Positions 1-64,000 of a DNA stretch of 64,000 nucleotides are shown in pieces; position 1 is the first letter of the stretch; every line of letters begins with the position of its first letter. Location of the stretch: positions 310,001 to 374,000 of IMG/VR virus record IMGVR_UViG_3300023179_000009, one strand, 5' to 3'. This stretch comes from a virus. The position numbers and the translations under genes were made by a program. Under the pieces are notes generated by a model. That model was not told the DNA's origin. It was given only the letters and a program-made list of their open reading frames with translations, and made no database searches.

Positions 1-202
1 GAACCTGTTCTTTACATCGAGGACAAAAGCGGAATTCCCCGTACTCCCCTGTGGGCTTGTCTTTAAATGTGACAAACTTTGATTTTAGTTCATGTTTTTT
101 AGTCCAGTAACGGATAGTGGTTAAAGACTTGCCAGTTTTTTTACTAATTTGATTTAATGATAAATTTTGATTGATATAATTTTCAAGAATATGTTTTTCC
201 AT
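1..202 (-). CDS. HNH-type homing endonuclease, N-terminal fragment (runs off window)
   Basis: The reading frame is open from an ATG at 202 to the window edge (67 residues seen). The N-terminus has a helix-turn-helix-like segment (SLNQISKKTGKSLTTIRYW, residues 14-32) followed by a CPRCKEQ zinc-knuckle start, the arrangement of phage HTH-HNH homing endonucleases. No HNH motif is visible because the gene continues outside the window, so the family call is inference. The start codon lies in a small hairpin with TATAG in its loop, as for the HNH genes at 8.4 and 10.0 kb. Confidence 0.6.
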   Translation of the reverse strand, partial: MEKHILENYINQNLSLNQISKKTGKSLTTIRYWTKKHELKSKFVTFKDKPTGEYGEFRFCPRCKEQV

Positions 203-223
203 ACTCTATAATAGTGGATTATT

Positions 224-251
224 TTGATTTTTTATCCCTTTTTGCTATAAT
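224..251 (+). promoter_or_regulatory. sigma-70-like promoter
   Basis: TTGATT at 224-229 and TATAAT at 246-251 are separated by 16 bases, just upstream of the first plus-strand gene. It is divergent from the truncated HNH gene. The -10 is perfect and the -35 differs from TTGACA at two positions. Confidence 0.55.
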
Positions 252-279
252 CTCCTTTTCATTAACTACAAGTAAGATT

Positions 280-498
280 ATGAGCGATAAAATCACAAAA
301 GATGAAATAGAATACGTAGAGATGTTGTGTCTTCAAACAAACACACCAGTTCCAAGCGATTTAAGAGAATATACAGTTAAGCAGTTGTTTGATTTTCTTA
401 GCATATTAAGAAAAAAAACAACTAATGATAATCGCACCAATGTGCAACTAGACAATCGTATGCCCAATGTATCCTCTGTAAATTTTGAAGGTGAATGA
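280..498 (+). CDS. hypothetical protein, 72 aa
   Basis: The frame is open from 214, but the ATG at 280 is preferred because it lies just downstream of the promoter and the upstream extension is a hydrophobic run encoded by promoter sequence. The protein is mostly helical and soluble (MSDKITKDEIEYVEMLC start), with a polar Asn-rich tail. Its stop overlaps the next start (ATGATGA). No family is recognised. Confidence 0.65.
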   Translation: MSDKITKDEIEYVEMLCLQTNTPVPSDLREYTVKQLFDFLSILRKKTTNDNRTNVQLDNRMPNVSSVNFEGE

Positions 499-809
499 TG
501 AGAGTTGTGGCAAAAACGCCCTCGGGTTGGTATGAAAGAAAAAATATCAAACTAACACCAACCGAACGACAAGAATTGTTTTATGGTTGTGATGATGTTA
601 AGCGTGAACAAATTGTGAAAAATTTTAAAGAACAATCCATTGTCAAATTAAACGATAACGAAATAGATTGTTTTGAAAAAATTTTTCAATCATTTAACAT
701 AGATGGCGAATTAGTTATTGCTAATTTGATGATTCACTCTTGTAGGGCCACAGTAGTTACCAAAAATAAGAACACGTTCACAAGGACTGAGCATCAATGG
801 TCAAGTTAA
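495..809 (+). CDS. hypothetical protein, 104 aa
   Basis: Translationally coupled to the preceding gene. Two adjacent ATGs (495 and 498) could start it. The protein is charged and predicted soluble, with a GELVIANLMIHS helix near residue 75 and a basic Thr-rich tail. No recognisable domain. Confidence 0.65.
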   Translation: MMRVVAKTPSGWYERKNIKLTPTERQELFYGCDDVKREQIVKNFKEQSIVKLNDNEIDCFEKIFQSFNIDGELVIANLMIHSCRATVVTKNKNTFTRTEHQWSS

Positions 810-1018
810 CGCAAGAAGATATTGAAAATCTAAAAACGGTTCTTAACGAACAGTTTGAGAGCATACAAAGATTAATGCCTTTGTTGTATGCTACTTGCAA
901 ACAACCAAAAGATTTTCAAGAAATTTATCAAGATATTTTAGAGTGCAATACAGTGATGATGGAGATAATTGAAGGCCCAAAAGGCGGCATTGAAAAACTC
1001 ATAGATCGAACGATTTAA
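797..1018 (+). CDS. hypothetical protein, 73 aa
   Basis: Starts inside the 3' end of the previous gene (13-base overlap), typical of a phage operon. Strongly helical and acidic; the pattern TQEDIENLKTVLNEQFESI suggests a coiled coil in the first third. No family recognised. Confidence 0.7.
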   Translation: MVKLTQEDIENLKTVLNEQFESIQRLMPLLYATCKQPKDFQEIYQDILECNTVMMEIIEGPKGGIEKLIDRTI

Positions 1019-1027
1019 TCGCAATGT

Positions 1028-1207
1028 GTGGAACATATCTTGAAAAGTCGTTTTGAAAATCACCCCACCGAAACGCTCATTCGATACCATCTAGCGTGTC
1101 AGAGAACACTAGTTGTCTTAAAAAGTGAAAACATCACTCAACTGATTGTTGAGTTACAAAATGAATTGAGTCGTAGAAATGAAACTGTTTGCAATTTTCA
1201 AGAATGA
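1028..1207 (+). CDS. hypothetical protein, 59 aa, GTG start
   Basis: This frame carries no ATG before a stop at 1016-1018, but it is open for 59 codons from a GTG at 1028 and fills the gap between two genes. The peptide (VEHILKSRFENHPTETL at its start) has normal amphipathic helix content and Cys at residues 24 and 55. It overlaps the next gene by 29 bases. TTG at 1040 is an alternative start. Confidence 0.5.
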   Translation: MEHILKSRFENHPTETLIRYHLACQRTLVVLKSENITQLIVELQNELSRRNETVCNFQE

Positions 1208-1325
1208 AGAATTTTTAGGAACAGTGAAAAATTTTAGTGGTGGTGGTCTTAGAGATTGGGCAAGTCAGTTCTATAAAATTCCTATTGTTGAAATCAAAGT
1301 TTATGAACTTGTTGAGGTGAAGTAA
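1179..1325 (+). CDS. small hypothetical protein, 48 aa
   Basis: ATG at 1179 opens a 48-codon frame (MKLFAIFKNEEFLGTVKNF) ending TAA at 1325. Pattern of short beta strands with Gly-Gly-Gly at residues 21-23 and an acidic C-terminus suggests a small beta-rich fold. It begins inside the previous gene in another frame. No family recognised. Confidence 0.6.
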   Translation: MKLFAIFKNEEFLGTVKNFSGGGLRDWASQFYKIPIVEIKVYELVEVK

Positions 1326-1384
1326 AATTCATCTAATCAAATTCTAATAGTAAAATGGTAAAATCATAGTATTACTAATTTACT

Positions 1385-1570
1385 ATGACTAACATTTTAT
1401 TATGGATCGCTTTGTCCGCTCATGTTTTTTTTCTTTTTAGAGTAAGAAATTCTCCTGCTCAAAGTAAAAAGAAAAAAAGAATTCCAAAGCAATATATCGA
1501 AACAAAAAAATATATCAAAAGTTTAGAAAAACAAGTTGTGGATTTAGGACTTTTACAAACTAAGCCTTAA
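1385..1570 (+). CDS. small membrane protein, single N-terminal TM segment
   Basis: 61 residues. Residues 3-19 (ILLWIALSAHVFFLF) form one membrane segment, followed by a very basic stretch with KKKKR at 29-33 and a short helix. The positive charge after the TM segment predicts N-out/C-in topology. An A+T-rich imperfect palindrome lies directly upstream (1360-1384). Function unknown. Confidence 0.7.
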   Translation: MTNILLWIALSAHVFFLFRVRNSPAQSKKKKRIPKQYIETKKYIKSLEKQVVDLGLLQTKP

Positions 1571-1572
1571 AA

Positions 1573-1914
1573 ATGTCTCATTTAAATCTTGTTGATTTGG
1601 AACCAGAGTATCGTCAATCGGTTGTTGCTTTCCGCCAACTGCTCGATATGCTTCGTGAAGGTGTTGAAGAACCCGTAGGTGAAACATCGAAGATTGTGGT
1701 TCGTTGGCACGAATGCGATTTTATGGGATTGTGTAGCATTGATCCGATTGAAAGCGATTCTATAGATTCCAGGTACAGTTTTTTGGTTGAAAGGATTTTG
1801 AGTCGTTGGAACAATGTTGTTGGTTCAACGATTCGTTTAAACGACAAAATAGCATATCACTTAAATGTTGATAAGAGTTTGGTGTGGCGCAGTTTTTTCG
1901 ATGACGGAAAGTAA
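1573..1914 (+). CDS. hypothetical protein, 113 aa
   Basis: Starts 2 bases after the previous stop. Contains a His/Cys cluster (RWHECDFMGLC, residues 44-54) that could bind metal, although no paired second cluster is visible. The rest is mixed alpha/beta. Function unknown. Confidence 0.7.
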   Translation: MSHLNLVDLEPEYRQSVVAFRQLLDMLREGVEEPVGETSKIVVRWHECDFMGLCSIDPIESDSIDSRYSFLVERILSRWNNVVGSTIRLNDKIAYHLNVDKSLVWRSFFDDGK

Positions 1915-1917
1915 ACG

Positions 1918-2112
1918 ATGGAACAACAATGCGATGTAAATTTGTGGGTTGTTAAAGTGTTAGACAACCGAACCGAAAATTTTAATATTATCGGTGGTAT
2001 TTTTGATTCTCAAGAAAAAGCCCAAAAGTTTGTTGTCGATGCTGGATTATACAATATCGCTGAGATTGAATCTTTTATTTTGAACAATCATTATATTTGT
2101 TTTGCATCATGA
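1918..2112 (+). CDS. hypothetical protein, 64 aa
   Basis: ATG three bases after the previous stop. The pattern (strand, GGIFDSQEKAQKFV helix, strand) resembles small phage proteins of the form 'value plus modified-by-time' beta-alpha-beta folds, but no family is assigned. The stop overlaps the next start (ATGA). Confidence 0.65.
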   Translation: MEQQCDVNLWVVKVLDNRTENFNIIGGIFDSQEKAQKFVVDAGLYNIAEIESFILNNHYICFAS

Positions 2113-2660
2113 AAATTCATTACATTCCTTTAAGTGAGTGCAAAAATAGATATTTGTATCGAATACACAGCCGTAATTTATCCTACGGCATCTACAATGA
2201 AAAAACTGAGGGGTTTATTGGAATAAGAAACAAGTTTGGAGATGATTATCTTTTTACTGAATATCATTATGATATTGGTATGCCTTATGGAACTGTTTTT
2301 CCAAAACAAGAACTATTTAAAATTCCCGACGATCTTGAATTAATAGAAACTTTGGGAACAATAGACAATAAATCTAAAAGATCTGTAGAATTTGATAAAC
2401 CGATAAGAGAAGGCGGGAAAGGTTGGTTTTATAGTGATACTGGAGAAAGCGACAAAGACATCCACCCTACAGCAGTACCTAACGAAAAACTTTTTGAGTT
2501 TTTGAAAGGCTTTATCATGGAAAAACAGAAGTTTTACGAATTGAGCGAAAAGATTGCTGCGTTGATGGAAAGTTACAAAATGAAAGTATATGATTTGGAA
2601 TTTATCAACGAATTGATTGAAAAAACAATCGAAAGAAACGAGAAAGAGTGTAGTTATTAA
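2109..2660 (+). CDS. hypothetical protein, 183 aa
   Basis: The coupled ATG at 2109 is preferred over one at 2097. The N-terminal half is beta-rich (LYRIHSRNLSYGIYN, then EGFIGIRNKFGDDYLFTEYHYD), the C-terminal half a long helix (residues 135-180). The N-terminal part looks like a small beta-barrel or sandwich; no catalytic motif can be named. Confidence 0.75.
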   Translation: MKIHYIPLSECKNRYLYRIHSRNLSYGIYNEKTEGFIGIRNKFGDDYLFTEYHYDIGMPYGTVFPKQELFKIPDDLELIETLGTIDNKSKRSVEFDKPIREGGKGWFYSDTGESDKDIHPTAVPNEKLFEFLKGFIMEKQKFYELSEKIAALMESYKMKVYDLEFINELIEKTIERNEKECSY

Positions 2661-2661
2661 T

Positions 2662-2853
2662 ATGACATATCAAGAAATTTACAAACGATTTAAGCAAGGC
2701 AAAGACTTGAAAGATATTTCGATTTTTTCGTTATATTATGCTCTTAAATCAAACGGAGCGCAAGTTATATTGGTTAACGACAAACACCACAGACCGAAGT
2801 TGTATAATTATGTTCCTGAGACGAATCGCTTTTACACACTTGCCAAGGGTTAA
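2662..2853 (+). CDS. hypothetical protein, 63 aa
   Basis: The ATG at 2662 follows the previous stop; the longer frame from 2617 is out-of-register overlap and less likely. Begins MTYQEIYKRFKQGKDLKDI, ends with a basic, Tyr-rich segment. No family recognised. Confidence 0.65.
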   Translation: MTYQEIYKRFKQGKDLKDISIFSLYYALKSNGAQVILVNDKHHRPKLYNYVPETNRFYTLAKG

Positions 2854-2856
2854 TAA

Positions 2857-3102
2857 ATGAATCTCGACAACTACAAAGCCAGTCGATTTCCTGTAAAGAT
2901 TCCGAGCAATTTTGAATTTCAAGTAGACGATTATCATGAGTTTAGAAATATTCAACATATTCTTAAAACGACGGTGGGATTAAATTATAAGTTTGAAGAA
3001 GTAGGTTGCGACGGAAAGTATTATGCTGTTTTTTGGATTGGTAAAAAGCCGATCCAACTTATTAAAGCAACTAAAAAGTCTTTTGAAGATTACGTGTCGT
3101 GA
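2857..3102 (+). CDS. hypothetical protein, 81 aa
   Basis: Starts three bases after the previous stop. Mixed alpha/beta with a YAVFWIGKKPIQLI core strand near residue 55-70. No recognisable motif; coupling to neighbours is the only context. Confidence 0.65.
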   Translation: MNLDNYKASRFPVKIPSNFEFQVDDYHEFRNIQHILKTTVGLNYKFEEVGCDGKYYAVFWIGKKPIQLIKATKKSFEDYVS

Positions 3103-3114
3103 TTGGAGAAAATA

Positions 3115-3417
3115 ATGGCTGACATTAATCTTCTTGATCATAGTTTTTCTACCGAAGTTTTAAAGTGTCTTTTTCAAGATGCGATGCGAAACTTTGGAAA
3201 GGCAAAACGCTGCATCAAAACTATGAGTTACGATATGGAACAAGGTTACATTGTAACTGATTGTAACGATGTAACATGGCAGATTATGACTGTAGCCAAG
3301 GTGCAAATTCCAACATTCAAAGTTATCAACGATAAAGACGCAAAACAATTTTGCGTTGAATGCAATCGTGGTATAATAGATCGTTGTGAAACGTGCGACT
3401 ATTTAAAAAGGATCTAA
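3115..3417 (+). CDS. hypothetical protein with C-terminal Cys cluster, 100 aa
   Basis: ATG at 3115 has GGAG 8 bases upstream, so it is chosen over a TTG at 3103. The C-terminus has CVECNRGIIDRCETC (residues 80-94), two CxxC pairs that probably bind zinc. The remainder is alpha/beta. Function unknown. Confidence 0.75.
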   Translation: MADINLLDHSFSTEVLKCLFQDAMRNFGKAKRCIKTMSYDMEQGYIVTDCNDVTWQIMTVAKVQIPTFKVINDKDAKQFCVECNRGIIDRCETCDYLKRI

Positions 3418-3419
3418 AC

Positions 3420-3899
3420 ATGAATGTTGAACAGTTATACCAGATTTTAGCCAAAAACCCCAATCAAACTTTAAGATGGCAACTGCCCGATGGTTTACAA
3501 GTGCCAAGCCATTATCATGTGACTGAAATAGGAAAGGTTACTAAGCGATTTTTAGATTGTGGTGGTACGGAGCGAACAGTTGAAACGTGCGTGTTGCAAC
3601 TGTGGGTTGCTAACGACACAGACCATCGACTACAAACTCAAAAACTATCAAAGATTATTGAATCGGCCCGATTTATTAGTGGTGATTTGCCGGTTGAAGT
3701 TGAACACGAATCGCCATTATTAACAGTGGTGAAAGAAAACAAATGTGTTGATGATACTACGGTAGCGATTTATCCTGTTGTGGATGTGGTTGTTGATGAT
3801 GGTTTGGTGGTTAGGTTGGGAACCAAACACACAAATTGTTTGGCACCCGAAAAGTGCGGATTAAATGTTTTGTCGTGTGGCAGTTCGGGTTGCTGTTGA
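3420..3899 (+). CDS. DUF6428-like protein, 159 aa
   Basis: The segments PSHYHVTEIGKVTKRF, LDCGGT and CVLQLWVANDTDHRLQTQKL resemble the conserved core of the DUF6428 family as I remember it (bacterial and phage proteins of unknown function). The C-terminus ends in a Cys-rich tail (CGLNVLSCGSSGCC) not needed for the core. Family assignment is from memory and would need a profile search. Confidence 0.6.
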   Translation: MNVEQLYQILAKNPNQTLRWQLPDGLQVPSHYHVTEIGKVTKRFLDCGGTERTVETCVLQLWVANDTDHRLQTQKLSKIIESARFISGDLPVEVEHESPLLTVVKENKCVDDTTVAIYPVVDVVVDDGLVVRLGTKHTNCLAPEKCGLNVLSCGSSGCC

Positions 3900-3944
3900 C
3901 AGCCAACAAAGTTTAAAGTAAAAAATACCAACTAAGCGTAAACA

Positions 3945-4184
3945 ATGAAACCCACTCACGGATGGCAGTATCGCATCTTTAAAAAAACCGGTCAGCACTT
4001 GGTCGATGAACCGGATACCATCTACGAGTTGCGTCAAGTTTTTGTTGATGAAAATGATGATGTTGTTCATATTGGAGAAAGTGTGTTGAGTGCCGATTCA
4101 ATCGAACAATTGAGCAACCATATTGATAAAATGCAAAAGTGTTTGCGTGAAAGTGTTTTAGATTACCACACTGGCGAAGAGTAA
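3945..4184 (+). CDS. hypothetical protein, 79 aa
   Basis: Preceded at 3925-3936 by an early, degenerate copy of the cassette repeat (ATACCAACTAAG). Beta-hairpin-like first half, helical second half (SADSIEQLSNHIDKMQKCL). Function unknown. Confidence 0.7.
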   Translation: MKPTHGWQYRIFKKTGQHLVDEPDTIYELRQVFVDENDDVVHIGESVLSADSIEQLSNHIDKMQKCLRESVLDYHTGEE

Positions 4185-4197
4185 AAAGGAATTTATT

Positions 4198-4281
4198 TTG
4201 ATCTTTGTTTTTGTGCCATTGTTTGTTTTTTGTTGTTTTGTTACTGGAACTTTAATCGGTCGTTTTATCGTAAATTATTAA
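4198..4281 (+). CDS. 27-residue membrane peptide, TTG start
   Basis: TTG at 4198 has AAAGGA 9 bases upstream and opens a 27-codon frame that is almost entirely hydrophobic (MIFVFVPLFVFCC...). The frame fills the space between two genes and stops one base before the next ATG. A single-pass membrane peptide is likely; no function can be given. Confidence 0.45.
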   Translation: MIFVFVPLFVFCCFVTGTLIGRFIVNY

Positions 4282-4282
4282 C

Positions 4283-4477
4283 ATGAGCGTTTTGAAAATC
4301 TTTCGTGATTTAGACAGTAAAACACAAGATGCCCAAAAGATTCAAGCCGACATTGAATCTTTTTTTGAAGAGTTCTATGGTGAATTAGATGCTGATTCAA
4401 CCAATAAAGAACTACGTTTTTGGTTAAGAAAAAGTGTGTGTTTGTTGAATCAAGTAAAGAAGTTTCTTAATGATTAA
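4283..4477 (+). CDS. hypothetical protein, 64 aa
   Basis: Helical throughout, with KIQADIESFFEEFYGEL suggesting a coiled coil or helix bundle. Begins just after the upstream membrane peptide. No family recognised. Confidence 0.65.
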   Translation: MSVLKIFRDLDSKTQDAQKIQADIESFFEEFYGELDADSTNKELRFWLRKSVCLLNQVKKFLND

Positions 4478-4559
4478 ACTGTGGACCGTACCAAAGTAAA
4501 AAAGTAACCCACACGGCTAATAGAACGTATATCCAAAAGTTAGGTGGACTTTTGAGCAT
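4467..4559 (-). CDS. possible 30-residue membrane peptide
   Basis: A minus-strand frame in the otherwise empty 4478-4630 gap encodes MLKSPPNFWIYVLLAVWVTF and a short tail, a plausible single TM peptide. It overlaps the convergent gene's 3' end by 11 bases. No clear Shine-Dalgarno is visible, so the call is weak. Confidence 0.3.
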   Translation of the reverse strand: MLKSPPNFWIYVLLAVWVTFLLWYGPQFNH

Positions 4560-4630
4560 AACATATTATATGATTATGCTAACATTTTTTTAACATAATT
4601 TTAATATTTCTCTAACAAATAGAATTTTGT

Positions 4631-4942
4631 ATGAAAAACAATAAAAAGCAAGTTGATAATAAGAAAAAAGTCAATAACAAGAAAAAGATTGATTGTGCCG
4701 CAGAACAACAAAAGCAATATGAGAGCATGATTCTCCGACGAGGCACACAAGCCAAGTGGGGAGAAGCAGAGTTGTATTTGACTGCCGATGAGATGGAGCG
4801 TTATTACGGAGAACGATGCGAAGAATTTGAGCCGTACTGTGGATCGTGTCAGGCTTGGTTAGAATGGAACAAAACAGGTAAGGCTCGTTTGCTTTTTGAG
4901 CGTGATGTTTTCATGAAACTTTTGGAAGAAAATCGTCTTTAG
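4631..4942 (+). CDS. Lys/Asn-rich hypothetical protein, 103 aa
   Basis: The first 20 residues are almost only Lys, Asn, Asp and Val (MKNNKKQVDNKKKVNNKKKI), a basic disordered tail. The remainder is acidic-helical with CGSCQAW at residues 70-76. An A+T-rich stretch with TAACAT repeats precedes it (4560-4600), possibly its promoter. Function unknown. Confidence 0.7.
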   Translation: MKNNKKQVDNKKKVNNKKKIDCAAEQQKQYESMILRRGTQAKWGEAELYLTADEMERYYGERCEEFEPYCGSCQAWLEWNKTGKARLLFERDVFMKLLEENRL

Positions 4943-4954
4943 GATTATTAACAA

Positions 4955-5416
4955 ATGAGTTGTGACGTTACCGAGAATTGTTGCGTGTGCGGTAAAAAAG
5001 TATATTGTTGCGACAAAGAACAATCGGTTAATAACAATTATGTTTGTGATGTTCACCGTGATGGATGTGAAGTGAAGGATGGTGTTTGGGTGTGCAGTGA
5101 GCAGTGTGAAGAAAAGTATAACACAAAGCATTTGAACATTTTTGGATGTGAAGTGAAGGATGGTGTTTGGGTGTGCAAAGAAAAACGTGATACTCAAAAC
5201 TCGTCTATGAACATTTTATCAATTTGGGACAAGTGTTGTGCTTGTGAAAATGTTAGCGATGAAGAACTCGATTATGCTATCGGTTTTCTCCGAGATTTAG
5301 AAGAAAAATTAGACAAGTTGGGACCAACATTTCTTTTATCTAGGAAAGAAGTTTGTAGAATGTTGGATGTGTTTGAGGCGTTCGGGTTTGCTCGAAAAGG
5401 AATGAAGGATTTGTAA
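4955..5416 (+). CDS. Cys-rich, probable zinc-binding protein, 153 aa
   Basis: About fifteen Cys residues lie in the first 90 positions, including CCVCGKKVYCC (9-19). The segment GCEVKDGVWVC occurs twice (residues 37-47 and 64-74), encoded by an exact 35-base direct repeat at 5062-5096 and 5143-5177. This looks like a recently duplicated zinc knuckle. The C-terminal third is helical. Function unknown. Confidence 0.75.
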   Translation: MSCDVTENCCVCGKKVYCCDKEQSVNNNYVCDVHRDGCEVKDGVWVCSEQCEEKYNTKHLNIFGCEVKDGVWVCKEKRDTQNSSMNILSIWDKCCACENVSDEELDYAIGFLRDLEEKLDKLGPTFLLSRKEVCRMLDVFEAFGFARKGMKDL

Positions 5417-5435
5417 TACCAACTAAAGTGGCACG

Positions 5436-5645
5436 ATGGCAAAATCATTCAAACAACTAGCAGAAAAACACGCCACCCAAAAATCTAAGATCGTTGCGAA
5501 ACAACGAACCAAACAGTTATTAAGGAAGATTAGATTCAATGATTGTGTTATGCAAAAGCATTATGAATCATTGATCAAAAACGGTTATCATTGGCGAACT
5601 GCTGAAAGTAAAACCTTAAAAACATTCAAAGAATATGACAATTAA
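5436..5645 (+). CDS. basic hypothetical protein, 69 aa
   Basis: Follows a degenerate cassette repeat (ATACCAACTAAA at 5417). Very basic (MAKSFKQLAEKHATQKSK start), helical, possibly nucleic-acid binding by charge alone. Its end overlaps the next gene by 11 bases. Confidence 0.65.
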   Translation: MAKSFKQLAEKHATQKSKIVAKQRTKQLLRKIRFNDCVMQKHYESLIKNGYHWRTAESKTLKTFKEYDN

Positions 5646-5826
5646 TAAAGTTGCTGCTTTAAAAGCAGGAGACAATATTCTGGTGGGTGATCAAGTTTAC
5701 ACGGTGACTGGAACTCACCAGACTGGCATTCATGATTTAGATGTTTATGTGAAAAGTGAATTGGATAGGTACGAAAAGAAATTAGCATTGTTTGCTGGTG
5801 ATCGAGTCTGTGTTTTAGGTCGTTAA
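5635..5826 (+). CDS. hypothetical protein, 63 aa
   Basis: Beta-rich small protein with alternating strands (VAALKAGDNILVGDQVYTV), compatible with an SH3-like or KOW-like barrel. This is a fold impression only. Starts inside the previous gene. Confidence 0.6.
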   Translation: MTINKVAALKAGDNILVGDQVYTVTGTHQTGIHDLDVYVKSELDRYEKKLALFAGDRVCVLGR

Positions 5827-5843
5827 TCTAAGAAAACGCTACA

Positions 5844-5933
5844 ATGGCTGGATTGTTGTTGTTCGTGTTGTTGGGCTATATGGCTAGTGTACGCATTTAC
5901 GATTGGTGGAACGGATATGCGGATTTGTTTTAG
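5844..5933 (+). CDS. 29-residue membrane peptide
   Basis: ATG at 5844 encodes MAGLLLFVLLGYMASVRIYD and a short aromatic tail: one TM helix. It fills a gap between two genes. A weak AAGAAAA precedes the start. Function unknown. Confidence 0.45.
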   Translation: MAGLLLFVLLGYMASVRIYDWWNGYADLF

Positions 5934-5950
5934 TCATTAACAAAAAAATT

Positions 5951-6148
5951 ATGAAAACTGAAACCTTAGAACTAACTCGATCAGAAATTCAGTACCTTAT
6001 GGAAATTGTCAAGGATCATATTGATAGTGGAGTTTATTGGGGCAACCAAGAGAGGTTTCATCAAATGCAAAACAATGTGTTTGATAAACTAGAAGAAAGT
6101 ATGAGTTTAATTGATCCTGAAATGAACGGATTCGATGGAAATTATTAA
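5951..6148 (+). CDS. hypothetical protein, 65 aa
   Basis: ATG at 5951 is preferred; the longer frame from 5903 reads through the membrane peptide above. Acidic, helical (LELTRSEIQYLMEIVKDHI), with aromatic residues in the middle. Unknown function. Confidence 0.65.
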   Translation: MKTETLELTRSEIQYLMEIVKDHIDSGVYWGNQERFHQMQNNVFDKLEESMSLIDPEMNGFDGNY

Positions 6149-6162
6149 CGGAGTTTTCGAGC

Positions 6163-6417
6163 GTGAAATATGGAAATTGTCTTGTAGGGGCGTTGTATCT
6201 TCTCTGGAAGAAAAGAAAAACTGAACCAAAGTTTATTTACAGATACAGAACGAATACAAAAGTTCCTCATTTTATGGTGCGAACAAAACGTAGACTTTAT
6301 CATTATAAGGTAGAACAGGATCTTTTTCCTTGGCCTTTTTGTTACGTTTTATTCAAGGGAACTTTTGAATCTTTGCCTGTGCGAGAAGAAGAAAACTTTG
6401 TTAAAGGATACAATTAA
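6163..6417 (+). CDS. basic hypothetical protein, GTG start, 84 aa
   Basis: GTG at 6163 has GGAG 9 bases upstream. Rich in aromatic and basic residues (LLWKKRKTEPKFIYRYR), beta-like centre. No family recognised. Confidence 0.65.
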   Translation: MKYGNCLVGALYLLWKKRKTEPKFIYRYRTNTKVPHFMVRTKRRLYHYKVEQDLFPWPFCYVLFKGTFESLPVREEENFVKGYN

Positions 6418-6493
6418 TCCGAATCAAAATGTCGGTCGGTGCGTAGTAAAGTTACGGGTGTTGTGACGCCAACTAACTTCTAGGATAACACGA

Positions 6494-6883
6494 ATGTTCA
6501 AGGATTATCAAGACTACCTGAATTTTCACAATAATGATTTGTTACCGTTCAGTGAAAAGCACAATATTGTTATTAGGAAAAAAACCCTTGAGCAGTTTTT
6601 GATAGAAAATTACAAGGATAGTGTTGAACATTATTTGATGACGCAATACAAGACTGATGCGTTTCATGATTTGTTTTTCGGCAAGGGTGATATGGATTCG
6701 GATGAGTTGACGAGGGAAGAAATTCTTTATGAACAAATGTATAACGTCGTTTGTAATCTTATTGAGGTTTGTAGAATTAGTGGCTTTGATATTAATAGAA
6801 CTTCTAGGTTGGTTTTTGATATATTGACTATCCAAGGGGTGCTAGTCAATAGTGAAGACGCTTCGGTTAATAATAAGATGTAG
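6494..6883 (+). CDS. hypothetical protein, 129 aa
   Basis: Last gene of the left AT-rich cluster. Largely helical (MFKDYQDYLNFHNNDLLPF at the start; EEILYEQMYNVVCNLIEV near residue 78). Ends in a polar tail. Preceded by a non-coding 76-base stretch containing CCAACTAACTTCTAGG, possibly a decayed cassette repeat. Confidence 0.7.
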   Translation: MFKDYQDYLNFHNNDLLPFSEKHNIVIRKKTLEQFLIENYKDSVEHYLMTQYKTDAFHDLFFGKGDMDSDELTREEILYEQMYNVVCNLIEVCRISGFDINRTSRLVFDILTIQGVLVNSEDASVNNKM

Positions 6884-7376
6884 ATTTGTGGGTTAGTTGC
6901 CCAAAGTGATATTTGATATGATTGTTGTGGTGGGTTATTGGCCCAAAATGTAGAGAAAAGTGTTTCTATGTATTTTAGAATAGAAATTTCCTAATGGAAG
7001 ATAAAAGTTGAGTTTTATTTGAGTTTTTGAAAAATTAAGTCTGGTCTGCCCAACTCTTGAGTCACTCTTTATTCACAAAAAATTTGCTTATAATTGCCTT
7101 TTATTTGCGTGTTTTTTGATGTTTATAGACGATTATAAGATGCTTATAATTCGATGTAACCAGGAAAAAGCAACGAAACCAACAGTCAAAAAGCAATTTG
7201 TATGCAATTAAAATCAAATCAAAAGTGACTAAAAGTGACTATATTGAATTGCCACTACCACCATGAGTGAATAGTGATCTTGAGTCGTTGAGTGAAATCA
7301 GCGACTCTTGCATTTTTGATACCAACTAGCCACCATGTTCAGTCCTTAGATTCTTATTCAAAACAAGGAATTTTCT
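6884..7376. other. gene-poor spacer of about 490 bp
   Basis: No convincing ORF. It holds two copies of GCTTATAATT (7086 and 7142), a tandem AAAAGTGACT (near 7221), a possible hairpin with GAGTCG/CGACTC arms (about 7273-7306) followed by TTGCATTTTT, and the first full cassette repeat at about 7318. It separates the left AT-rich cluster from the cassette array and may hold promoters or a replication-related site. Confidence 0.5.
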
Positions 7377-7565
7377 ATGTACGTTGTAGTTGCTTCTACG
7401 AACCTCACGCACTTCAATGTTTACGGACCATTTGTGAATGAAGAAATTGCCGAGAAATGGGGTGATGAAAATATCGGCAAAAATGACTTAGAGTGGTTTG
7501 TTGAAAAAGTGCAAAAGGAAATTGTTGTTGATGATCCAAACCTGCCAGAGCATCACTTGACATAG
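7377..7565 (+). CDS. hypothetical protein, 62 aa
   Basis: First gene of the cassette array, with AAGGAA 8 bases upstream. The sequence VVVASTNLTHFNVYGPFVN followed by a helix is typical of small beta-alpha proteins in which a parameter display segment precedes a helix; no family assigned. Confidence 0.7.
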   Translation: MYVVVASTNLTHFNVYGPFVNEEIAEKWGDENIGKNDLEWFVEKVQKEIVVDDPNLPEHHLT

Positions 7566-7605
7566 TTTTTTGATACCAACTAGCCACCCAACAAATGGAT
7601 ACGAT

Positions 7606-7758
7606 ATGTCTGCAATAGAATGGCTTAAGGAAAATGACATCGAACCAGACTCGGTAAGCGATACGCTTATTGCCCTGTTAGATGCTTGTGATGACCAAAA
7701 AGTGGCTAATATGATGCGAACCACACTGATCGCATTAGAGATTTTTGATACCAACTAG
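7606..7758 (+). CDS. hypothetical protein, 50 aa, repeat-terminated
   Basis: ATG at 7606 is taken; the upstream in-frame TTG at 7570 lies in the cassette repeat and is an artefact. The acidic helical protein ends Phe-Asp-Thr-Asn-stop, where the last three residues and stop are encoded by the repeat. No clear Shine-Dalgarno, so the start is uncertain. Confidence 0.55.
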   Translation: MSAIEWLKENDIEPDSVSDTLIALLDACDDQKVANMMRTTLIALEIFDTN

Positions 7759-7763
7759 ACCCC

Positions 7764-7811
7764 TTGACAACCAGTTTTTCAAGCGTACAATTAGTTACTA
7801 GTAGTAACTAA
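7764..7811 (+). promoter_or_regulatory. sigma-70 promoter with palindromic operator
   Basis: TTGACA (7764-7769), 16-base spacer, TACAAT (7786-7791). A 21-base inverted repeat (arms TTAGTTAC and GTAACTAA, 7791-7811) starts at the last base of the -10 and covers the transcription start, the place for a repressor site. It reads into the gene at 7843 and on toward tRNA-Leu. Confidence 0.75.
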
Positions 7812-7842
7812 TTCGCCCCCACCCTCCCTTTTAGGAAACATT

Positions 7843-8328
7843 ATGTTCCGCTCTGATGATGAACGTGCTTGCGCTTATGCGACTATGAAGGTGCTGGAGC
7901 GTATGCTGGCAAAAGATGGAGTTATTCCGCCAGGATACCAGCGTGATTTTAGTGGATCTTCAGTGTGTGTTACTCTGCCACCAGACAGCATTGTAAAGCG
8001 TGAACTTGGTGAAAATGGGGATGGAACCGTACTGAAGACTGCTGTGCAGAATCTTTACGGTTATGCACTGTGGGCTTTTTTGATCCAAAAGTTGCGAAAG
8101 TTTAATCAGTGGAAACTGATTCGATCTGCTATTATCGAAAGTATGCAAGAGGTGATTGTTCGTGGCGGCAGCAATATGCGTGACGAAATCACAAAGGAAT
8201 ATCCTGAAGTTGCTAAGGAAATCGAAGATTTGCAGCGTGATCTGCAAATTCCTGATCGAATCGAAGAAACTCCTAGGAACTTTAAGAGTCCCAAGTTGCC
8301 TGCTACGGTGACGATAAAGATCAAGTAA
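7843..8328 (+). CDS. hypothetical protein, 161 aa
   Basis: First gene after a strong promoter, Shine-Dalgarno AGGAAA. Mixed: an N-terminal helix with Cys10, a central amphipathic helix pair (residues 60-115) and a Pro-rich, basic C-terminal tail ending IKIK. Unknown function; position suggests early expression under operator control. Confidence 0.75.
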   Translation: MFRSDDERACAYATMKVLERMLAKDGVIPPGYQRDFSGSSVCVTLPPDSIVKRELGENGDGTVLKTAVQNLYGYALWAFLIQKLRKFNQWKLIRSAIIESMQEVIVRGGSNMRDEITKEYPEVAKEIEDLQRDLQIPDRIEETPRNFKSPKLPATVTIKIK

Positions 8329-8415
8329 GGTATACTACCTAGGATCGTGTTGCTCTTTGACAATTTGCTGCGGTGATGAAATTGGAAAACATAGCGGACT
8401 TGTGCATTTAATGTA

Positions 8416-8452
8416 TTGAAAAATGTTTCTGCCATACTATAATAAAGTATGG
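8416..8452 (+). promoter_or_regulatory. promoter and start-codon hairpin of the intron endonuclease
   Basis: TTGAAA (8416-8421), 16 bases, TATAAT (8438-8443) form a promoter whose start would fall at or next to the ATG (8449), predicting a leaderless message. CCATACT (8432-8438) and AGTATGG (8446-8452) form a hairpin that hides the ATG in longer transcripts. This mirrors the logic known for T4 I-TevI, where a late promoter sits inside a start-masking stem-loop. Confidence 0.55.
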
Positions 8453-9015
8453 AAAAAACATTAAAATGCGTTAAATGCAGTCAAGATCGTGATGTTGGCA
8501 GAAAAATGTGTCGGCCATGCTATCTTGAATACAAGCGTTCTTTGGAAAAACAACGCTATCAAGATAATGGAAGAAATAATTACCAAAAGACCTGTGCTGC
8601 TTGTCAAACAAGTTTTGAGGCATGGCGTAAGAAACAAATTTTTTGTTCTAACTGCCATAAATTAAAACTCAAGTTTGCAGCAGAAAGCAAAAGTACCAAT
8701 CAATATGTAAATATTGGTGGTAAAAATGAACACAGATCTATTGCTGAAAATGTTTTAGGATATAAATTGTCTTATAACATGGTTATTCACCATGTAGACG
8801 ATAATCCTAAAAACAATAAAATTAGCAATTTAATGGTAATGGATCGAAGGACACATGGAAGGCTACATCAATATCTTGATTGCCAACGAGTCATCATAGA
8901 GAAATCTATGAATGAGAACTGTGGAAATTGCTGGAAAGCCCTGATAGTTCCCATGACTACAGCATGGTTGGAAACGACGGGTGCGAAAGTTATAAAACTA
9001 TGGGAAATTGGGTAA
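8449..9015 (+). CDS. HNH homing endonuclease encoded in the tRNA-Leu intron
   Basis: 188 residues. Two N-terminal zinc-finger-like clusters (CVKC...CRPC at 7-24; CAAC...CSNC at 49-69) are followed by an HNH module: HRSIAENVLGYKLSYNMVIHH, then DDNPKNNKISNLMVM and HGRLH. The His pair, Asn and final His of an HNH_3-type site are visible. It presumably cuts intronless tRNA-Leu alleles to drive intron homing. The last roughly 35 codons double as ribozyme core, so that part of the protein is probably constrained by RNA structure. Confidence 0.85.
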   Translation: MEKTLKCVKCSQDRDVGRKMCRPCYLEYKRSLEKQRYQDNGRNNYQKTCAACQTSFEAWRKKQIFCSNCHKLKLKFAAESKSTNQYVNIGGKNEHRSIAENVLGYKLSYNMVIHHVDDNPKNNKISNLMVMDRRTHGRLHQYLDCQRVIIEKSMNENCGNCWKALIVPMTTAWLETTGAKVIKLWEIG

Positions 9016-9223
9016 TCAGCAGCCGAGCCTCTTTAAAATGAGGAAGGTTCAGAGACTTATGCTCACAGCACCTTAACGAGTAAAGTCGAAGGTGAAGATA
9101 TAGTCCAAATGAGTAATCATGATGTGAAAGCATCAATCTCATTGAAAATCCGCTGGTCGCAAGACCTTGAGGGTTCGAGTCCCTCCCGCAGTATTAGACA
9201 TTTGCAGTATAATTCAATAACAC

Positions 9224-9263
9224 TTATCATTATGGGAACTATTCGTTGTTCCCATAATGATAA
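9224..9263 (+). promoter_or_regulatory. perfect 16-bp hairpin masking the GNAT start codon
   Basis: Arms TTATCATTATGGGAAC (9224-9239) and its exact complement (9248-9263), loop of 8 bases. The ATG of the GNAT gene (9257-9259) lies in the 3' arm, so initiation would require melting or a shorter transcript. An outer inverted repeat TTGCAGTAT/ATACTGCAA (9202-9210, 9270-9278) flanks it. TATAAT at 9208-9213 could serve as a -10. Confidence 0.6.
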
Positions 9264-9691
9264 AATACTATACTGCAAGAAAATATAAGAAAAATATAGA
9301 TTGCTTACGTCAAACAGCACTAGATCATCGTGTGTATCGTAACGGATGGTCTGTGCGGAGCATACTACAAACTTATCCTCATTTAATATCAAGAATAAGT
9401 TTGGCATTTGATGGATCACAGGCAATAGGTCTGGCGATCCTAATAGACCATAAGAAATTAAATCAATATAAAATCCACTCTTTGAGTCGTCGTGAATATA
9501 ATTTCTATTTAAGCATCTGGCTAGACCCGTTAAAGAACGAACGGCGGTTAATGGTTTATGTGAAACCAGGATACCGGAAACGTGGAATCGGAACCGACTT
9601 GATTCGCAATTTACAATTGACCGGCCGAGTAACTTTCAAACAAGGCATACGGGGAACACGCACTTTCTATAGAAAAGCACTAAGTTCATGA
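9257..9691 (+). CDS. GNAT-family acetyltransferase
   Basis: 144 residues. The segment VKPGYRKRGIGTDLIRNL (residues 100-117) matches the acetyl-CoA-binding motif A (R/Q-x-x-G-x-G/A followed by a helix), preceded by the usual beta strand. The N-terminal substrate half (QAIGLAILIDHKK) also fits the fold. The substrate is unknown; its position between tRNA genes invites a tRNA or aminoacyl-tRNA target (inference). No Shine-Dalgarno is evident; the start lies in a hairpin. Confidence 0.75.
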   Translation: MIKYYTARKYKKNIDCLRQTALDHRVYRNGWSVRSILQTYPHLISRISLAFDGSQAIGLAILIDHKKLNQYKIHSLSRREYNFYLSIWLDPLKNERRLMVYVKPGYRKRGIGTDLIRNLQLTGRVTFKQGIRGTRTFYRKALSS

Positions 9692-9701
9692 ATTTCTAAA
9701 C

Positions 9702-9755
9702 TTGACAACGATTTGCGGATTGGTATAATGTAACTTATAAGTTACATTATACCAA
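9702..9755 (+). promoter_or_regulatory. promoter with 36-base perfect palindrome
   Basis: TTGACA (9702-9707), 16 bases, TATAAT (9724-9729), reading into the following tRNA genes. A perfect 36-base palindrome (9720-9755) covers the -10 and the start site; each half reads TTGGTATAATGTAACTTA. Its right edge ATTATACCAA forms the first part of a cassette repeat (to 9759). The palindrome could be a repressor site, a cruciform or an RNA hairpin. Confidence 0.75.
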
Positions 9756-9759
9756 CTAG

Positions 9760-9815
9760 GCGGATATGCCGAAGCAAGTTTATGATTTGTGGGTTCGATT
9801 CCCACCCCGAGGACT
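9760..9815 (+). other. tRNA-like 3' half (T arm and acceptor only)
   Basis: GTGGG-TTCGATT-CCCAC is a perfect T arm, followed by CCCGAGG and A as acceptor strand and discriminator. No matching 5' acceptor, D arm or anticodon stem can be found upstream; instead the promoter palindrome and cassette repeat occupy that space. It looks like a tRNA whose 5' half was replaced, or a tRNA-like element. Confidence 0.35.
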
Positions 9816-9842
9816 TTTGATTAGATACTATATTAAATATAT

Positions 9843-9917
9843 GCCTAGGTAGCCCAACTGGCAGGAGGCGGATCACTCAAAATGATCACAGTGCGAGTTC
9901 GAATCTCGCCCTAGGTA
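9843..9917 (+). tRNA. tRNA-Leu(CAA), short variable loop
   Basis: Acceptor GCCTAGG/CCTAGGT, D arm GCC/GGC, anticodon stem GATCA/TGATC with loop CTCAAAA (anticodon CAA), T arm GCGAG/CTCGC with TTCGAAT, discriminator A. The variable loop is only five bases, unlike a normal class II tRNA-Leu, so the amino acid is inferred from the anticodon alone. Confidence 0.75.
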
Positions 9918-9970
9918 CTTGAAAAAAAGGCTTTTTAATGTCGAACCTTTATTTGTAAAAAATTGTGTTT

Positions 9971-9993
9971 GCCACACTACTATAGAGTATGGC
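9971..9993 (+). promoter_or_regulatory. start-codon hairpin of free-standing HNH gene
   Basis: GCCACACT and AGTATGGC form an eight-base stem with one mismatch around ACTATAG; the ATG at 9989 is in the 3' arm. The loop contains TATAG, a possible -10. The same arrangement precedes the HNH genes starting at 202 (minus) and 8449. Confidence 0.5.
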
Positions 9994-10774
9994 AAGACAA
10001 CGAAAATGGACAGATGATCAACTAATAGAGGCGGTTAAAACATCTCAAAGTTATTCGCAAGTTATTCAAAAACTTGGCTTGAAACTTTCTGGGGGAACTC
10101 ACGCCAATATCAAGTTAAATATTAGAAAATTAGGACTCGATACAGAACATATTACAGGTCAAGGTTGGTGTACTGGCGATTTTCATGTTCATTTAATTAA
10201 AAATTTTGTTAAGATACCTACTGAAAAAATATTGGTTAAGGACTCCGAATACACATCCACCCACAGACTAAAACATAGACTGTTTAAAGAAGGTTTGTTA
10301 GAACAGAAGTGCAGTAGTTGCGGATTAGGAACCAAATGGAATGGTAAATTTATTTCACTTCAATTAGATCACAAGGATGGTGATCGTTGTAACAATCAAA
10401 TTGACAACCTAAGAATTTTGTGTCCTAACTGCCACAGTCAGACCGAATCGTTTTGCGGCAAAAACATAAAGAAAAATAAAATAAATTGCCACAGTCAGAC
10501 TGACTCGTTTTGCGGTAAAAAGAAAAAGAAGAATAAAATAAAAGTCCGCAAAACAATTTGTGTTAACAAATGTGTTTTTTGTAATTTAGATTACGAAGCC
10601 AAAGATAAAAAACAAAAGTATTGTTCTTACGAGTGCCATAAAAAAAGTCTAAGGAAAATAGATCGTCCTTCAAAAGAACAATTGATAAATGAACTAGCGG
10701 AGAGTAATTATGTTCAAGTTGGAAAAAAATATGGCGTATCAGATAATGCGATAAGAAAATGGCTTAAACTCTAA
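9989..10774 (+). CDS. HNH homing endonuclease with two HTH segments
   Basis: 261 residues. N-terminal HTH-like region (WTDDQLIEAVKTSQSYSQVI, residues 7-26); HNH module CSSCGLGTKWNGKFISLQLDH then DRCNNQIDNLRILCPNCHSQ (residues 109-152) with the Cys pairs of a zinc-HNH; a second Cys cluster (CVFC...CSYEC, about 197-219); C-terminal HTH ending AIRKWLKL. Residues 150-185 are a tandem duplication (CHSQTESFCGKN, then CHSQTDSFCGKK) with Lys/Asn-rich linkers. Free-standing between tRNA genes. Confidence 0.85.
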   Translation: MARQRKWTDDQLIEAVKTSQSYSQVIQKLGLKLSGGTHANIKLNIRKLGLDTEHITGQGWCTGDFHVHLIKNFVKIPTEKILVKDSEYTSTHRLKHRLFKEGLLEQKCSSCGLGTKWNGKFISLQLDHKDGDRCNNQIDNLRILCPNCHSQTESFCGKNIKKNKINCHSQTDSFCGKKKKKNKIKVRKTICVNKCVFCNLDYEAKDKKQKYCSYECHKKSLRKIDRPSKEQLINELAESNYVQVGKKYGVSDNAIRKWLKL

Positions 10775-10783
10775 GTTATTTCT

Positions 10784-10856
10784 GGGGCGTTCATCTAATG
10801 GTCTAAGATGTCACTCTTATAAGGTGGTCAAGAAAGTTCGATTCTTTCACGCCCTA
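10784..10856 (+). tRNA. tRNA-Ile(UAU)
   Basis: Acceptor GGGGCGT/ACGCCCT, D arm ATCT/AGAT, anticodon stem TCACT/GGTGG with G-U ends, loop CTTATAA (anticodon UAU, reading AUA), T arm GAAAG/CTTTC with TTCGATT, discriminator A. AUA is a codon an AT-rich phage would use more than a typical host. Confidence 0.85.
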
Positions 10857-10911
10857 TTTTCTACAATTTGACTCAGAAAAAAGTTCAACTCTCGTTATCT
10901 CTATTTTTTGT

Positions 10912-10954
10912 CATTTGACTTAAGTGTTTGATATTAAACAACTTACGTCAAATG
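10912..10954 (+). promoter_or_regulatory. 43-base inverted repeat upstream of the array genes
   Basis: CATTTGAC (10912-10919) and GTCAAATG (10947-10954) enclose a second imperfect pair (TAAGT/ACTTA and GTTT/AAAC). TTGACT in the left arm resembles a -35 but no well-spaced -10 follows. It could be a tRNA-operon terminator or an operator for the gene at 11016. Confidence 0.45.
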
Positions 10955-11015
10955 GGAAAAACTTTCTAGTCGTAAGTCTTTGTCTGATAATACTTTAGGT
11001 TAAAGGAGCAATAAA

Positions 11016-11264
11016 ATGCCTAAGTTTGAAGTTACTATTGAGCGAGAAGTTCCTTGTTATCGTGAACGTGCTACTGTGGTAGTAGAGGCTGATTGTGCAG
11101 AAGATATTGAAGACAATTTTGATTTTGCTTTATTGGATGATATTGAATTAGATTGGGAAGAAGTTATGGAAGGTCATGGTGGTTTTCCGTGTGACTATGA
11201 CATTTGGAGCGTAGACTCTGTTGACGAATCTATGCCTACTGATATTGACTTGAAAACGTCTTAG
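11016..11264 (+). CDS. acidic hypothetical protein, 82 aa
   Basis: Strong Shine-Dalgarno (AAAGGAG, 9 bases). The opening MPKFEVTIEREVPCYRERATV followed by an acidic helix resembles the gene at 15195 (MPKFKVHAQRTQ...), suggesting paralogues of a small beta-alpha-beta family common in phages. Function unknown. Confidence 0.75.
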   Translation: MPKFEVTIEREVPCYRERATVVVEADCAEDIEDNFDFALLDDIELDWEEVMEGHGGFPCDYDIWSVDSVDESMPTDIDLKTS

Positions 11265-11273
11265 GAACTTATC

Positions 11274-11510
11274 ATGCGTTTGCTCATGGGCTTTGTTCAA
11301 GAGCCAAAACTTGAGATGCGTTTAAGTATAATCTGTCAGGTTTGCAAACTGAGTGTTGCGACTCGTTCCAATTTTGATGTCGTGATTCTCGGAACACGCA
11401 CCAAGTACAATGTTTGCAAATGTGGCAGAGAAATAGAATCGCCTGATACCAACTACAAGCGTAGGTGGCGATACTGGAATAAAAAAGTTAATTTCCATAA
11501 AGAGAATTAA
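11274..11510 (+). CDS. zinc-ribbon-like small protein, 78 aa
   Basis: CQVC (residues 21-24) and CKCG (49-52) form a probable zinc ribbon. Near the C-terminus the codons GAT-ACC-AAC-TAC encode Asp-Thr-Asn-Tyr: a cassette repeat (11445-11456) with CTAC instead of CTAG, so the frame runs on by 17 residues. This looks like a cassette end that lost its stop and fused to downstream sequence. Confidence 0.7.
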   Translation: MRLLMGFVQEPKLEMRLSIICQVCKLSVATRSNFDVVILGTRTKYNVCKCGREIESPDTNYKRRWRYWNKKVNFHKEN

Positions 11511-11511
11511 T

Positions 11512-12195
11512 ATGCCTTCACAAATTACTAAAACTGTTTATTCATTTTCTGAGTTACTCAAAACCGGAAAAGAATCTGCTATCGAACGTGCTAGATGCCG
11601 CCTGAAGGAAATTGCGCTCAGTGATGATTGGTATGAATATGAGATTTCGGTATGGAAGAGTGCATTAGAGCAAGTTGGTTTTGTCCGTCCTGAGATTAAC
11701 TTTAGTGGTTTTGGCTCTCAGGGTGATGGTGCAAGTTTTACTAGCTCGTGTGATACTGAACGATTGTTTTGGTACAGTACCCACAAGATTGTTGGCAAGA
11801 ACTGCATTAAGCCTACAAAGCGTACCGGACTAGATGAGGATTTTCTTCCGTGGCTGGTAAGTCAGATTGGCGGGCAGTATGGTTATTGTTCGGGCATCAA
11901 GCGGTTAGGATCGAAGATTATTGAAGGGCTGTCTTTTTCTGTTGATCGAATTGATAACCACTACTCGCACGAGAATACGTGTCGATTGGTTGTTAAGGAT
12001 ACGACATTGAGTGATACCGACTATGTTCGGGTACAGAACTGGGTTTCGGATCTGGAAAATCTGCGTCTCAGGATTTGTCGGGCAATTTATTCGGGACTAG
12101 AGATTGAGCATGATTATCATGTGTCCGACGACAACCTGACTTCTTTGGATGAAATTAACGGTTATCACTGGGACATTAACGGGAGGATGGAATGA
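11512..12195 (+). CDS. conserved hypothetical protein with FSGFGSQGDGA motif, 227 aa
   Basis: The motif INFSGFGSQGDGASF (residues 60-74) and the later CRLVV region recall a family found in phage and bacterial genomes and often labelled as related to toxin-antitoxin stability proteins; I do not trust that label. Mixed alpha/beta, no catalytic residues identified. Its last codons overlap the next start by four bases. Confidence 0.65.
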   Translation: MPSQITKTVYSFSELLKTGKESAIERARCRLKEIALSDDWYEYEISVWKSALEQVGFVRPEINFSGFGSQGDGASFTSSCDTERLFWYSTHKIVGKNCIKPTKRTGLDEDFLPWLVSQIGGQYGYCSGIKRLGSKIIEGLSFSVDRIDNHYSHENTCRLVVKDTTLSDTDYVRVQNWVSDLENLRLRICRAIYSGLEIEHDYHVSDDNLTSLDEINGYHWDINGRME

Positions 12196-12545
12196 ACAAA
12201 ACTACGTTCCGGGCTACGTTGGTCGAATCGAGCGATAGCGATTTTGAGGACATGGTTGATAGTGCCGGTACTCTGTGCATTAAAAATGATGCTGGTTATT
12301 TCCTTTGTGGCGGAGATTCTATAGAGTTTACGAATCATCGTGCTTCTTTTAATGGCAATACCGTTAAGGTAAAAACCAAGATTGGTAACACTTTTGTTTT
12401 TGAACTCAACAGCAAGCGTGATGTGGATGATGTGCTTCATAATCTGCAAGACGCTGCTGAGATTCTAAAGTTGATGGGATACGATTCTGCCAGCATTTCA
12501 ATTTACAATGTTGTTGAAGAAGTAGCCGAATTGGCTGGAGTATAA
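12192..12545 (+). CDS. hypothetical protein, 117 aa
   Basis: Coupled to the previous gene (ATGA). Beta-rich N-terminal 75 residues (GTLCIKNDAGYFLCGGDSI) followed by two helices. No family recognised. Confidence 0.7.
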   Translation: MNKTTFRATLVESSDSDFEDMVDSAGTLCIKNDAGYFLCGGDSIEFTNHRASFNGNTVKVKTKIGNTFVFELNSKRDVDDVLHNLQDAAEILKLMGYDSASISIYNVVEEVAELAGV

Positions 12546-12546
12546 A

Positions 12547-12699
12547 ATGTTCAAGAAATGGCGAGTTGATTATGTTGGTTGGGATTTAACGAATCTTTTT
12601 TCTACGGGTTCTAGACTTAATGGCGGCGGCTTTTTGGGCGGTGCTGCGCCCTATAAGTATTGGCGTGTTGGTCCGTTGATGTTCAAGCATTATTGGTAA
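12547..12699 (+). CDS. small aromatic-rich protein, 50 aa
   Basis: ATG at 12547, one base after the previous stop. Rich in Trp, Tyr and Gly (YKYWRVGPLMFKHYW at the C-terminus) with a GGGFLGGA centre. Might be peripheral membrane or structural; unknown. Confidence 0.6.
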   Translation: MFKKWRVDYVGWDLTNLFSTGSRLNGGGFLGGAAPYKYWRVGPLMFKHYW

Positions 12700-12749
12700 C
12701 GAATACCAACTAGAGTGAGTGTTCCACTCACTCGTTATAAAGGATTTAT

Positions 12750-13496
12750 ATGCTCACTATCATCGACTCTGTCACGGAAGTCAGTTTGTATTCGGGTGAC
12801 GTTACGGTTGACCTTGGTTTGATTCGTAATTTGACTCATGCCGTTAGTATTTTTGGCGGTTTGAGCAAGCCTGATAAAATGCCGTGTTATTGCTACAATC
12901 TGCCAGCAAGTCGTTGTAAGATGGGCAGCAAACTGAATACGGTTCCGGGCAGTGTTTGCTACGGTTGTTACGCCGCTGACGAACTGTCGTGGGTGAAGCG
13001 TAAGAATGCTGCTAATGGCAAGTGGGCGTTGACTCGTTACACGATGCACACGGTACAGCGGGCATTGCAGCGGCGGTTTGAATCGTTGAGCGATCCGCTT
13101 TGGGTTCCCGCTATGGTTTACGCTATCAATCACTATGCCCGTAAGGGCAGTGATTATTTCCGGTGGCATGATAGTGGCGATATTCAGGACCACAATCATT
13201 TCCAGAATATCATGACTGTGTGCGAGTATACTCCTTCGGTAAAACATTGGTTACCGACTCGGGAGTATGCTATTGTCCGGGGGTTTTGTTATCCTGATAA
13301 TCTGTGCGTGCGGTTGTCTGCCCATATGGTTGATGGCATGCCGCCTGATTTTGATATACCAACTAGCACGGTAAGCACTGGGTCGCCTGTGACCGGCGTC
13401 CGTTGCAATGCTCCTTCGAATGATGGGCGTTGTGGATCGTGCCGCTGGTGTTGGGACCGTAATGTCACGAATGTGGATTATCACCATCACAATTAG
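12750..13496 (+). CDS. GP88-like cysteine-rich protein, 248 aa
   Basis: The pattern MPCYCYNLPASRCKMGSKL, GSVCYGCYA, WHDSGDIQDHNHFQN and the C-terminal CGSCRWCW resembles the family named after mycobacteriophage L5 gene product 88 (GP88). Cys and His placement suggests a metal or iron-sulfur site; the reaction is unknown. A full cassette-repeat core (ATACCAACTAG at about 13358) lies inside the gene, read in the third frame as Ile-Pro-Thr-Ser, so it does not stop translation. It converges on a minus-strand gene with a four-base overlap. Confidence 0.7.
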   Translation: MLTIIDSVTEVSLYSGDVTVDLGLIRNLTHAVSIFGGLSKPDKMPCYCYNLPASRCKMGSKLNTVPGSVCYGCYAADELSWVKRKNAANGKWALTRYTMHTVQRALQRRFESLSDPLWVPAMVYAINHYARKGSDYFRWHDSGDIQDHNHFQNIMTVCEYTPSVKHWLPTREYAIVRGFCYPDNLCVRLSAHMVDGMPPDFDIPTSTVSTGSPVTGVRCNAPSNDGRCGSCRWCWDRNVTNVDYHHHN

Positions 13497-13717
13497 GATG
13501 GTTTATGTGGTTGTTTGCCAGTATAGCGGATGATTCCGTTTTTGCCGGGGATTTTACCTTTGTACATAATGTCGATATAGGTAATCAGGTCGGCTGCGAC
13601 TGGGATGCCGTATAATGGTGGGTACTGACCTAGGGCATCGTTAATACTAGGATACAATCCTAGTTTGGCACCTGTCCGGGTGGCATTCTCTTTTAGCAAC
13701 CAGTCTTTAAATTTCAT
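13493..13717 (-). CDS. putative head-packaged protein with prohead-targeting N-terminus, 74 aa
   Basis: Begins MKFKDWLLKE|N, which matches the T4 capsid-targeting pattern (Met-x-x-aromatic, acidic, aromatic-Leu/Ile, x, Glu cleavage). It is a lone minus-strand gene inside the plus-strand array. CGTAAATAC, a late-promoter-like box, lies just upstream of its ATG. The remainder contains a YPSINDALGQYPPLYGIPV segment of unknown role. Confidence 0.7.
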   Translation of the reverse strand: MKFKDWLLKENATRTGAKLGLYPSINDALGQYPPLYGIPVAADLITYIDIMYKGKIPGKNGIIRYTGKQPHKPS

Positions 13718-13758
13718 ATTGTATTTACGATACCAACTACTGTTTCTGGAGGACCATT

Positions 13759-14097
13759 ATGACTGCCAAGGCTTTTTGTGTTGATTATAAAAGTAGCGTG
13801 ATGAATCGTATTGCCGCTGTTGATGCTATTTTGGCGGCTGAGATTGATAGTCAGGCACGTTGCTTGACGTTGGAGCAGGTAGATCGTTTGGAAAAGATTG
13901 ACCGATTTATCCAGGTACTTGTTCGAACGAACAACGGCAGGTTTTTAACGGCTGTTCAAAATGTTCGCTGGTACTGTGGATTGATTGAGAACCATTACCA
14001 GATGGTTAAGGCCGCTATCGGTTCGGAGCCTGCAAGCAAGTACAACACGGATTGGGTTCGAGATATTAGTATTCCAGTGGAGAGGGAGAATGACTGA
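13759..14097 (+). CDS. hypothetical protein, 112 aa
   Basis: Shine-Dalgarno GGAGGA, preceded by a cassette-repeat variant ending CTAC (13729-13740). All-helical, probably a helical bundle (VDAILAAEIDSQARCLTLEQV). Eight-base overlap with the next gene. Confidence 0.7.
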   Translation: MTAKAFCVDYKSSVMNRIAAVDAILAAEIDSQARCLTLEQVDRLEKIDRFIQVLVRTNNGRFLTAVQNVRWYCGLIENHYQMVKAAIGSEPASKYNTDWVRDISIPVEREND

Positions 14098-14332
14098 TCG
14101 TAAATTTTATCGCACGGTGATTCACGTTGAAGTGCTGAGTGAAGAGCCGTATACGTTTAGTGGCAATCTCGTGGATGTTGCCAATGATATTAGTTCGGGC
14201 GATTGCAGCGGGGTAGCCCGGACGATTCAGGAAGAAACGTGTGATGGTGCCCGGATGGCACAGTTGCTCGTGGCACAAGGGAGTGATCCTGAATTCTTTA
14301 TGTTGGATGACTCTGGAAACGATACCAACTAG
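14090..14332 (+). CDS. hypothetical protein, 80 aa, repeat-terminated
   Basis: ATG at 14090 with GGAGAGG upstream. Beta strand, then SGNLVDVANDISSGDCSGVAR helix. Ends Asn-Asp-Thr-Asn-stop, the last three residues coming from the cassette repeat. Confidence 0.7.
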   Translation: MTDRKFYRTVIHVEVLSEEPYTFSGNLVDVANDISSGDCSGVARTIQEETCDGARMAQLLVAQGSDPEFFMLDDSGNDTN

Positions 14333-14338
14333 CCTGAT

Positions 14339-14635
14339 ATGAATACCAAACAACTTATAGAAGTCCTTGTAAAAATTTGTGTATATGCTCAGGATCATAG
14401 TGGCGACATCTCGGCTTGGGGGCCGAGGAACAGCGACTATCTTCATGAGGCCATGGAACACACGAGTTACGTTGTGGCGTGTTTTCTGGCACAGAATACT
14501 CGTGGCGGGAATGATGGTGTTTCTTTTGACGTTGTGCTTGACAAGCTGGCTGGTCCGGTATTGTCCGAGCGGCAATGGACTCGTGTAATCACTAATCTTG
14601 TCAATGTCTTGGAGGGTAGTCATGAGCGTATTTGA
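14339..14635 (+). CDS. hypothetical protein, 98 aa
   Basis: Starts six bases after the repeat's TAG. Helical, with Trp27-Gly-Pro-Arg loop. 14-base overlap with the next gene. No family recognised. Confidence 0.7.
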   Translation: MNTKQLIEVLVKICVYAQDHSGDISAWGPRNSDYLHEAMEHTSYVVACFLAQNTRGGNDGVSFDVVLDKLAGPVLSERQWTRVITNLVNVLEGSHERI

Positions 14636-14972
14636 TTCAGTTTACGAGCGTTTACAACTTGCGGATAAGATTGCCCATTTGTTTGATTTGGAAGGCGTGC
14701 GGGTGGATGACTTGGAAGAGATTTGTGGTTTTGTCAAGAAAATGGTTGAGAACCATGACAAGGTTACCAAAGTCGCTGAGTCTAAGGCTGTGGAGGCTTT
14801 GTGTGAGTGGTACCGAAACGAAGCGGACATGGACGATATTGCCCGAGAGTACAGTCGTATACTTGGCGTTGGTCCTGTGCAGGTGAAGGGTGAGCAAGCT
14901 GCTGACAGTGACGTTTTTGAAAATGGCGAACGAATTGAATTTGAAGAACAAAACGAATCGGAGGAACAATGA
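14622..14972 (+). CDS. acidic helical protein, 116 aa
   Basis: ATG at 14622 has GGAGGG 6 bases upstream and is preferred over 14598. Three helices and a strongly acidic tail (FENGERIEFEEQNESEEQ). Coupled to the next gene through a four-base overlap. Confidence 0.75.
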   Translation: MSVFDSVYERLQLADKIAHLFDLEGVRVDDLEEICGFVKKMVENHDKVTKVAESKAVEALCEWYRNEADMDDIAREYSRILGVGPVQVKGEQAADSDVFENGERIEFEEQNESEEQ

Positions 14973-15208
14973 CCGCCACTGAAGAGATGGTTAGCGTTGA
15001 GTTTTATCTTTTGGGCGACGATTACACTTGGGACACGGACTTCATTTCGTTTCCTAAAAAGTTGTATGCCCGATACTTGAAGGATAGTAATCCTAGTCCG
15101 ATTTTGGATTGGGTTTACGCTAACGTAAAGTTTCGCAAGAACATTTGTATGGTTGGCATTTATAACGACGAGTCTGTTGACATGGAGGAAGATGATGCCG
15201 AAGTTTAA
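14969..15208 (+). CDS. hypothetical protein, 79 aa
   Basis: Starts ATGA within the previous stop. Beta-rich with aromatic residues (VEFYLLGDDYTWDTDFISF), acidic end. 14-base overlap with the next gene. Confidence 0.7.
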   Translation: MTATEEMVSVEFYLLGDDYTWDTDFISFPKKLYARYLKDSNPSPILDWVYANVKFRKNICMVGIYNDESVDMEEDDAEV

Positions 15209-15440
15209 AGTACACGCTCAACGCACACAGGTGCAGTCTCAAGTGTTTTATGTTACAGCGGCTAGTCGAGAGGAACTTGAGAAGAAACTTCAAGATGTTA
15301 GTTTTGATGAGATGGATAACGTGTTTGATGAAGGGGAAGTAGACTCGATTGATTACGAGGTTATAGAGACTTCTCCTTGTAAAAGTGGCCCGTCTACCTT
15401 TGCTAGCGACGAGTTGCAAGAACAGTTGGATAATGTTTGA
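15195..15440 (+). CDS. small beta-alpha-beta protein, paralogue-like of the 11016 gene
   Basis: GAGGAAG precedes ATGATG; the second ATG (15195) is chosen. MPKFKVHAQRTQVQSQVFYV then a helix with many Glu/Lys matches the layout of the product at 11016. Ends TGA at the start of a cassette repeat. Confidence 0.7.
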   Translation: MPKFKVHAQRTQVQSQVFYVTAASREELEKKLQDVSFDEMDNVFDEGEVDSIDYEVIETSPCKSGPSTFASDELQEQLDNV

Positions 15441-15467
15441 TACCAACTAGCGACCCAGGAGGTTTCT

Positions 15468-15791
15468 ATGAAAATCATTTCTAACGACTTGTATTGTCAA
15501 ATTGAGCGGTGGGACGATCCGGGCGATTACCCGAATGGCTTGGCTGCGGGTCCGCTGCCGAGTTATTCCTATTGTGAATTTGGTGGCGAGTTTGTTTTTG
15601 AAACTGAAAATGACGAGGAACTGAAAGAACTTGATAATGTTGATGATTGGATTGGCGATTGGGTGAGAGATCAGTGTGATATTGGCGGTCATATTTATCC
15701 TTCGTACCGTTGTGAGGTTGAGGGTAATCGTTGTGTGGTGACGATTACCGAAGCCGAAGTTGAAGAGTACGATCCGGCTGACGATTATTGA
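15468..15791 (+). CDS. acidic hypothetical protein, 107 aa
   Basis: Shine-Dalgarno AGGAGG. Beta-rich, net acidic with WDDPGDYPNG near residue 15 and a DWIGDWVRDQ helix. Cys residues are scattered (9, 36, 69, 81, 88). Unknown function. Confidence 0.7.
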   Translation: MKIISNDLYCQIERWDDPGDYPNGLAAGPLPSYSYCEFGGEFVFETENDEELKELDNVDDWIGDWVRDQCDIGGHIYPSYRCEVEGNRCVVTITEAEVEEYDPADDY

Positions 15792-15818
15792 TACCAACTA
15801 AGAACTTGGAGAAAAACA

Positions 15819-16211
15819 ATGAAGACTTTTAACAAAGACTATAAGGCTCGCAACCAAATCATTTTTGGTGACAACAATACGGATAATTGGCCGGGTGGCG
15901 TTAGGCGAATCGAGTCGCTCAGTCTTAAGCAACTGAATGATTTGATTCAAAATGACTTTATTGATCTTGAAGATTGCCAGAATTGCTCTCCTACTGTCGA
16001 GGCTTTTCTAGACTTCATGAAAAAGTATCCGAAGGTTGAGGCCCACGGTTACGCCGTGAGTCACACCCGAGATGATTATCGTGTAAGTCTTGAAGGTTTG
16101 GCTTTTGCTGGCGATGTGAACAAGCAAATGCTTCTTGATTTTGTACACCTGTGTCGTGATGCTGACGAGTTTGTTGCCGATGATAACGAACTGTACGCTT
16201 GGTGGGACTGA
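15819..16211 (+). CDS. acidic hypothetical protein, 130 aa
   Basis: Shine-Dalgarno GGAGAA. Helical N-terminal part (SLSLKQLNDLIQND), then DCQNC and a beta segment around residue 85, acidic C-terminus ending YAWWD. No family. Confidence 0.7.
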   Translation: MKTFNKDYKARNQIIFGDNNTDNWPGGVRRIESLSLKQLNDLIQNDFIDLEDCQNCSPTVEAFLDFMKKYPKVEAHGYAVSHTRDDYRVSLEGLAFAGDVNKQMLLDFVHLCRDADEFVADDNELYAWWD

Positions 16212-16238
16212 TACCAACTAAGGGCGTGGAGGTGCTAC

Positions 16239-16568
16239 ATGAATGACTTTAGAACAGATCATCTTTCTGGCGAAGCCTTGAAGATTGCAAGTGCAATTTC
16301 AGAAATGATCAAGAATGATAAGGGTGAAGATCCCCATGGTGGCGGATGTACTGCTTTTTATACACCAGAGCATTGGCGAGAGCGTGGTGAAAAATATGGC
16401 AAAGACAGCGTGTTGATTCTGTGTCACGATGGCGGTGACTTGGCTCTTTATTGCAATCTTGACTATGCCTACTATCGTGGCCAGGAGCGCATCAATAGTT
16501 GTTTGAAGAATCTTGGTTATTATGTTGAGGCTTGTACTTGTTGGTACAGTGCTGTTTATCCTCTTTAA
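16239..16568 (+). CDS. hypothetical protein with GGGCTAFYTP motif, 109 aa
   Basis: GGAGG precedes the ATG. The run DPHGGGCTAFYTPEHWRERG, CHDGGDLA and YYVEACTCWY indicate a conserved globular phage protein, possibly metal-binding through His/Cys, but I cannot name the family. The following repeat copy reads ATACGAACTAG, a variant. Confidence 0.7.
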   Translation: MNDFRTDHLSGEALKIASAISEMIKNDKGEDPHGGGCTAFYTPEHWRERGEKYGKDSVLILCHDGGDLALYCNLDYAYYRGQERINSCLKNLGYYVEACTCWYSAVYPL

Positions 16569-16612
16569 TTAATACGAACTAGTAAGTCACTCAATTATTA
16601 GGAGAATAAAAA

Positions 16613-17065
16613 ATGGGAATGGGTAGTTTTGCTTGCGATAGTTACGTCATCAGTTACGACAATCTCAAGAAGTTGTGTCCCAAGGAAGTCGAGGCCATCG
16701 AGACTGCCAAGTATTGGGAATTTGTTGGCTGGGGTCCGCTTGCCAACGGCATGAGTTACAACGACACCCAGACTATTGGCGAAGGCGTCTTTGATAGCGA
16801 GGAAGAACTGAGTGATGCTCAGGTTGTGAAGGTTTGCAAGGGTTTCGAGAAGTTGGCAAAAGCATTGTGTGCCGCCTTCAAGAAACGTACTGGCGGTCTG
16901 GAGTTGTTTTTCGATCATTATAACGAAGATGAAGGTGATCGGTACGATAGCGTGGAACACAAGGATGGGTGTGTGTTCTGCGTTGGCAATATGGTGCAGT
17001 TGACTCCTGCTGGCAAGAAGTTCCAGAAGGTTGTTGAGAAGCGTCGTTGGGTTCAGTTTGGTTAA
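16613..17065 (+). CDS. hypothetical protein, 150 aa
   Basis: Shine-Dalgarno AGGAGAA. Mixed fold; the second half contains KRTGGLELFFDHYNEDEGDR and a CVFC pair (residues 122-125). Basic C-terminus. Codon use is noticeably more GC-rich than at the array's start. Confidence 0.75.
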   Translation: MGMGSFACDSYVISYDNLKKLCPKEVEAIETAKYWEFVGWGPLANGMSYNDTQTIGEGVFDSEEELSDAQVVKVCKGFEKLAKALCAAFKKRTGGLELFFDHYNEDEGDRYDSVEHKDGCVFCVGNMVQLTPAGKKFQKVVEKRRWVQFG

Positions 17066-17075
17066 AGGGAAAAAC

Positions 17076-17240
17076 ATGAACTATCATCGTGAAGAAGAAT
17101 CCCCGGAGCGGGTTAGTTATTACGACGAAAAGTGGAATACTCGTGACGGAGAAATCGTTGAACGTAACGGGTATTTGATACTAGTTAGAGATTCGGAAAC
17201 TGGGCAGGAACTTTGGAAGTGCAATTTTGAAATTGCTTAA
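17076..17240 (+). CDS. hypothetical protein, 54 aa
   Basis: AAAGGGAAAAAC precedes ATG at 17076, which is chosen over an upstream ATG. Charged beta-strand protein (DGEIVERNGYLILVRDSE). No repeat separates it from the gene before or after, so it shares a cassette with both. Confidence 0.65.
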   Translation: MNYHREEESPERVSYYDEKWNTRDGEIVERNGYLILVRDSETGQELWKCNFEIA

Positions 17241-17255
17241 TCACAAAGGCAAACA

Positions 17256-17522
17256 ATGGAACGTAAACAACTAACTGCTGGTCAGAAGTATCGGGTGATG
17301 AAGGCTGGTGCTTTTCTTCAATACGAGATCCCGCATTACGGTTACTCAGAGTTTCGCTCTGTCAAACTGTCTGAGGGTGATGTGATTGAGTATGTTCGCA
17401 ACGCTTATGGTGGTGGTAGTGACGATGTGAACTACGACTACTTTTTGAGCGGCGACAAGCGAGGCAAGTTCTGGCCCAATAACTGGGGAGTTTGTGACGC
17501 CAGTTATCTTGAGCCTGTCTGA
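17256..17522 (+). CDS. hypothetical protein, 88 aa
   Basis: Beta-rich (QKYRVMKAGAFLQYEIPHYG; VKLSEGDVIEYV) with a Gly-rich loop and FWPNNWGV near the end; an SH3-like barrel is possible. TGA is fused to the cassette repeat, which begins the long hairpin described next. Confidence 0.7.
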   Translation: MERKQLTAGQKYRVMKAGAFLQYEIPHYGYSEFRSVKLSEGDVIEYVRNAYGGGSDDVNYDYFLSGDKRGKFWPNNWGVCDASYLEPV

Positions 17523-17529
17523 TACCAAC

Positions 17530-17570
17530 TAGGGGGCAACTGTTAAGTAACGCTTAACAGTTGCCCCCTA
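17530..17570 (+). terminator. 18-bp cassette-boundary hairpin
   Basis: TAGGGGGCAACTGTTAAG (17530-17547) pairs perfectly with 17553-17570 around TAACG. The left arm begins inside the cassette repeat. A smaller AAGTGC/GCACTT hairpin follows at 17571-17590. No U-tract follows, so processing or mRNA protection is as likely as termination. Confidence 0.6.
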
Positions 17571-17647
17571 AGTGCTAAAACTGGCACTTATCTCAAATAA
17601 ATCGCTTTTAAGTGACGTTTTTGGCATTTAAGTACAAGGAGAAAATC

Positions 17648-18016
17648 ATGGGACTTGATCAGTACGCATTTGCTCGTCGTGGTGAGCCGGTCGAGAAGGA
17701 CGGTCAACTCGAATATCCCGACAAGGTGGAGCTTGCCTATTGGCGTAAGCACCCGAACCTTCAGGGCTGGATGGAGAATTTGTACCGGGAGAATGGTGGT
17801 ACTGAGGAGTTCAATTGTCAGGAAGTTGAACTGACTCTTGAGGATCTGGATTCTCTCGAAGCGGCCATCACTGGTACGGAACTGCCGGAAACCTGTGGGT
17901 TTTTCTTTGGCGAGAACAGCGATGATTACTACAAGGACAAGGACTTGCAGTTCATCGAGGAGGCCCGTCAGTACATTAATGATGGATACACGGTCGTTTA
18001 CTATAGCTGGTGGTGA
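17648..18016 (+). CDS. conserved phage protein (MGLDQYAF family), 122 aa
   Basis: Opens MGLDQYAFARRGE, followed by AYWRKHPNLQGWMENLY, FNCQEVELTLEDLDSLE, LPETCGFFFG and VVYYSWW. This set of motifs is widespread in large T4-like phages, where it has sometimes been labelled phosphoglycerate kinase without good reason. Function unknown. AAGGAGAAAATC precedes the start. Confidence 0.8.
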   Translation: MGLDQYAFARRGEPVEKDGQLEYPDKVELAYWRKHPNLQGWMENLYRENGGTEEFNCQEVELTLEDLDSLEAAITGTELPETCGFFFGENSDDYYKDKDLQFIEEARQYINDGYTVVYYSWW

Positions 18017-18022
18017 AAAAAC

Positions 18023-18190
18023 ATGGCAATTCATATTGAAGTTTTAAAAGATTTTATTGATGAAGCTTTTCGCTACGACTCAAACTGTAAATTCTGGGTC
18101 GTCGAAGATAATGGATATTTTTTAGTATCCAATCGGGGACATTTGATGGATCTTGGAGAACCATTTGAAGAAAATGGTGATACCAACTAG
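18023..18190 (+). CDS. small hypothetical protein, 55 aa, repeat-terminated
   Basis: Starts six bases after the previous stop. Alpha then beta (HIEVLKDFIDEAFRYD; KFWVVEDNGYFLV), ending Gly-Asp-Thr-Asn with stop from the cassette repeat. No family. Confidence 0.65.
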   Translation: MAIHIEVLKDFIDEAFRYDSNCKFWVVEDNGYFLVSNRGHLMDLGEPFEENGDTN

Positions 18191-18209
18191 CACATCAGGA
18201 GGACCAAAC

Positions 18210-18545
18210 ATGAAACTTGGATCTGAAACTGGTAGTCTGATGAATCATGTCATGACTGGTAGCAACCAGCGTGAGCCGAAGGTTGGTGATGGTGCCACGA
18301 TCTGCATGTGGACTGATCGACATGCGGGTACGATCATCAAGGTGACTCGTTGCACGGTTACTGTGCAGGAGGACAAGGCGATCAGGACGGACACGAATGG
18401 CATGAGCGAGTCGCAGACTTACTCATACGAGCCTGATCCGAATGGTGCTACTTATGTGTTCCGTAAGACCAAGAACGGTTGGAAGTCAAAGGGCGTAGGC
18501 TTGCTGATTGGTGTTCGGCGTCACTATTACGACTATAGTTTTTGA
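18210..18545 (+). CDS. hypothetical protein, 111 aa
   Basis: AGGAGGACC precedes ATG at 18210. VGDGATICMWTDRHAGTII and VTRCTVTVQEDKA suggest a small beta barrel, then a segment with conserved-looking YVFRKTKNGWKSKG. Resembles phage proteins that open with 'property given by water/temperature' barrels; no family is assigned. Confidence 0.7.
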   Translation: MKLGSETGSLMNHVMTGSNQREPKVGDGATICMWTDRHAGTIIKVTRCTVTVQEDKAIRTDTNGMSESQTYSYEPDPNGATYVFRKTKNGWKSKGVGLLIGVRRHYYDYSF

Positions 18546-18554
18546 GGAAATTAT

Positions 18555-18812
18555 ATGATTAAGTCTGCAACACAAGTAAGAGATGAGATGTTGGGTAACG
18601 ACGAGTACATGACATCTTTAGATAATAGTATTCGTCATGTCATGGACCGCATTGAATGGGCGAAGTCTCAGGGGTTTACCCGTATTTGTTTTTGCCCCGA
18701 AACACGCCACGAGGATCAAATCAGGCGAATGTTTTTGGACAAGGGCTACACGTTTAAGCCCACGGGATACAACGGTGGCGTTTGGCAACTGAGCGAAGAT
18801 ATCTGTTGGTGA
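18555..18812 (+). CDS. hypothetical protein, 85 aa
   Basis: Helix, strand (GFTRICFCP), helix, strand arrangement with GYTFKPTG, a pattern common in small phage proteins that share an 'i-x-x-L-x-x-x-GY' core. AGGAAA upstream. Unknown function. Confidence 0.7.
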   Translation: MIKSATQVRDEMLGNDEYMTSLDNSIRHVMDRIEWAKSQGFTRICFCPETRHEDQIRRMFLDKGYTFKPTGYNGGVWQLSEDICW

Positions 18813-18831
18813 TACCAACTAGGAGAACACT

Positions 18832-19158
18832 ATGGCTACTACCAAGAAAACTAAAAGTCAGCGAATGAAAAATATTGAGCAGGAAATTATTTGGTATAGG
18901 ATTCGCAAACCTATTGCTGAAGCCATGCGTAAGTGTGGCCAACTAGGCTTTGAAGTCTCAGGACATGGTTGTGGTTTTGGCGGTGAAGATTTTAGCCTTT
19001 TGAATAAGCGTAAAGATCTTTATGTGAACTTTTGCGACCGGGGAAACAGTTGCAAGGTGACTGTTAGCACTTGTGATACCACCAATGATGATGGTTATCC
19101 CATCGAGTTGATCAGCGGGACTATTGGCAAAGCCATGAAGTTTATTGAAGGACGATAA
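18832..19158 (+). CDS. hypothetical protein, 108 aa
   Basis: The cassette repeat itself supplies the Shine-Dalgarno here (CTAGGAGAAC). Basic N-terminal helix (TTKKTKSQRMKN), then a beta half with GHGCGFGGEDFSLL. Its TAA overlaps the next ATG by one base. Confidence 0.7.
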   Translation: MATTKKTKSQRMKNIEQEIIWYRIRKPIAEAMRKCGQLGFEVSGHGCGFGGEDFSLLNKRKDLYVNFCDRGNSCKVTVSTCDTTNDDGYPIELISGTIGKAMKFIEGR

Positions 19159-19427
19159 TGAAACCACTACTTCAATACGACCGATACAGTAGCAGTGCCG
19201 AGTACGCAGACTACATTTATCACTTTGCAATTGGCGAAGATGGGCTTGGTGGTTTTCTCCGGGTTACTCTTAACAATGAACCCGTACAAAAGCCTTCTGC
19301 CACTCTCGACATCTGCATCAATAATGAAAGTGGCGACGAGTTGATCGAGCAGAGTTTTGAAATTGACCGAAAAGTTGCTCGTGACATGCTGGCAGTTCAT
19401 TACCCCAAACAGGAAGTTATCCAGTGA
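19158..19427 (+). CDS. hypothetical protein, 89 aa
   Basis: Coupled to the previous gene. Beta strands then acidic helix (ESGDELIEQSFEIDRKV). Overlaps the next gene through GTGA. Confidence 0.65.
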   Translation: MKPLLQYDRYSSSAEYADYIYHFAIGEDGLGGFLRVTLNNEPVQKPSATLDICINNESGDELIEQSFEIDRKVARDMLAVHYPKQEVIQ

Positions 19428-19612
19428 TAGTTTATTCTATTGTTTATTATGATGGCGGAGTTGCAGGTTATTGTTTGCACAAGACCTACAAGAATCTTGC
19501 CGATGCTGAAAAAGAACTTGAAAAAATTGATCAATTAATTGATGACGGAGAATTTGGAAGCGACGTTAAAAGCGCTGGTGTTATCGAAATAAACTGCGCT
19601 GCTGCTGAGTGA
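19424..19612 (+). CDS. hypothetical protein, GTG start, 62 aa
   Basis: GTG overlaps the previous TGA. Strand-helix-strand with MIVYSIVYYDGGVAGYCLH then a Lys/Glu helix. Not followed by a cassette repeat; a promoter region begins here. Confidence 0.6.
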   Translation: MIVYSIVYYDGGVAGYCLHKTYKNLADAEKELEKIDQLIDDGEFGSDVKSAGVIEINCAAAE

Positions 19613-19669
19613 TGGTAATTTAGGGCAAAAAATTGGAAGAATAGATAGAATTTTTCACAATTTTTGCTC

Positions 19670-19697
19670 TTTACAAATTTCTTTTTTTGTGAATAAT
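19670..19697 (+). promoter_or_regulatory. sigma-70-like promoter for the secreted-protein gene
   Basis: TTTACA (19670-19675), 16 bases, AATAAT (19692-19697), in a 138-base gene-free stretch. The gene it serves has its own strong terminator, so this is a monocistronic unit inside the array. Confidence 0.5.
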
Positions 19698-19750
19698 GTG
19701 TTTGTTCAATGGAATGGTTCCGTTGAGTTTGTTACCCCATGGAGGTAGTT

Positions 19751-20044
19751 ATGAAGAGTTTTGTTTTTGCTGCTCTTGCAGTTGTTTCGTTTTCGGCTTT
19801 TGTTAATGCCGGTGAGGAAAAGAGTGTTTTGGTCAACACTCCCACCCCGGTTGCAGCCCTGACCGTAGTAGCCGCTCCGGTAGAAACCGTTGTTGTTGCT
19901 TCGGATTGCAAGAATGGCCGCTGCTGTGCCAACGGTCGTTGTTGGCTCACTCCACGGTACGAGAGAACCGTTGCTGTTGAACGCACCTGCACCGATTGTG
20001 AGCAGTCGTACAAGCGGACAGTGACTCGTACTCGTCGTCGTTGA
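19751..20044 (+). CDS. secreted Cys-rich protein with signal peptide, 97 aa
   Basis: ATG at 19751 has GGAGG 6 bases upstream. Residues 1-20 (MKSFVFAALAVVSFSAFVNA) are a textbook Sec signal with an Ala-x-Ala-type cleavage (VNA|GEE). The mature part has CKNGRCCANGRCW and CTDC, then a basic tail rich in Arg/Thr. An exported protein is unusual in such an array; it could act in the periplasm or envelope. Confidence 0.8.
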   Translation: MKSFVFAALAVVSFSAFVNAGEEKSVLVNTPTPVAALTVVAAPVETVVVASDCKNGRCCANGRCWLTPRYERTVAVERTCTDCEQSYKRTVTRTRRR

Positions 20045-20089
20045 TCTTGTCAGATTCCTCAAATTCCTCCTTTCGTTTGAGGGACAATG

Positions 20090-20132
20090 CAGGGGTGTGT
20101 GAGATGCGCTTCTCACACACCCCTGTTTTTTT
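20090..20132 (+). terminator. strong intrinsic terminator
   Basis: CAGGGGTGTGTGAGA (20090-20104) pairs perfectly with 20111-20125 and is followed by seven T residues. A cassette repeat starts directly after the T-run, which shows that the repeat itself is downstream of termination here and might include or precede a new start. Confidence 0.85.
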
Positions 20133-20173
20133 AATACCAACTAGAAAACTACCGATTTTTCTTGGAGGTTTTT

Positions 20174-20407
20174 ATGCACACAAGACGATCAGATATTGAA
20201 AAAGGTGAATGTGTTGTTCCCACGGTCAAAGGTCAGTCAGTGGTTTTTGAAAGTTACGAAGAAAATCCTGGCGGCACAAGTTACGTAAGATTTATCGACA
20301 AAGACAATAACGAACTTTTGTATTATAACTGTGAGGAATGGCGGGAAGAACCCGAACTTGTAATGGGTTGCATTATGGCCGCTATTCAAAATGGCGCTCG
20401 TGAATAA
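20174..20407 (+). CDS. hypothetical protein, 77 aa
   Basis: GGAGG precedes ATG at 20174. Beta-rich with acidic C-terminal helix (SYVRFIDKDNNELLYYNCEEW). Lies just after a terminator, so needs its own promoter or read-through. Confidence 0.65.
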   Translation: MHTRRSDIEKGECVVPTVKGQSVVFESYEENPGGTSYVRFIDKDNNELLYYNCEEWREEPELVMGCIMAAIQNGARE

Positions 20408-20460
20408 AACTTAATACCAACTAGAGGTCAGGTTCGAAACATTATTTCAAAGGAGTGAAA

Positions 20461-20739
20461 ATGTTTTATCTTCAAATTGCTATCGGCATCGTTAGTCTGC
20501 TTGTCGGTTTTGCCCAAATTGCTAAAGAGGGAACCCCTCTTGTTCAAAAGGCTTTAATTCATCAACAGCAGGTTGCAGCACAACAGCGTGCTACTCAACA
20601 GGCTCAGATGAACATTCAATATTATTATCGTGGAAATGATAATGTTTGGCGATATTACAGCGATGCCACTGGTCGATATTGGACTCGGGTGAATGTTCAG
20701 GGTGTTGTCGAATATTGTCAGAATCACAATGGAGGCTGA
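20461..20739 (+). CDS. membrane-anchored Gln-rich protein, 92 aa
   Basis: AGGAG precedes ATG at 20461. Residues 3-17 are a membr ane anchor (YLQIAIGIVSLLVGF), followed by a Gln/Ala-rich helix (HQQQVAAQQRATQQAQ) and an aromatic C-terminal domain with YYRGNDNVWRYY. Unknown role, probably envelope-associated. Confidence 0.7.
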   Translation: MFYLQIAIGIVSLLVGFAQIAKEGTPLVQKALIHQQQVAAQQRATQQAQMNIQYYYRGNDNVWRYYSDATGRYWTRVNVQGVVEYCQNHNGG

Positions 20740-20740
20740 C

Positions 20741-20896
20741 ATGACTCGCTATGAAATGCAAGCGTTCGTTCAAGATCAAATAAACAAAGGACTTGAAAGA
20801 ACAGACGCTATTAGGAATCTAGCCTTTCATTTAGACGAAGATGATCCTGGTGATTTTGCAGAAATATGGTTCCAGCAAAAAATTAGTGGTGAGTAA
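20741..20896 (+). CDS. small acidic helical protein, 51 aa
   Basis: GGAGG precedes ATG at 20741. MTRYEMQAFVQDQINKGL then a helix; ends KISGE-stop without a cassette repeat. Its 3' end abuts the convergent minus-strand gene. Confidence 0.65.
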   Translation: MTRYEMQAFVQDQINKGLERTDAIRNLAFHLDEDDPGDFAEIWFQQKISGE

Positions 20897-21157
20897 TTAG
20901 TGGTCTTTACGCCAGTCGTATCGTCCACCTTTTTTACCGCTTCCGCCACGTTGTTTATCACGGTTTGTCAACATGCGTCTTGCCTTTGGTCCCTGATAAT
21001 GACCTATGGAAGTGCGACTTTGATAAACCGGCATGGGTGCTTTTCCACGAATATACAAATTCCATTGACGGCAAAACTCACGATCATCAGGATGCGGACA
21101 GTCCAGCTCATTCTTTTGTGATTCGCTAAACCATTGTTGAAAACTACGTAATGCCAT
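20897..21157 (-). CDS. putative head-packaged protein with prohead-targeting N-terminus, 86 aa
   Basis: Begins MALRSFQQWFSE|S, matching the T4 capsid-targeting/gp21-cleavage pattern. The body contains CPHPDDREFCRQW, a possible metal site, and a very basic, Gly-rich C-terminus (RGGSGKKGGRYDWRKDH) suited to DNA contact. An exact TATAAATA box lies 8 bases upstream of the ATG. Lone minus-strand gene in the array. Confidence 0.75.
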   Translation of the reverse strand: MALRSFQQWFSESQKNELDCPHPDDREFCRQWNLYIRGKAPMPVYQSRTSIGHYQGPKARRMLTNRDKQRGGSGKKGGRYDWRKDH

Positions 21158-21164
21158 AATAATC

Positions 21165-21172
21165 TATTTATA
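21165..21172 (-). promoter_or_regulatory. T4-like late promoter box TATAAATA
   Basis: Exact match to the T4 late promoter -10 octamer on the minus strand, with start expected 5-7 bases before the coding ATG at 21157. In T4 this octamer is read by host RNA polymerase carrying gp55 and the sliding clamp; no gp55 gene is visible here. Confidence 0.65.
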
Positions 21173-21225
21173 CAAAGATTTTTAAATTATCTCGCCAAGA
21201 AATCCCACTTGCTTTAGCGGGTGGT

Positions 21226-21378
21226 TTGAATTGGCAAAAAGTGAAAAAATTGAAAAAGACACACTACATTAAAACATACCGTAGGTACTACGGGAATTTA
21301 CGCTTGCGGACTCAATATAAAACCTATATGGTAGTTGAGGTTGAAGCAAGAAACCCAATTCCTTTAGGGGTTGGGTAG
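21226..21378 (+). CDS. possible protein, 50 aa, TTG start (frame open from 21163)
   Basis: The frame is open without ATG for 72 codons to TAG at 21376. From TTG at 21226 it reads MNWQKVKKLKKTHYIKTYRR, a very basic start, and ends EARNPIPLGVG. The residues before the TTG (KLSRQEIPLALAGG) also look protein-like, so the true start may be lost or non-canonical. Two hairpins with TTTA loops (21207-21226, about 21350-21375) fall within it. Confidence 0.35.
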   Translation: MNWQKVKKLKKTHYIKTYRRYYGNLRLRTQYKTYMVVEVEARNPIPLGVG

Positions 21379-21387
21379 TTCATTTTT

Positions 21388-21627
21388 ATGACAACTAAAG
21401 ATAAAGTTTGGTTAATCGTTCTGGCTCTTTTGGACAATAGAAATACCGATCAGGAAATTATTACCCACAGCGGTAACAAGTTAAACAAAAGCGATTTAGA
21501 TCGTTTGTTTAAGTCGGCCGAAAATATTATCGACAAGGCGATTACCAAACCCGAGGAACGTCCCCGTGGTAAAATCATTACCGAGGCGTGCCGTTCCTGG
21601 CTTGATTTCTATGATTGGCCTGATTGA
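21388..21627 (+). CDS. hypothetical protein, 79 aa
   Basis: Helical (KVWLIVLALLDNRNTDQEII; LNKSDLDRLFKSAENIIDKA), with an HTH-like feel but no clear recognition helix. The 9-base gap to the upstream frame contains no Shine-Dalgarno. Confidence 0.65.
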   Translation: MTTKDKVWLIVLALLDNRNTDQEIITHSGNKLNKSDLDRLFKSAENIIDKAITKPEERPRGKIITEACRSWLDFYDWPD

Positions 21628-21659
21628 TACCAACTAGGATGTCGAAAGGAACCCCAAAA

Positions 21660-22361
21660 ATGCCTACTAAAAATATCCGTATCGTTTCCGGCAAAACTAC
21701 TTTTCGTAGCACCTATGCTGATAGTAATGCTCTTTGGAAGGTGATTGCTCCGAGAGGTAAGGGAACTTATCTTTGCGAAATTGTGAATGAACCCATCGAG
21801 TACGATGGTCGTATTCTCGACGGTGATTACGCTGGTGTTCAAAAGGCTTTTCTTCGTGAAGAAATTTTGCGGTCATTGAATTGGCAAAATGTTTTCGAAA
21901 ACATTCATGATGAAAGCGATAAGTTTTACAACAACCTGAGTGTTGATGACGTTGTTCATTATAATAATGGTTTTAGTCAATACGTTCGATGCAAGGTTGT
22001 TTTAGAGAACAATGAGAAAAGGTTGCTTCCGGTTGCGCTCGTGGGCATTTGGAGAGAGTACGACCTACCTCATCGTCGAATCAATGGAGAAATTGAATAC
22101 GGTTATCATGCAAGGCAGATCAATGAGCAAGTTTCCATGCGACCTAATGCTACCAATATTTGGGAGTTTAATCGCAAGGGAGCAAACCCTGCCAACCTGC
22201 TGCCGATTGATTTGAGTGTTCCCGATATGACCCCTGATCAATCCGATATTGCAAAAAAGTGGCAGACTGTTCAGGCAATTAATAGTGTTACTTCGGATTA
22301 TTCCACCGATAATCCACAAGATATTATTGATAGAGTGAAGAGTTTGCTCAATACCAACTAG
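21660..22361 (+). CDS. hypothetical protein, 233 aa, repeat-terminated
   Basis: GAAAGGAA precedes ATG at 21660. N-terminal beta-rich domain (LWKVIAPRGKGTYLCEIVNE), long central region, C-terminal helix. Ends Leu-Asn-Thr-Asn, the last residues and stop coming from the repeat read AAT-ACC-AAC-TAG. No family recognised. Confidence 0.75.
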   Translation: MPTKNIRIVSGKTTFRSTYADSNALWKVIAPRGKGTYLCEIVNEPIEYDGRILDGDYAGVQKAFLREEILRSLNWQNVFENIHDESDKFYNNLSVDDVVHYNNGFSQYVRCKVVLENNEKRLLPVALVGIWREYDLPHRRINGEIEYGYHARQINEQVSMRPNATNIWEFNRKGANPANLLPIDLSVPDMTPDQSDIAKKWQTVQAINSVTSDYSTDNPQDIIDRVKSLLNTN

Positions 22362-22380
22362 TATCTCGGAGGACCAAATC

Positions 22381-22986
22381 ATGCGACTTAATATTGGCGA
22401 TAAGGTTATTGTTAGAACCGAAAGTGGTTCAGATCGTCGTGGGACTATCCTTGCTCTCGGTCACAATCAGGATGTAAAGATTGGTGTTGGAGAACCTCAT
22501 TACTATAACTATCACGAAAAGTGGTTTGCGAGTAATAAGGTTCTTGCCTTTCACGAGTTGCCATACGAAGAGGCTGAAAAAACTTGGCAGACTGAACTTC
22601 CTCATGCTTTTGAGTATGCCAAGAAAGTGTTTGCAAAGTCTCTTCCCGATAGCATCTTGGAATTTGATGGTGAGATGATTCGTGATACTAGAAGCGGCTT
22701 TTATATCGCTGGTGCGATTATCGAGCGACGTACAATCGGTTCTGTGATGGAAATGGCCGGTTACGGTGTTTTTGCAGAGCAGGTTGTTCCTGGAATCAGG
22801 ACTTTTTCAAACGGTGATCCGGGCTATCCTGATGATGTTGAGTGCGTCGAGTTTGGAACGCATAGCACTTATCAAAGTGCCGTCATCGTGATGGCAAAAG
22901 AAGTATTTGCTAGTAACCTGCAAGCCGCTATCGAATTTGAATCAGAGCAAGAACTTGCAAAACTGTATATTGATGATACCAACTAG
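22381..22986 (+). CDS. hypothetical protein with KOW/SH3-like start, 201 aa, repeat-terminated
   Basis: GGAGGACC upstream. The first 30 residues (LNIGDKVIVRTESGSDRRGTI) look like a small SH3-type barrel; the remainder is alpha/beta. Ends Asp-Asp-Thr-Asn-stop via the repeat. Unknown function. Confidence 0.75.
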   Translation: MRLNIGDKVIVRTESGSDRRGTILALGHNQDVKIGVGEPHYYNYHEKWFASNKVLAFHELPYEEAEKTWQTELPHAFEYAKKVFAKSLPDSILEFDGEMIRDTRSGFYIAGAIIERRTIGSVMEMAGYGVFAEQVVPGIRTFSNGDPGYPDDVECVEFGTHSTYQSAVIVMAKEVFASNLQAAIEFESEQELAKLYIDDTN

Positions 22987-23006
22987 GTGATCGAAAGGTT
23001 ATAATT

Positions 23007-23417
23007 ATGCTTGAATTTGAAACTATCTATGTTTATTCCGAAGACGGTCTGGTTCGAGTTGATCTCGATTGGATTGGCGAGGGAATTGACGGCGACTATG
23101 ACGAAAATGATCCGAAGGATGTTCCGCTGCTTCGTTATGGAGTGAGTCGCAAGTTTACGAAAGAGTGTGAAAACCACGAAAATTTTCAAGATGGAGAAAT
23201 TGGTGAGTGGTTTGATATTGAAGATAGCAGTTATTGCACTCAATTAATCGCAACTGCTCCTCGTGAACAATTGATTGAAGCCGCTCAATTTATTCTTGCT
23301 CATGTTGAGGATAACGTAAGGTATTTGCAACGTCAAAAACGTTTGTATGAAGCATTGAGTTGGATTTGTATTCAAGACGGTCAACCTTATTGTGAATACG
23401 GTACATTTAAGGTGTAA
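23007..23417 (+). CDS. hypothetical protein, 136 aa
   Basis: GAAAGG precedes the ATG. Acidic beta half (VRVDLDWIGEGIDGDYDENDP) and helical C-terminal half. Two bases separate it from the next gene without a repeat. Confidence 0.7.
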   Translation: MLEFETIYVYSEDGLVRVDLDWIGEGIDGDYDENDPKDVPLLRYGVSRKFTKECENHENFQDGEIGEWFDIEDSSYCTQLIATAPREQLIEAAQFILAHVEDNVRYLQRQKRLYEALSWICIQDGQPYCEYGTFKV

Positions 23418-23419
23418 TT

Positions 23420-23623
23420 ATGAAGGTTTACATTGATGGCGAATCGGTAAAGGTTCAAAATGATGTGCGCATCATTTATGACATTGTTGAAAACGATCAA
23501 GAAGCCGAGTTGCATGTAGTTGCAACAAGTGAAGGTTTGATTTACGACGTTATTAACAATGAAGAAGTTGTTGCGACTATGTGTAGTTTGGCTCAAGATT
23601 TAGTCGATGATGTGATCGGCTAA
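23420..23623 (+). CDS. acidic hypothetical protein, 67 aa
   Basis: Coupled to the previous gene. MKVYIDGESVKVQNDVRIIYD then acidic; resembles small phage proteins with a 'property-of-liquid-water' style beta core only in layout. Ends TAA-TAATCG, followed by a hairpin rather than a repeat. Confidence 0.65.
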   Translation: MKVYIDGESVKVQNDVRIIYDIVENDQEAELHVVATSEGLIYDVINNEEVVATMCSLAQDLVDDVIG

Positions 23624-23628
23624 TAATC

Positions 23629-23662
23629 GTACATAATTAGGTAAATTAGCCTAGTTATGTAC
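23629..23662 (+). promoter_or_regulatory. 13-bp hairpin before a short gene
   Basis: GTACATAATTAGG pairs with CCTAGTTATGTAC (one G-T pair) around TAAATTAG. It sits where a cassette repeat would be and contains CTAG in its right arm, so it may be a diverged boundary. Confidence 0.5.
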
Positions 23663-23672
23663 GGAGGGCGGA

Positions 23673-23819
23673 ATGTTTCGAGTAAAATTAGAAAGACAAA
23701 TCAAACACATCGTCAGCACTATTGTCATTGAAGTAAAAGCAAAAAATGAAACACAAGCGGCTAATTTAGCAGAGCAAGTAATGGGTAAAAACTGGCGTTT
23801 CAGGGCTATTGTTCGATAA
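23673..23819 (+). CDS. small hypothetical protein, 48 aa
   Basis: GGAGGGCGGA precedes ATG at 23673. Beta-alpha-beta (MFRVKLERQIKHIVSTIVIEV ... helix ... WRFRAIVR), like a shrunken ferredoxin-like fold. Followed at 23832 by TTATACCAACTAG. Confidence 0.65.
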   Translation: MFRVKLERQIKHIVSTIVIEVKAKNETQAANLAEQVMGKNWRFRAIVR

Positions 23820-23859
23820 TCCAAAATAAGTTATACCAACTAGTCAGCCGTGATGATTT

Positions 23860-24148
23860 TGCCCGATAGCTTAACTGGTAGAGCAAGGGATTTAACACAA
23901 AAAACTAGGATGCTTAAAAGGAAACTTTCAAAGTAGAACTGCTCAAATTCGGTGAACGGCCTGTTTCGCAAGAAACGACCCAATGCCGAGCCAAGCCGGG
24001 AAACCGGAAGGTGTAGAGACTTGACGGGCAGCACCTAAAACCACAAGGTAATGGTGAAGGCAAAGTCCAGACTACAAACCGAAAGGGTAGTGAAAACTAT
24101 AGTAGTATGTGGTTCCCTGGGTTGCAGGTTCGACTCCTGCTCGGGCAT
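23860..24148 (+). tRNA. tRNA-Gln(UUG) interrupted by a group I intron
   Basis: 5' exon 23860-23893 and 3' exon 24110-24148 give a 73-base tRNA: acceptor TGCCCGA/TCGGGCA, D arm GCTT/GAGC, anticodon stem AGGGA/TCCCT, loop TTT|TGGT (anticodon UUG), T arm GCAGG/CCTGC with TTCGACT. The U1-A72 pair is typical of bacterial tRNA-Gln, though the discriminator is T rather than G. Reading the unspliced loop as UAA (Leu) is possible but leaves no class II variable arm. Confidence 0.8.
23894..24109 (+). ncRNA. group I intron in tRNA-Gln, no ORF
   Basis: 216 bases. Core elements: AAATTCGGTGAACGGC (P), AATGCCGAGCCAAGCC (Q), GTGTAGAGACTTGACGGGCAG (R region, split across 24006-24030), and AAGGCAAAGTCC (S) with terminal G at 24109. 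AAAG-GAAA-CTTT is the likely P2. The P1 guide is weak (GGAT at 23908-23911 pairing with exon ATTT). Inserted between bases 34 and 35, as in tRNA-Leu. Confidence 0.8.
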
Positions 24149-24254
24149 TTTTAATTTAACTTTTATTTTTAGACCAATATCCTCTAGGTGGCTTGCTAAT
24201 CTCATAAAATTTGGCAAACATTAATTAATATGTAAAATAAATAATGACCTGTAA

Positions 24255-24335
24255 ACCAGAGTGGCGGAATGGTAAACGCAGTTGACTGTTAATCAACCGT
24301 CGAAAGACCTGTAGGTTCGAGTCCTACCTCTGGTG
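24255..24335 (+). tRNA. tRNA-Asn(GUU) with a long variable arm
   Basis: Acceptor ACCAGAG/CTCTGGT, D arm GCG/CGC, anticodon stem GTTGA/TCAAC, loop CTGTTAA (anticodon GUU), variable arm of 13 bases (CGTC-GAAA-GACC), T arm GTAGG/CCTAC with TTCGAGT, discriminator G. Long variable arms belong to Leu, Ser and Tyr tRNAs; the CTGTxAA loop and GACxxC variable arm look most like tRNA-Tyr with anticodon GTA changed to GTT. Confidence 0.8.
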
Positions 24336-24368
24336 TTAGTTGATACCAACTAAGGACACAGTTTTATT

Positions 24369-24441
24369 GGGCCTTTAGCTCAATTGGCAGAGCAAGGAGC
24401 TTTTAACTCTTAGGTTCGGGGTTCGAGTCCCCGAGGGCCCA
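24369..24441 (+). tRNA. tRNA-Lys(UUU)
   Basis: Acceptor GGGCCTT/AGGGCCC, D arm GCTC/GAGC, anticodon stem AGGAG/CTCTT, loop CTTTTAA (anticodon UUU), T arm CGGGG/CCCCG with TTCGAGT, discriminator A. Preceded by a cassette-repeat variant ending CTAAG, showing that tRNAs too are bounded by the repeat. Confidence 0.9.
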
Positions 24442-24475
24442 CTGTCGGTTTTTCTTATCTTCTAAGAGAATCTAT

Positions 24476-24784
24476 ATGCAAATTTCAAATGATTGGTTTG
24501 CTAACGAGCGTGGTAATACTTGGTTGATGGACGATGACGGCAATCATGTGATTTGGGTCAACGTCAGCGATAAAATCAGGATGGAAATTACAATTTGTCC
24601 GCAGGATTATCCTGGTCTAAATATTTGCATCCTGAACGAGCAAGAGTCTACTGATGAGCATCTTGCAAAGCGTATTCATGGTCATTGTGTCGGATGGTAT
24701 GCCCGGAAATGTAACATTCAGGGCGTTGTTGTCGATAGTGATGACACGATTGCTGATACCTCTGAAACTGTTGATACTAACTAA
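24476..24784 (+). CDS. acidic hypothetical protein, 102 aa, repeat-terminated
   Basis: AAGAGAATCT precedes the ATG directly after tRNA-Lys. Beta-rich (WLMDDDGNHVIWVNVSD) with Cys at 43, 52, 71 and 79. Ends Val-Asp-Thr-Asn-stop using a repeat variant GATACTAACTAA. Confidence 0.7.
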   Translation: MQISNDWFANERGNTWLMDDDGNHVIWVNVSDKIRMEITICPQDYPGLNICILNEQESTDEHLAKRIHGHCVGWYARKCNIQGVVVDSDDTIADTSETVDTN

Positions 24785-24794
24785 GGTCGTACTT

Positions 24795-24877
24795 GCTACC
24801 GGCTGTTTAGACGGACATGTGCCGTCTCGAAGAAGCATAGGGTAGCCCCGATGCCGGATAGGGGCCACCCATTTTTT
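24795..24877 (+). promoter_or_regulatory. attenuator- or riboswitch-like leader
   Basis: A terminator GGGTAGCCCC/GGGGCCACCC (24840-24870) is followed by ATTTTTT. Its left arm can instead pair upstream: GCTACC (24795-24800) with GGTAGC (24841-24846), and CCGGC with GCCGG, while GACGG/CCGTC (24810-24826) forms a third hairpin. The mutually exclusive pairings form an antiterminator/terminator pair ahead of the gene at 24891. The ligand, if any, is unknown. Confidence 0.55.
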
Positions 24878-24890
24878 CTGAGGATTAAAT

Positions 24891-25100
24891 ATGAATCGCT
24901 ACAATATCGACACAGAAAACGACGACCTAATCCAGATTGATATAGATGGTAGTTGGACGGTTGAAAAAGGCGAAACAGCGATGTTTTGTATCGTCAGGAT
25001 GGAGTATCCTAGTACCAAACAATGCACTATTGGTGTAACCCACAAGGATTTAGTGCAAATTAGAGACACCATTAATCGTATTTTGGGTGATACTAACTAG
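24891..25100 (+). CDS. hypothetical protein, 69 aa, repeat-terminated
   Basis: GAGGA precedes the ATG just after the leader terminator. Beta-rich, acidic (LIQIDIDGSWTVEKGETAMF), with a C-terminal helix ending Gly-Asp-Thr-Asn-stop from the repeat (GATACTAACTAG variant). Confidence 0.7.
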   Translation: MNRYNIDTENDDLIQIDIDGSWTVEKGETAMFCIVRMEYPSTKQCTIGVTHKDLVQIRDTINRILGDTN

Positions 25101-25120
25101 CGAATCGAAAGGAGACCGTT

Positions 25121-25414
25121 GTGAAAAGTTCAACCCTTCCGATTTATAAAACGTGGCTTGCTGCTGCTACTCCTGAGCAGATTGATTTTGTCGATCAGGT
25201 TTATGCGATTTGCGAAGAGCATTACGAACACGGCGGAGATCGTGTTGTCGAATGTTTCGATCCTGATTTCGTTCTAGAAACATTCGAGAATATTAACGAT
25301 GTCCAGGAATTCTGTGGTCTGGCTGTAGAACAGGAACTGAATTGCCGTTGGGGCGAGGACGATGATCCTGAGCTTCAACGACACGAAGACTTTAAAAATA
25401 GCGGCAACTGGTAA
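25121..25414 (+). CDS. acidic hypothetical protein, GTG start, 97 aa
   Basis: AAAGGAGACC precedes GTG at 25121. Helical N-terminal part (IYKTWLAAATPEQIDFVDQV), acidic C-terminus. No repeat follows; the next gene starts 25 bases later. Confidence 0.7.
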   Translation: MKSSTLPIYKTWLAAATPEQIDFVDQVYAICEEHYEHGGDRVVECFDPDFVLETFENINDVQEFCGLAVEQELNCRWGEDDDPELQRHEDFKNSGNW

Positions 25415-25439
25415 CCAAATAACTGCAAGGAGAAATAAA

Positions 25440-25907
25440 ATGGGATGGATTGCTAGCGTTCCGAATTCATTTGGAAGTGGTTTTATTGAGTGTCTCGAAC
25501 AGATTGTCGAAGATAATGGGATTCTTTTACGAGAAAGTTTTAGAAAAATTCTTGCAAAAACCGCTACTGATTGGGGTCATATTGCAGGAAGTTTAAATGG
25601 AGGAAATGAATCCTACTACAATCTGTATAGGATGGGTTCAAAGATAGATGAGATAACTGAGCGGTGCCGCAATCCAGTCTTTCGCCAAGGCGATAAAGGA
25701 GTTAGGCCAGACATTGATTGGGAAAGAATTCTTAAAGATGTGAAGTGGGTTTCCGATATTGTTTTATTTGAGTTGCAGAACAACGTTGTTGCTGTTGACC
25801 CCTTTAATCGTTATGTAGAAATGGTGGATTCCCCTCATATTCCTGAGTGGAGAAGAACCAGAGAATATGTTAAATATAAGTCTTTTTCAAACGACGATTG
25901 TGCCTGA
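25440..25907 (+). CDS. hypothetical protein, 155 aa
   Basis: AAGGAGA precedes ATG at 25440. Helical core (FIECLEQIVEDNGILLRESF) and a C-terminal half containing WERILKDVKWVSDIVLFELQ. The following repeat reads GATACCAACTATAG. No family recognised. Confidence 0.7.
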   Translation: MGWIASVPNSFGSGFIECLEQIVEDNGILLRESFRKILAKTATDWGHIAGSLNGGNESYYNLYRMGSKIDEITERCRNPVFRQGDKGVRPDIDWERILKDVKWVSDIVLFELQNNVVAVDPFNRYVEMVDSPHIPEWRRTREYVKYKSFSNDDCA

Positions 25908-25955
25908 TACCAACTATAGCGTCAGTTCGATTCACCCCCACACAAGGAGACTCGT

Positions 25956-26744
25956 ATGAGCGACGACATTTGTGAGTTCATGGGCGAAGGCTATGGCGAG
26001 GCCCAGTTGGCGATTCGTGCGGCCCGTGAGGTCGAGCAGACGCTGGAACGTCTGGGAGGCGATCAGGAACTCCACTACATGGAGTATTGGCACGGTAGTG
26101 ATGATCGGTACGACGACAACTCCTACGATGCTGGGAGCCGGTGGTGCGAAACCACGCTTCGGGAAATCCTCGAAGACATGGTGATTTACCAGAAGGAGAT
26201 TCTGGTAAAGACTCCGCCGACTGATCGTTACCCCAATGGTAATTTTTATTACCAGCGGCGGGACGCTGTTCTCGACATGAGCGAGATCAACTGGCTCGGT
26301 GATGTTTCGTCCATGTTCTGCGATATGCGTGAAGGCGACGGCGGTGGCGTGTATTGCCTCTGCACCGCTGCTGAAGCCAAGGCCAAGCAGTTGGAAGACC
26401 GCCGGAAGGATTTGGAGCAAACCGCTGCCGACTTCGCCCGTCAGTGTGGTTACAAGGTGGGAACGAGGGAATATGTCCTCGCCGCCTACGAAGCTCTGGA
26501 GGATGTTCGATACGAGCGTGATCGCTGGAACGACGGCGAGACTCGTATGGAGCAGTGGGCGGCGTGCCAGTTCGCCGGGGTTGGATCGAGTGTGTATTAC
26601 GACGATCTCAACTTCGAGAATGGTCGTTATGCGGCCCGGACGGACAAGTTGCGGGATGTGTTGGATTGGTTGGAGGAGGTTTGTCCGCTCTTGATGCGGC
26701 AAATGGAGCTTCAGGTTTCGAAAAATCAGGATTATGATGAGTGA
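25956..26744 (+). CDS. conserved-looking acidic protein, 262 aa, GC-rich
   Basis: AAGGAG precedes the ATG. Long helices with HGSDDRYDDNSYDAG, CLCTAAEAKAKQLEDRRKDL and a coiled-coil stretch. Its base composition is clearly richer in G+C than the genes on both sides, suggesting recent arrival or different expression. A long antisense frame is a codon-bias shadow. Function unknown. Confidence 0.75.
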   Translation: MSDDICEFMGEGYGEAQLAIRAAREVEQTLERLGGDQELHYMEYWHGSDDRYDDNSYDAGSRWCETTLREILEDMVIYQKEILVKTPPTDRYPNGNFYYQRRDAVLDMSEINWLGDVSSMFCDMREGDGGGVYCLCTAAEAKAKQLEDRRKDLEQTAADFARQCGYKVGTREYVLAAYEALEDVRYERDRWNDGETRMEQWAACQFAGVGSSVYYDDLNFENGRYAARTDKLRDVLDWLEEVCPLLMRQMELQVSKNQDYDE

Positions 26745-26750
26745 TCCTGA

Positions 26751-26791
26751 AGTTTATCACAGTAAGTGCAAAGCACTTACTGTGATAAACT
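26751..26791 (+). terminator. 19-bp perfect hairpin before a cassette repeat
   Basis: AGTTTATCACAGTAAGTGC (26751-26769) pairs exactly with 26773-26791; loop AAA. The repeat AATACCAACTAAG follows immediately. Here the hairpin precedes rather than follows the repeat, and no T-run is present. Confidence 0.55.
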
Positions 26792-26832
26792 AATACCAAC
26801 TAAGATCCCGAACCCAAAAACTGGAGAAAACC

Positions 26833-27186
26833 ATGTATCGTTTTCGTGATAATGTTTCTGGTGTCACTCATGTCAGCATCGAAAGTGTCAACAAACACTT
26901 GCACAAGATAGGTCTTGTACAAACTGTGAGGGGCTATACCTATAACAGCAAGCACGGACCTGACACTGCTGTTCTCATCAAGGGCGACAAGGGTACTATG
27001 CGACTCATGGGCCTGAGTTGGGGATATGGTGGAGAAGGACCGAGGGGATTGCACTACGTGTTGACGAAGATTGGTGTTGAGAAAAACGAAATAGATCGTG
27101 TTTTGAAAACAAGTTGGGATGATTGCGACAAGATTGGCACCAAGTGGATTGTTGATATGGATTATCCCATAATTGGTCTTTCTTAG
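26833..27186 (+). CDS. hypothetical protein, 117 aa
   Basis: GGAGAAAACC precedes the ATG. Mixed alpha/beta with MGLSWGYGGEGPRGLHYV near residue 58-75; the Gly-rich loop could bind a ligand, though it is not a Walker motif. Unknown. Confidence 0.7.
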   Translation: MYRFRDNVSGVTHVSIESVNKHLHKIGLVQTVRGYTYNSKHGPDTAVLIKGDKGTMRLMGLSWGYGGEGPRGLHYVLTKIGVEKNEIDRVLKTSWDDCDKIGTKWIVDMDYPIIGLS

Positions 27187-27272
27187 TGTTGTTGTTGATT
27201 TGTTTATGATACCAACTAGGGTGGTGTTGGATGTGTTGTCCATCATTGTCCCAGTAAAGAAGGAGACTCGTA

Positions 27273-27575
27273 ATGAGTAAGAATGAAGAGACGGTCGAGA
27301 AGGTCGAGAAGGTCGAGAAGGTTGCGAAGCGTGGTCGGGTTCGGATCGACGATGTGCAGTTCGTCGATGTGTGGCTGAAGCACTACAAGGCGGGTGGCAC
27401 GCTCCATGACGTTGCAGCCGAACTCGGTTGCAGTTATGGCGGCGCTGCCCAGAAGGCCAAGGTTCTTCAGGAGGATGACGGCGTGGAACTGCCGGAACTG
27501 ACGAAGAAGGTTCGTCGCCGGTCGGTCGATGCCGCTGCCCTGAACGACCGGATCAAGAAGGCTCTGGCCAAGTAG
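27273..27575 (+). CDS. small basic DNA-binding-like protein, 100 aa
   Basis: AAGGAGA upstream. N-terminal Glu/Lys tail is built from a triplicated EKV (nucleotide repeat GTCGAGAAG). Residues 28-60 (FVDVWLKHYKAGGTLHDVAA then a turn and CSYGGAAQKAKVL) fit a helix-turn-helix. Basic C-terminus ends KKALAK. Followed by a strong terminator, so it ends an operon. A regulator is plausible. Confidence 0.75.
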   Translation: MSKNEETVEKVEKVEKVAKRGRVRIDDVQFVDVWLKHYKAGGTLHDVAAELGCSYGGAAQKAKVLQEDDGVELPELTKKVRRRSVDAAALNDRIKKALAK

Positions 27576-27581
27576 TTTCTG

Positions 27582-27624
27582 GTAGCCGGGGGAGCGTAAA
27601 AACTCCCCCGGCTACGCTTTTTTT
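27582..27624 (+). terminator. strong intrinsic terminator abutting the next start codon
   Basis: GTAGCCGGGGGAG (27582-27594) pairs exactly with 27603-27615, followed by GC and seven T residues (27618-27624). The ATG of the next gene is at 27625, immediately after the T-run, so that gene must be read by read-through or from a leaderless start. Confidence 0.85.
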
Positions 27625-27822
27625 ATGAATCGAAATCTTGTTTTAGGCACTTACTACTTCAATAAAGTCGATTCTAACGATTTGCGTGTTATTGTATACG
27701 CTCTTGACGCAATCATCGGTGATAAAACAACTCCAGATAATCTCGAATCAAATGCCGTAGTGTTGAAGGATTATATTCAATCGCTTTTGCTTCACCGAAA
27801 AGAATCTGGCGATACCAACTAG
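27625..27822 (+). CDS. hypothetical protein, 65 aa, repeat-terminated
   Basis: ATG directly follows a terminator T-run and has no Shine-Dalgarno. Helical; ends Gly-Asp-Thr-Asn-stop through the repeat. The alternative starts inside the gene are poor, so either weak read-through translation or a leaderless message is implied. Confidence 0.6.
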   Translation: MNRNLVLGTYYFNKVDSNDLRVIVYALDAIIGDKTTPDNLESNAVVLKDYIQSLLLHRKESGDTN

Positions 27823-27841
27823 GTAAACAAAGGAGTATCTC

Positions 27842-28036
27842 ATGACCACTAAAAACATTGAAAAACCTACTCTAAAAATCATTGGTACCGATGGCAATGC
27901 TTTTGCCATCCTTGGCAAGGCTCGTCGTGTTGCAATCCAGCATAACCTCGATTGGAATGCTATTCAGGCCGAGGCCACATCCGGCGACTATAATCATCTC
28001 CTCGCCACCATGACCAAATATTTTGACGTTGAGTGA
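27842..28036 (+). CDS. hypothetical protein, 64 aa
   Basis: AAAGGAG precedes the ATG. LKIIGTDGNAFAILGKARRV, then a helix and DYNHLLATMTKYFDVE: matches a small family seen in phages and bacteria (Asn-x-Phe-x-Ile/Leu-x-Gly-Lys-Ala core) whose function is unknown. Confidence 0.75.
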   Translation: MTTKNIEKPTLKIIGTDGNAFAILGKARRVAIQHNLDWNAIQAEATSGDYNHLLATMTKYFDVE

Positions 28037-28078
28037 TACCAACTAAAGCATCAGTTCCTCTACCTTATGGAGATTCAC

Positions 28079-28309
28079 ATGAGCAAGATTCGTCTCGCTT
28101 CCGCCCCGATGATTCATACTCCCGGTGTGATCGCATGGGCAAAAAATGGCTACCAGTTTCCTCGTGATCGTAAAAATATGGTCAAGATCATCACAGAAAG
28201 TTTTGGTCTGACCCCTGAATGTGCTCACGATTTGCTTTCTGGTCGTGTCGAGTACAAGGTCAACGACGATAGCGTTGAGTTTGAGTATGACGGTTTGGCT
28301 ATTGCTTGA
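28079..28309 (+). CDS. hypothetical protein, 76 aa
   Basis: GGAG precedes ATG at 28079. Helical middle (NMVKIITESFGLTPECAHDLL), beta-strand end (VEFEYDGLAIA). No family recognised. Confidence 0.7.
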   Translation: MSKIRLASAPMIHTPGVIAWAKNGYQFPRDRKNMVKIITESFGLTPECAHDLLSGRVEYKVNDDSVEFEYDGLAIA

Positions 28310-28350
28310 TACCAACTAGGTTGTTGTTCTCTTTTACACAAAGGATTTAT

Positions 28351-28758
28351 ATGTCTAACGAAAAGAATGTTATGAGTCGTGATAAGGTTTTCGCCACACT
28401 CAAGGGCATGAATGTTGCCAAGGTTGAAGTGTTCTACAGTGGTGGAAACGATGAGGGTGGAGTGAATCAGATCGACCTTTTTGATGCTGATGGTAAGAAG
28501 ATTCGTTCGATGGAAGAGTATTACGGCGGCAGTAGCGTTTGGGATGAAGCAACCAAGGGTTGGAAGCAGGCCGAGGCTCCTACAGACGAACAGCGTCTTT
28601 CACAGGCGCTTTGCATCCCGGTGTATGACAAGTACGGTAGTTTTGCCGGTGATTTTTACGTCGATGGAACTATCACATGGGACGTTGAGAATCGCAAGGT
28701 GCGAGATCACGGAACAGAGCAGGTTAGTCACGACGAGAGTTTCGACGACGATCTTTGA
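28351..28758 (+). CDS. DUF6878-like protein, 135 aa
   Basis: AAAGGA upstream of ATG at 28351. The pattern VAKVEVFYSGGNDEGGVNQI followed by an acidic, aromatic C-terminal part recalls DUF6878 (tyrosine/Ser-Gly-x-Gly-Asp-x-Gly motif). Assignment is from memory. The cassette ends in TGA-repeat plus a GGGGGAGTGT hairpin. Confidence 0.6.
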   Translation: MSNEKNVMSRDKVFATLKGMNVAKVEVFYSGGNDEGGVNQIDLFDADGKKIRSMEEYYGGSSVWDEATKGWKQAEAPTDEQRLSQALCIPVYDKYGSFAGDFYVDGTITWDVENRKVRDHGTEQVSHDESFDDDL

Positions 28759-28824
28759 TATTGTTTGATACCAACTAGGGGGAGTGTGAACAACACTCCC
28801 CCTAGTTCCTTTTAGGAGAAGACC

Positions 28825-29286
28825 ATGAACCGTTCCAAGTTTACTGTTACTCGCCAACACCGTTGGAGCGATGGTTTGAAGATTGTCGAAGTTTCGCAGG
28901 GCGGCGTTGACTATGCCAATCCTGATGCTCTCTGCAAGAAATGGCAGGGAGAGTTTGACGAATACACCGGCATGACTGCTGCTGTCGAGGCTGCAATCGG
29001 TATCGCCAAGGCTTGGCAGGAAACGACCACCGATCAAATCTTTATCGGTGTCGGTTTTACCCATGGTATGACGATGGAGTTTGATGCTCTCACCCTGAAT
29101 GATGAAACTTTCGATATGCTTCTCGAAAAGGCTGAGAAGTTTGACGCTGATTTGCCCCGGTGTGAGCATTGTGGCGACATTCTGACCGGCGAAAACTACG
29201 GTCACGAGTTTTCGGATGGATACTGCTTCTGCTCCGAGAACTGTGCCGAGAACGCTTATCACGAAATGTTGCAGGAAGAGGTCTAA
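28825..29286 (+). CDS. hypothetical protein with C-terminal zinc finger, 153 aa
   Basis: AGGAGAAGACC precedes the ATG. N-terminal alpha/beta domain, then CEHCGD and CFCSENC (residues 116-143) as a probable zinc finger. Function unknown. Confidence 0.75.
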   Translation: MNRSKFTVTRQHRWSDGLKIVEVSQGGVDYANPDALCKKWQGEFDEYTGMTAAVEAAIGIAKAWQETTTDQIFIGVGFTHGMTMEFDALTLNDETFDMLLEKAEKFDADLPRCEHCGDILTGENYGHEFSDGYCFCSENCAENAYHEMLQEEV

Positions 29287-29337
29287 TACCAACTAGGGGG
29301 GAGTAGGACATCTACTCCCCCCTTATCGGAGACAAAT

Positions 29338-29586
29338 ATGATTTTTCATTTATTCAACGGCGCTAAAACTAAAGAGGCTTGGAATCCCGAGAGCCCAGAG
29401 TTTATTGACGATTGGAAGCCGGAAGAACACACGATCAAATGCGATGCTGTCCAGGTCACCTACTGCGATCATGTCAAAGTTATTGCCGGTGACGATCTGA
29501 TCGAGTTTCACTGGGACAAAGACGGTTTCATTGAACACAATGGTGTTTTCTACGGCGATTTCATTGTAGACGTTGATACCAACTAG
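29338..29586 (+). CDS. acidic hypothetical protein, 82 aa, repeat-terminated
   Basis: GGAGACAAAT upstream. Beta-rich second half (VQVTYCDHVKVIAGDDLIEF). Ends Val-Asp-Thr-Asn-stop via the repeat. Unknown. Confidence 0.7.
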   Translation: MIFHLFNGAKTKEAWNPESPEFIDDWKPEEHTIKCDAVQVTYCDHVKVIAGDDLIEFHWDKDGFIEHNGVFYGDFIVDVDTN

Positions 29587-29604
29587 AAAATCAAAGGAGA
29601 CGCC

Positions 29605-29862
29605 ATGAACATCAAAACCTGTCGGTACGTTGAAGCAACAGAGATTTTCAAAGGATTCGGACTTGCTTGGGACGTTTTTATCAACAGTGATCCTGCCTGC
29701 ACATGGGGCGATAATAACCGCTCTATGGTAACTGCTGACGTTATTATCAACGCTCTGGAACAAAGCGATTTGAACGTCGGTAATGAAGCAAAGCAGGTGG
29801 AGCAAGTTGTCAAAATCCTCGATACTCTTGAGCCTGATGTCTACGTTGATCTGGAGAACTAA
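29605..29862 (+). CDS. hypothetical protein, 85 aa
   Basis: AAAGGAGACGCC precedes the ATG. Helical, acidic C-terminus (VEQVVKILDTLEPDVYVDLEN); Cys at 6 and 32. No family. Confidence 0.7.
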   Translation: MNIKTCRYVEATEIFKGFGLAWDVFINSDPACTWGDNNRSMVTADVIINALEQSDLNVGNEAKQVEQVVKILDTLEPDVYVDLEN

Positions 29863-29908
29863 TACCAACTAGGTGGCTGTGTCATCCCTTACCCAAAAGG
29901 AAAATATC

Positions 29909-30610
29909 ATGGACTACCAGACTGCATCTAACGAGTTGAATCGTGGCCGGAATGGTCGCCGCAAGGTAGACAACAATACCTATCTGTATCCCGTGAATGA
30001 TGGTATCGCCGTGCGACTTCACGCTACCGATGTGGTTGTTATTCACCCGGACAATACCTACACGCTCAATACGGGCGGGTGGCGTACCGTCACGACTAAG
30101 GATCGTATCAACAAGTTTTCACCCGCTCGTGTTTTTTCAAACAAGGGCATTTGGTACGCCGGTGAATATCCTTTTGTCGATGGCATCAAGGTTGACGCTA
30201 ATGGCATCGCCATCAACGCCGATAAGGAATCTAATAAAATCCAAAGATATAAGAACCGTCTCGATAAGATGGTTCGGGAATATATCAACGGATTTGCCCA
30301 TGACGCTTTTGAAAATGGTTTGCAGCAACCTAATAGCGGCGATTGCTGGGGTTGTCACTTTACCACTGATGGTAAGGATGATCCTATGGGAGTCGATCAT
30401 CTTTTGAGCCACTTCGAGGAAAAGTATTACGTTCCTTCGCTCCTATGGAAAGCGATCAACTCTCGTGGTTACTCGAATCCAGGTTTGATTTGGAGTTTGA
30501 TCCAGACCGACGTTGAAAAGGGGAACTTTCGCCTTTTGAATGACGTTTTGCGAGCCTATTTTCGCAAGAAAAAGCCTGCCTTGCTTGATATGATGATGAT
30601 GGTTGCCTAA
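29909..30610 (+). CDS. conserved hypothetical protein (LHATDVV / GWRTVTTKDRIN family), 233 aa
   Basis: AAAGGAAAAT precedes ATG at 29909. The stretch NTYLYPVNDGIAVRLHATDV, then TLNTGGWRTVTTKDRINKF, is a conserved pattern I recognise from phage and bacterial proteins of unknown function. A CWGCH segment (about residue 150) and HDAFENG helix follow. A TAATACTAACTAG variant closes the cassette. Confidence 0.7.
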   Translation: MDYQTASNELNRGRNGRRKVDNNTYLYPVNDGIAVRLHATDVVVIHPDNTYTLNTGGWRTVTTKDRINKFSPARVFSNKGIWYAGEYPFVDGIKVDANGIAINADKESNKIQRYKNRLDKMVREYINGFAHDAFENGLQQPNSGDCWGCHFTTDGKDDPMGVDHLLSHFEEKYYVPSLLWKAINSRGYSNPGLIWSLIQTDVEKGNFRLLNDVLRAYFRKKKPALLDMMMMVA

Positions 30611-30670
30611 TACTAACTAGGGGGATGTGAGCGATCACATCCCCCTAGTTTCTTTTCTAAGGAGCACATC

Positions 30671-30850
30671 ATGGCTGCGATTTTCGTTGATACTTTCGAG
30701 GAGCGTGTTGCCAACATCTTTGCCGGTCTGATGGTTGAGGATTTGGTTGGAGCAGAACCGAAGATTGTAAAGATGCTTATTGCTGCCAAGTATTTGATGA
30801 TCGTTGAAACCGAAGATGGCAAGCAAGTTGCACATTACAATACCAACTAG
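30671..30850 (+). CDS. small helical protein, 59 aa, repeat-terminated
   Basis: AAGGAGCAC precedes ATG at 30671. Three short helices (FVDTFEERVANIFAGLMVED). Ends Tyr-Asn-Thr-Asn with stop from the repeat. Unknown. Confidence 0.7.
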   Translation: MAAIFVDTFEERVANIFAGLMVEDLVGAEPKIVKMLIAAKYLMIVETEDGKQVAHYNTN

Positions 30851-30873
30851 GCTCATACCCGAAAGGAAAACAA

Positions 30874-31245
30874 ATGGCAACTGCATATCATCACAGTTTA
30901 TCTAGTGTGAAAAAGTGGGGCGGCGAAGTCAAAGATTATCTCGCCATCCATGAATGGTTTGACGCCAGCAAGGCTTTACACGGCGATTTTCGTCACCGTG
31001 CCTTGCGGCATCATGCCGAGGGAATCCAAATGGCAATCCTACTGTTTGGACACCCGGACGATCATACAATAACTGTAAGCACGGGACGCAAAGTTCCTGT
31101 GACATGGATAGGCGAACAGCACGTTATTGAGGATTGTGGATTCATCCCCACGTTCGGGGATTGGGCAATCCAGATTCAGCCCCAACCGTGGATGAATCAA
31201 CCTGTCAAGTTGAGCAAGATTCTTGAAAAGGAGAAAGTTGCATGA
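30874..31245 (+). CDS. DUF6915-like protein, 123 aa
   Basis: GAAAGGA upstream. Contains HHSLSSVKKWGGEVKDYLAI, HEWFDASKA, DFRHRALRHHAEGI and WIGEQHVIEDCGFIPT, which match the conserved core of DUF6915 as I recall it. His/Arg richness suggests an enzyme, but no reaction is known. Coupled to the next gene (ATGA). Confidence 0.75.
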   Translation: MATAYHHSLSSVKKWGGEVKDYLAIHEWFDASKALHGDFRHRALRHHAEGIQMAILLFGHPDDHTITVSTGRKVPVTWIGEQHVIEDCGFIPTFGDWAIQIQPQPWMNQPVKLSKILEKEKVA

Positions 31246-31457
31246 CCATCGACGATGCTATCAAACAACTTGAAAGCGAAAAGCAAGGCGGCACCAAAAA
31301 CATCATTTTTGCATGGTGGGATGCGAGTTGTTTTGGTCGTAAAGATGATGATGATTGGGGTGCTGTTTGTGATATTGTTGAAGATAAAATGGATTGGTCT
31401 GACGCCCACGACCAAATAACTGATCTAATCAACCTATCCGAAAGTGATACCAACTAG
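31242..31457 (+). CDS. hypothetical protein, 71 aa, repeat-terminated
   Basis: Overlaps the previous stop. IIFAWWDASCFGRKDDDDWG and DWSDAHDQIT form a motif seen in other small phage proteins of unknown role. Ends Ser-Asp-Thr-Asn-stop. Confidence 0.7.
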   Translation: MTIDDAIKQLESEKQGGTKNIIFAWWDASCFGRKDDDDWGAVCDIVEDKMDWSDAHDQITDLINLSESDTN

Positions 31458-31477
31458 ACAACCGAAAGGAACCCTAT

Positions 31478-31735
31478 ATGAGCAAAGATGGTTGGATACT
31501 TTGGGATTACGGTCAAGGCAAACCTTTTTACGACGGTATTCCCACGGTATACGATACAGAGCGTGAGGCTCTGCTAGAGATTGCCGATTATGTTTCAACT
31601 CGCATCGACGAGTTTGTGAGTGGTGATCGAGAAGAACTGGACACCGAGTGTGATGCCGTCGCTGTCCCAGTCACAGTGCATCCAGACGGTTTTATTAGCG
31701 GCGAAGATTTTGAATGGTCACCTAATACCAACTAG
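31478..31735 (+). CDS. acidic hypothetical protein, 85 aa, repeat-terminated
   Basis: GAAAGGAACC upstream. GWILWDYGQGKPFYDG then acidic helix and beta strands; ends Pro-Asn-Thr-Asn-stop from the repeat. Unknown. Confidence 0.7.
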   Translation: MSKDGWILWDYGQGKPFYDGIPTVYDTEREALLEIADYVSTRIDEFVSGDREELDTECDAVAVPVTVHPDGFISGEDFEWSPNTN

Positions 31736-31755
31736 AAGCACGAAAGGAGAAATCA

Positions 31756-31965
31756 ATGGCTTTTACAGCAGTGGGTTTTAGTGCTGAACACGAAGGTTTC
31801 TGTGCTTCTCGTAGTGTTGCCACTGATGTTCCACAGTCTGTTGCCGATTATCTGAAAGTAGAGTTTGGTCTGTATTTCGACCAGATTCTTCTGATGAAGA
31901 ACGGTGATGATTCGCCTGAAGTGGTTCATCACTGGAGTATCGGTGAGGAATACGACGAGCAGTGA
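31756..31965 (+). CDS. acidic hypothetical protein, 69 aa
   Basis: GAAAGGAG upstream. Beta start (FTAVGFSAEHEGFCASR), helix, acidic tail YDEQ. Cassette ends with TGA-repeat without hairpin. Confidence 0.7.
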   Translation: MAFTAVGFSAEHEGFCASRSVATDVPQSVADYLKVEFGLYFDQILLMKNGDDSPEVVHHWSIGEEYDEQ

Positions 31966-32012
31966 TACCAACTAGGTGTGCATGAGTTCGATAACCTCTT
32001 ATGGAGAAAACC

Positions 32013-32534
32013 ATGAGTGTCAATCTTGATCTGTTTCGTAGCACGAAGGGTCAGTATCTCCCGGCTGCTTGGCGTAAGCCGGTCAAGCCTGCGGCTGCTC
32101 ACAAGAGCCGGGAGTTGGTCAAGCGTACCAGCGGAATCTTTCGGGCTGGTATCGACTTTAGCCATCTCGGCATGATCGAGGAGGCGATTCGTGACGGTGA
32201 ACGTGGTGAAGTTGGCGAACTGCCGTGGGGCGAGTGGGAGAAAGATGGTTTTCCCTACTTTATTGCCCACAAGGGTAATCGGTACATTCGCCTGTATCCT
32301 CCGTATCGCCGGAACGACGAGGGCAAACTGGAGCCGTGTTGGGCTAATGCCCAACTGGTTGTTCAGTATTGGGTTGATGGAGTGGAAGTGGATCGTGACA
32401 CTTTCAAGTCTTTCTTGACTCCCAGCGATGCCAAGTCGATGGAAAATGACCCGCCTTGCATCACGGTCAACATCGACCACCTGGAAGTGCTTGGCGAGAC
32501 TGACCCGAATCGACCCCGGCGGCGTGCGGCTTGA
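32013..32534 (+). CDS. hypothetical protein, 173 aa
   Basis: GGAGAAAACC precedes ATG at 32013. Basic N-terminal 40 residues, then EAIRDGERGEVGELPWGEW and a beta-rich segment with RYIRLYPPYRR; GC-rich codons. Basic tail RPRRRAA. Large hairpin follows the repeat. Confidence 0.7.
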   Translation: MSVNLDLFRSTKGQYLPAAWRKPVKPAAAHKSRELVKRTSGIFRAGIDFSHLGMIEEAIRDGERGEVGELPWGEWEKDGFPYFIAHKGNRYIRLYPPYRRNDEGKLEPCWANAQLVVQYWVDGVEVDRDTFKSFLTPSDAKSMENDPPCITVNIDHLEVLGETDPNRPRRRAA

Positions 32535-32605
32535 TACCAACTAGGGGGGTGTGAATAACACCCCCCTAGTTTCTTTTATGAAACTTGACATAAGAAAGGA
32601 CTTAT

Positions 32606-32866
32606 ATGTGTAAGTGTGCTTTTACAACTTGGGATCTTTTGGATTCTATCAACAAGCGTCGTGCAAAACTTGGCTTGGATGAAATGCCATATCAAAATAT
32701 GCTCATGTTTTACCGAGTAATCCAGCCATTTCTTCCTCCTGATACTATCATTGGACGTTCTTACATCTTTCGCAAGGGCAAGATGCGTCGTATCGTAGCG
32801 GCGCTGTATAAAAAGCCCTATCGAAAAGTTCCACGAGTTGATTGGTACTCTTGGAAGGTTGCCTGA
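32606..32866 (+). CDS. basic hypothetical protein, 86 aa
   Basis: AAAGGAC precedes the ATG. Helical start with CKC, later PPDTIIGRSYIFRKGKMRRI; basic and possibly DNA-binding (a winged-helix-like layout). Unknown. Confidence 0.65.
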   Translation: MCKCAFTTWDLLDSINKRRAKLGLDEMPYQNMLMFYRVIQPFLPPDTIIGRSYIFRKGKMRRIVAALYKKPYRKVPRVDWYSWKVA

Positions 32867-32910
32867 TACCAACTAGGGGGGTGTGAATAACACCCCCCTA
32901 GTGGAAACAT

Positions 32911-33210
32911 ATGCTACCTCTCGCCGTAGTAGATGGAGTAACAGCCCAGCCGTGTGTAAATAGCGGGTATTGTTGCAAACAACGCCCTTGCCCGTTTGGC
33001 GAAACTCTCCCCAACCAAACCGTTTGTAAACACTTGGAACCAATGAATAATGAAGGACACCCCCGGTACACTTGTGGCATCGCAGCGTTCATTATCACAC
33101 AGCCCGGTTGGGAAATGTCTCCAGCCTTTGGGGCGGGATGTAGCAGTACCATCGGCAACCGAGATCGACAGATTATCCTTAGAGAACTTCGCTCTCAAAA
33201 GCATGGTTGA
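32911..33210 (+). CDS. Cys-rich protein, likely metal or Fe-S binding, 99 aa
   Basis: CVNSGYCCKQRPCPFGE, a downstream C, then YTCGIAA, and SPAFGAGCSS: seven to eight Cys in a fixed pattern known from small phage proteins of unknown function (N-S-G-x-C-C-K ... C-P-F-G). GGAAAC precedes the ATG, which sits directly after the hairpin's CTAG. Confidence 0.7.
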   Translation: MLPLAVVDGVTAQPCVNSGYCCKQRPCPFGETLPNQTVCKHLEPMNNEGHPRYTCGIAAFIITQPGWEMSPAFGAGCSSTIGNRDRQIILRELRSQKHG

Positions 33211-33385
33211 AGGTTTGATATTTTTCATCATGAGCGGTGATTGTATCAAACTTGCAATGTATCGTGCCGAACACACTTGTATGCAAGCGGGTTTAGATCC
33301 CGAGGAGTTCATGCCGATTATTCAATCGGTCATGAATAACTTCCAGTCAACAACCAAGAAAAACCCGATGAGTTCCATGTTCTGA
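33203..33385 (+). CDS. small helical protein, 60 aa
   Basis: Overlaps the previous gene by eight bases. MVEGLIFFIMSGDCIKLAMY then EHTCMQAG; Met-rich end. Helical; unknown. Confidence 0.6.
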   Translation: MVEGLIFFIMSGDCIKLAMYRAEHTCMQAGLDPEEFMPIIQSVMNNFQSTTKKNPMSSMF

Positions 33386-33418
33386 TACCAACTAGAACAG
33401 AACTTTGGAACACAAAAC

Positions 33419-33449
33419 TTGACACAACCGATATAAGGGATATAATCGG
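33419..33449 (+). promoter_or_regulatory. sigma-70 promoter with inverted repeat
   Basis: TTGACA (33419-33424), 16 bases, TATAAT (33441-33446). CCGATATAA and TATAATCGG arms form a near-palindrome (33428-33449) over spacer and -10, a likely repressor site. One of three promoters in the window with the same TTGACA-16-TAtAAT geometry and overlapping palindromes. Confidence 0.75.
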
Positions 33450-33468
33450 TTTTTATTGGAGAAATCAA

Positions 33469-33741
33469 ATGAATGAATGGCCTTATGGTGATTACATCTA
33501 TAAAAGCAATCACCAGGATAAGTTCATAAAGAAGTTCCCCAAAAAGGTACGACCATATCTACATAAAGTTCTAATGTATTTGGAACTTGAATATGGCGTT
33601 CATGTAAAACTATTGAGTCCTGCCGCCATAGCCATGACCGATGGTGTTCCTTGGGGCGGCAAAACCGTTCCTGAATCGGCTCGTTTGATTATGGAAGGTT
33701 TATGGCAGCAAGGTTACCCCAGACCGGATTTTGAAGAATAA
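33469..33741 (+). CDS. hypothetical protein, 90 aa
   Basis: GGAGAAATC upstream. Contains HQDKFIKKFPKKVRPYLHKV, PAAIAMTDGVPWGGKTVPES; mixed fold, basic N-half. Expressed from the promoter just upstream and followed by tRNA-Glu. Confidence 0.7.
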   Translation: MNEWPYGDYIYKSNHQDKFIKKFPKKVRPYLHKVLMYLELEYGVHVKLLSPAAIAMTDGVPWGGKTVPESARLIMEGLWQQGYPRPDFEE

Positions 33742-33773
33742 ATACTAACTAGAGGACTGCTCAACTTTTAAAT

Positions 33774-33845
33774 GCCCCGTTCGTATAGAAGTTAGTATAT
33801 CGGGCTTTCATCCCGAAGACGCCGGAGCGTTACCGGCACGGGGTA
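33774..33845 (+). tRNA. tRNA-Glu(UUC)
   Basis: Acceptor GCCCCGT/ACGGGGT, D arm region TTCGTATAGAAG like bacterial tRNA-Glu, anticodon stem TCGGG/CCCGA, loop CTTTCAT (anticodon UUC), T stem GCCGG/CCGGC with an unusual T loop AGCGTTA in place of TTCGAxT, discriminator A. Confidence 0.85.
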
Positions 33846-33848
33846 CTT

Positions 33849-34436
33849 TTATACTTGATTGTGTTTGATTACTTTTTTGCAAAGTTCGAAAAACTCCTCT
33901 ACCAAAAGATCGCCTTTGGCTTGATTTGCTTCTCTGCAAGCAATTTGACAATTATTCAAAGAATCATCTCCCCCTCTAGACCTGGGGACAATGTGATCTA
34001 GGTGATAAGACCTGGGTTTATTTAAATTTATAGGTATTCCCGTCAAATAGCATACTGGGTTTTTTCCTATTTTTTCAAGTAAATCTTTTGATGAAAACAT
34101 AAATTCTCCATATGTTGTGTCTTTGTTTTGAAAAAAACGGGCCATTTTAATTCTCAATCTCTTAATTATTTTTTCATTATCAATTTTGTCTTGTTTTGAT
34201 AAGTTATAATGTTCATTTGTGGCTTTGTTTACAAGCGAGCAAAAACGATTTATTTTGAACTGTAGAGGATTTATCTTTCTTCTTTTGTTGTTGCGAGCAA
34301 GGCTTTTTTCTTTCTGGCCTGCCCCACAATGAAATGAAATAGTTCCCTTTGAACACCCCAAGACATTTTCGATATAATTGTAAGAATGACCTTGACTTCT
34401 TAGTTCGATTATTTTATTCTTAAATTCTCCATACAT
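33849..34436 (-). CDS. HNH endonuclease, 195 aa
   Basis: N-terminal HTH (SYNYIENVLGCSKGTISFH, about residues 18-36), C-terminal HNH module: PVCYLTGIPINL, then YHLDHIVPRSRGGDDSLNNC and CREANQAKGDLLVEEFF. All HNH residues (His-Asp-His ... Asn ... Asn) are present. ATG at 34436 is chosen; a TTG at 34454 is possible. It lies tail-to-tail against tRNA-Glu, a typical homing position. A+T-rich relative to the array, suggesting insertion. Confidence 0.85.
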   Translation of the reverse strand: MYGEFKNKIIELRSQGHSYNYIENVLGCSKGTISFHCGAGQKEKSLARNNKRRKINPLQFKINRFCSLVNKATNEHYNLSKQDKIDNEKIIKRLRIKMARFFQNKDTTYGEFMFSSKDLLEKIGKNPVCYLTGIPINLNKPRSYHLDHIVPRSRGGDDSLNNCQIACREANQAKGDLLVEEFFELCKKVIKHNQV

Positions 34437-34532
34437 AACACTTGAACTCCCCAAGCATATATAAGCCTGAGGAATTCAAAAAAAGTTGCCCGATACCAAC
34501 TAGAACACCAGTTCGGTACTCTGGAGTATGTC

Positions 34533-35123
34533 ATGCTTGTTATAGGTGATGTTCACGGTCATCATGCCGACTATCTCGACTTGATTGATAATGTCGAAAC
34601 TTCTGTGCAGGTCGGTGATTTTGGACTTAGTTGGGAAATACTAACTAAGGCTAATGTCGATCCAACAAAGCATCGTATCATTGGTGGCAATCATGATAAC
34701 TACTCTGTGGCTCATACCTTTCCTCATTATCTTGGGGATTTTGGCTTGGTCACTCACGGAGGAGTAACTTTCTTTTTCGTGAGAGGCGAGCGCAGCGTTG
34801 ACGCCCACCTGCGAACAGAAAACATTAGTTGGTGGCGTAACGAAGAACTTGACATGGCAACGGCATATAACGCTGTTGCGGCATATGAGGCATCTCAGCC
34901 TGATATTGTTATAAGTCACGGTTGTCCTGCGGATGTTCTTCCTTTTTTTGTAACCAATCCATCCAAGTATCATCCCAGCAGAACAGCACAGTTGCTCGAT
35001 GTGATGCTAGAGATTCATCGGCCACAGTTGTGGCTTTTTGGTCACCACCACACGAGTGAAATTCTTACAGATCGTGGCACAGTATTTCAGTGTCTCAACG
35101 AACTAGAAACTGTGAATATCTAA
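34533..35123 (+). CDS. calcineurin-like metallophosphoesterase, 196 aa
   Basis: The five metal-binding motifs are in order: GDVHG (5-9), VGDFG (27-31), GGNHD (51-55), SHG (about 129), FGHHH (168-172). This identifies a two-metal phosphoesterase. Substrates in the family range from phosphoproteins to 2',3'-cyclic and dinucleotide phosphates; which applies is unknown. Confidence 0.88.
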   Translation: MLVIGDVHGHHADYLDLIDNVETSVQVGDFGLSWEILTKANVDPTKHRIIGGNHDNYSVAHTFPHYLGDFGLVTHGGVTFFFVRGERSVDAHLRTENISWWRNEELDMATAYNAVAAYEASQPDIVISHGCPADVLPFFVTNPSKYHPSRTAQLLDVMLEIHRPQLWLFGHHHTSEILTDRGTVFQCLNELETVNI

Positions 35124-35150
35124 TACCAACTAGGATATCAGGAGGACCAC

Positions 35151-35501
35151 ATGAAAGATCACGGTTGGACTAGGTGCAAAGATCAACTGCCCGAACCGGG
35201 CCAAATCGTTTATTACTTCGGGCCTTACATCGGCATTGGAATCGGCCGATTTGACCCGACGATACAAACTCAATGCTGTCACGAGGATGAAAATGGCCAC
35301 ATTGTTTACGAAGAAATGTCGCAGAAACTTATCGACATGATCAACCACAACAAGTTCATCAACAATAACTTTGGTGTGGTTGATGCTGATGATGCCCCCT
35401 TCTGGCGTGAATACGATGAAAAAGACGCCAAGGGTTGGTGCCCGATTCCTCCCGATTACATCACTCTCGAAGAAAGGTTGGAAAAAGATGCGCAACGATG
35501 A
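35151..35501 (+). CDS. hypothetical protein, 116 aa (weak DUF551 likeness)
   Basis: Opens GWTRCKDQLPEPGQIVYYFG and ends with a KGWCPIPPD element; this 'W-x-x-x-D-x-LP-x-x-G ... W-x-P-x-P' layout recalls DUF551, a family common in phages. 14-base overlap with the next gene. Function unknown. Confidence 0.65.
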   Translation: MKDHGWTRCKDQLPEPGQIVYYFGPYIGIGIGRFDPTIQTQCCHEDENGHIVYEEMSQKLIDMINHNKFINNNFGVVDADDAPFWREYDEKDAKGWCPIPPDYITLEERLEKDAQR

Positions 35502-35643
35502 AAAGCCCCAGTTTGATCCTGATAGCGACGATGAGTACGACTATCTGAAGGAAAACTGGGTTCTCGGTGACGAACCTATGACCGAAGCCCAACGCCGAGA
35601 AAATGAAGCGTGGGATGAAGAGTGTCGCCGCAATAAGTGGTGA
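35488..35643 (+). CDS. acidic small protein, 51 aa
   Basis: ATG at 35488 inside the previous gene's end with AAAGG upstream. Very acidic (FDPDSDDEYDYLKENW), then a charged helix. Closed by TGATACTAACTAG. Confidence 0.65.
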   Translation: MRNDEKPQFDPDSDDEYDYLKENWVLGDEPMTEAQRRENEAWDEECRRNKW

Positions 35644-35686
35644 TACTAACTAGGTGGGTGTTATCTTCACTTCACAGGAGTTTCAA

Positions 35687-36001
35687 ATGGATCTTGCAAC
35701 CAGCAGCAATCTGAACGAACTGATCCGAAAGACAATCAAGCAAGAATGCGCTCCGGTAGATGTCCGTGCTCGATTTGTCGAGATGCTCGATGATTCATGG
35801 GCTGAGAATGATTTCCTCCGGACGTTTCATCTTACAGCCTCGACCGTAATCGAGGAATGTGATCCGACGATGTTTCAGCAGGAACTGCTGAACTTCACGG
35901 ACTCGTGCGATGATCTTATCGAGATCGACGAAGAGTATTACGACCGTGAGGCGGTAGAGTCTGTCAAGGCCGAACTGATTCAAGAGATCGAAAGCCTCTA
36001 A
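35687..36001 (+). CDS. acidic helical protein, 104 aa
   Basis: AGGAG precedes ATG at 35687. Four helices, net negative (CDDLIEIDEEYYDREAVESV). No family. A GAACAAGGTGAGTGA hairpin follows the repeat. Confidence 0.7.
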   Translation: MDLATSSNLNELIRKTIKQECAPVDVRARFVEMLDDSWAENDFLRTFHLTASTVIEECDPTMFQQELLNFTDSCDDLIEIDEEYYDREAVESVKAELIQEIESL

Positions 36002-36066
36002 TACCAACTAGGAACAAGGTGAGTGAATCACTCACCTTGTTCCTACCTTTATGAAAGGAAGCGATT

Positions 36067-36390
36067 ATGACTTTTGATCGTTGTTGTGAACTTGCCAATG
36101 AAGGTGTTCCAGGTGTGCTGATCGACTTTTGCGGCTATGAAGTGCCGCACAGCATCCACCGGCTCACGAAGAAAGTTCTTCGTCGCCTGAAGCGTGATGG
36201 CATCGTTGTGGTCAACTATGACGATAGTTTCGGTCGAGTTGCTGCCGAGGAACTTGAGGACATCGCCGGTGCGATTGGACTCACGTTCGCCCATGTGAGG
36301 AATCATCAGTTCGTCATCGCTGATGAGGACGGCGGCAAGATCAAGGCCATGGAACTCGAAAGTACCGATCAGGACTTCGAGAACACCTAA
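36067..36390 (+). CDS. hypothetical protein, 107 aa
   Basis: GAAAGGA upstream. Central segment VLRRLKRDGIVVVNYDD, strands and helix; layout alpha/beta. Ends FENT-TAA-repeat and hairpin. Confidence 0.7.
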   Translation: MTFDRCCELANEGVPGVLIDFCGYEVPHSIHRLTKKVLRRLKRDGIVVVNYDDSFGRVAAEELEDIAGAIGLTFAHVRNHQFVIADEDGGKIKAMELESTDQDFENT

Positions 36391-36443
36391 TACCAACTAG
36401 GGGGGAGGTAACACTCCCCCCTAGTTTTTTTCGAAGGAACATC

Positions 36444-36767
36444 ATGAACCTTTATTCCGCCGCCGATTACCACACAACAAAGTCCATGCACACTCTTTCG
36501 TGGATTTACGCCCACGGTGAAGCCGAAGATTTCATGCGTCATGATGTGCTTTTGACTCCTTATCCGGTGATTCGCCCGGAACCGGGACTGTATAGTGTCA
36601 CACTGCACAATCCTCAAGGTAAAGCCAAACAGGCTTTTATGTTCGTTTGGAAATATCAAGTTTCAGATGTCAGGGGGTTGGTTGTGCTTGGTGATGATCT
36701 CGAATCGGTGGATCACTGTTGTTCAATATTCAGAAAGGCGTTTGTCACTTTGTTTGATACCAACTAG
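36444..36767 (+). CDS. hypothetical protein, 107 aa, repeat-terminated
   Basis: AAGGAAC upstream. His-rich start (YHTTKSMHTLSWIYAHG), beta C-terminal half; ends Phe-Asp-Thr-Asn-stop from the repeat. Unknown. Confidence 0.7.
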   Translation: MNLYSAADYHTTKSMHTLSWIYAHGEAEDFMRHDVLLTPYPVIRPEPGLYSVTLHNPQGKAKQAFMFVWKYQVSDVRGLVVLGDDLESVDHCCSIFRKAFVTLFDTN

Positions 36768-36803
36768 AGCATTGTTCGATCACCCTCACTAAAAGGAATC
36801 AAC

Positions 36804-37193
36804 ATGATCAACGAAGCCTTCTTCAGTATCTGCCGGGATGCCAAGCCTGCTGTGAGCGGCTACGTCAGCCTGTATATGAATGTTCCCTACTACGGTGGCC
36901 CAGAGGAGGGCGGTTGGTGGGGCAGCGATACGGTGCTGGTGGCTCATCATCACTGTGGCAACGAAGTCGAAGCCGAGGCGGTCAAAATCAAGGTCGAGGA
37001 ATATGCTCGTGAACTGAGCGATGATGCCCGAAAGGATTTTGGTCGTGCTTGTCTCGCTCAGTGTGAATGGCTTGAAGCAAGGGGGCTCGATAGTGATAGC
37101 CTGCCCGAAGTGGACGGCGAGGTGAGTTACTTTGTGGTAGTTGAGGAAGTTCCGGGCGAACACGCCTCACGGGGTTGTCGTCACTACGAGTGA
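36804..37193 (+). CDS. hypothetical protein with GGPEEGGWWG motif, 129 aa
   Basis: AAAGGAATC upstream. YYGGPEEGGWWGSDTVLV then HHHCGNEVEAEAVK: a distinctive motif shared by phage proteins of unknown function. His triplet and Cys may bind metal. Confidence 0.7.
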   Translation: MINEAFFSICRDAKPAVSGYVSLYMNVPYYGGPEEGGWWGSDTVLVAHHHCGNEVEAEAVKIKVEEYARELSDDARKDFGRACLAQCEWLEARGLDSDSLPEVDGEVSYFVVVEEVPGEHASRGCRHYE

Positions 37194-37238
37194 TACCAAC
37201 TAGGCCGCTGTTCCTTCACACCAACCGAAAGGGAAACC

Positions 37239-37454
37239 ATGATCATCAACGGAAAAGTTGAAACGATTGACGATTTCATCGCTATGGTTGATCGGGTAGT
37301 GAGTCGCAAGACTGGCATGAGCGTGCATGATCTTCCTGATTTCGCTTTTTGCGATTATTTCGAGGAAGATATGGATTACGAGGACGCCAAAGAAGCGGCC
37401 CGTGATTGTGCTTGTGAAATATTGGCCGATCTTGGTTTCGATGAAGACGAGTGA
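37239..37454 (+). CDS. acidic helical protein, 71 aa
   Basis: GAAAGGGAAACC upstream. Helical, acidic (CDYFEEDMDYEDAKEAARDC). Unknown. Confidence 0.7.
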   Translation: MIINGKVETIDDFIAMVDRVVSRKTGMSVHDLPDFAFCDYFEEDMDYEDAKEAARDCACEILADLGFDEDE

Positions 37455-37504
37455 TACCAACTAGATCGGTGTTCCTTCCCTCTATCTCTTGAAAGGAGAT
37501 TCAT

Positions 37505-37711
37505 ATGGATGAGCATGATATGCACATGGAAAGTATCCTGTGGCCGTGGATTGACGACGATTCACTGGATGTTCAGGACTATGACCCGAGTTGCGACCCT
37601 AGCGACGAGGACAACTATGACGATATGGACGGCGATCACGAGAGTGGTCTAGCCTCCGCCGGTTGGGGCACTGACGAAGATTATGGTTGCCATGGAAACG
37701 ACGAGTACTAA
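37505..37711 (+). CDS. extremely acidic protein, 68 aa (possible DNA mimic)
   Basis: GAAAGGAG upstream. About one third of residues are Asp or Glu with almost no Lys or Arg (for example DPSDEDNYDDMDGDHE), so the charge is strongly negative. Phage anti-restriction or polymerase-inhibiting proteins are sometimes such DNA mimics; here this is inference from composition only. Confidence 0.7.
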   Translation: MDEHDMHMESILWPWIDDDSLDVQDYDPSCDPSDEDNYDDMDGDHESGLASAGWGTDEDYGCHGNDEY

Positions 37712-37775
37712 TACCAACTAGGGGGGGTGTGGATGTGCCACACCCCCCCTAGTCCCTCAAATCCAGGAGAACGAC

Positions 37776-38192
37776 ATGAAGTTCGTCACGAAGTTTTTTA
37801 CGGATTGCATCGAGACGGTTGTTCGCAAGGTTCTTGCCGATGAGCAGTTCAAGAGCATGGTTGGCGAATCGGTCAAGACCCAGTTCGACAACCTCGACTA
37901 TGGACGACTCGCAGAAGAACTGCACGAGCGAGACGTTATCAACTACCGAGAACTCGCCAAGCACGTTGATGCTGACGAGATCGCTCAAAATGTCGATACC
38001 GGCGAAATCGAGAACAAGGTAGTCGAGCAGATTGATATGGACAGCGTCACTCAGGGTGTTGTCGATGCCATTGATACCGATGACATCGCAGAGCAGGTCA
38101 GGGAACATATCGAGATCGACTACAGCGAGATCGAGATCGACTATCAGGCACTTGGCCGTGCGTTGGTCGATCTGGCTGCGACCCGTAGGTAA
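37776..38192 (+). CDS. acidic helical repeat protein, 138 aa
   Basis: AGGAGAACGAC upstream. From residue 40 on, a degenerate repeat of about 10-12 residues with Asp-Ala/Ile-x-x-x-Val (NVDTGEIENKVVEQIDMDSV; then DAIDTDDIAEQV) suggests an elongated coiled coil. The first helix is amphipathic (MKFVTKFFTDCIETVVRKV). Unknown. Confidence 0.7.
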   Translation: MKFVTKFFTDCIETVVRKVLADEQFKSMVGESVKTQFDNLDYGRLAEELHERDVINYRELAKHVDADEIAQNVDTGEIENKVVEQIDMDSVTQGVVDAIDTDDIAEQVREHIEIDYSEIEIDYQALGRALVDLAATRR

Positions 38193-38245
38193 TACCAACT
38201 AGGGGGGAGGTAACACTCCCCCCTAGTTCCTTTTAGGAGTTTCAA

Positions 38246-38449
38246 ATGGATCCGGTAGCAAACAAACTCGAACAAGTTAGCATCGCTCTTGAAATCGCCC
38301 GGATTTGGGACGATTGCAATGCTGATGGAACTCTCACAACCGGCCAAATGGAAGCGGTTGCCGATCTTGCCAATCGTTTGGCCGAGTTGGTAACGGCTCT
38401 TGCCGGGTGGGAGGATTGGAAAAGCCTCAAGTCCACCTACTGCCGGTAA
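38246..38449 (+). CDS. small helical protein, 67 aa
   Basis: AGGAG precedes ATG. Three helices (ANKLEQVSIALEIARIWDD; QMEAVADLANRLAELVTAL). Unknown. Confidence 0.7.
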   Translation: MDPVANKLEQVSIALEIARIWDDCNADGTLTTGQMEAVADLANRLAELVTALAGWEDWKSLKSTYCR

Positions 38450-38510
38450 TACCAACTAGGGGAGTGTGAGAAAAACAAATCTCACACTCCCCTAGTTTGG
38501 AGGAAACAAC

Positions 38511-38990
38511 ATGAAGGTTCTGTTTCTTGATATCGACGGAGTTCTCAACACCCCAAAAATGCTTGGGCGTTTCGGTTTTGACTTTATTGACACTGTTCTT
38601 GTGGCTCTCGTGGCAAGAATCGTCAAAGAAACCGAGTGCAAAATCGTATTATCGTCAACATGGCGAATTGACGAAAAAGATCGGTTTGTTGCTACCCGTG
38701 AACTATCCGAGCATGGATTGACTATCCATGATTGCACCCCGGTAATTACCCGTAAGCCACCCGACGATCCATCTAATCTTCTTGACGAACTTTGGGAAAC
38801 ATGGAACTGGCCCAAGCGTCACGAAGAAATACAGTTATGGCTTGATCAAAATCCTGTATCTCGATTCGCTATTCTTGATGATCTTCAAGAGGCTTGTATT
38901 GAAGGATCGTTCTTCAAGACCGACGAGAATCGTGGCATAACTGTGGAGATTGCAGAAAAGATCATTCAACATCTGAATGATACCAACTAG
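38511..38990 (+). CDS. HAD-superfamily hydrolase, 159 aa, repeat-terminated
   Basis: GGAGGAAAC upstream. Motif I FLDIDGVLN (5-13), motif II LSSTWR (47-52), motif IV-like AILDD (118-122). This short set matches the HAD domain found in RNA-repair proteins and phage nucleotide phosphatases. Ends Asn-Asp-Thr-Asn-stop from the repeat, which is therefore part of a real enzyme's reading frame. Confidence 0.8.
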   Translation: MKVLFLDIDGVLNTPKMLGRFGFDFIDTVLVALVARIVKETECKIVLSSTWRIDEKDRFVATRELSEHGLTIHDCTPVITRKPPDDPSNLLDELWETWNWPKRHEEIQLWLDQNPVSRFAILDDLQEACIEGSFFKTDENRGITVEIAEKIIQHLNDTN

Positions 38991-39035
38991 TAGCGTGTAG
39001 TCACTGTGGCTACAACACAACCCAAAGAGGAAATC

Positions 39036-39473
39036 ATGATCAACGTCGAAATGACGGTGCGTGAGGCGGTGGAACTGCTGCACAACCTGCCCGAAGGCAA
39101 CACGCTTCGAGAGCGAGTTTTCTCGGTTCTGGAATCGCAGGTAGGCGAGGGCAAGCGAACCCTCACACTCCACAGTTTTCCTGCGGAGCGAAAGATCGCC
39201 TGCATCAAAGCCGTTCGAAACGGTATGCAGTGGGGTCTGAAGGAGTCGAAGGATTGGGTCGAAGTTGTGCAAGGCGAACGGGTCTGCACGAATCCTCATG
39301 CCATCCGCACGGATGACTATTCGTGGAACCGTTGGGATGATAGTGAGCCGTGTTTGCCGCTTGAATACGAGTGGGTGAACGGCAAACCCAACACGCTCAC
39401 GGCTCCGACCGCCACGGTACTCCAGATGGCATCGGAAATGCGGGCTGTCGGTGCGGTGGTCACCACCGCTTGA
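39036..39473 (+). CDS. protein with ribosomal L7/L12 C-terminal-like domain, 145 aa
   Basis: ATG at 39036 after GAGGAAATC. Residues 55-80 (ERKIACIKAVRNGMQWGLKE then SKDWVE) match the L7/L12 C-terminal fold signature K-I-x-x-I-K-x-V-R-x-x-x-x-x-G-L-K-E-A/S-K. Small phage proteins with this domain exist; a role at the ribosome or in elongation-factor binding is inference. The closing repeat is the variant GATACAAACTAG. Confidence 0.7.
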   Translation: MINVEMTVREAVELLHNLPEGNTLRERVFSVLESQVGEGKRTLTLHSFPAERKIACIKAVRNGMQWGLKESKDWVEVVQGERVCTNPHAIRTDDYSWNRWDDSEPCLPLEYEWVNGKPNTLTAPTATVLQMASEMRAVGAVVTTA

Positions 39474-39535
39474 TACAAACTAGGGGAGTGTAGGAAACAC
39501 CTACACTCCCCTAGTCTTTTTCTGAAAGGACCACA

Positions 39536-39853
39536 ATGATCATCCTCGATACCGACCTGAGCAACGCTCCGGGTTGCGTTTGCAAGATTCTGAACGAGCG
39601 GGAAACTCGGAGTATCCTAGTCCAAACCGACTATGATGCTCCGGGCGTGGCCCGCACGTTCGGCTGGGATATGACCGAAGTCCAGCCGCAGAACTACGGT
39701 TACTACGGGTTGAAGTGTCATCACCGTGGCACCGATGGCACGATTGACTGCCCCGATTGTGGCGTCAAGGCTGGCACGTTCATTGCAGCCGCCATCGAGT
39801 TTATCGACTCGAATGACGGTGCAACGGCGGAAGATCCGGGGTACTTCGAGTAA
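39536..39853 (+). CDS. hypothetical protein with zinc-like cluster, 105 aa
   Basis: GAAAGGACC upstream. Strands first, then CHHRGTDGTIDCPDCG (residues 60-75), a His/Cys set able to bind zinc. Unknown function. Confidence 0.7.
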   Translation: MIILDTDLSNAPGCVCKILNERETRSILVQTDYDAPGVARTFGWDMTEVQPQNYGYYGLKCHHRGTDGTIDCPDCGVKAGTFIAAAIEFIDSNDGATAEDPGYFE

Positions 39854-39917
39854 TACCAACTAGCAGGGTGTGGGAAAAACCTACACCCTGCTAGTCCCTC
39901 TAACAGAAAGGTCGATC

Positions 39918-40202
39918 ATGCGAACGATTCAAGATCTGGCAAAGGAAGCCCTCCAGGTTCAGGACGCCTGCAATCTTTCCGGTGTGGTTCACGGTTTCAG
40001 CCGTGCGATCACCGAGTTGCGGGAAATCCTCCGAACAACCGGCGGAGACCTGTCAACCGATGCGGTAAATACGCATCCCATCTGCAAGATGTGGGCAAGC
40101 AAGATCCACGATTTGACACGAATGGGATTTGGTGACGCTGATAGTTTCAGTGACGCCTTCTACCAGTGTTCAAATCTCTCTGAGGGAAAGACTGCCGCTT
40201 GA
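39918..40202 (+). CDS. conserved phage protein (VQDACNLSGVV family), 94 aa
   Basis: GAAAGG precedes ATG at 39918. MRTIQDLAKEALQVQDACNL, then VVHGFSRAI and THPICKMWASKI: a pattern I recognise in many phage genomes as a conserved protein of unknown function, helical. Confidence 0.75.
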   Translation: MRTIQDLAKEALQVQDACNLSGVVHGFSRAITELREILRTTGGDLSTDAVNTHPICKMWASKIHDLTRMGFGDADSFSDAFYQCSNLSEGKTAA

Positions 40203-40257
40203 TACCAACTAGGGGGGAGGTAACACTCCCCCCTAGTTCTTTTTCACGGAGGAAAAG

Positions 40258-40356
40258 ATGTTTCGACGGATTGTAGGACAACTTGCCGATTGGCATTTTT
40301 TGGTTGAAGTTCTTGTTGGTTTCACAATCATGTGGTTCGTTTTGTTGATGTTGTGA
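40258..40356 (+). CDS. 32-residue membrane peptide
   Basis: GGAGGAAAAG precedes ATG at 40258, and both flanks are complete cassette boundaries, so this small frame is a genuine one-gene cassette. MFRRIVGQLADWHFLVEVLV then a second hydrophobic half: one TM helix. Unknown. Confidence 0.7.
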   Translation: MFRRIVGQLADWHFLVEVLVGFTIMWFVLLML

Positions 40357-40401
40357 TACCAACTAGGTGGATGTTCCAACCACAACCCCGGAGAACTCAC
40401 A

Positions 40402-40950
40402 ATGAGTTACACCGCAGCCCCTGCCTGTCAGTTGTTGGCAACACATTGTTGTTGCTGTGGTCGTCCGCTGGTCGATAGTGTTAGTGTCGAACTGGGCATC
40501 GGCCCGGAATGTCGCAAAGGCGATACTGGTGGTATCGACGCTGCCACCCAGGATGATTGCAACCGGCTTACTCGTTCCGCTGCTGTTGCCGCTCAGAGTG
40601 GTAACGTGGAGCGTGTTCGAGAGATTGCCGAAACAATCGAATCGCTCGGTCTTTCGGAACTGGCAAACAAGATTCGCAAGCGTTTCGTAAACGCCGAAAA
40701 GCGATGCAAAATCACCATCGTTGACAATGGTGATATGCTTATCGTTGAAACTCCTTTCCGTAGGAAAGATTCGAGTGGCTTCATCGAAGCGTGGCGAAAC
40801 ATTCCCGGCAGGCGGTATGACCGCAACCGTAACGCCAACGTGGTTCCTGTGAATCAGAAGCGCCAGTTATGGCAACTTCTGCAACGGTTCTTCCCCGGAG
40901 AGTTTGGCAAAGGGCCACAGGGAATATTCAGAATCCCTGAGGCTGCTTGA
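40402..40950 (+). CDS. DUF6011-like zinc protein with HARP-like C-terminus, 182 aa
   Basis: GGAGAACTC upstream. CCCCGRPLVDSVSVELGIGP followed by EC is the zinc motif of DUF6011-type phage proteins. The C-terminal half (EAWRNIPGRRYDRNRNANVV then QLWQLLQRFFPG) resembles the HARP-like segment that precedes helicase domains in SMARCAL1 relatives, here without a helicase. Nucleic-acid binding is plausible. Confidence 0.7.
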   Translation: MSYTAAPACQLLATHCCCCGRPLVDSVSVELGIGPECRKGDTGGIDAATQDDCNRLTRSAAVAAQSGNVERVREIAETIESLGLSELANKIRKRFVNAEKRCKITIVDNGDMLIVETPFRRKDSSGFIEAWRNIPGRRYDRNRNANVVPVNQKRQLWQLLQRFFPGEFGKGPQGIFRIPEAA

Positions 40951-41016
40951 TACCAACTAGGTGAGCGTGAGGGTTGTTCCTCACGCTCACCTAGTCCTTT
41001 TATGAAAGGGTTTATC

Positions 41017-41223
41017 GTGGCAACCAAAGTCAAAGTCACAAATCGAATCAAGCGGCAGATCCAGGCCGAGGCTCTCCGGGCATTGCACGACCGGGGACAC
41101 TTCACCGCCGCCGAGCGGCACGCCGGAATCGAGGCTGACCGCTGCATGTGTGGCGGTTTCGTGTGGGGCACGAATCTGCTCTGCAACGAGTGTGTGATGG
41201 AACTCGCCCGCAAGCAAAAGTAA
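41017..41223 (+). CDS. basic zinc-like protein, GTG start, 68 aa
   Basis: GTG at 41017 is preferred over ATG at 41002, because in neighbouring cassettes the sequence ATGAAAGG is the Shine-Dalgarno region and not a start. Basic helix (VKVTNRIKRQIQAEAL), then CMCGG and LCNEC as a C4 zinc knuckle. Confidence 0.7.
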   Translation: MATKVKVTNRIKRQIQAEALRALHDRGHFTAAERHAGIEADRCMCGGFVWGTNLLCNECVMELARKQK

Positions 41224-41285
41224 TACCAACTAGGGGAGTGTAGGAATCACCTACACTCCCCTAGTCTTTCAAAGAAAGGTTGACC

Positions 41286-41603
41286 ATGCGAAAGATCGAA
41301 AAGAAAATGATCGAGGCGATTCAGAATCGCAAGGACATGAGCCTCAACAACACCGTGGTCAAGCACGGTACAGCCACCAGCGTTGTGTTTCTCCACAATC
41401 ATCCCATTTGCATTTTCATGTGGGCTGATAATGCGGTGGCTGTCAGCAATTGTGGCTGGTCAACGAACACCACCAAAAGCCGCCTGAATGCGGTTTTGGG
41501 TTCGTTTTGTGATACGGGGATTCACCAGCACAAGCATGTCTGGTACATGGGCAAGGAAGAGTTCCGCAACGGAACTCGTGTCCCGATGAAGCAGATCGCC
41601 TGA
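41286..41603 (+). CDS. conserved phage protein (TTKSRLNAVL family), 105 aa
   Basis: GAAAGG precedes ATG at 41286. MRKIEKKMIEAIQNRKDMSL, NTVV, FLHNHPICIF, GWSTNTTKSRLNAVLGSF: a motif string widespread in phages, function unknown. Confidence 0.75.
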   Translation: MRKIEKKMIEAIQNRKDMSLNNTVVKHGTATSVVFLHNHPICIFMWADNAVAVSNCGWSTNTTKSRLNAVLGSFCDTGIHQHKHVWYMGKEEFRNGTRVPMKQIA

Positions 41604-41667
41604 TACCAACTAGGGGAGTGTAGGAATCACCTACACTCCCCTAGTTCTTTTTCCAGAAAGGGAAAAC

Positions 41668-42129
41668 ATGAAACTCATCCTGATGCGTGGCGTGAGCGGC
41701 AGCGGCAAAAGCACGCTGGCCGAAAAGATTTGCAGCGAACAGGAATTTGCTGTAATTGTTTCAACCGATCACTATTTCATGGTCGATGGTGAATACCGAT
41801 TCGACCCGAAGCGTCTCGGTGAGTATCACTCCGCTAACGTGAACCGAACCGAACAGTTCATGGTTGAACGGTGTGCGTGTATCATCGTGGACAACACGAA
41901 CACACAAGCGTGGGAAATGAAACCCTACGTCGAGTTGGCCATGAAGCACGGCTACGCTATCGAAATCCATCAGCCCGATCCGGTCAGTTTCGAGGAACTG
42001 ATGCAGCGGCAGGCAAACCGGGCCGACAGCAACAAGGCTCTGCCCGCCGAAGTGGTAAAGCGGATGCTCGACCGATTCGAGCACGATGTGACAGTGGCAA
42101 AGATTCTCCAATCGAAGCGACCCTTCTGA
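41668..42129 (+). CDS. P-loop kinase of the polynucleotide kinase / N4BP2-like type, 153 aa
   Basis: GAAAGGG upstream. Walker A GVSGSGKST (8-16), VSTDHYF (about 30-36) in the position of the catalytic Asp of Pnk-type 5'-kinases, IIVDNTNTQAWEMKPYV lid/substrate segment, and a C-terminal Arg-bearing helix. The family phosphorylates RNA or DNA 5' ends or small substrates; with the HAD gene at 38.5 kb it could form a split end-healing pair (inference). Confidence 0.82.
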   Translation: MKLILMRGVSGSGKSTLAEKICSEQEFAVIVSTDHYFMVDGEYRFDPKRLGEYHSANVNRTEQFMVERCACIIVDNTNTQAWEMKPYVELAMKHGYAIEIHQPDPVSFEELMQRQANRADSNKALPAEVVKRMLDRFEHDVTVAKILQSKRPF

Positions 42130-42186
42130 TACCAACTAGAAGGAGTGTGATAAGCACTCCCCCTAGTTCTTTTTCCAGAAAGGAAC

Positions 42187-42435
42187 ATGATGGATCACGA
42201 ACAGGCCATGCGGAATGCCATGAAGCGTGTGATGACGTTCATGGATAGCCTCTCGCCGGGGAACAGTCCCCGTGCCACAACAACTGACAGCCCGATGATT
42301 CACTTCAATGGCTGGAATCGGTGGTGTGTCAAGTTCGACACACACAGCGGTAAAAACTATCACGCATTTGGTTCTACGCTCGTCGAAGCGTTCAATCGGT
42401 TGGTCGATGAACCAACCGTGTCTGATACCAACTAG
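42187..42435 (+). CDS. hypothetical protein, 82 aa, repeat-terminated
   Basis: AAAGGAAC precedes ATGATG. Helical start, then CVKFDTHSGKNYHAFGST; ends Ser-Asp-Thr-Asn-stop. The hairpin before it has lost pairing at its base (CTAGAAGG against CCCCCTAG), a decayed boundary. Confidence 0.7.
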   Translation: MMDHEQAMRNAMKRVMTFMDSLSPGNSPRATTTDSPMIHFNGWNRWCVKFDTHSGKNYHAFGSTLVEAFNRLVDEPTVSDTN

Positions 42436-42471
42436 ACCAGTGTTCCCTTCCCCTCTTCAAAGGAGTCTGCC

Positions 42472-42759
42472 ATGCAGATCAATTTCCTCGGTGAGAACTA
42501 CAACGTCGAGCCGGTTGCCATGCGATACACAGACGGCAATCTGGCAATTCAAGTTCTGCGTGCCGATGGGCCTTTCGGTATGCTCTCGACCAATGTCGAG
42601 GGTGTGCAACTCGCCCCGAACGAGTTCTGCGTGAAAACGTGGAGCGAGAACGATCCGTGGGCATTGGATCTTATCCGCCAGTGTCCGCAGTTCGAGAACA
42701 CTGGACGCACGTTCCGTAGCGGGTTCGTCAGCGGCCCGATCTACCGGATGGTTGGTTGA
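42472..42759 (+). CDS. hypothetical protein, 95 aa
   Basis: AAAGGAGTCTGCC precedes the ATG. Beta-rich (INFLGENYNVEPVAMRY; NLAIQVLRADGPFGML). Unknown. Confidence 0.7.
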   Translation: MQINFLGENYNVEPVAMRYTDGNLAIQVLRADGPFGMLSTNVEGVQLAPNEFCVKTWSENDPWALDLIRQCPQFENTGRTFRSGFVSGPIYRMVG

Positions 42760-42769
42760 TACCAACTAG

Positions 42770-43010
42770 ATCGATACCGAACTACGGCCCTCGTCGTTCA
42801 AGACAGAAAGGACGCTGTAGTGTCATGCCAAAGCGGTGGCCACCGCACGGCAATCGTTGCCAAAGTACACGGCAACGATCAGCACACTACGGAAATGCGG
42901 GTGCGATACCCGCCGGGGTCAGCATACACTGTAGGCCAAAAGCCGAACAACGAGGCGTCTATCCCACGCCTACAACCCCGAAAGGGGAGAGAGTGTATGG
43001 GGTCTAATAC
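42770..43010 (+). ncRNA. multibranched structured RNA filling a whole cassette
   Basis: Between two repeats there is no convincing gene but dense pairing. GTAGTGT (42817) pairs with ACACTAC (42884), enclosing GCGGTGG-CCACCGC and ATCGTTGCC/GGCAACGAT hairpins. Then come GCGGGT/ACCCGC (42897-42913) and CATACACT (42923)/AGTGTATG (42992), enclosing GTAGG/CCTAC, AGGCGT/ACGCCT and CCCCGAAAGGGG. A 65-codon GTG frame with a Shine-Dalgarno also fits, but its start lies in a stem. Function unknown. Confidence 0.6.
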
Positions 43011-43070
43011 CAACTAGGGGGACATGGGGAGACAACCCATGTCCCCCTAGTTCTTTTATGAAAGGCAAAC

Positions 43071-43286
43071 ATGGTTCCACGAGAAATGTATCGGTGGGAA
43101 TATTTCCATGCGATGGGCAACAACTGCCGATTGCATGGAATGTCATCTCACGATGCCCAAACCGTGATCGATAAGGCCGCTGGTTTCGGCAACGATTTCG
43201 AAAACTTCTGGACAGGATTTCTGTACGGCAGAAGTGATCAAATCGCTTCTTTGCCAAGCAAAGATTCCGTGGTCTGGGTTTTTTAG
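43071..43286 (+). CDS. hypothetical protein, 71 aa
   Basis: GAAAGGC precedes the ATG. Aromatic and Met-rich start (PREMYRWEYFHAMGNNCRLH), helical end with FENFWTGFLYGR. Ends TAG before a small TGTC/GACA hairpin and the repeat at about 43315. Confidence 0.7.
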   Translation: MVPREMYRWEYFHAMGNNCRLHGMSSHDAQTVIDKAAGFGNDFENFWTGFLYGRSDQIASLPSKDSVVWVF

Positions 43287-43385
43287 TCTGTCACATTTCG
43301 ACAGGCCGTGCGTAATACCAACTAGAACGGTATCGAGAATGGCTCTCGACGCCCACAACCCTCCTGTCCAGAAAGGACAACTGTC

Positions 43386-43700
43386 ATGAAGTTCATCCTC
43401 AATGCGTTTTCTCTAAACATGATCGGCACATTTCCGGCGACCATCACGGTCGAGGAAGTCTCGACCCACGAAGCCTGTGTCGAGGCTCACGGTGTCACCA
43501 GTGGCGTCGGCCACCCCGATACGGCGGCGGTGTTCGCTTCGATTCTCGGTACGCCCGTTCCGATGAATCGTGCAACCGTCAGTCTCGTGTCTGGTGATCG
43601 TGTGCTGGTGGGCCAATACAGTGGCCCTCGTCTGCCCGAGGGTGCAACTACGCTGCCCGAGGGTGCCACGATCAAGTGGCTCGTCGTCTCTGTCAACTGA
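43386..43700 (+). CDS. acrIII-1: DUF1874 / AcrIII-1-like viral ring nuclease, 104 aa
   Basis: GAAAGGAC upstream. FILNAFSLNMIGTFPATITV, the loop SGVGHPDTAAV with the catalytic-position His, and NRATVSLVSGDRVLVGQYSG followed by RLPEGATTLPEGA match the DUF1874 (STIV orf B116) fold. The characterised member AcrIII-1 degrades cyclic tetra-adenylate, switching off type III CRISPR ancillary nucleases. The length (about 104) fits. Activity here is inferred from family and the conserved Gly-His. Confidence 0.85.
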   Translation: MKFILNAFSLNMIGTFPATITVEEVSTHEACVEAHGVTSGVGHPDTAAVFASILGTPVPMNRATVSLVSGDRVLVGQYSGPRLPEGATTLPEGATIKWLVVSVN

Positions 43701-43771
43701 TACCAACTAGCAGGGTGTGGTGATGAGCCACACCCTGCTAGTCCTTCAACCCCCAACCCTGAAAGGCAATC

Positions 43772-44149
43772 ATGCCCTACACCGCTTGCGTCCTCGAAGA
43801 GTCATCCCGCACCACGCTCGTGGAGTGGATGTATTCCAATCACGAAGTGCCCGAGCACTTCGAAATCGTCGGCCACCACTGCACCGTCGATCTGAAGCCC
43901 ATCGCCAAAAGCATGGGCTGCGATCTGGATGGCCAGCGACACGAAATGCGTGTCGTTCGTTTCGGTCGTCTCGACGGCATCATGGCTGTCGAAGTCGAGA
44001 CGGTTGTTCCCAGCAAGAACGACCGCAAGCACATCACCTTGTGCTACGACAAGCCGAATGGCTGGAAACCGAAGCAGTCGAACGACATCGTGGAATGGAC
44101 TGACATCGAACCGTTCGTTCTGCACGGTGTCGTGAAGGAATGTGCGTGA
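43772..44149 (+). CDS. 2H phosphoesterase-like protein, 125 aa
   Basis: GAAAGGC upstream. Two His-x-Thr motifs, HHCTVDL (35-41) and KHITLCY (88-94), separated by about 50 residues, define a 2H phosphoesterase. T4 Acb1, which cleaves cyclic oligonucleotides of CBASS, is such an enzyme; tRNA-ligase-related 2H proteins are another possibility. Adjacent to the AcrIII-1-like gene, which also targets a cyclic oligonucleotide. Confidence 0.75.
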   Translation: MPYTACVLEESSRTTLVEWMYSNHEVPEHFEIVGHHCTVDLKPIAKSMGCDLDGQRHEMRVVRFGRLDGIMAVEVETVVPSKNDRKHITLCYDKPNGWKPKQSNDIVEWTDIEPFVLHGVVKECA

Positions 44150-44212
44150 TACCAACTAGGGGGATGTGATGAAAGTCACATCCCACCTTTCCTTTTCACA
44201 AAAAGGCCGATC

Positions 44213-44443
44213 ATGAACACTGATTTTCAAATGATGGTCGAGGCGCAGGTGGGTGACAAAACGGTCACCGTTTATTGCGAAACCCATGCAGAAGCGTGGG
44301 CTGCGGAAAATGCCATCCGCAACATGGCACGACAGTTCGGCTTGCAAGTGGGCACGGTGACAATCACCGTCAACGACACACCACGGTGGCGAGTCGATAC
44401 AATCTGGCTCAATCCTCCATACAGTGTTGTGCAGGATCAGTGA
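44213..44443 (+). CDS. hypothetical protein, 76 aa
   Basis: AAAAAGG upstream. Strand-helix-strand (DKTVTVYCETHAEAWAAENA). Preceding hairpin lost its CTAG right edge (CATCCCACC). Unknown. Confidence 0.7.
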   Translation: MNTDFQMMVEAQVGDKTVTVYCETHAEAWAAENAIRNMARQFGLQVGTVTITVNDTPRWRVDTIWLNPPYSVVQDQ

Positions 44444-44499
44444 TACCAACTAGGGGGGTGTGAACAACACCCCCCTCTTCTCTTGAAAGGAGAACGACG

Positions 44500-44721
44500 A
44501 TGGAAAACGAAGGCCAGATGCGAAGTAGGACATGCACGTTCGTCAACAGAACGTACATGTTCGAACACATCGAAGAGGCACTGATGTTTGCTCCTCCGGA
44601 GCAGACGATCAGCATCGAGATTCTGCCAGATGGACGCTACAGTGTTACCGAAACGTGGCGGGATGCGGAGCCTGCCGACCGCAGACGGTTCGCCAGCATC
44701 TGCAATCGTGGCGGTAACTGA
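44500..44721 (+). CDS. hypothetical protein, 73 aa
   Basis: GAAAGGAGAACG upstream. Basic start, strand-helix-strand (CTFVNRTYMFEHIEEAL; SIEILPDGRYSV). The hairpin before it lacks CTAG at its right edge. Unknown. Confidence 0.7.
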   Translation: MENEGQMRSRTCTFVNRTYMFEHIEEALMFAPPEQTISIEILPDGRYSVTETWRDAEPADRRRFASICNRGGN

Positions 44722-44793
44722 TACCAACTAGGGGGACACGGGGAACAACCGTGTCCCCCTAGTTCCGTTTTCCCTCAAACCAGAGAGGCCATC

Positions 44794-45009
44794 ATGACGA
44801 TCAAAGTTCAGATTCCGGGCCGAGTCACAGCCTCTGCCCTTGTCGAGTCCGGACTCGACGCTTCTAGCAACGGAGTGCTGACATTCCACGCTTTCAGCGA
44901 CGCCATGAAAGCGAGGGTGTTGGAACTGATTGCCGCAGGGCAACACGTGGTGGTCAAGGCCACCACCGAAGTGCCCCGAACCGGCGATTGGTTCGAGCCA
45001 GCACAGTGA
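44794..45009 (+). CDS. hypothetical protein, 71 aa
   Basis: GAGAGGCC precedes the ATG. Beta-alpha-beta with FHAFSDAMKARVLELIAAGQ. Unknown. Confidence 0.7.
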   Translation: MTIKVQIPGRVTASALVESGLDASSNGVLTFHAFSDAMKARVLELIAAGQHVVVKATTEVPRTGDWFEPAQ

Positions 45010-45082
45010 TACCAACTAGGTGGACACGAGGACACAACTCGTGTCCCCCTAGTTTCGTTTCTCCTAACCCCGGAGTTTTTCC

Positions 45083-45325
45083 ATGAACGATACAATCAAA
45101 TGGCGAAACTTGCCCGCCCGCATGACCCCGAAGGTCGATCCCTCGTTCGATGAACTGTGTCGTGCGATGAAGAATCGTACACAGATCACGGTCATCGGAG
45201 CATGGGGCCATCCCATCACTGGCCTCGTCAACAAAATCGAGGCAGAGGGTGGTAGCGGTCGATGCTGGAACGTGACGATCAGTCACGGCATCCACACCAG
45301 CACGATCTTCGTCCGCACGGCGTGA
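45083..45325 (+). CDS. hypothetical protein, 80 aa
   Basis: CGGAGTTTTTCC precedes the ATG. ITVIGAWGHPITGLVNKI and a C-terminal beta strand suggest a small barrel (Sm- or SH3-like). Unknown. Confidence 0.7.
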   Translation: MNDTIKWRNLPARMTPKVDPSFDELCRAMKNRTQITVIGAWGHPITGLVNKIEAEGGSGRCWNVTISHGIHTSTIFVRTA

Positions 45326-45393
45326 TACCAACTAGGGGGACACAGGACACAAGCCTGTGTCCCCCTAGGTTCGTTTCCACCCCGGAGGATCAC

Positions 45394-45945
45394 ATGATCC
45401 ACATCGCTAGTTTCGTTCGGCGTCAAACCGCCGACAGTCGGTTCAGCCACTGGACGCTGGACGACAATGCTCTCGTCCAAAGGATCGAAGCCGGTCTGCC
45501 CAATGCCAAACCCGGATACCGGGATGGCGTGGTGCTCGTGCCGGTCGATCCCGATGGCTTCTTCAGTGCCACGGTCACGCTGACCAACGGCCAAAAGCTG
45601 GTGGGCGAGTTCGCCAGCCGTCGCACCGGCGAAGAGCCTCGTAAGAGTCTCGCCGCCATCGGCCAGAAGCAGCCCGCCGGTACGGTGTGGGTCGTGCTCT
45701 ACGCCCACCACGTTCTCGCTGAGAAAAACGAGAACGAGACCGATGCCGACTGGGAAGTGGTCAGCGTCAACGCCAGCCCGAGCGTGGACGCTGAACCGGC
45801 TCCCATGCCGCCGGAAACGCTGATCGCCAACCACTTCGAGTTGGATGGCGGGACGGCGACGAAGATGAGCGACAGTGACTTCGTCGCATCGCTCAAGGCC
45901 AGCGTCCTCTACTGGAAGGACAAGGCACAGGTTCAGCCTGAGTGA
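45394..45945 (+). CDS. DUF3228-family protein, 183 aa
   Basis: GGAGGATCAC precedes ATG at 45394. FVRRQTADSRFSHWTLDDNA, PGYRDGVVLVPVDPDGFFSA, then WVVLYAHHVLAE, DADWEVVSVNA and PMPPETLIANHFELDGGTAT follow the full DUF3228 pattern known from bacteria and eukaryotes. Complete length. Function of the family is unknown. Among the most GC-rich genes of the window. Confidence 0.8.
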   Translation: MIHIASFVRRQTADSRFSHWTLDDNALVQRIEAGLPNAKPGYRDGVVLVPVDPDGFFSATVTLTNGQKLVGEFASRRTGEEPRKSLAAIGQKQPAGTVWVVLYAHHVLAEKNENETDADWEVVSVNASPSVDAEPAPMPPETLIANHFELDGGTATKMSDSDFVASLKASVLYWKDKAQVQPE

Positions 45946-46021
45946 TACCAACTAGAACAGTGTCGAGGGGGATGGCAACGTGCTGTCCCCCTCGACGGTT
46001 CGATTCCTTCAGGAGAACAAA

Positions 46022-46294
46022 ATGGAGTTGCACATCTACCAGCTCGGGGGTCTCGACAACGACTCCCTGATCGGCATCGCTCACGACACGCACACGATGC
46101 GGTCGCTGATCGAACTGGCCGAACGCCGGGGTGCCACGGGCGTGAGCCTGCACGGCACCGTCCCGCACTTGCGGGAGAGCGTGAGCGGTGAGTTCACGCT
46201 GGACGAGGCCAAGCGGGAATACAACAGGGCCGTCGATGCGGTCAACGCCGTCATCATGGACGGCATCGACCCGGCGTTCGGGATGCAGCCCTGA
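46022..46294 (+). CDS. hypothetical protein, 90 aa
   Basis: AGGAGAACAAA precedes ATG at 46022. Begins MELHIYQLGGLDNDSLIGIA; alternates strand and helix with FTLDEAKREYNRAVDAVNAV. The upstream repeat is followed by a long hairpin (GTCGAGGGGGA/TCCCCCTCGAC, about 45962-45994). Confidence 0.7.
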   Translation: MELHIYQLGGLDNDSLIGIAHDTHTMRSLIELAERRGATGVSLHGTVPHLRESVSGEFTLDEAKREYNRAVDAVNAVIMDGIDPAFGMQP

Positions 46295-46362
46295 TACCAA
46301 CTAGGGGACTACAGGAACGGCCTGTAGTCCCCTAGTTGCGTTCCTGCCCCGGAGACTTCGCC

Positions 46363-46530
46363 ATGATTTCTGAAGGGCCGAACGATCTTTTCATTGAAGA
46401 CGGCGAAAGCCTGTCCTCGATCATCGAACGGATCGGCAAGAAGTGGCCCGGTGCCACACTCGATCATTGCAAGATCGAGCACAACGACTGGTTCGAAAAA
46501 ATGATCGTGAAGTTGGTATCGCCTCAGTGA
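46363..46530 (+). CDS. small hypothetical protein, 55 aa
   Basis: CGGAGACTTCGCC precedes ATG at 46363. Acidic helix then strands (ESLSSIIERIGKKWPGATLD). Unknown. Confidence 0.65.
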   Translation: MISEGPNDLFIEDGESLSSIIERIGKKWPGATLDHCKIEHNDWFEKMIVKLVSPQ

Positions 46531-46605
46531 TACCAACTAGGGGGACACGAGGACACAACTCGTGTCCCCCTAGGCTCGTTTTCCTCAACAACAGGAGCCT
46601 TCCCC

Positions 46606-47079
46606 ATGAAGGTGCAAAAGAAAGTTTTCCGTTTCCACGCCAAGCGTGGGCAGCAGGATATGGTGATCGAACTGCTGCGGCAGTATGGTCAACCGTGGAC
46701 GACCACGAGCGCCGAGGGCATTCGTGTGTTCGTCGAGTTGCCCGAGGGCGTCAGCAAGCGGAGCGTCGATAAGATGCTGCGTGATGCTGGTGTGCCGGGT
46801 GCGGCATCATGCCGTAACGTCCCCATCGTGGACGTTGGATATGATGCCGGAAGGATGGAGCCTGCCCTTGAACGGCTCTATCGAGCCGGATACTTGAACC
46901 GAAAGGTCAAGATCTCGTGGGGCGGCACACGGGTCACCATCGGCTATCTTCGGGCAGAAGATTACTGCGACGGGCCGGGATTCGGCTTGTACGTAGACCC
47001 CGACAAAAAGATGAACGGCTACCAACTGCCGACATCGGCAGTTCAAGGAACACCGGGACAGAAACTGCCGTGGTGTTGA
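46606..47079 (+). CDS. hypothetical protein, 157 aa
   Basis: AGGAGCC upstream. First half alternates strands and helices like two ferredoxin-like units (VQKKVFRFHAKRGQQDMVIE; VFVELPEGVSKRSVDKML); second half Gly-rich with YCDGPGFGLYVDP. Unknown function. Confidence 0.7.
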   Translation: MKVQKKVFRFHAKRGQQDMVIELLRQYGQPWTTTSAEGIRVFVELPEGVSKRSVDKMLRDAGVPGAASCRNVPIVDVGYDAGRMEPALERLYRAGYLNRKVKISWGGTRVTIGYLRAEDYCDGPGFGLYVDPDKKMNGYQLPTSAVQGTPGQKLPWC

Positions 47080-47156
47080 TACCAACTAGGGGGACACAGG
47101 ACACAAGCCTGTGTCCCCCTAGGTTCGTTTCCCCTCCAACAAGAAAGATTCTTCAC

Positions 47157-47405
47157 ATGAAGAACTTCCTCAAGCTGCTCCTCTGCTCTGTTCTGGTCGG
47201 ATCGTGCTTCGCCGCCATCATCTGCGGCTACGTGATGGTCGGAACGGCCATGGGGTATTTCCACCCCAACTACGTTCCCGAAGCGGGTGAAACGCTTCTC
47301 GGTTTCTACGTCACGCTGTACACATGCAGCGTGGCCCCATTCCCGTTGCTGGTGCTGCTCATCAGTACCAGTACGGCCGTTGCGAGTGTGTTCGAGCATC
47401 GGTGA
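47157..47405 (+). CDS. two-TM membrane protein, 82 aa
   Basis: AAGAAAG upstream of ATG at 47157. Residues 6-30 (KLLLCSVLVGSCFAAIICGY) and 48-78 (LGFYVTLYTCSVAPFPLLVL) are membrane segments. Inner-membrane role likely (holin-like or exclusion functions cannot be told apart). Confidence 0.7.
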   Translation: MKNFLKLLLCSVLVGSCFAAIICGYVMVGTAMGYFHPNYVPEAGETLLGFYVTLYTCSVAPFPLLVLLISTSTAVASVFEHR

Positions 47406-47427
47406 TACCAACTAGAACACCACACGA

Positions 47428-47595
47428 GTGAACACCGTCTACGGCTGGTCATCCTCACCCCCTGCTTGCAGGCGTAGAGGGTGCCAAACCGGAAGCGTGG
47501 GCCGACATGCGGGTTCGATCCCCGTAGTCGTTTCCTGTCTGGTGCGGATCATAGGGGCTGATCGTAAATGCTCCGCCAGCCGTAGACGGCTTCAC
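47428..47595 (+). ncRNA. structured RNA closed by a 19-bp helix, fills a cassette
   Basis: GTGAA plus CCGTCTACGGCTGG (47428-47448) pair with CCAGCCGTAGACGG plus TTCAC (47576-47595). Inside are CACCC[CCTGC-TT-GCAGG]GGGTG, a T-arm-like GCGGG-TTCGAT-CCCCG, and GCGGA[GATCA/TGATC]TCCGC hairpins. The 61-codon frame ending in the repeat starts inside the closing stem and is not credible. The tRNA-like T arm suggests a tRNA-derived or tRNA-mimicking RNA. Confidence 0.6.
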
Positions 47596-47615
47596 CTTGT
47601 TAATACCAACTAGGT

Positions 47616-47668
47616 TGGTGTCGAGTGAGTCACAACGTGTGACACACTGACGTTCGGTAGGTTTCTTT
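47616..47668 (+). repeat. 53-base leader, copy 1
   Basis: Almost identical to 48242-48294 (one T/C difference seen). It starts with TGGTGTCGAGTGAGTC and ends GGTAGGTTTCTTT, and precedes the Shine-Dalgarno of a gene beginning ATGAGCAAG. Internal GTCAC/GTGAC pairing. A duplicated 5' leader with a probable shared regulatory function. Confidence 0.7.
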
Positions 47669-47681
47669 CAGGAGGATCGCC

Positions 47682-48056
47682 ATGAGCAAGCCCAAGGTCA
47701 AGTCCGAGCCCGTCGCCCGCACCGCCAAGCCCAAGTCGGCCAAGCAGTTGGCCAAGCGGGCGGCGAACATCGCTGCCTGGGAAGCCCGCAACGCCGCCCT
47801 TCGGAACGGCACCTTCAAGGGCGTGGTCGAAAAGGCCGCTGAGGCGAAGGCCCGACACGTGGCCGAGCGGATGGCCGAGACGGAGAAGGCCCGCACGATG
47901 GTGGTGACCCACATGAGCCACCCGGTCTACGGCCAACGGCTCAGCCGTTTCCTCAACGGCAGCAAGGCCGACCCGAGGTTGCTGGCCAACGTGGTGATCC
48001 CCAACTGGATCAAGACGCAGGGTATCGTCGTCGATCACGTGCGACCCACCACGTGA
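47682..48056 (+). CDS. very basic Lys/Ala-rich protein, 124 aa
   Basis: AGGAGGATCGCC upstream. First 45 residues are Lys/Ala/Pro-rich (MSKPKVKSEPVARTAKPKSA), histone-H1-like in composition; the middle is a coiled coil and the C-terminus globular. A nucleic-acid-binding protein is likely by charge. Shares its leader with the gene at 48307. Confidence 0.7.
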   Translation: MSKPKVKSEPVARTAKPKSAKQLAKRAANIAAWEARNAALRNGTFKGVVEKAAEAKARHVAERMAETEKARTMVVTHMSHPVYGQRLSRFLNGSKADPRLLANVVIPNWIKTQGIVVDHVRPTT

Positions 48057-48070
48057 TCTGATACCAACTA

Positions 48071-48226
48071 GGGGGGTGTGAGTGATGCAAGTCGCTCACA
48101 CCCCCCAGCGGGTTGACGGCCCGCCATCCTGTCCCCGTCTCGACCCCTGAGTCATCCACACTCATACGCTTCGAGTGACTCAAGTCGGGGGATGGGATAA
48201 CTGGCCGTCGCCAGTCTTCCACCTAG
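48071..48226 (+). ncRNA. structured RNA cassette with nested long stem
   Basis: After a GGGGGGTGTGAG/CTCACACCCCCC hairpin, GACGGCC (48115) pairs with GGCCGTC (48203), CCATCC (48124) with GGATGG (48190), CCCC with GGGG, and TGAGTCA (48148) with TGACTCA (48176), forming one long interrupted arm. No ORF of note. Third gene-less cassette in the last 6 kb of the array. Confidence 0.55.
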
Positions 48227-48241
48227 TGATACCAACTAGGG

Positions 48242-48294
48242 TGGTGTCGAGTGAGTCACAACGTGTGACACACCGACGTTCGGTAGGTTTCTTT
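48242..48294 (+). repeat. 53-base leader, copy 2
   Basis: Second copy of the leader found at 47616-47668, upstream of the gene at 48307. The two downstream genes both start ATGAGCAAG but then diverge, so the leader and first codons were probably duplicated or exchanged as a unit. Confidence 0.7.
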
Positions 48295-48306
48295 GGGAGT
48301 CATGCC

Positions 48307-48675
48307 ATGAGCAAGACGAAGAGCAAGGTCAAGCAGCCGGAGGCCGTGGTCGAGCAGCCGGTCGCCCCGGTCGAGACGAAGAGCATCGCTTGGCCGGTCG
48401 AGGCCGAGAAGGAACTGCTCTCCTCCGGTGGCTACATCAGCGGCGGTCGTTTCTATCTGCCGATGAATCGTGCGGCGGGTACGTGCGAGTACACGAGCAA
48501 GGCTGGTCGCACGGCGACCTACTGCATCTTCCGGGCCGACACGAACGGCTACAACTTGCTGCCCATCAGCAAGAGTGGCAAGGTCGCTCACAGCGACATC
48601 AAGCAGAACGGCAAGTACCTCAACGTGGGCTTCCGTGTCAGCAGCGAACGTGTCAGCAAGGTCGTGATGCGGTAG
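48307..48675 (+). CDS. hypothetical protein, 122 aa
   Basis: GGGAGTC precedes; ATG at 48307 fits the shared leader. Basic Val/Lys/Pro tail (MSKTKSKVKQPEAVVEQPV), then a beta-rich domain with GGYISGGRFYLPMNRAAG and YCIFRADTNGYNLLP. Contains Asp-Thr-Asn-Gly internally by chance. Last coding cassette. Confidence 0.7.
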   Translation: MSKTKSKVKQPEAVVEQPVAPVETKSIAWPVEAEKELLSSGGYISGGRFYLPMNRAAGTCEYTSKAGRTATYCIFRADTNGYNLLPISKSGKVAHSDIKQNGKYLNVGFRVSSERVSKVVMR

Positions 48676-48734
48676 TGATACCAACTAGGGGGGAGCGTGG
48701 TGAAGAGCCACGCTCCCCCCGACTGTCGAACGGA

Positions 48735-48771
48735 GTGCCGCAGGGTCGAGCGATGACCCTGCGGCACTTTT
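48735..48771 (+). terminator. 13-bp terminator hairpin at the array's end
   Basis: GTGCCGCAGGGTC (48735-48747) pairs with 48755-48767, then TTTT. It follows a normal boundary hairpin (GGGGGGAGCGTGG...CCACGCTCCCCCC). A last repeat copy (48792) and a GGGTGGGTACCC element end the array. Confidence 0.65.
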
Positions 48772-48809
48772 CGAAACTCAGAAACTCTGAGTGATACCAA
48801 CTAGAGGGG

Positions 48810-49098
48810 TGGGTACCCTATGCCACTGCTGGCGGATACCGCACCACCCTATTGTTTATAACCCTTTAATTTTTTATTTTTATCTAATAGGGTTTTGTTT
48901 TTCAAGAACTCTGCGGCAAAAATTTCCGCCGCCGAATTTTTCTCACCCTCTATTAGGCTCAAAAAATTATTAAAAGCCGTTTTCTGTAAAAATCGCCGTT
49001 AAAAATTTTTGCAAGTACTACTATGATTATAATGAAGACTTAAAAGTATTTTATTTCGCTTTAAAATTTGTAAAATAATTAAAAATATAAGGACAATT
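48810..49098. other. array-exit intergenic region
   Basis: Composition falls abruptly from GC-rich to very AT-rich. CCCTATT (48848) and AATAGGG (48887) could pair. GCGGCAAAAATTTCCGCCGCC is palindromic in part. TTATAAT at about 49028 may be a -10 for the following gene. No ORF. Confidence 0.5.
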
Positions 49099-50577
49099 AT
49101 GGATAAAAATACAAAAAAAAATACTAGTAATAACAAAAATAAAAAAGGTTTAGATTTTAGAACTTTATCTTTTTCTTTAGTTTCATTGGGGGGTTTCTAT
49201 AGAGATTACACTAAAGGACAAGTTCAACTTCCGTCTCATCAAAATCCCAGATTTTTAGCTGGGGGGTGGAACGATAGAAAAAAGAAAAAATGGATAAATC
49301 GAATTAAAAGAGTGGCAAGTGATAAGAATCTTCCATCAAATCAAAAAGCAATAGGGGGAGTTATAACAACATATCAAATTGAAAAGAACAACTCCCAAAA
49401 TATGTCTGGAAATATTCAAGAACCAAAATTCATCAATGACGGCGCACATAGGGCAATACACGCAATTAAGGATTATTTAGAAAAAACAAAACCAGACCTC
49501 AAATTAAAGAAAAAAAACTTGAAAAAATTCAACCAACAGCAAAAAAATTATGAAAAATTTTTAAGTATGTTAGATGAAGTTTTAATTGGAGAAGAGTTCA
49601 AACTTTACAAAGATGAAGATGCCGCCATGCAGGACTTTGTAAGCCTCAACACGGAAGGTTCTCGTGCCACGGCTTATGAAATTTTAACTGGTATAATGGA
49701 AGGAAAAATAGAAAAACACTGGGGTATTGGTAAAGATAAAATTCTTTCTTTAAAAGAAAGAATAGAAAATGTCACACCAGACAGATTGATCTTCTTGGGA
49801 TTTAAACCAAAAGATGTTGGGGCAATATTGATTGGAGATAGCGATGTTAAAAAGAAACAAAAACAAAACACCATAAGAGATAGTCGTGCTTCTTTTCTAA
49901 GATTTGTGAACAAAAATATTTTCCAATCACCTTATTTCGGAATTTCTAGAAGCCGTTTTTCAGACAATACTGGACGAGGGCAAAGCGGACATAAAAAAAT
50001 AGAACCAGAACTATTTGATTTTTTTAAAAATAATAGCTTGGACTATTGCTTACAACAAATTGAGAAATGGGAGTGTTTTGCTCAAGATGCTTTTGCTTTC
50101 TATAAGCAAATTTGTAAACAAAAAGAATTTCAAGAATTTGAAATAAATTATGATGAAAATGCTATTCGGTGGTGGTTTGCAGCATTTATTTATATAAATA
50201 ATAATAATTTAGGCATTGAATTTGCAAGAAAATTCACTGAGTCTTTTCTTATCAAGCAAAAAAACGGACAACAATTAACTTATACAAATAAAAAAGGACA
50301 AATAAAAGTATTAAATTTACAATTACAAAAATTTAATAATACTTATGTAACAAGTCTTGGTTTGGATGCTATAAACCTTGAAGAAAAATCAAACAAACCT
50401 TGTAGGAAAAAGCCAAATTTAAAACCAGTGGCTGGTTTTCATAATAGTCATATAAAAAGTTTTGCAAAACACGGAGAAGGCGAAACTGTGCCCGAAAACG
50501 CAATAGAAAACAGGGCACGAGGAGTAAAAGATATGACTGTGGTTGAAAAACAAAGAATTTTGTTTGCTAATGTGTAA
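49099..50577 (+). CDS. DUF262/DGQHR-like protein, 492 aa
   Basis: ATAAGGAC upstream. A Lys/Asn tail, then FINDGAHRAIHAI (about residues 112-124) and DFVSLNTEGSRATAYEIL (about 177-194), which correspond to the D-G-x-H/Q-R and L-N-x-x-G-x-x-x-x-x-Y-E-L motifs of ParB/DUF262-related NTP-using domains (GmrSD, DGQHR proteins). No C-terminal HNH nuclease is visible. Role unknown; related proteins act in defence and DNA modification. AT-rich. Confidence 0.6.
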   Translation: MDKNTKKNTSNNKNKKGLDFRTLSFSLVSLGGFYRDYTKGQVQLPSHQNPRFLAGGWNDRKKKKWINRIKRVASDKNLPSNQKAIGGVITTYQIEKNNSQNMSGNIQEPKFINDGAHRAIHAIKDYLEKTKPDLKLKKKNLKKFNQQQKNYEKFLSMLDEVLIGEEFKLYKDEDAAMQDFVSLNTEGSRATAYEILTGIMEGKIEKHWGIGKDKILSLKERIENVTPDRLIFLGFKPKDVGAILIGDSDVKKKQKQNTIRDSRASFLRFVNKNIFQSPYFGISRSRFSDNTGRGQSGHKKIEPELFDFFKNNSLDYCLQQIEKWECFAQDAFAFYKQICKQKEFQEFEINYDENAIRWWFAAFIYINNNNLGIEFARKFTESFLIKQKNGQQLTYTNKKGQIKVLNLQLQKFNNTYVTSLGLDAINLEEKSNKPCRKKPNLKPVAGFHNSHIKSFAKHGEGETVPENAIENRARGVKDMTVVEKQRILFANV

Positions 50578-50590
50578 GTTTATGTGTTAT

Positions 50591-50625
50591 AGCACTTGTG
50601 TTTTAATGATTAAAACACAAGTGCT
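50591..50625 (+). terminator. 17-bp inverted repeat after the DUF262-like gene
   Basis: AGCACTTGTGTTTTAAT and its complement meet around a single G (50591-50625). No T-run beyond the palindrome, so it may be a bidirectional terminator or an operator for the late gene that follows. Confidence 0.5.
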
Positions 50626-50635
50626 ACATACTTGT

Positions 50636-50956
50636 ATGAAAAAATTCAAACAACACTTAATCGAACAAGGATTCTTTGGCAACATGCTCAATCGTGCCAA
50701 AGGAATTTTCGCTCCACAAACCGATCCGAAACAACCTAGAAATGGCGATTATTTAAAAATATTCAACCTCTATAAAGACAACGGAACATACTTGTTATCG
50801 TCTATGCTAGAAGGATATCTGCTTATTAATAAAGACGGTTCTGTGCATATACAATTTGATAATAATCACACTTCTAAATTAGCAAATAACCTACAACAGG
50901 CCAAACTTGAGCCAAACGGACCAAGAAGATGGAAGATTAATCGCTATATGCAATAA
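50636..50956 (+). CDS. putative head-packaged protein, 106 aa
   Basis: ATG at 50636 is chosen because it starts MKKFKQHLIE|QGFFG, matching the T4 capsid-targeting/cleavage pattern. The body has DYLKIFNLYKDNGTYLLSSM and a beta-rich end. The upstream frame from 50543 overlaps the previous gene and is less likely. Confidence 0.7.
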   Translation: MKKFKQHLIEQGFFGNMLNRAKGIFAPQTDPKQPRNGDYLKIFNLYKDNGTYLLSSMLEGYLLINKDGSVHIQFDNNHTSKLANNLQQAKLEPNGPRRWKINRYMQ

Positions 50957-50990
50957 ATACGATAACTTAATTAAAAAAGGTACAAACTCT

Positions 50991-51176
50991 ATGATCTTTC
51001 TTGTTGTTTTCGTTGCTTCGTTACTTTACATCTTATATTCAAGAAAAAAACGATCTAATCAAATTCAATCTCAATTCGTTTTGGTTACCGGAGTCTTTTT
51101 AACAATCATGTATATCGTTTGCTTGTTGTCGGGCATATGCACTATATTGAATTTCATATGGGAATGGATGTTGTAG
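50991..51176 (+). CDS. two-TM membrane protein, 61 aa
   Basis: ATG at 50991 begins MIFLVVFVASLLYILYSRKK, one TM segment with basic stop; a second follows (VLVTGVFLTIMYIVCLLSGI). CAATAAATAC, a late-like box, lies 35 bases upstream. Holin-like in size and topology, but not identified. Confidence 0.65.
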   Translation: MIFLVVFVASLLYILYSRKKRSNQIQSQFVLVTGVFLTIMYIVCLLSGICTILNFIWEWML

Positions 51177-51186
51177 TTTTAATAAT

Positions 51187-51795
51187 ATGATGAGTTTCAA
51201 AGAATATATTCAAGAAGTATCCTTGTATCATGGCACACACGGTGAATTTGAGTTAAAACCCCACAAAGCAAGATACGGAACTGGCGTTAGTTTCACCACC
51301 AGCCCAGAGGTTGCAAGAAATTATGGTCTTGGACGATACAAAGGTGGCAAAAAATCAAACAATCCAGTTATAAAGACAATCAACTACAGTGGCACATCGT
51401 TTAATTTTTACGAACCTGTCCCAGAACGCATGGTTTCGCTTATAAAACAAAAATTAAATCCTTACCTCTCCGAGTTCACTCCTGATAAAAAAGATTTATT
51501 CTTAAAACAAATACAGGGCTTGTGGGCCTCTAGCGGCGAACGCTTCTACAAAGAAGTTCAAAGAAGTTTCGCTAAACGAGGAACTGATCGGGAATGTAAA
51601 TTAGCTAAAAGCCGAAACGACAATTTAGAAATTTGTCAAAAATGCAGTATTTTTGACCAAATGCCTGATTTATTAAATCAAATTTTGCTTGATATCGGCT
51701 ATGATTCGTTGTGCTACGACGACACGAACGACGGCGTTTCTCATAAATGTTATTTTTTAATGCATAGTGGCCAACAAACCGGCCAAAATAAGTAA
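51187..51795 (+). CDS. ADP-ribosyltransferase-like, probably head-packaged, 202 aa
   Basis: Starts M(M)SFKEYIQE|V, a capsid-targeting pattern with predicted cleavage after Glu. The mature part opens SLYHGTHGEFELKP and GTGVSFTTSPEVARNYG, resembling the R/Y-H-G and Ser-Phe-Thr-Thr motifs of mono-ADP-ribosyltransferase folds. A catalytic Glu is not obvious. T4 injects the ADP-ribosyltransferase Alt in the same way, so an injected effector is the natural reading. Confidence 0.65.
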   Translation: MMSFKEYIQEVSLYHGTHGEFELKPHKARYGTGVSFTTSPEVARNYGLGRYKGGKKSNNPVIKTINYSGTSFNFYEPVPERMVSLIKQKLNPYLSEFTPDKKDLFLKQIQGLWASSGERFYKEVQRSFAKRGTDRECKLAKSRNDNLEICQKCSIFDQMPDLLNQILLDIGYDSLCYDDTNDGVSHKCYFLMHSGQQTGQNK

Positions 51796-51864
51796 AAAGT
51801 ATTGCTTTTTCCAATATTCTAAGCGGCCAACAAAACGGCCAAAATCAATAATCAAATTTATCAT

Positions 51865-51872
51865 TATAAATA
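51865..51872 (+). promoter_or_regulatory. T4-like late promoter box TATAAATA
   Basis: Exact octamer 5 bases before the ATG at 51878. Two imperfect 21-base direct repeats (GGCCAACAAACCGGCC at 51769, GGCCAACAAAACGGCC at 51825) lie just upstream. Confidence 0.6.
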
Positions 51873-51877
51873 ATTTT

Positions 51878-53161
51878 ATGAGTGAAATAAAAGGCGAATA
51901 CTGGATAACAGACGGCTCTGTGGATTTTGCTGATGGCGATATTGGCGAATGGAACCATGAAGGCAAGGCTTTGCAGTATCTCGCATCAAAACATGTAGAC
52001 GATGTATTGAATATCGCTGCTGATTTGGGCGTTGAACTTGATCACCACAGAAGCGAAGAATACCCGGCTGGCGATATCGAAGAAATCAGAAAAAAACTCA
52101 CAAATGCTGTAGAAGATAAAGAGATCGAATGGAATCTTCCTGATGGTGTGGAGCCTTTACAAAGTGTAGATCATTATCTGCAACAATCTCTAGGAATCAG
52201 TGATGAAGAATATAGCACCATGATCGGATTTGGAGATCCTGGGTTGTATTGCATGGAACACGAAGGTTGGATTGCTGTTCGTAGTAACAATGTAGAGTTT
52301 TATGGTTTTGACAATAATAAAAAACAAGAAATTATTAAAGGTTTGGATGAAATATTAGAACAAGAGGGCATAGAAGACCCGGACGAAGAAATAGAACTGC
52401 ATTTATTTGATAAAAAAACAAAAAGAAGTTGGTATGCTACACTTGCAGAACTCAAGGGCGGTTCGGGCGTTCGACCAAATATACTACCCAATACCACGTA
52501 TAATAAACCCATCTTTATTCCAACGAATAACTCTGGCCCCAAAGGAAGCGAATCGCCACGATTCACCGATATTCAAACCCGTTACAATCAGAATACTAGC
52601 GAAAACGTTCACGAATCAAACAAACCACGCAAAGGTATGAAACGTCGCTGGAGCATAGGATATAAAATAAGCATCAATTGCAACCATCCACGAGGCTTTA
52701 GCCAAAAGAACTACTGCAAACGCCAACGGCGTGGGGGCAGGTATACCGAAAGCTTTAAAAATTGGCTAAAAAACAATTTGCAAGAAAACATTGCTACAAA
52801 TGTATTGTCTGGGTGGATGTCACCTTCAGGGCGTTTTTATCCATGTCAAAGATACATGTTTGACCATTTGAATGTGATACTAACCAACCCGGAACTTGAA
52901 AATTTCATGACGCCTGAATTTAAAGATGCTCTTGAAAAGTTAAATGTTGCAAAAGGATCAGATGATGATAATCTACACGATACTTTGGAGCAAATAGCCT
53001 ACAATCAAATGTACAAAAAAGGTTATTTGAGAGTTGCCCCAGAAGGCAACACAGTTCATTTTGAAGGAACTCCACAAAGTATTTTAAATTTGTATAATAA
53101 AGCCAAAGAAATAGCCTACCAGCACGATAAAAAGGCGGAGTTTCAAAGGGTCGTTTTATGA
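51878..53161 (+). CDS. large acidic protein with internal prohead-peptide-like segment, 427 aa
   Basis: ATG at 51878 follows a late box. N-terminal about 200 residues are acidic (WITDGSVDFADGDIGEWNHE; YYLQQSLGIS-like helices). Around residue 285 comes ESFKNWLKNNLQENIATN, which resembles an embedded targeting peptide, followed by GWMSPSGRFYPCQ and DHLNVILTNPELENFM, a block seen in other phage proteins. It looks like a fusion of two genes. Its TGA overlaps the next ATG. Confidence 0.65.
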   Translation: MSEIKGEYWITDGSVDFADGDIGEWNHEGKALQYLASKHVDDVLNIAADLGVELDHHRSEEYPAGDIEEIRKKLTNAVEDKEIEWNLPDGVEPLQSVDHYLQQSLGISDEEYSTMIGFGDPGLYCMEHEGWIAVRSNNVEFYGFDNNKKQEIIKGLDEILEQEGIEDPDEEIELHLFDKKTKRSWYATLAELKGGSGVRPNILPNTTYNKPIFIPTNNSGPKGSESPRFTDIQTRYNQNTSENVHESNKPRKGMKRRWSIGYKISINCNHPRGFSQKNYCKRQRRGGRYTESFKNWLKNNLQENIATNVLSGWMSPSGRFYPCQRYMFDHLNVILTNPELENFMTPEFKDALEKLNVAKGSDDDNLHDTLEQIAYNQMYKKGYLRVAPEGNTVHFEGTPQSILNLYNKAKEIAYQHDKKAEFQRVVL

Positions 53162-53226
53162 GCTTTAAAAAGTGGCTAGAAAATAATCTGTTATTAAGTT
53201 GTTCTAGGGTGATGAGTGATAATTAA
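53158..53226 (+). CDS. 22-residue peptide, truncated prohead-targeted gene
   Basis: ATGA-coupled to the previous gene. Encodes MSFKKWLENNLLLSC then a few residues to a stop: a complete targeting-type N-terminus with almost nothing behind it. Either a scaffold-binding micro-peptide or the remnant of a deleted cargo gene. Confidence 0.45.
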   Translation: MSFKKWLENNLLLSCSRVMSDN

Positions 53227-53313
53227 AAAGCACTTACGAGAATTTAAATAACAAAAAGTTAATTTTGATTAATTTTTTGTTATTAATTTAACTATGCGAG
53301 GTGGGCGATAAAA

Positions 53314-53487
53314 ATGAGTTGGAATCATAGAATAGTGAGAAAGTTTTACAAACACGTTCATCGTGATGATACAATGTTATTTCAAATACACGAAGTTTTT
53401 TACAACCCTGACGGTTCGGTAATGTCGATCACCGAAGAACCGATAAGAATAATGGAAGAAAGCGTAGAAGATTTGCAAAAAACCTGA
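53314..53487 (+). CDS. small hypothetical protein, 57 aa
   Basis: GAGGTGGG precedes ATG at 53314. MSWNHRIVRKFYKHVHRDDT, then FQIHEVFYNPDGSVMSITEE: a small beta-sheet layout matching other phage proteins with 'FY-x-x-x-G' motif. Converges on a minus-strand gene. Confidence 0.65.
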   Translation: MSWNHRIVRKFYKHVHRDDTMLFQIHEVFYNPDGSVMSITEEPIRIMEESVEDLQKT

Positions 53488-53518
53488 ACGATTGCAAGAA
53501 TGTCTAAAACACCCAGTT

Positions 53519-54418
53519 TTAGATTACGACACTCTCAAGGAATGTTGAAAAATATTGATGGCTTACTTTTTGTATTGATTCAAAAGAAGGTTCGTAGTGC
53601 TTTCCAGCATTGGATCTTATCAAATCTGCTAATTTTTCAACATCTGTTGCTTCTATACAAAATTCTTGTGGATAAAAAAGTTTTTGAGATTCGGTGTAGG
53701 CTCCAGCACAATATTTTCCCAATGCTGCTGCGTCTAATTGGAACCTTCCCCATGTATAACGGTTATCCAGAGAGGCAAACATAGAACACTCGGCTGATTT
53801 TTCTAAATAATCTTGCCATCCCAAATGAGGAAAAATTTGCCAATTATTAACATTTGCCTTTTTTATAATTGAATTCAATTCTTTGGTATTGTTGCAATAA
53901 GAAACAAATTGAAATTCAGGCATTATCTGACATAGTCTTAAAGTTCCAGCGATATTTGATTCAAAAGTAAACAAGCGAGATATATTTAAACAAATTTTAT
54001 TTTGAATAATTTGTTTTTTTTCTAATTTTTGCACACGCTCAAAAGGATAAGGTGGATAAAAATCATAAACAGGTCTGTTCAGTGATTGAAATAACGGTTT
54101 TAGCTTAGATGAATGAACAAATATACCATCAAAATTTATGTCTTGTAATTTTTCATAAAACCAATGAGTGTTTAAAACACCAAAGCCAGATTCTTCTACA
54201 ATGATTAATTTTTTCCAACAATCAGGCTTAAAAACGTTATCTGTTCCGGTTGGACAACAACAGAGAACTAAATCATAAGGTTCTTTTGTTTTTTTAGACA
54301 ACACATGCCATTCACCGTCCAAACAAGCGGCAATATTTTCATAACCACTTCCTGAGTTTTCAGGGGTGTATGTTGTATCATCTATCTCCCGGCTCCAACT
54401 GCCAAAAATTATTTTCAT
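53519..54418 (-). CDS. glycosyltransferase (GT-B, family 4-like), 299 aa
   Basis: The C-terminal half contains LNISRLFTFESNIAGTLRL, FASLDNRYTWGRFQLDAAAL and GKYCAGA, the donor-binding layout of GT4-like enzymes. The N-terminal half is Rossmann-like (DLVLCCCPTGTD; DGIFVHSS). It lies 12 bases after the fibre-like gene on the same strand, suggesting glycosylation of a virion or host surface structure. Confidence 0.65.
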   Translation of the reverse strand: MKIIFGSWSREIDDTTYTPENSGSGYENIAACLDGEWHVLSKKTKEPYDLVLCCCPTGTDNVFKPDCWKKLIIVEESGFGVLNTHWFYEKLQDINFDGIFVHSSKLKPLFQSLNRPVYDFYPPYPFERVQKLEKKQIIQNKICLNISRLFTFESNIAGTLRLCQIMPEFQFVSYCNNTKELNSIIKKANVNNWQIFPHLGWQDYLEKSAECSMFASLDNRYTWGRFQLDAAALGKYCAGAYTESQKLFYPQEFCIEATDVEKLADLIRSNAGKHYEPSFESIQKVSHQYFSTFLESVVI

Positions 54419-54430
54419 TAGTTGCTTAAA

Positions 54431-56584
54431 TCAACTATAACCAAGAGGGTTTCCTTGAACAATTGGATTGCCCGATGGTATTGGAGAACTCAAAGATTCA
54501 GGCTCGTCTGTTATGGTTTCCCCATCTTTAACCAAAGCAACCTTTCTTTTGCCTTGACTATTTATAATTTCAAAATAACCATCTCTTTGTAACGATCTTC
54601 TTTGTCCATTTTCTATAACAATAGCAGTGTCTAGACCACCTTCTCCAAAATAACTAACCGATTGAGGGGAAAAATCATAGTTATAAGTCTGAACTGACGT
54701 AAAACCACCTGCAACCTCAAGAAACTTCAACGCAATATTTTCTGCATCTTCATTGGAGAGATATTGACTATCCTTTCTTGCAATCACAAGATATGCAATC
54801 GACTTCCTTCCCGACAATCCTTGGACACAATGATCATCACTATCATCGCCATCTTCATTAATCAGTTGTGCTAGTCCAGTAGAGTCTCCTGGAACTATTA
54901 TTAGTTGATTGACTGAAGGATCGCTTCCCGATTCTCCGCCATCGCCCTCCCTGTTAACTTTGATAAAGACCGTATATGTCGATCCCTGATGGGCCACTAT
55001 AACGGCGGATTCATTTTGAGTGTTGTTGTCCGAGCCTAGATTTCCAGTGACAGAGAACTCTTCTATGTTCACATTAGTGGCCATCATTACAAACATTCCT
55101 GGATAAAGGTTAGTAAAGTAGCTACTTCCTTCTCCGAAATAAGCATCGCCAGAAGACACCTGTCCGTCCATAAAAGGATTATAAACAGGGTCGCTATTTT
55201 CGTATTCTTGGAAATTATCTTCATCCAAACAGGCAGAATGGGTGTAAGGAATGCAAGAACCTCTATCTGCATTATTTCCTTGAACATCCTCCCAAGCCTG
55301 GGTCAGATTGGTGTTCAAGAAATTTGAACCATCATACATGTCATCTCCGCCATCACCGATTCCGAAGGAAACATAACCGAACAACCTCTTGCTGGTATCT
55401 ATTTGGCCTGTAGAACTTAGCTTGAGAAAACCATATACCGCACGGTCACCAAATGAATTGAAGCCGCCAACACAAAGCACATCTCCACCGGAGGTTATCA
55501 CTATATTTTGTATTCTAGCACCCTCCCAATCGTTTGTATGGTCTCCAACTCCAATTCCTACATTGAACGATGTGTCTTTTGTGCCGTCAGTGTTGAATCT
55601 GACTATGTGGCCGCATCTTTCTCCATCTAACTCATTGAACCATCCGCCGACAACAACCTTGTTGTCGCCTTGCACAGCAACAGCTTGAACATTATCGCTG
55701 AGACCAGAGCCTGCTATTTCGAATGTTGAATCTAAACCTCCATCATTGTTTAAACGAATGACTTTGTTGCAGGGTGAGCCGTTGAATTCGCTGAACCAAC
55801 CCCCAACCAACAACTTTCCATTAGAGTCTTTTTTAATTGATGCAACTCTGCTGTTGGACGAAGCTGAAAAACCACCATCTGTTGTCCCATCGTTGTTTAA
55901 CCTTGCTATTTTTCCTGAAAATTCTCCACCGATATAAATCTTTCCATCAGAATCAACAAGAATATCATGCACTTGGCCGTTGGCTACAGTTACATTGCTT
56001 GTAAATGTTCCATCCAAAACACCATCTGAATTTAATTTTACAATTCTATCAACAGAAGTTCCATTATATTGATTAAAAGCTCCTCCAACCAAAATACTAT
56101 CGTCAGAAAGAACTCTTACAACCAAAGCATTGTTGTTAAACCCAGACTGCCCAACATTAAACGTTGTGTCAACCGATCCATCTGTATTAAGTCTGGCTAT
56201 TTTTCCGTAGGATGTTCCTCCAATACTGCTAAAATGACCAACAATGATTAATTTGCCACTAGACTGAGTAGCGACTGATCTCACAAAACCACTATCTGAT
56301 GTAGGAAAATTTGGGCATGTAAAAGTTTCGTCCAATGTAAAGTCGCTGTTGTATCTGCGAACGTTTTTTCCAAAATTATCGCCACCGTCAATGCCAACCC
56401 AAATGTATTTTCCGTTGGACAATGGATAAAATTGGCTACCAAGCGGATCATAATCTACATTATCTCCGTACTCGTTCTTAGCATACGAAAAGTCGTCCGT
56501 AAAAACTCTCAGATCTGGAACGAGATCTGTTATTTCTTCGTAATTAGAATTTAGATTCGACAGTATCTCATTAATATTTGACAT
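54431..56584 (-). CDS. beta-propeller (delta-60 repeat) virion or fibre protein, 717 aa
   Basis: AGAGGAAAA precedes the ATG. Residues 60-400 hold about seven copies of a 50-60 residue repeat: GGxFSxxNGxxxxxIxRLNxDGxxDxTFxxG (for example GKIARLNTDGSVDTTFNVG), the delta-60 repeat, predicted to fold as a propeller. The C-terminal 250 residues are Ser/Gly/Asp-rich and end with a knob-like segment. Likely a tail fibre, tip or decoration protein. Confidence 0.75.
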   Translation of the reverse strand: MSNINEILSNLNSNYEEITDLVPDLRVFTDDFSYAKNEYGDNVDYDPLGSQFYPLSNGKYIWVGIDGGDNFGKNVRRYNSDFTLDETFTCPNFPTSDSGFVRSVATQSSGKLIIVGHFSSIGGTSYGKIARLNTDGSVDTTFNVGQSGFNNNALVVRVLSDDSILVGGAFNQYNGTSVDRIVKLNSDGVLDGTFTSNVTVANGQVHDILVDSDGKIYIGGEFSGKIARLNNDGTTDGGFSASSNSRVASIKKDSNGKLLVGGWFSEFNGSPCNKVIRLNNDGGLDSTFEIAGSGLSDNVQAVAVQGDNKVVVGGWFNELDGERCGHIVRFNTDGTKDTSFNVGIGVGDHTNDWEGARIQNIVITSGGDVLCVGGFNSFGDRAVYGFLKLSSTGQIDTSKRLFGYVSFGIGDGGDDMYDGSNFLNTNLTQAWEDVQGNNADRGSCIPYTHSACLDEDNFQEYENSDPVYNPFMDGQVSSGDAYFGEGSSYFTNLYPGMFVMMATNVNIEEFSVTGNLGSDNNTQNESAVIVAHQGSTYTVFIKVNREGDGGESGSDPSVNQLIIVPGDSTGLAQLINEDGDDSDDHCVQGLSGRKSIAYLVIARKDSQYLSNEDAENIALKFLEVAGGFTSVQTYNYDFSPQSVSYFGEGGLDTAIVIENGQRRSLQRDGYFEIINSQGKRKVALVKDGETITDEPESLSSPIPSGNPIVQGNPLGYS

Positions 56585-56644
56585 TTTTCCTCTTTAATTT
56601 TTAAATAATAAATGTGGGCTACACTTCAATAGATGTAACGAAAA

Positions 56645-57157
56645 TTAAATATTGTTTTGAATAAAAGCCTGAGTTGAGTTGCTTTGATCAGGGCTGTTAT
56701 TTTTTTGTTCGTGATTTCTAATATTTTCACGAACCGCATTGGCAACCTGGACGGGTGTAGCAAAAAAACTATCTTGATCAGGTCTATGCAAACGATGAGA
56801 AGCGGTGAGAGTTTCACTTCCGTATTTCATATTACCGCCAAGTTCATCTAAAGAACTAAGATTAAAAACTATATTTTTTGAACCATTTTTATGATCATAT
56901 TCTATAGGTCCAGGCTCTCGGGCAGCATACATTTGATCAATAATACCAACTGTTAACAGATAGTGGCGACCACTCTCGCTCATGCCACGATAAGTTGCCT
57001 CAATTCCCATCTTGGCACCACCGCCGTACAAACTAGGAAGTTCTTCTTTATTTTTTAATGTCCAAGTTCCCATATCGAAATAATTTAAAACTTTTTCAAA
57101 ATCATCTGGAAAATTTTCCATTGTTGCTTCAGTCAGGTATTGTTTAAAATTTCTCAT
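56645..57157 (-). CDS. putative head-packaged protein, 170 aa
   Basis: Begins MRNFKQYLTE|AT, the targeting/cleavage pattern, with TATAAATA eight bases upstream of the ATG. The mature part (LYGGGAKMGIEATYRGMSES, NMKYGSETLTASHRL) is alpha/beta with a disordered Asn/Gln/Ser tail. Function unknown. Confidence 0.7.
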   Translation of the reverse strand: MRNFKQYLTEATMENFPDDFEKVLNYFDMGTWTLKNKEELPSLYGGGAKMGIEATYRGMSESGRHYLLTVGIIDQMYAAREPGPIEYDHKNGSKNIVFNLSSLDELGGNMKYGSETLTASHRLHRPDQDSFFATPVQVANAVRENIRNHEQKNNSPDQSNSTQAFIQNNI

Positions 57158-57179
57158 AATTATATTTATATATAATTTT
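57158..57179. promoter_or_regulatory. bidirectional late-type promoter
   Basis: The 22 bases between two divergent genes contain TATAAATA for the minus strand (57163-57170) and TATATATAA for the plus strand. Both flanking genes encode targeting-type N-termini. Confidence 0.55.
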
Positions 57180-57584
57180 ATGTTAACTTTTGAAGAGTGG
57201 ATACAAAAAAATCACGCTGATTTTATAGATGAGGGAAAACTAGCCGATTTTGGAAAAGCAGCAGTTGCAACGGCTGGTTTATTGGGCGGAACCCTGTTGT
57301 CTAATCAAAGTTTTGCTGATAATAACCGTCCAGTAATGCAACAAGTTTCTGCCAATCCAACACAAGCAAATTACTCACAAAATCATGGCAAAGTGCCATT
57401 TAATCCAAAAATTGGACCGCAACCAGCAAACAAAAAAGCCAACCCGCTGCAAATTTGGAAACACCAAGTTAGATATGTACAAGATGTTGAAGCGAAAATG
57501 CGAAGAGGCATGAGACCTACACCGGAGTATTTAATATTAAAACAATATTATAAAAACACTCTGCCCGACGCTCCTGTTAATTAA
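57180..57584 (+). CDS. putative head-packaged protein, 134 aa
   Basis: Begins MLTFEEWIQKNHADFIDE|GK. A hydrophobic segment AVATAGLLGGTLL follows (residues 31-43), then Gln/Asn/Pro-rich disorder and a C-terminal helix. The hydrophobic stretch after the peptide is unusual and might insert in a membrane on ejection. Overlaps the convergent gene by eight bases. Confidence 0.65.
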   Translation: MLTFEEWIQKNHADFIDEGKLADFGKAAVATAGLLGGTLLSNQSFADNNRPVMQQVSANPTQANYSQNHGKVPFNPKIGPQPANKKANPLQIWKHQVRYVQDVEAKMRRGMRPTPEYLILKQYYKNTLPDAPVN

Positions 57585-57831
57585 GTAGTTTGATTAGCAT
57601 AGAAATAAGGAAAAGTGCCAATCCAATCGGTAAAATGTAATTTTTTACCAACTCCTCTGGACGAATATAGACGAGATAATAGTCATAAACAGCACGTTCT
57701 ATTTCTCTTTTGCTGTATCCTTCAAGACCAGCAATATATTCTAATTGATTAAGAGTTATATCTTCTGAGTGGTATCTTTTTGCAAATTTAAGCAACTTTG
57801 CATCAGTATCAATATTTCTGTATTCGTACAT
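57577..57831 (-). CDS. small protein with C-terminal TM anchor, 84 aa
   Basis: ATG at 57831 follows GCGGAGAAAGG. Two N-terminal helices with TLNQLEYIAGLEGYSKREIE, an HTH-like or UBA-like look, and a C-terminal membrane segment (ILPIGLALFLISMLIKLL). Downstream of the metallopeptidase on the same strand. Confidence 0.65.
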   Translation of the reverse strand: MYEYRNIDTDAKLLKFAKRYHSEDITLNQLEYIAGLEGYSKREIERAVYDYYLVYIRPEELVKNYILPIGLALFLISMLIKLLN

Positions 57832-57863
57832 AGCGGAGCCTTTCTCCGCCTTAATTAAAGTAG

Positions 57864-58454
57864 TTACATACTTGCAAATTCTGGAATCCTTTGTTTGATC
57901 ATGTTCCAATTTTGTTGAACCCAATTATGGAAATTAACTTCAGCATTTTTTGGACCACGCTCATCGGTTTTTCCGTAATTTTGCATTTCTAATTCATGTG
58001 TTGCTTCGTGAACAATTGTGCTTGCAATCTCTACAATTGCTTCTTTTGTGTCTCCCAATTCACGAACTACCCTAGCAACATTTACTCTTATGGTATCGGA
58101 AGGTTGTAGTTGTCTCTCATCGATATCTGGGAAGTACTGTTTTATTACTACTGTCGGAAGAGTTTGAAGTTTTTGGTTGATCATCATATCTTTTGGAAAC
58201 AACAACTTAAACTTGTCTACTATATCTTTGCCTATTGTACGGCGATTTTCACGACTCATGTACATGCCGTAAACCCCAGAACTAAGATTTGCTATTGTAT
58301 TGATATTTTTTAATAATTGTTGTTGAGTTGATCTTCCATATAATTGGACTAATTTAATACTTAATTTTGCTTTATTGTAAATAGATTCTATTTGAGACGA
58401 ATCCACGTTCTCTGTTCCTAGCGTTGTTTGGTTAAAAAATTCTTTAAAATTCAT
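57864..58454 (-). CDS. putative head-packaged zinc metallopeptidase, 196 aa
   Basis: Starts MNFKEFFNQTTLGTE, a weaker targeting-type N-terminus. IVHEATHELEMQ (residues 147-158) is a clear HExxH zinc motif with Glu two residues on, in a helix. The final region (FHNWVQQNWNMIKQRIP) is helical. A protease carried in the head could process host or virion proteins at infection (inference). Confidence 0.7.
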   Translation of the reverse strand: MNFKEFFNQTTLGTENVDSSQIESIYNKAKLSIKLVQLYGRSTQQQLLKNINTIANLSSGVYGMYMSRENRRTIGKDIVDKFKLLFPKDMMINQKLQTLPTVVIKQYFPDIDERQLQPSDTIRVNVARVVRELGDTKEAIVEIASTIVHEATHELEMQNYGKTDERGPKNAEVNFHNWVQQNWNMIKQRIPEFASM

Positions 58455-58514
58455 TTACTTTTAAAAAGATATTAGGTGTTTAAATATTATAAGATACAAT
58501 AGATAGTATAAATT

Positions 58515-59381
58515 ATGAGAGATTTTTTACAATTTCTATCCGAAGAAAGAACAAAGAATAAAAATGCTAAAATAAAAATTTTAGCCATTCAAGGTTCTGC
58601 CAGAAACGATAATTGTTGCCCTGATCACGAATCTAAAAGTTATCGATTATTAAAAAATGCAATCAAAGATAGACAAGATGTGATTTTTGATGTAATAGAC
58701 CTTTCTGTGAAGTGTGACGGAAATGTTATTCAACCTTGCAAAGCTTGCATAAGTACAGCCGGGGGCATTCATTGCCATTTTCCTTGCGATTGCTATAGTA
58801 AAGGCAGTAAAGTAAAAGATTTCATGCACGAGGAAGATGTTTATAAAAAATTAGAAGAATGCGACGGATTTGTTGTTTTTTCTCCGATTAATTGGGATGC
58901 TCCCAGTAGCGTGGTGAAAAGTTTTTTTGACCGATTGGTTTGTTGCAGCCTTACTCTAACCACACAAGATGCCAATGAAATATTGGGGGATGATTTAAAA
59001 AATAGTGAAGTGACACGACCATTAGCCAAAAGTGGGAAATATAACAAATTGTTGAAAAATCACTTGGAAGGAAAACACGCTGCCTTTTTTATGCAAGGCG
59101 ACAATGGTGCAGATGATTACGTGGATATAAAAAAACCAGATTCTTACATCGAATATACCAAAGGCAAAATCTTGAACTCTGATCCTATTCGAAGTATTGA
59201 ACCCATTGTAAAGCAAATGGTTTACTCTGGCATTTATGTAAAAGAAGGATGTGTAGATGGTTTAATATCTGGTTACGGTACAGACTATCCAACAAATGAT
59301 GACAAATTGGAGCAAGAATTATTTAAAAGATCTAGAAAAGTTGTTGATAATTTAATTGATTTTATATCAAAAAATAAATAA
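58515..59381 (+). CDS. flavodoxin-fold NAD(P)H:FMN reductase-like, putative head-packaged, 288 aa
   Basis: First residues MRDFLQFLSE|ERTK match the targeting pattern and sit ahead of an otherwise normal flavodoxin-like start (IKILAIQGSARNDNCCP, the FMN phosphate loop). CKACISTAG and VVFSPINWDAPSSVVKSFFDR fit the NADPH-dependent FMN reductase family. The N-terminal extension is extra to the family. TATAAATT lies four bases upstream of the ATG. Confidence 0.75.
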   Translation: MRDFLQFLSEERTKNKNAKIKILAIQGSARNDNCCPDHESKSYRLLKNAIKDRQDVIFDVIDLSVKCDGNVIQPCKACISTAGGIHCHFPCDCYSKGSKVKDFMHEEDVYKKLEECDGFVVFSPINWDAPSSVVKSFFDRLVCCSLTLTTQDANEILGDDLKNSEVTRPLAKSGKYNKLLKNHLEGKHAAFFMQGDNGADDYVDIKKPDSYIEYTKGKILNSDPIRSIEPIVKQMVYSGIYVKEGCVDGLISGYGTDYPTNDDKLEQELFKRSRKVVDNLIDFISKNK

Positions 59382-59391
59382 AATAATTCAT

Positions 59392-60099
59392 TTAATCCCA
59401 ATAATTTACTTTAGACTTTTCGAAATGAACTAGATTATTTCTATTTAAAAAGTTAGAAATCATATACCTCATCATTCCAAAATAACCTAATTTTTTAAAT
59501 CTTCTTTCATCTTGTCCGAAATAATAATTTGCTATTTTAAATTTTTTAACATCATATTGCGAACTCAAGATATAATCTTCTGCTGTTTCGTATTTATTTG
59601 GGAATCCTCCCAGTTCGTCAAACTTACTTTTTCTTGTTAAAAAAAAGGCACCTATCGCAAATGGTGTAAATTTCGTAAAAATTTTATTCACCAGACCGAA
59701 TAAAATAAACAAAATGGAAGCTCTTGGATCTTTTCCGTAATTTTTGGGCGACAAACCTACTAAGTCTAAATCTTCTTTTATAATAACTTGTAGCGATTCA
59801 TAGATTGTCTTGTTGTCAAAAAACTTAACGTCTGCATCCAAAAACAACATATAAGGTTTCGTCGATATCGCCGCACCGTTGTTTCTTCCAACTGAAACGT
59901 TTCCTCCTGGGATTATTTTAAGATTTAATATATTTTTATATTCTTCTATATTTTTCAATGTGTTGTCTGTTGAGTTTGCATCTGCAACTATAATTTCAAC
60001 ATCTTGAATTTGATATTGTTTGCTTAAATCATTTAGTAGATTTGGCAAATAGTTTTCTTCATTTTTACACGGTATGATTATAGTGAGTAAATCTTTCAT
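59392..60099 (-). CDS. family 2 glycosyltransferase, 235 aa
   Basis: LLTIIIPCKNEENYLPNLLN, VEIIVADANSTDNT and MLFLDADVKF (DxD metal motif, about residue 90) are the GT-A/GT2 signature; ETAEDYIL matches the ED catalytic motif. A hydrophobic segment (RASILFILFGLVNKIF) may associate with membrane. Complete domain. Probable surface or virion glycan modification. Confidence 0.85.
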   Translation of the reverse strand: MKDLLTIIIPCKNEENYLPNLLNDLSKQYQIQDVEIIVADANSTDNTLKNIEEYKNILNLKIIPGGNVSVGRNNGAAISTKPYMLFLDADVKFFDNKTIYESLQVIIKEDLDLVGLSPKNYGKDPRASILFILFGLVNKIFTKFTPFAIGAFFLTRKSKFDELGGFPNKYETAEDYILSSQYDVKKFKIANYYFGQDERRFKKLGYFGMMRYMISNFLNRNNLVHFEKSKVNYWD

Positions 60100-60122
60100 G
60101 CATTATATTAGTATTTTATTTT

Positions 60123-60548
60123 TTAGAATACTGATTTTGTCATCTTTTTTAATGGAATTCGAAATAATATTTGCGATTCACCACCGCTGTAGTTATATTC
60201 TTTTCCACGATATTCAAAAGTAACATGATCCGCAAAAGAGTCTTCGTAATCTCTTATTATAAAATTTGCTAAACCGGGTCTTGGTAAAACTGGTGGTTTT
60301 AATTCTTTGTTTCTTTTTCTATTTAAAAAATATTGCTTTATTCTATCACGAAGATTTCGAACTTCGTGAATTGATGCTGGCTCATATCCAAAATGCTGTG
60401 CTAAATTTGCTGCTATTTCATAACAATTGCTTTCAGATTGATTCATGGCTGTTGTTCCGCCACGAATCAATTTCAATTTATCAGCAAACTGAAAGCCGAT
60501 ATCATTAACGTGTGGTAAATTTATTTCTATAAAATTTTTAAATTTCAT
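60123..60548 (-). CDS. putative head-packaged protein, 141 aa
   Basis: ATG at 60548 opens MKFKNFIEINLPH, a targeting-like N-terminus lacking the Glu at the usual place. A TGCTG-TAAATA-CAGCA palindrome (60548-60563) with a late-like TGTAAATA box overlaps its start. The body includes NCYEIAANLAQHFGYEPASI. Unknown. Confidence 0.6.
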   Translation of the reverse strand: MKFKNFIEINLPHVNDIGFQFADKLKLIRGGTTAMNQSESNCYEIAANLAQHFGYEPASIHEVRNLRDRIKQYFLNRKRNKELKPPVLPRPGLANFIIRDYEDSFADHVTFEYRGKEYNYSGGESQILFRIPLKKMTKSVF

Positions 60549-60555
60549 GCTGTAT

Positions 60556-60972
60556 TTACAGCACATCATTCGAAATATATTTTTCTAAACCGACTGCCAA
60601 CTCTGGACAAAGAGTTTGAATCCATCCATTCTTCTTAGCATACAAACAACCGGGCTTGCCCGTTTCTTCACAAATTTTATAACTAATTGCTTCGGCTGTT
60701 CGCACCACGCCATGAACAAATTCATCCCCGCCTTCATAATAAAGACGCAAACCACCGAATTTTTCTTTAACCTGGGTGAAGTAAAAAGGTATTGTTTTTT
60801 TATTATTTTGTATGTGGGTTTTTATAGCAAAACAACACCTGTCGATAAGGTCATACCATCCATCGCCGCAACGAAAATAAAAAAAAGTATCTTTTAATGT
60901 CCTGGGTTCTTCCGGAAGCGGAAAAAAATCAGGATATTTTTCTACTATTTTTTCATTTAAAATTTTATTCAT
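60556..60972 (-). CDS. conserved phage protein, tandem paralogue A, 138 aa
   Basis: Contains FRCGDGWYDLIDRCC, QVKEKFGGLRLYYEGGDE, AEAISYKICEETGKPG and WIQTLCPE: a family common in phages, often in several copies, of unknown function. 4-base overlap with its paralogue upstream, about half the motif residues identical. Confidence 0.8.
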   Translation of the reverse strand: MNKILNEKIVEKYPDFFPLPEEPRTLKDTFFYFRCGDGWYDLIDRCCFAIKTHIQNNKKTIPFYFTQVKEKFGGLRLYYEGGDEFVHGVVRTAEAISYKICEETGKPGCLYAKKNGWIQTLCPELAVGLEKYISNDVL

Positions 60973-61373
60973 TTTGTATATCTTTCAAAGCCTAATTTAT
61001 TTGCTTCGTTTTCACACAAAGTTTTATACCACATATTTCGAACATGAAGTTTTCCTGGGTTGCCTGTAACTTCACAAACGCAAGAAGATAAAGCCTCGGC
61101 CATATCAACTACGCCAGATACAAAATCATCACCACCTTGACAATATAACCTAAGAGTTCCAAATTTCTCCTTAACTTGTAAAAATTGGAAGTCTATTTCT
61201 TTTTTGTTTTTATAATGATGTTTAATCAAAGAGCAACACGTTTCTATAATAGAATACCAACCATCATCGCACTCTAAACCAAAAGCAAGGCAAGACTCTT
61301 GAGGAGTCTTGCCAATGCCTTTAAAAAATTCAGGGTAGTCGTTCACTAATTTATTTTGAAGTTCTGGAGTCAT
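60969..61373 (-). CDS. conserved phage protein, tandem paralogue B, 134 aa
   Basis: LECDDGWYSIIETCC, QVKEKFGTLRLYCQGGDD, AEALSSCVCEVTGNPG and WYKTLCENEA parallel the downstream gene in order and spacing. Cys pairs suggest metal binding. Tandem duplication with divergence. Confidence 0.8.
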   Translation of the reverse strand: MTPELQNKLVNDYPEFFKGIGKTPQESCLAFGLECDDGWYSIIETCCSLIKHHYKNKKEIDFQFLQVKEKFGTLRLYCQGGDDFVSGVVDMAEALSSCVCEVTGNPGKLHVRNMWYKTLCENEANKLGFERYTK

Positions 61374-61698
61374 TTTTTTCTTCCTTTATGTTTGTGGTGT
61401 AAAGATATTCTGTTGCTTGAGTTCCACTATTGTATCCTTCATGCCAAATTTGACTAACACGCTCTTTTTTTAAATCTGAACTTAAAATTCCGGTCATGAA
61501 TCCTTTTAAGTCAGCATTCTCTTTTTCGTAGTTTAGATTGCCTATTGTGTTGCTGTATTCAAAGATTTGGTCATTTAAGAGACCTATTTGTTGTTGCAAG
61601 AGTCTATTTTCTCTTCTTAGACTAATCGTTTCGTAAATCTGGAACACTGCAACTTGACCCACAAGAAACAAACCGGCTAAAATGTAAAATTTTTTCAT
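61351..61698 (-). CDS. TM-anchored coiled-coil protein, 115 aa
   Basis: Residues 3-20 (FYILAGLFLVGQVAVFQI) anchor it in the membrane; residues 25-65 form a coiled coil (LRRENRLLQQQIGLLNDQIF). This is the layout of an inner-membrane spanin, but no outer-membrane partner is evident; other roles are possible. Its end overlaps the next gene by 23 bases. Confidence 0.65.
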   Translation of the reverse strand: MKKFYILAGLFLVGQVAVFQIYETISLRRENRLLQQQIGLLNDQIFEYSNTIGNLNYEKENADLKGFMTGILSSDLKKERVSQIWHEGYNSGTQATEYLYTTNIKEEKNDSRTSK

Positions 61699-61710
61699 CT
61701 TAGAATTCCT

Positions 61711-61959
61711 TTATTCAGAACACTTCCAATGACAACCTTGACACTTGCAAGTTTTAACTTGAACCACATTCATGCCATCAGCGGTGTACATCTCTGTTGT
61801 GATTGTTAGTTCTGGATTGCTCAATGTGTATTTTGTGTTTTCTTGTTCGGCTGTAGTTTTTGCTAATGTGTTTAAAGGTGGTACTTTTTTGTTTTGTTTG
61901 AAAAACAAAAAAGTAACAAAGAAAACAAAAAGAATCAATATAAAAATTAAGCGTTTCAT
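61711..61959 (-). CDS. membrane-anchored protein with Cys/His tail, 82 aa
   Basis: N-terminal TM (LIFILILFVFFVTFLFF), polar middle, C-terminal CKCQGCHWKC, a compact metal site in the presumed periplasmic part. ATGA overlap with the small gene upstream. Confidence 0.65.
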   Translation of the reverse strand: MKRLIFILILFVFFVTFLFFKQNKKVPPLNTLAKTTAEQENTKYTLSNPELTITTEMYTADGMNVVQVKTCKCQGCHWKCSE

Positions 61960-62096
61960 TTTTTAAAAATCCAATTTTCAAGTACCGACTTGATCCCAAA
62001 AAACAAAAAAGGAAAAGCTACCAAAAGATCTAAAAGATCTAAATGAGAATGGGAACAAGGGCAAATTCCCAAAAAGTGCAATAGATTTAAAAACAT
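61956..62096 (-). CDS. 46-residue hydrophobic protein with CPCSHSH motif
   Basis: ATG at 62096 directly after the previous stop codon; its TGA overlaps the next ATG. MFLNLLHFLGICPCSHSHLD then LLDLLVAFPFLFFG: two short hydrophobic stretches flanking a Cys/His cluster that may bind metal. The perfect overlaps on both sides support it as a gene. Confidence 0.6.
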   Translation of the reverse strand: MFLNLLHFLGICPCSHSHLDLLDLLVAFPFLFFGIKSVLENWIFKK

Positions 62097-62690
62097 TTAT
62101 GCCGCCGGATTTTGTATTTTTTCTTGGGAAAAAGTTTCTTTTAGATGGGATTCAATTTCTTTTAACCCTATCTTTTTAGATGCGTTTATTATCTCCAATC
62201 GCATCTTATCTGATTGGTGTAAATTTTGCCAAACATCTCGTCTAATGGCCCAATTTTCAGAAACTACATCCTCTGAATAAGAGAAATCTTCTGTTTCTTT
62301 GGGGATTGTGTATTTTTCCAAAAATAAACTGAGTGGGACTGCGTAAATCTTGTTTTTGTAAATAAAAACATCGATACCAGCGTCTACACAAGCGTAAGAA
62401 TTTTTGTTTTGATTGGCACTGGATTTAATTAACTCTTCAATCATAAATTGTATTTGAATTTCTTTTTTGTTTTCTTTCAAAAAAGTTGTCAAATCTAATT
62501 TTTTATTATTAATTCTTTCTTTTTGGTAGATTTTTATAGTCTCCATCGTTATGCTCTCATGAGATTGAGATTGCATAATACGATTTGCTATTGTGATTGC
62601 TTGTTCGAAACAAAAAGATTTAAACGATGGCAAGAAAATTTTTTCAAAAGTGTCACAATTCATCCGGCAAGCTTTTGATAAGTAATTCAT
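62097..62690 (-). CDS. hypothetical protein, 197 aa
   Basis: AAGGGAG precedes ATG at 62690. Helical N-terminus with FEKIFLPSFKSFCFEQAITI, a central beta region (YACVDAGIDVFIYKNKIYAV) and charged helical C-terminus. No family recognised. Confidence 0.7.
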   Translation of the reverse strand: MNYLSKACRMNCDTFEKIFLPSFKSFCFEQAITIANRIMQSQSHESITMETIKIYQKERINNKKLDLTTFLKENKKEIQIQFMIEELIKSSANQNKNSYACVDAGIDVFIYKNKIYAVPLSLFLEKYTIPKETEDFSYSEDVVSENWAIRRDVWQNLHQSDKMRLEIINASKKIGLKEIESHLKETFSQEKIQNPAA

Positions 62691-62759
62691 CACAGACTCC
62701 CTTCTGGTGTTTAAAAAACTAACTAAAAAATTCTACAAAAAATTTTTTGCTTGTCTAGT

Positions 62760-62907
62760 AAAAAATCTTTGATCTCAGGTCGCTCGGCTAACAAATGCAC
62801 CCCGGAATCCTCGGGACCGATTTGCACCATCTAAATAGTGGGTTAGGGAGTAAGCCTAATGCTTTTGTTCACGTTTTAGTGACGCACCGCCCTCAATGAA
62901 TCAAAGA
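62760..62907 (-). ncRNA. structured RNA with terminator, HEARO/omegaRNA-like appearance (unverified)
   Basis: On the minus strand an outer stem TCTTTGAT/ATCAAAGA encloses about 130 bases and is followed by six U residues. Inside are TCAC/GTGA, TTAGG/CCTAA, CAAAT[CCCG/CGGG]ATTTG hairpins and the stretch GGGTGCATTTGTTAGCCGAG. General layout recalls HEARO RNAs associated with IscB, but no IscB gene is in the window. No ORF fits. Start position is inferred from the closing stem. Confidence 0.5.
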
Positions 62908-62911
62908 ATTT

Positions 62912-63232
62912 TTAAACAATTTGTACTTGGTTGCCGTTTATCTTTACTTTTTTAATCTCTACTTCATCGCCATTTTTGTTTTTCATTTGGCTTTTGGATA
63001 TTTCATCCAAGAGCCAAATGTTTTTTTCTTCATTTTTTTCAAAAACTATTAAATAATCTTCAAATATTGCGGCATAAGAATTGCAGTAAGCAAGTTGTCT
63101 TCCTTTTTTGTGTTCTAAATCTACAAGATTTTGAAATCTGTTTTCTCCAATCAAGTAATCTGGTCCGTTTTTTTCAAAAAAAGAATCTATTTGATTGGCA
63201 ATCAAACCCACTGCTTCTTTTTTATCGTTCAT
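62912..63232 (-). CDS. hypothetical protein, 106 aa
   Basis: Coupled to the upstream gene (ATGA). Helix (ADQIDSFF-like), then beta strands (QLAYCNSYAAIFEDYLIVFE) and a basic end. Ends five bases before the structured RNA's closing stem. Confidence 0.7.
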   Translation of the reverse strand: MNDKKEAVGLIANQIDSFFEKNGPDYLIGENRFQNLVDLEHKKGRQLAYCNSYAAIFEDYLIVFEKNEEKNIWLLDEISKSQMKNKNGDEVEIKKVKINGNQVQIV

Positions 63233-63441
63233 CTTTGCTTCGCCAAACTTTTAAAAATTTTATGCCAAAAATTTTCATCTTGAGCATTTCTTTGATTGCT
63301 CAGAAATAAATTCGATTTCTTCGAAGGAACGATTCCTAGCCCACGACATTTTGCACACTTTATGTTGGCACCGGATACGCTACTCCGATGCCAACCACAA
63401 CCCCTACAATTTTTGCAAACTCTGTCTTCGAAATCGTTCAT
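63229..63441 (-). CDS. DnaJ-type zinc-finger protein, 70 aa
   Basis: CKNCRGCGW (9-17) and CAKCRGLG (29-36) form the CxxCxGxG pair of a DnaJ-like zinc centre, with a basic C-terminal helix. No J domain. Coupled on both sides. Might be a small chaperone-like or RNA-binding protein. Confidence 0.75.
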   Translation of the reverse strand: MNDFEDRVCKNCRGCGWHRSSVSGANIKCAKCRGLGIVPSKKSNLFLSNQRNAQDENFWHKIFKSLAKQR

Positions 63442-63755
63442 AAAACGACTGCTGAGTCTTTTAGTTGCTTCACTGGTTTAATTTTTAATCGGACAGAGGC
63501 TGGTTTTGCCTTAACTGTGATTTCTTGCTTTGTTAAAGGAGAAATCATTTTTCTTTCTGGTCTTGCTGGTTTAATTACCTTGGTGATTTTGCAAACGCCC
63601 GGAACAGTGACTGTTCCGTTTGAATTTACTTGCTCTACAACCAAATTTTGCAAAGCCTCTAGAGCTAATTTTGATTGTTGTAGAGTAAGACCAGCAAGAT
63701 CTGCAACTTTTTGTCTTATTTGACTGGCTGTCATGTTTTTGTTTTTTTGCGTCAT
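63438..63755 (-). CDS. HU/IHF-like DNA-binding protein, 105 aa
   Basis: TTGGAG precedes ATG at 63755, preferred over 63803. MTASQIRQKVADLAGLTLQQ (helices), ALEALQNLVVEQVNSNGTV, VPGVCKITKVIKPARPERKM (strand and arm) and the C-terminal VRLKIKPVKQLKD follow the HU fold: helix pair, beta arm with the PxR-type segment, final helix/strand. Probable genome- or head-organising architectural protein. Confidence 0.75.
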   Translation of the reverse strand: MTQKNKNMTASQIRQKVADLAGLTLQQSKLALEALQNLVVEQVNSNGTVTVPGVCKITKVIKPARPERKMISPLTKQEITVKAKPASVRLKIKPVKQLKDSAVVL

Positions 63756-63928
63756 TTTTAAATTCTCCAAAAATTTTGGTTTCAAAAATTGAAACTTGTT
63801 CAACCATCTTACAACATTAAGAAATAAAAGTCCATAGTGTTTTTAAGAATTTTTTGACGAACAAGCATCTAGACGAAAAAAATTTTTTTTGTTAAGATTA
63901 AATAACAACTCTTAATTTAAGGAAAAAA

Positions 63929-64000
63929 ATGAAAAGAAAAGTTTGGGTTATAGAAGAAATCGAAGTTGATGGCCAAATCAACCACAGGCAAACAGAGATA
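63929..64000 (+). CDS. hypothetical protein, N-terminal 24 codons only
   Basis: TTAAGGAAAA precedes ATG at 63929; the frame (MKRKVWVIEEIEVDGQINHR) is open to the window edge. Divergent from the HU-like gene across 170 bases of AT-rich DNA. The product cannot be judged from this fragment. Confidence 0.6.
   Translation, partial: MKRKVWVIEEIEVDGQINHRQTEI

Follow-up and report, generated by a model that had tools for sequence, protein, structure and literature searches.

The window analysed here is a stretch of 64,000 nucleotides, corresponding to positions 310001-374000 of an IMG/VR virus record of 458,813 bases. Near its end lies a gene, single-copy in the record, whose product has the N-terminus MNFKEFFNQTTLGTENVD (MNFKEFFNQ) and carries STIVHEATHELE (IVHEATHELE) further in. 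The first-pass annotation had placed both elements in one protein, and both were found exactly so in a minus-strand ORF (Table 1). A first scan of IMG/VR gave two loci with relatives at 46% identity, and a relative at 43% identity, the only one in the phage collection, was found in LR756511.1, a 595-kb uncultured phage. A profile search built on three sequences gave 39 IMG/VR loci with relatives of the peptidase. Our alignment of 26 copies, from which L004, the truncated L046 and near-identical copies were omitted, reaches down to 42-47% identity, and the ORF is a genuine conserved gene.

Table 1. Features of the window discussed in the text; positions are counted from the first base of the window.
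Feature	Position	Strand	Basis or remark
Predicted metallopeptidase gene	57864..58454	-	196 aa, ATG start; ORF, relatives, 26-copy alignment, AlphaFold2
Capsid-targeting-like box MNFKEFFNQT, residues 1-10 (F3, F6, F7)	58425..58454	-	Alignment, T4 comparison
HExxH zinc motif HEATH, residues 149-153	57996..58010	-	Within predicted helix 137-160
E172, candidate third zinc ligand	57939..57941	-	Within predicted helix 166-181
202-aa protein, box MMSFKEYIQE with a YHGT stretch after it	51187..51795	+	Possible ADP-ribosyltransferase
170-aa protein, box MRNFKQYLTEA	56645..57157	-	No family in Pfam/PHROGs
134-aa protein, box MLTFEEWIQK	57180..57584	+	No family in Pfam/PHROGs
FMN-reductase/flavodoxin-like protein, box MRDFLQFLSEE, divergent neighbour	58515..59381	+	Pfam FMN_red, E=4.4e-9
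141-aa protein, box MKFKNFIEI	60123..60548	-	Internal ATG of the 148-aa ORF 60123-60569

Predicted fold of the peptidase

Searches of the window peptidase against Pfam, PHROGs, PDB sequences (phmmer) and a PDB profile returned no family above cutoff, and it had no PHROG or Pfam match to a gp21-type maturation protease. Among bacterial and archaeal genomes (genome_contigs), 406 pattern matches were obtained, none of which was confirmed as a cellular relative. Weak Pfam matches to Inos-1-P_synth and poxvirus VLTF3 among the 26 members look like chance and were set aside.

All 26 aligned copies share H149, E150, H153 and E172, together with F3, F175 and W178. The last histidine and E172 are 19 residues apart, which gives the arrangement HExxH-x18-E. 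AlphaFold2, run on this alignment with a mean pLDDT of 78.9, predicts a helix at residues 20-42, strands, and then the helices at 137-160 and 166-181, so that HExxH and E172 fall in successive helices that follow a core containing strands. The same layout is described for the zincin domains of polyvalent proteins (PMC5512222). The model points to E172 as the candidate third zinc ligand, a residue that the first-pass annotation had left to structure prediction.

Structural comparison of the model points modestly towards a zincin. Foldseek matches in the PDB were weak (zincin-like 3e11 at E=0.78, with no match below E 0.46), and the best among viral structures was a SprT-like protein (E=0.045). 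When 630 PDB chains were re-aligned with VIA-align, the first six rows were all zincins (3e11, YbeY three times and selecase twice; Z 7.9-5.7), and as these Z values are modest, a zincin fold is likely, short of proof. A profile search against all PDB sequences gave no match. MPTase-PolyVal (PF18818) was matched by none of the 26 members at E<=0.1, an hhalign comparison with an ArdC/MPTase protein covered only 18 columns around HExxH at a probability of 14%, and SprT-like (PF10263) was matched by one of the 26 at E=0.056, under the curated cutoff. Taken with the invariant motif, the predicted layout gives computational support to the annotation as an HExxH metallopeptidase, and the protein is probably a zinc metallopeptidase of the gluzincin type.

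An N-terminal box shared with other genes

The peptidase begins with a short box in which F3 is invariant and most relatives have W at position 6. The pattern F-x-x-[WF]-[hydrophobic] is kept across the family, typically in the form FKxWLE, and at 37 of 40 loci the Met-initiated reading opens with M-x(0-4)-[FW]-x-x-[FWY]-[LIVFM]. Of the three exceptions, two (L009 and L044) are fused ORFs whose box falls at the junction, without a Met of its own, and the third, L046, is cut off at a contig end and has the box. In L009 (7440-8591) the metallopeptidase continues in frame from a YHGT-containing domain that is ADP-ribosyltransferase (ART)-like by eye and unconfirmed as such by Pfam, and in L044 the peptidase stands behind another cargo-type domain. 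The L009 fusion could be a two-payload protein or an effect of assembly.

We translated the T4 internal proteins as controls: IPI begins with MKTFKEFTSTTT (MKTFKEF), and IPII and IPIII both begin with MKTYQEFIAEA. The i/i+3 spacing of the aromatic residues is the same in all three and in the peptidase box. A T4 review assigns the targeting of IPIII chiefly to residues 4 and 7 and its processing to residues 8 and 10 (PMC9026906); the box aromatics correspond to the first of these pairs. The T4-like cleavage position is occupied by Glu in 21 of the 26 copies and by Gln in the window copy; of the T4 proteins, IPII and IPIII have the gp21 cleavage Glu after the box, and IPI is without a Glu at the same position.

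In a search for late promoters, exact copies of TATAAATA were found no more than 70 bases upstream of the peptidase gene in 2 of 22 copies against 0.51 expected, which is not significant, and the window copy has no clear T4-type late promoter, its closest match to TATAAATA having two mismatches. Across the window, five exact copies fall in 48-64 kb and a single one in the other 48 kb, a pattern suggestive of late promoters clustering in the former part; one stands 13 bases upstream of the start of the 170-aa gene.

The box is present on 7 of the 146 ORFs of the window, with 6 of 24 in 48-64 kb and 1 of 122 elsewhere (Fisher p = 7e-5). The six are the peptidase, the possible ART, the FMN-reductase-like protein, and the 170-aa, 134-aa and 148-aa ORFs. 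The ART assignment is weak, resting on an ART-PolyVal match at E=0.016, below the Pfam cutoff; L127 has a similarly weak match, and no relative of the window protein was found in viral_contigs. Beside the boxed cluster lies a 717-aa DUF5122 beta-propeller protein (54431-56584, minus strand), which is probably a tail or fibre protein. Small boxed proteins at 13493-13717 and at L008:12961-13227 (both minus strand) have in common a GIYPPLYG-like stretch that is also found in L044 and L080.

Enrichment of the box was also seen in other genomes. In 29 representative loci out of the 40, it stands on 51 of 443 distinct ORFs neighbouring the peptidase relatives (shuffle mean 6.06), compared with 20 of 1574 internal Mets. 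Near the best 80 of 372 related major capsid protein (MCP) genes it was counted on 102 of 969 ORFs (shuffle mean 16.23, maximum 27), or on 82 of 969 once portal proteins are excluded; these begin MxxWxDFF, are regarded as false positives and are otherwise counted in the boxed totals. Every survey used greedy ORF calling and includes some spurious ORFs. Compared without their first 15 residues, 167 pooled boxed ORFs, 21 of them portal proteins, form 99 clusters. The motif is short and degenerate, and 7 of 45 T4 CDS fit a looser form of it, three of these being internal proteins. In RaK2, a jumbo phage of the T4 superfamily, the 90 kb surrounding the head genes comprise 78 ORFs, of which only 4 bear the box, which shows that the tag is not universal.

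Some boxed genes recur close to the head genes. In the peptidase's own genome, three tandem boxed genes lie beyond the major capsid gene, beginning with MKTFQEWLNEN, MKTFQRFFLTEEN and MKTFLNWLKNK, and another boxed gene, which belongs to an 18-member cluster, lies between the portal and gp21 genes. The gene at L007:18146-18493 (minus strand), for about 115 aa and likewise between portal and gp21, recurs in related phages as part of this cluster. In T4, core genes 67 and 68 sit between portal and gp21, and by position, there being no PHROG match, the 115-aa protein may be a prohead core protein that takes the place of gp67/gp68. A further recurrent boxed family, seen in L009 (1845-2471, minus strand), L016, L034 and L037 and marked by KDACYHKVKxRY...SAYASGALVRCRKVGA, is probably widespread in related phages.

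Pfam searches on 43 boxed neighbours identified GNAT acetyltransferases in three, as well as Gp88, FMN_red, a HAD phosphatase and, weakly, PARP. Ten boxed proteins searched as a second set included a NIF phosphatase (L088), a polyA-polymerase/HD protein (L049) and a UvrD helicase (L081). At L069:18592-19170 (minus strand), near a related capsid gene, a boxed protein matches C39 cysteine peptidases (Pfam E=1.6e-16) and would, judged by this match, add a second peptidase type to the tagged set. In L056, a boxed protein (15466-16758) some 4 kb from the capsid gene combines ArdC-N (E=2.4e-7) with a weak MPTase-PolyVal match (0.02), making it a candidate head-packaged anti-restriction protein. The tagged set covers much of the spectrum expected for injected conflict proteins, and includes some nucleic-acid enzymes whose fit is not obvious.

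Head genes and distribution of the peptidase

Genes for three head proteins were identified in the genome: a protease of gp21 type (phrog_207, E=6e-49), a portal (phrog_213) and a major head protein of T4 type (phrog_138). The last of these, the capsid gene, lies 74 kb from the peptidase gene. In the relatives' loci, MCP and peptidase occur together in 18 of 39, several of them near-identical, and a gp21-type protease gene occurs in 16 of 39. Where both genes are present, identity to the proteins of our genome is 76-85% for the capsid proteins and 46-57% for the peptidases.

Viewed from the capsid gene, the peptidase is rare. It is present at just one of the best 80 of 372 MCP loci; 41 of the 79 loci without it are under 12 kb and the records may be fragments, so absence is weak evidence where they are short. 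A search of whole records found it in none of 13 related MCP-bearing records, with positive controls found in 4 of 4. Among these 13 are records of 343 kb and 532 kb whose MCPs are 82-85% identical. On both counts the peptidase gene is accessory, and this patchy distribution speaks for injected cargo of an accessory kind rather than for a protease essential to maturation, a role weakened by the absences from 13 of 13 whole records and 79 of 80 MCP loci. The first-pass annotation had offered two roles, maturation of head proteins and attack on host proteins after injection. Given the 13 whole records without the gene and the phages' own gp21-type protease genes, the second fits better and the first loses ground.

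A candidate injected peptidase and its possible delivery system

Phages can inject anti-defence proteins along with their DNA, as the T4 internal proteins illustrate, and to our knowledge little has been established about the repertoire of injected proteins outside the relatives of T4. We consider it somewhat probable that the protein described here is a small gluzincin-type metallopeptidase that is loaded into the head through a T4-type capsid-targeting sequence (CTS), injected, and used to cleave a host protein. The peptidase would be made late, its N-terminal box would dock it to the scaffold core of the prohead, and it would be retained in the head amid the packaged DNA. Upon infection it would be ejected with the DNA into the bacterium and would there cleave a host protein, most likely one with a defence or regulatory function. 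The likeness of the box to that of T4, its conservation and its enrichment near head genes give the proposed head-targeting N-terminus computational support. Counting against the model are the Gln at the cleavage position, the window copy's lack of a late-promoter signal, the internal position of the box in the fused ORFs L009 and L044, the weak Foldseek and modest zincin scores with no PDB profile match, the shortness and degeneracy of the motif, and the scarcity of boxed genes in RaK2. Should the box direct packaging here, the proteins that uncultured giant phages inject could be listed from their sequences, and an injected metallopeptidase that stands alone would be a concrete candidate for an attack on host proteins in the first minute of infection.

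An unlikely alternative is that the peptidase, once packaged, does its work in the prohead, where it would join the gp21-type protease in trimming core or internal proteins or in releasing fused cargo domains. The loci shared with the major capsid gene and the L009 and L044 fusions behind cargo-type domains, with the box at the junction, would suit such a role, and Iyer et al. propose autoprocessing by packaged zincin domains (PMC5512222) and a possible part in maturation for another zincin in a jumbo-phage survey (PMC7824862). However, a peptidase missing from all 13 MCP-bearing records searched whole, with all controls found, and from all but one MCP locus is hard to reconcile with it, as are the gp21-type protease genes already present in our genome and in the relatives' loci.

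We also judge it improbable, slightly more so, that the box is not head-targeting and that the peptidase is an ordinary intracellular enzyme, the box serving, for example, to dock it to a phage structure or regulator. The box is short, stands also on helicase- and nucleotidyltransferase-like proteins and yields some chance matches, and the window copy is without a late promoter and the cleavage glutamate. Nevertheless, its aromatic spacing equals that of the T4 internal proteins, it is enriched around head genes and strongly clustered in the window, and it marks a gene between portal and gp21. Finally, a zincin that has degenerated, lost its peptidase activity and been retained as an internal protein with a structural or DNA-binding role would agree with the modest structural match and with the relevant passages of PMC9026906, which give no enzymatic activity for IPI, IPII and IPIII, but is very improbable given four catalytic or ligand residues invariant in 26 copies, even at 42-47% identity.

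Beyond the injected-peptidase model itself, we tentatively suggest, as an idea that may well prove wrong, that these giant phages have a general cargo system built on one short N-terminal tag, by which a large and fast-changing set of enzymes reaches the head and is injected. The payloads would then be metallo- and cysteine peptidases, possible ADP-ribosyltransferases, acetyltransferases, phosphatases, anti-restriction proteins and an FMN reductase. The metallopeptidase family would be among the most widely shared of them, cutting a host protein at the onset of infection, and the tag would allow the injected protein arsenal to be read off a virus genome.

Both CTS cargo and zincin domains that are packaged have been described before (PMC9026906, PMC5512222), and in the open-licence literature we found neither a metallopeptidase family that stands alone behind a T4-type CTS nor a CTS inventory for metagenomic giant phages. 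The first-pass annotation called a packaged peptidase other than the prohead protease unusual, which is too strong, since zincin domains are described in the packaged polyvalent proteins N4 vRNAP and P1 DdrB (PMC5512222), and the HExxH domain of N4 vRNAP is reported elsewhere as well (PMC12633501). These zincins (MPTase-PolyVal; N4 vRNAP, P1 DdrB, ArdC) resemble our protein in having an HExxH helix and, next after it, a helix with the glutamate, in being domains of packaged or transferred proteins, and in their ART-like and ArdC-like partners, which are found nearby here too. They differ in that our protein is stand-alone behind a CTS and none of its 26 members has a Pfam match above cutoff. 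The jumbo-phage survey lists SprT-like and ArdC-like metallopeptidases that are probably aimed at host proteins (PMC7824862). Minigluzincins, selecase, YbeY and acel_2062 (3e11) gave the best structural re-alignments (Z 7.9-4.5), but at 8-14% identity and with no sequence-profile relation to the PDB chains. The prohead protease gp21 is likewise a head-associated phage peptidase, with a gp21-type gene in the same genome, but is a serine peptidase (PMC9026906) encoded by a separate gene. Alt of T4, compared here by its literature description only, is a packaged ADP-ribosyltransferase and thus also an enzyme payload of the head, of a different enzyme class. The closest parallel in delivery is with IPI, which is injected and inhibits a restriction enzyme (PMC3012670), and IPIII, which is injected and required to infect strain ECOR17 (PMC9391042). 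The T4 internal proteins and the boxed proteins have in common an aromatic i/i+3 box within 7-10 residues of the N-terminus, head genes of T4 type, and accessory, variable occurrence with many unrelated payloads. In our phages, by contrast, the box favours W (F-x-x-W-L-E), the window copy is without the glutamate at the cleavage position, and the payload, which would be packaged in the same manner, is a predicted zincin-type metallopeptidase.
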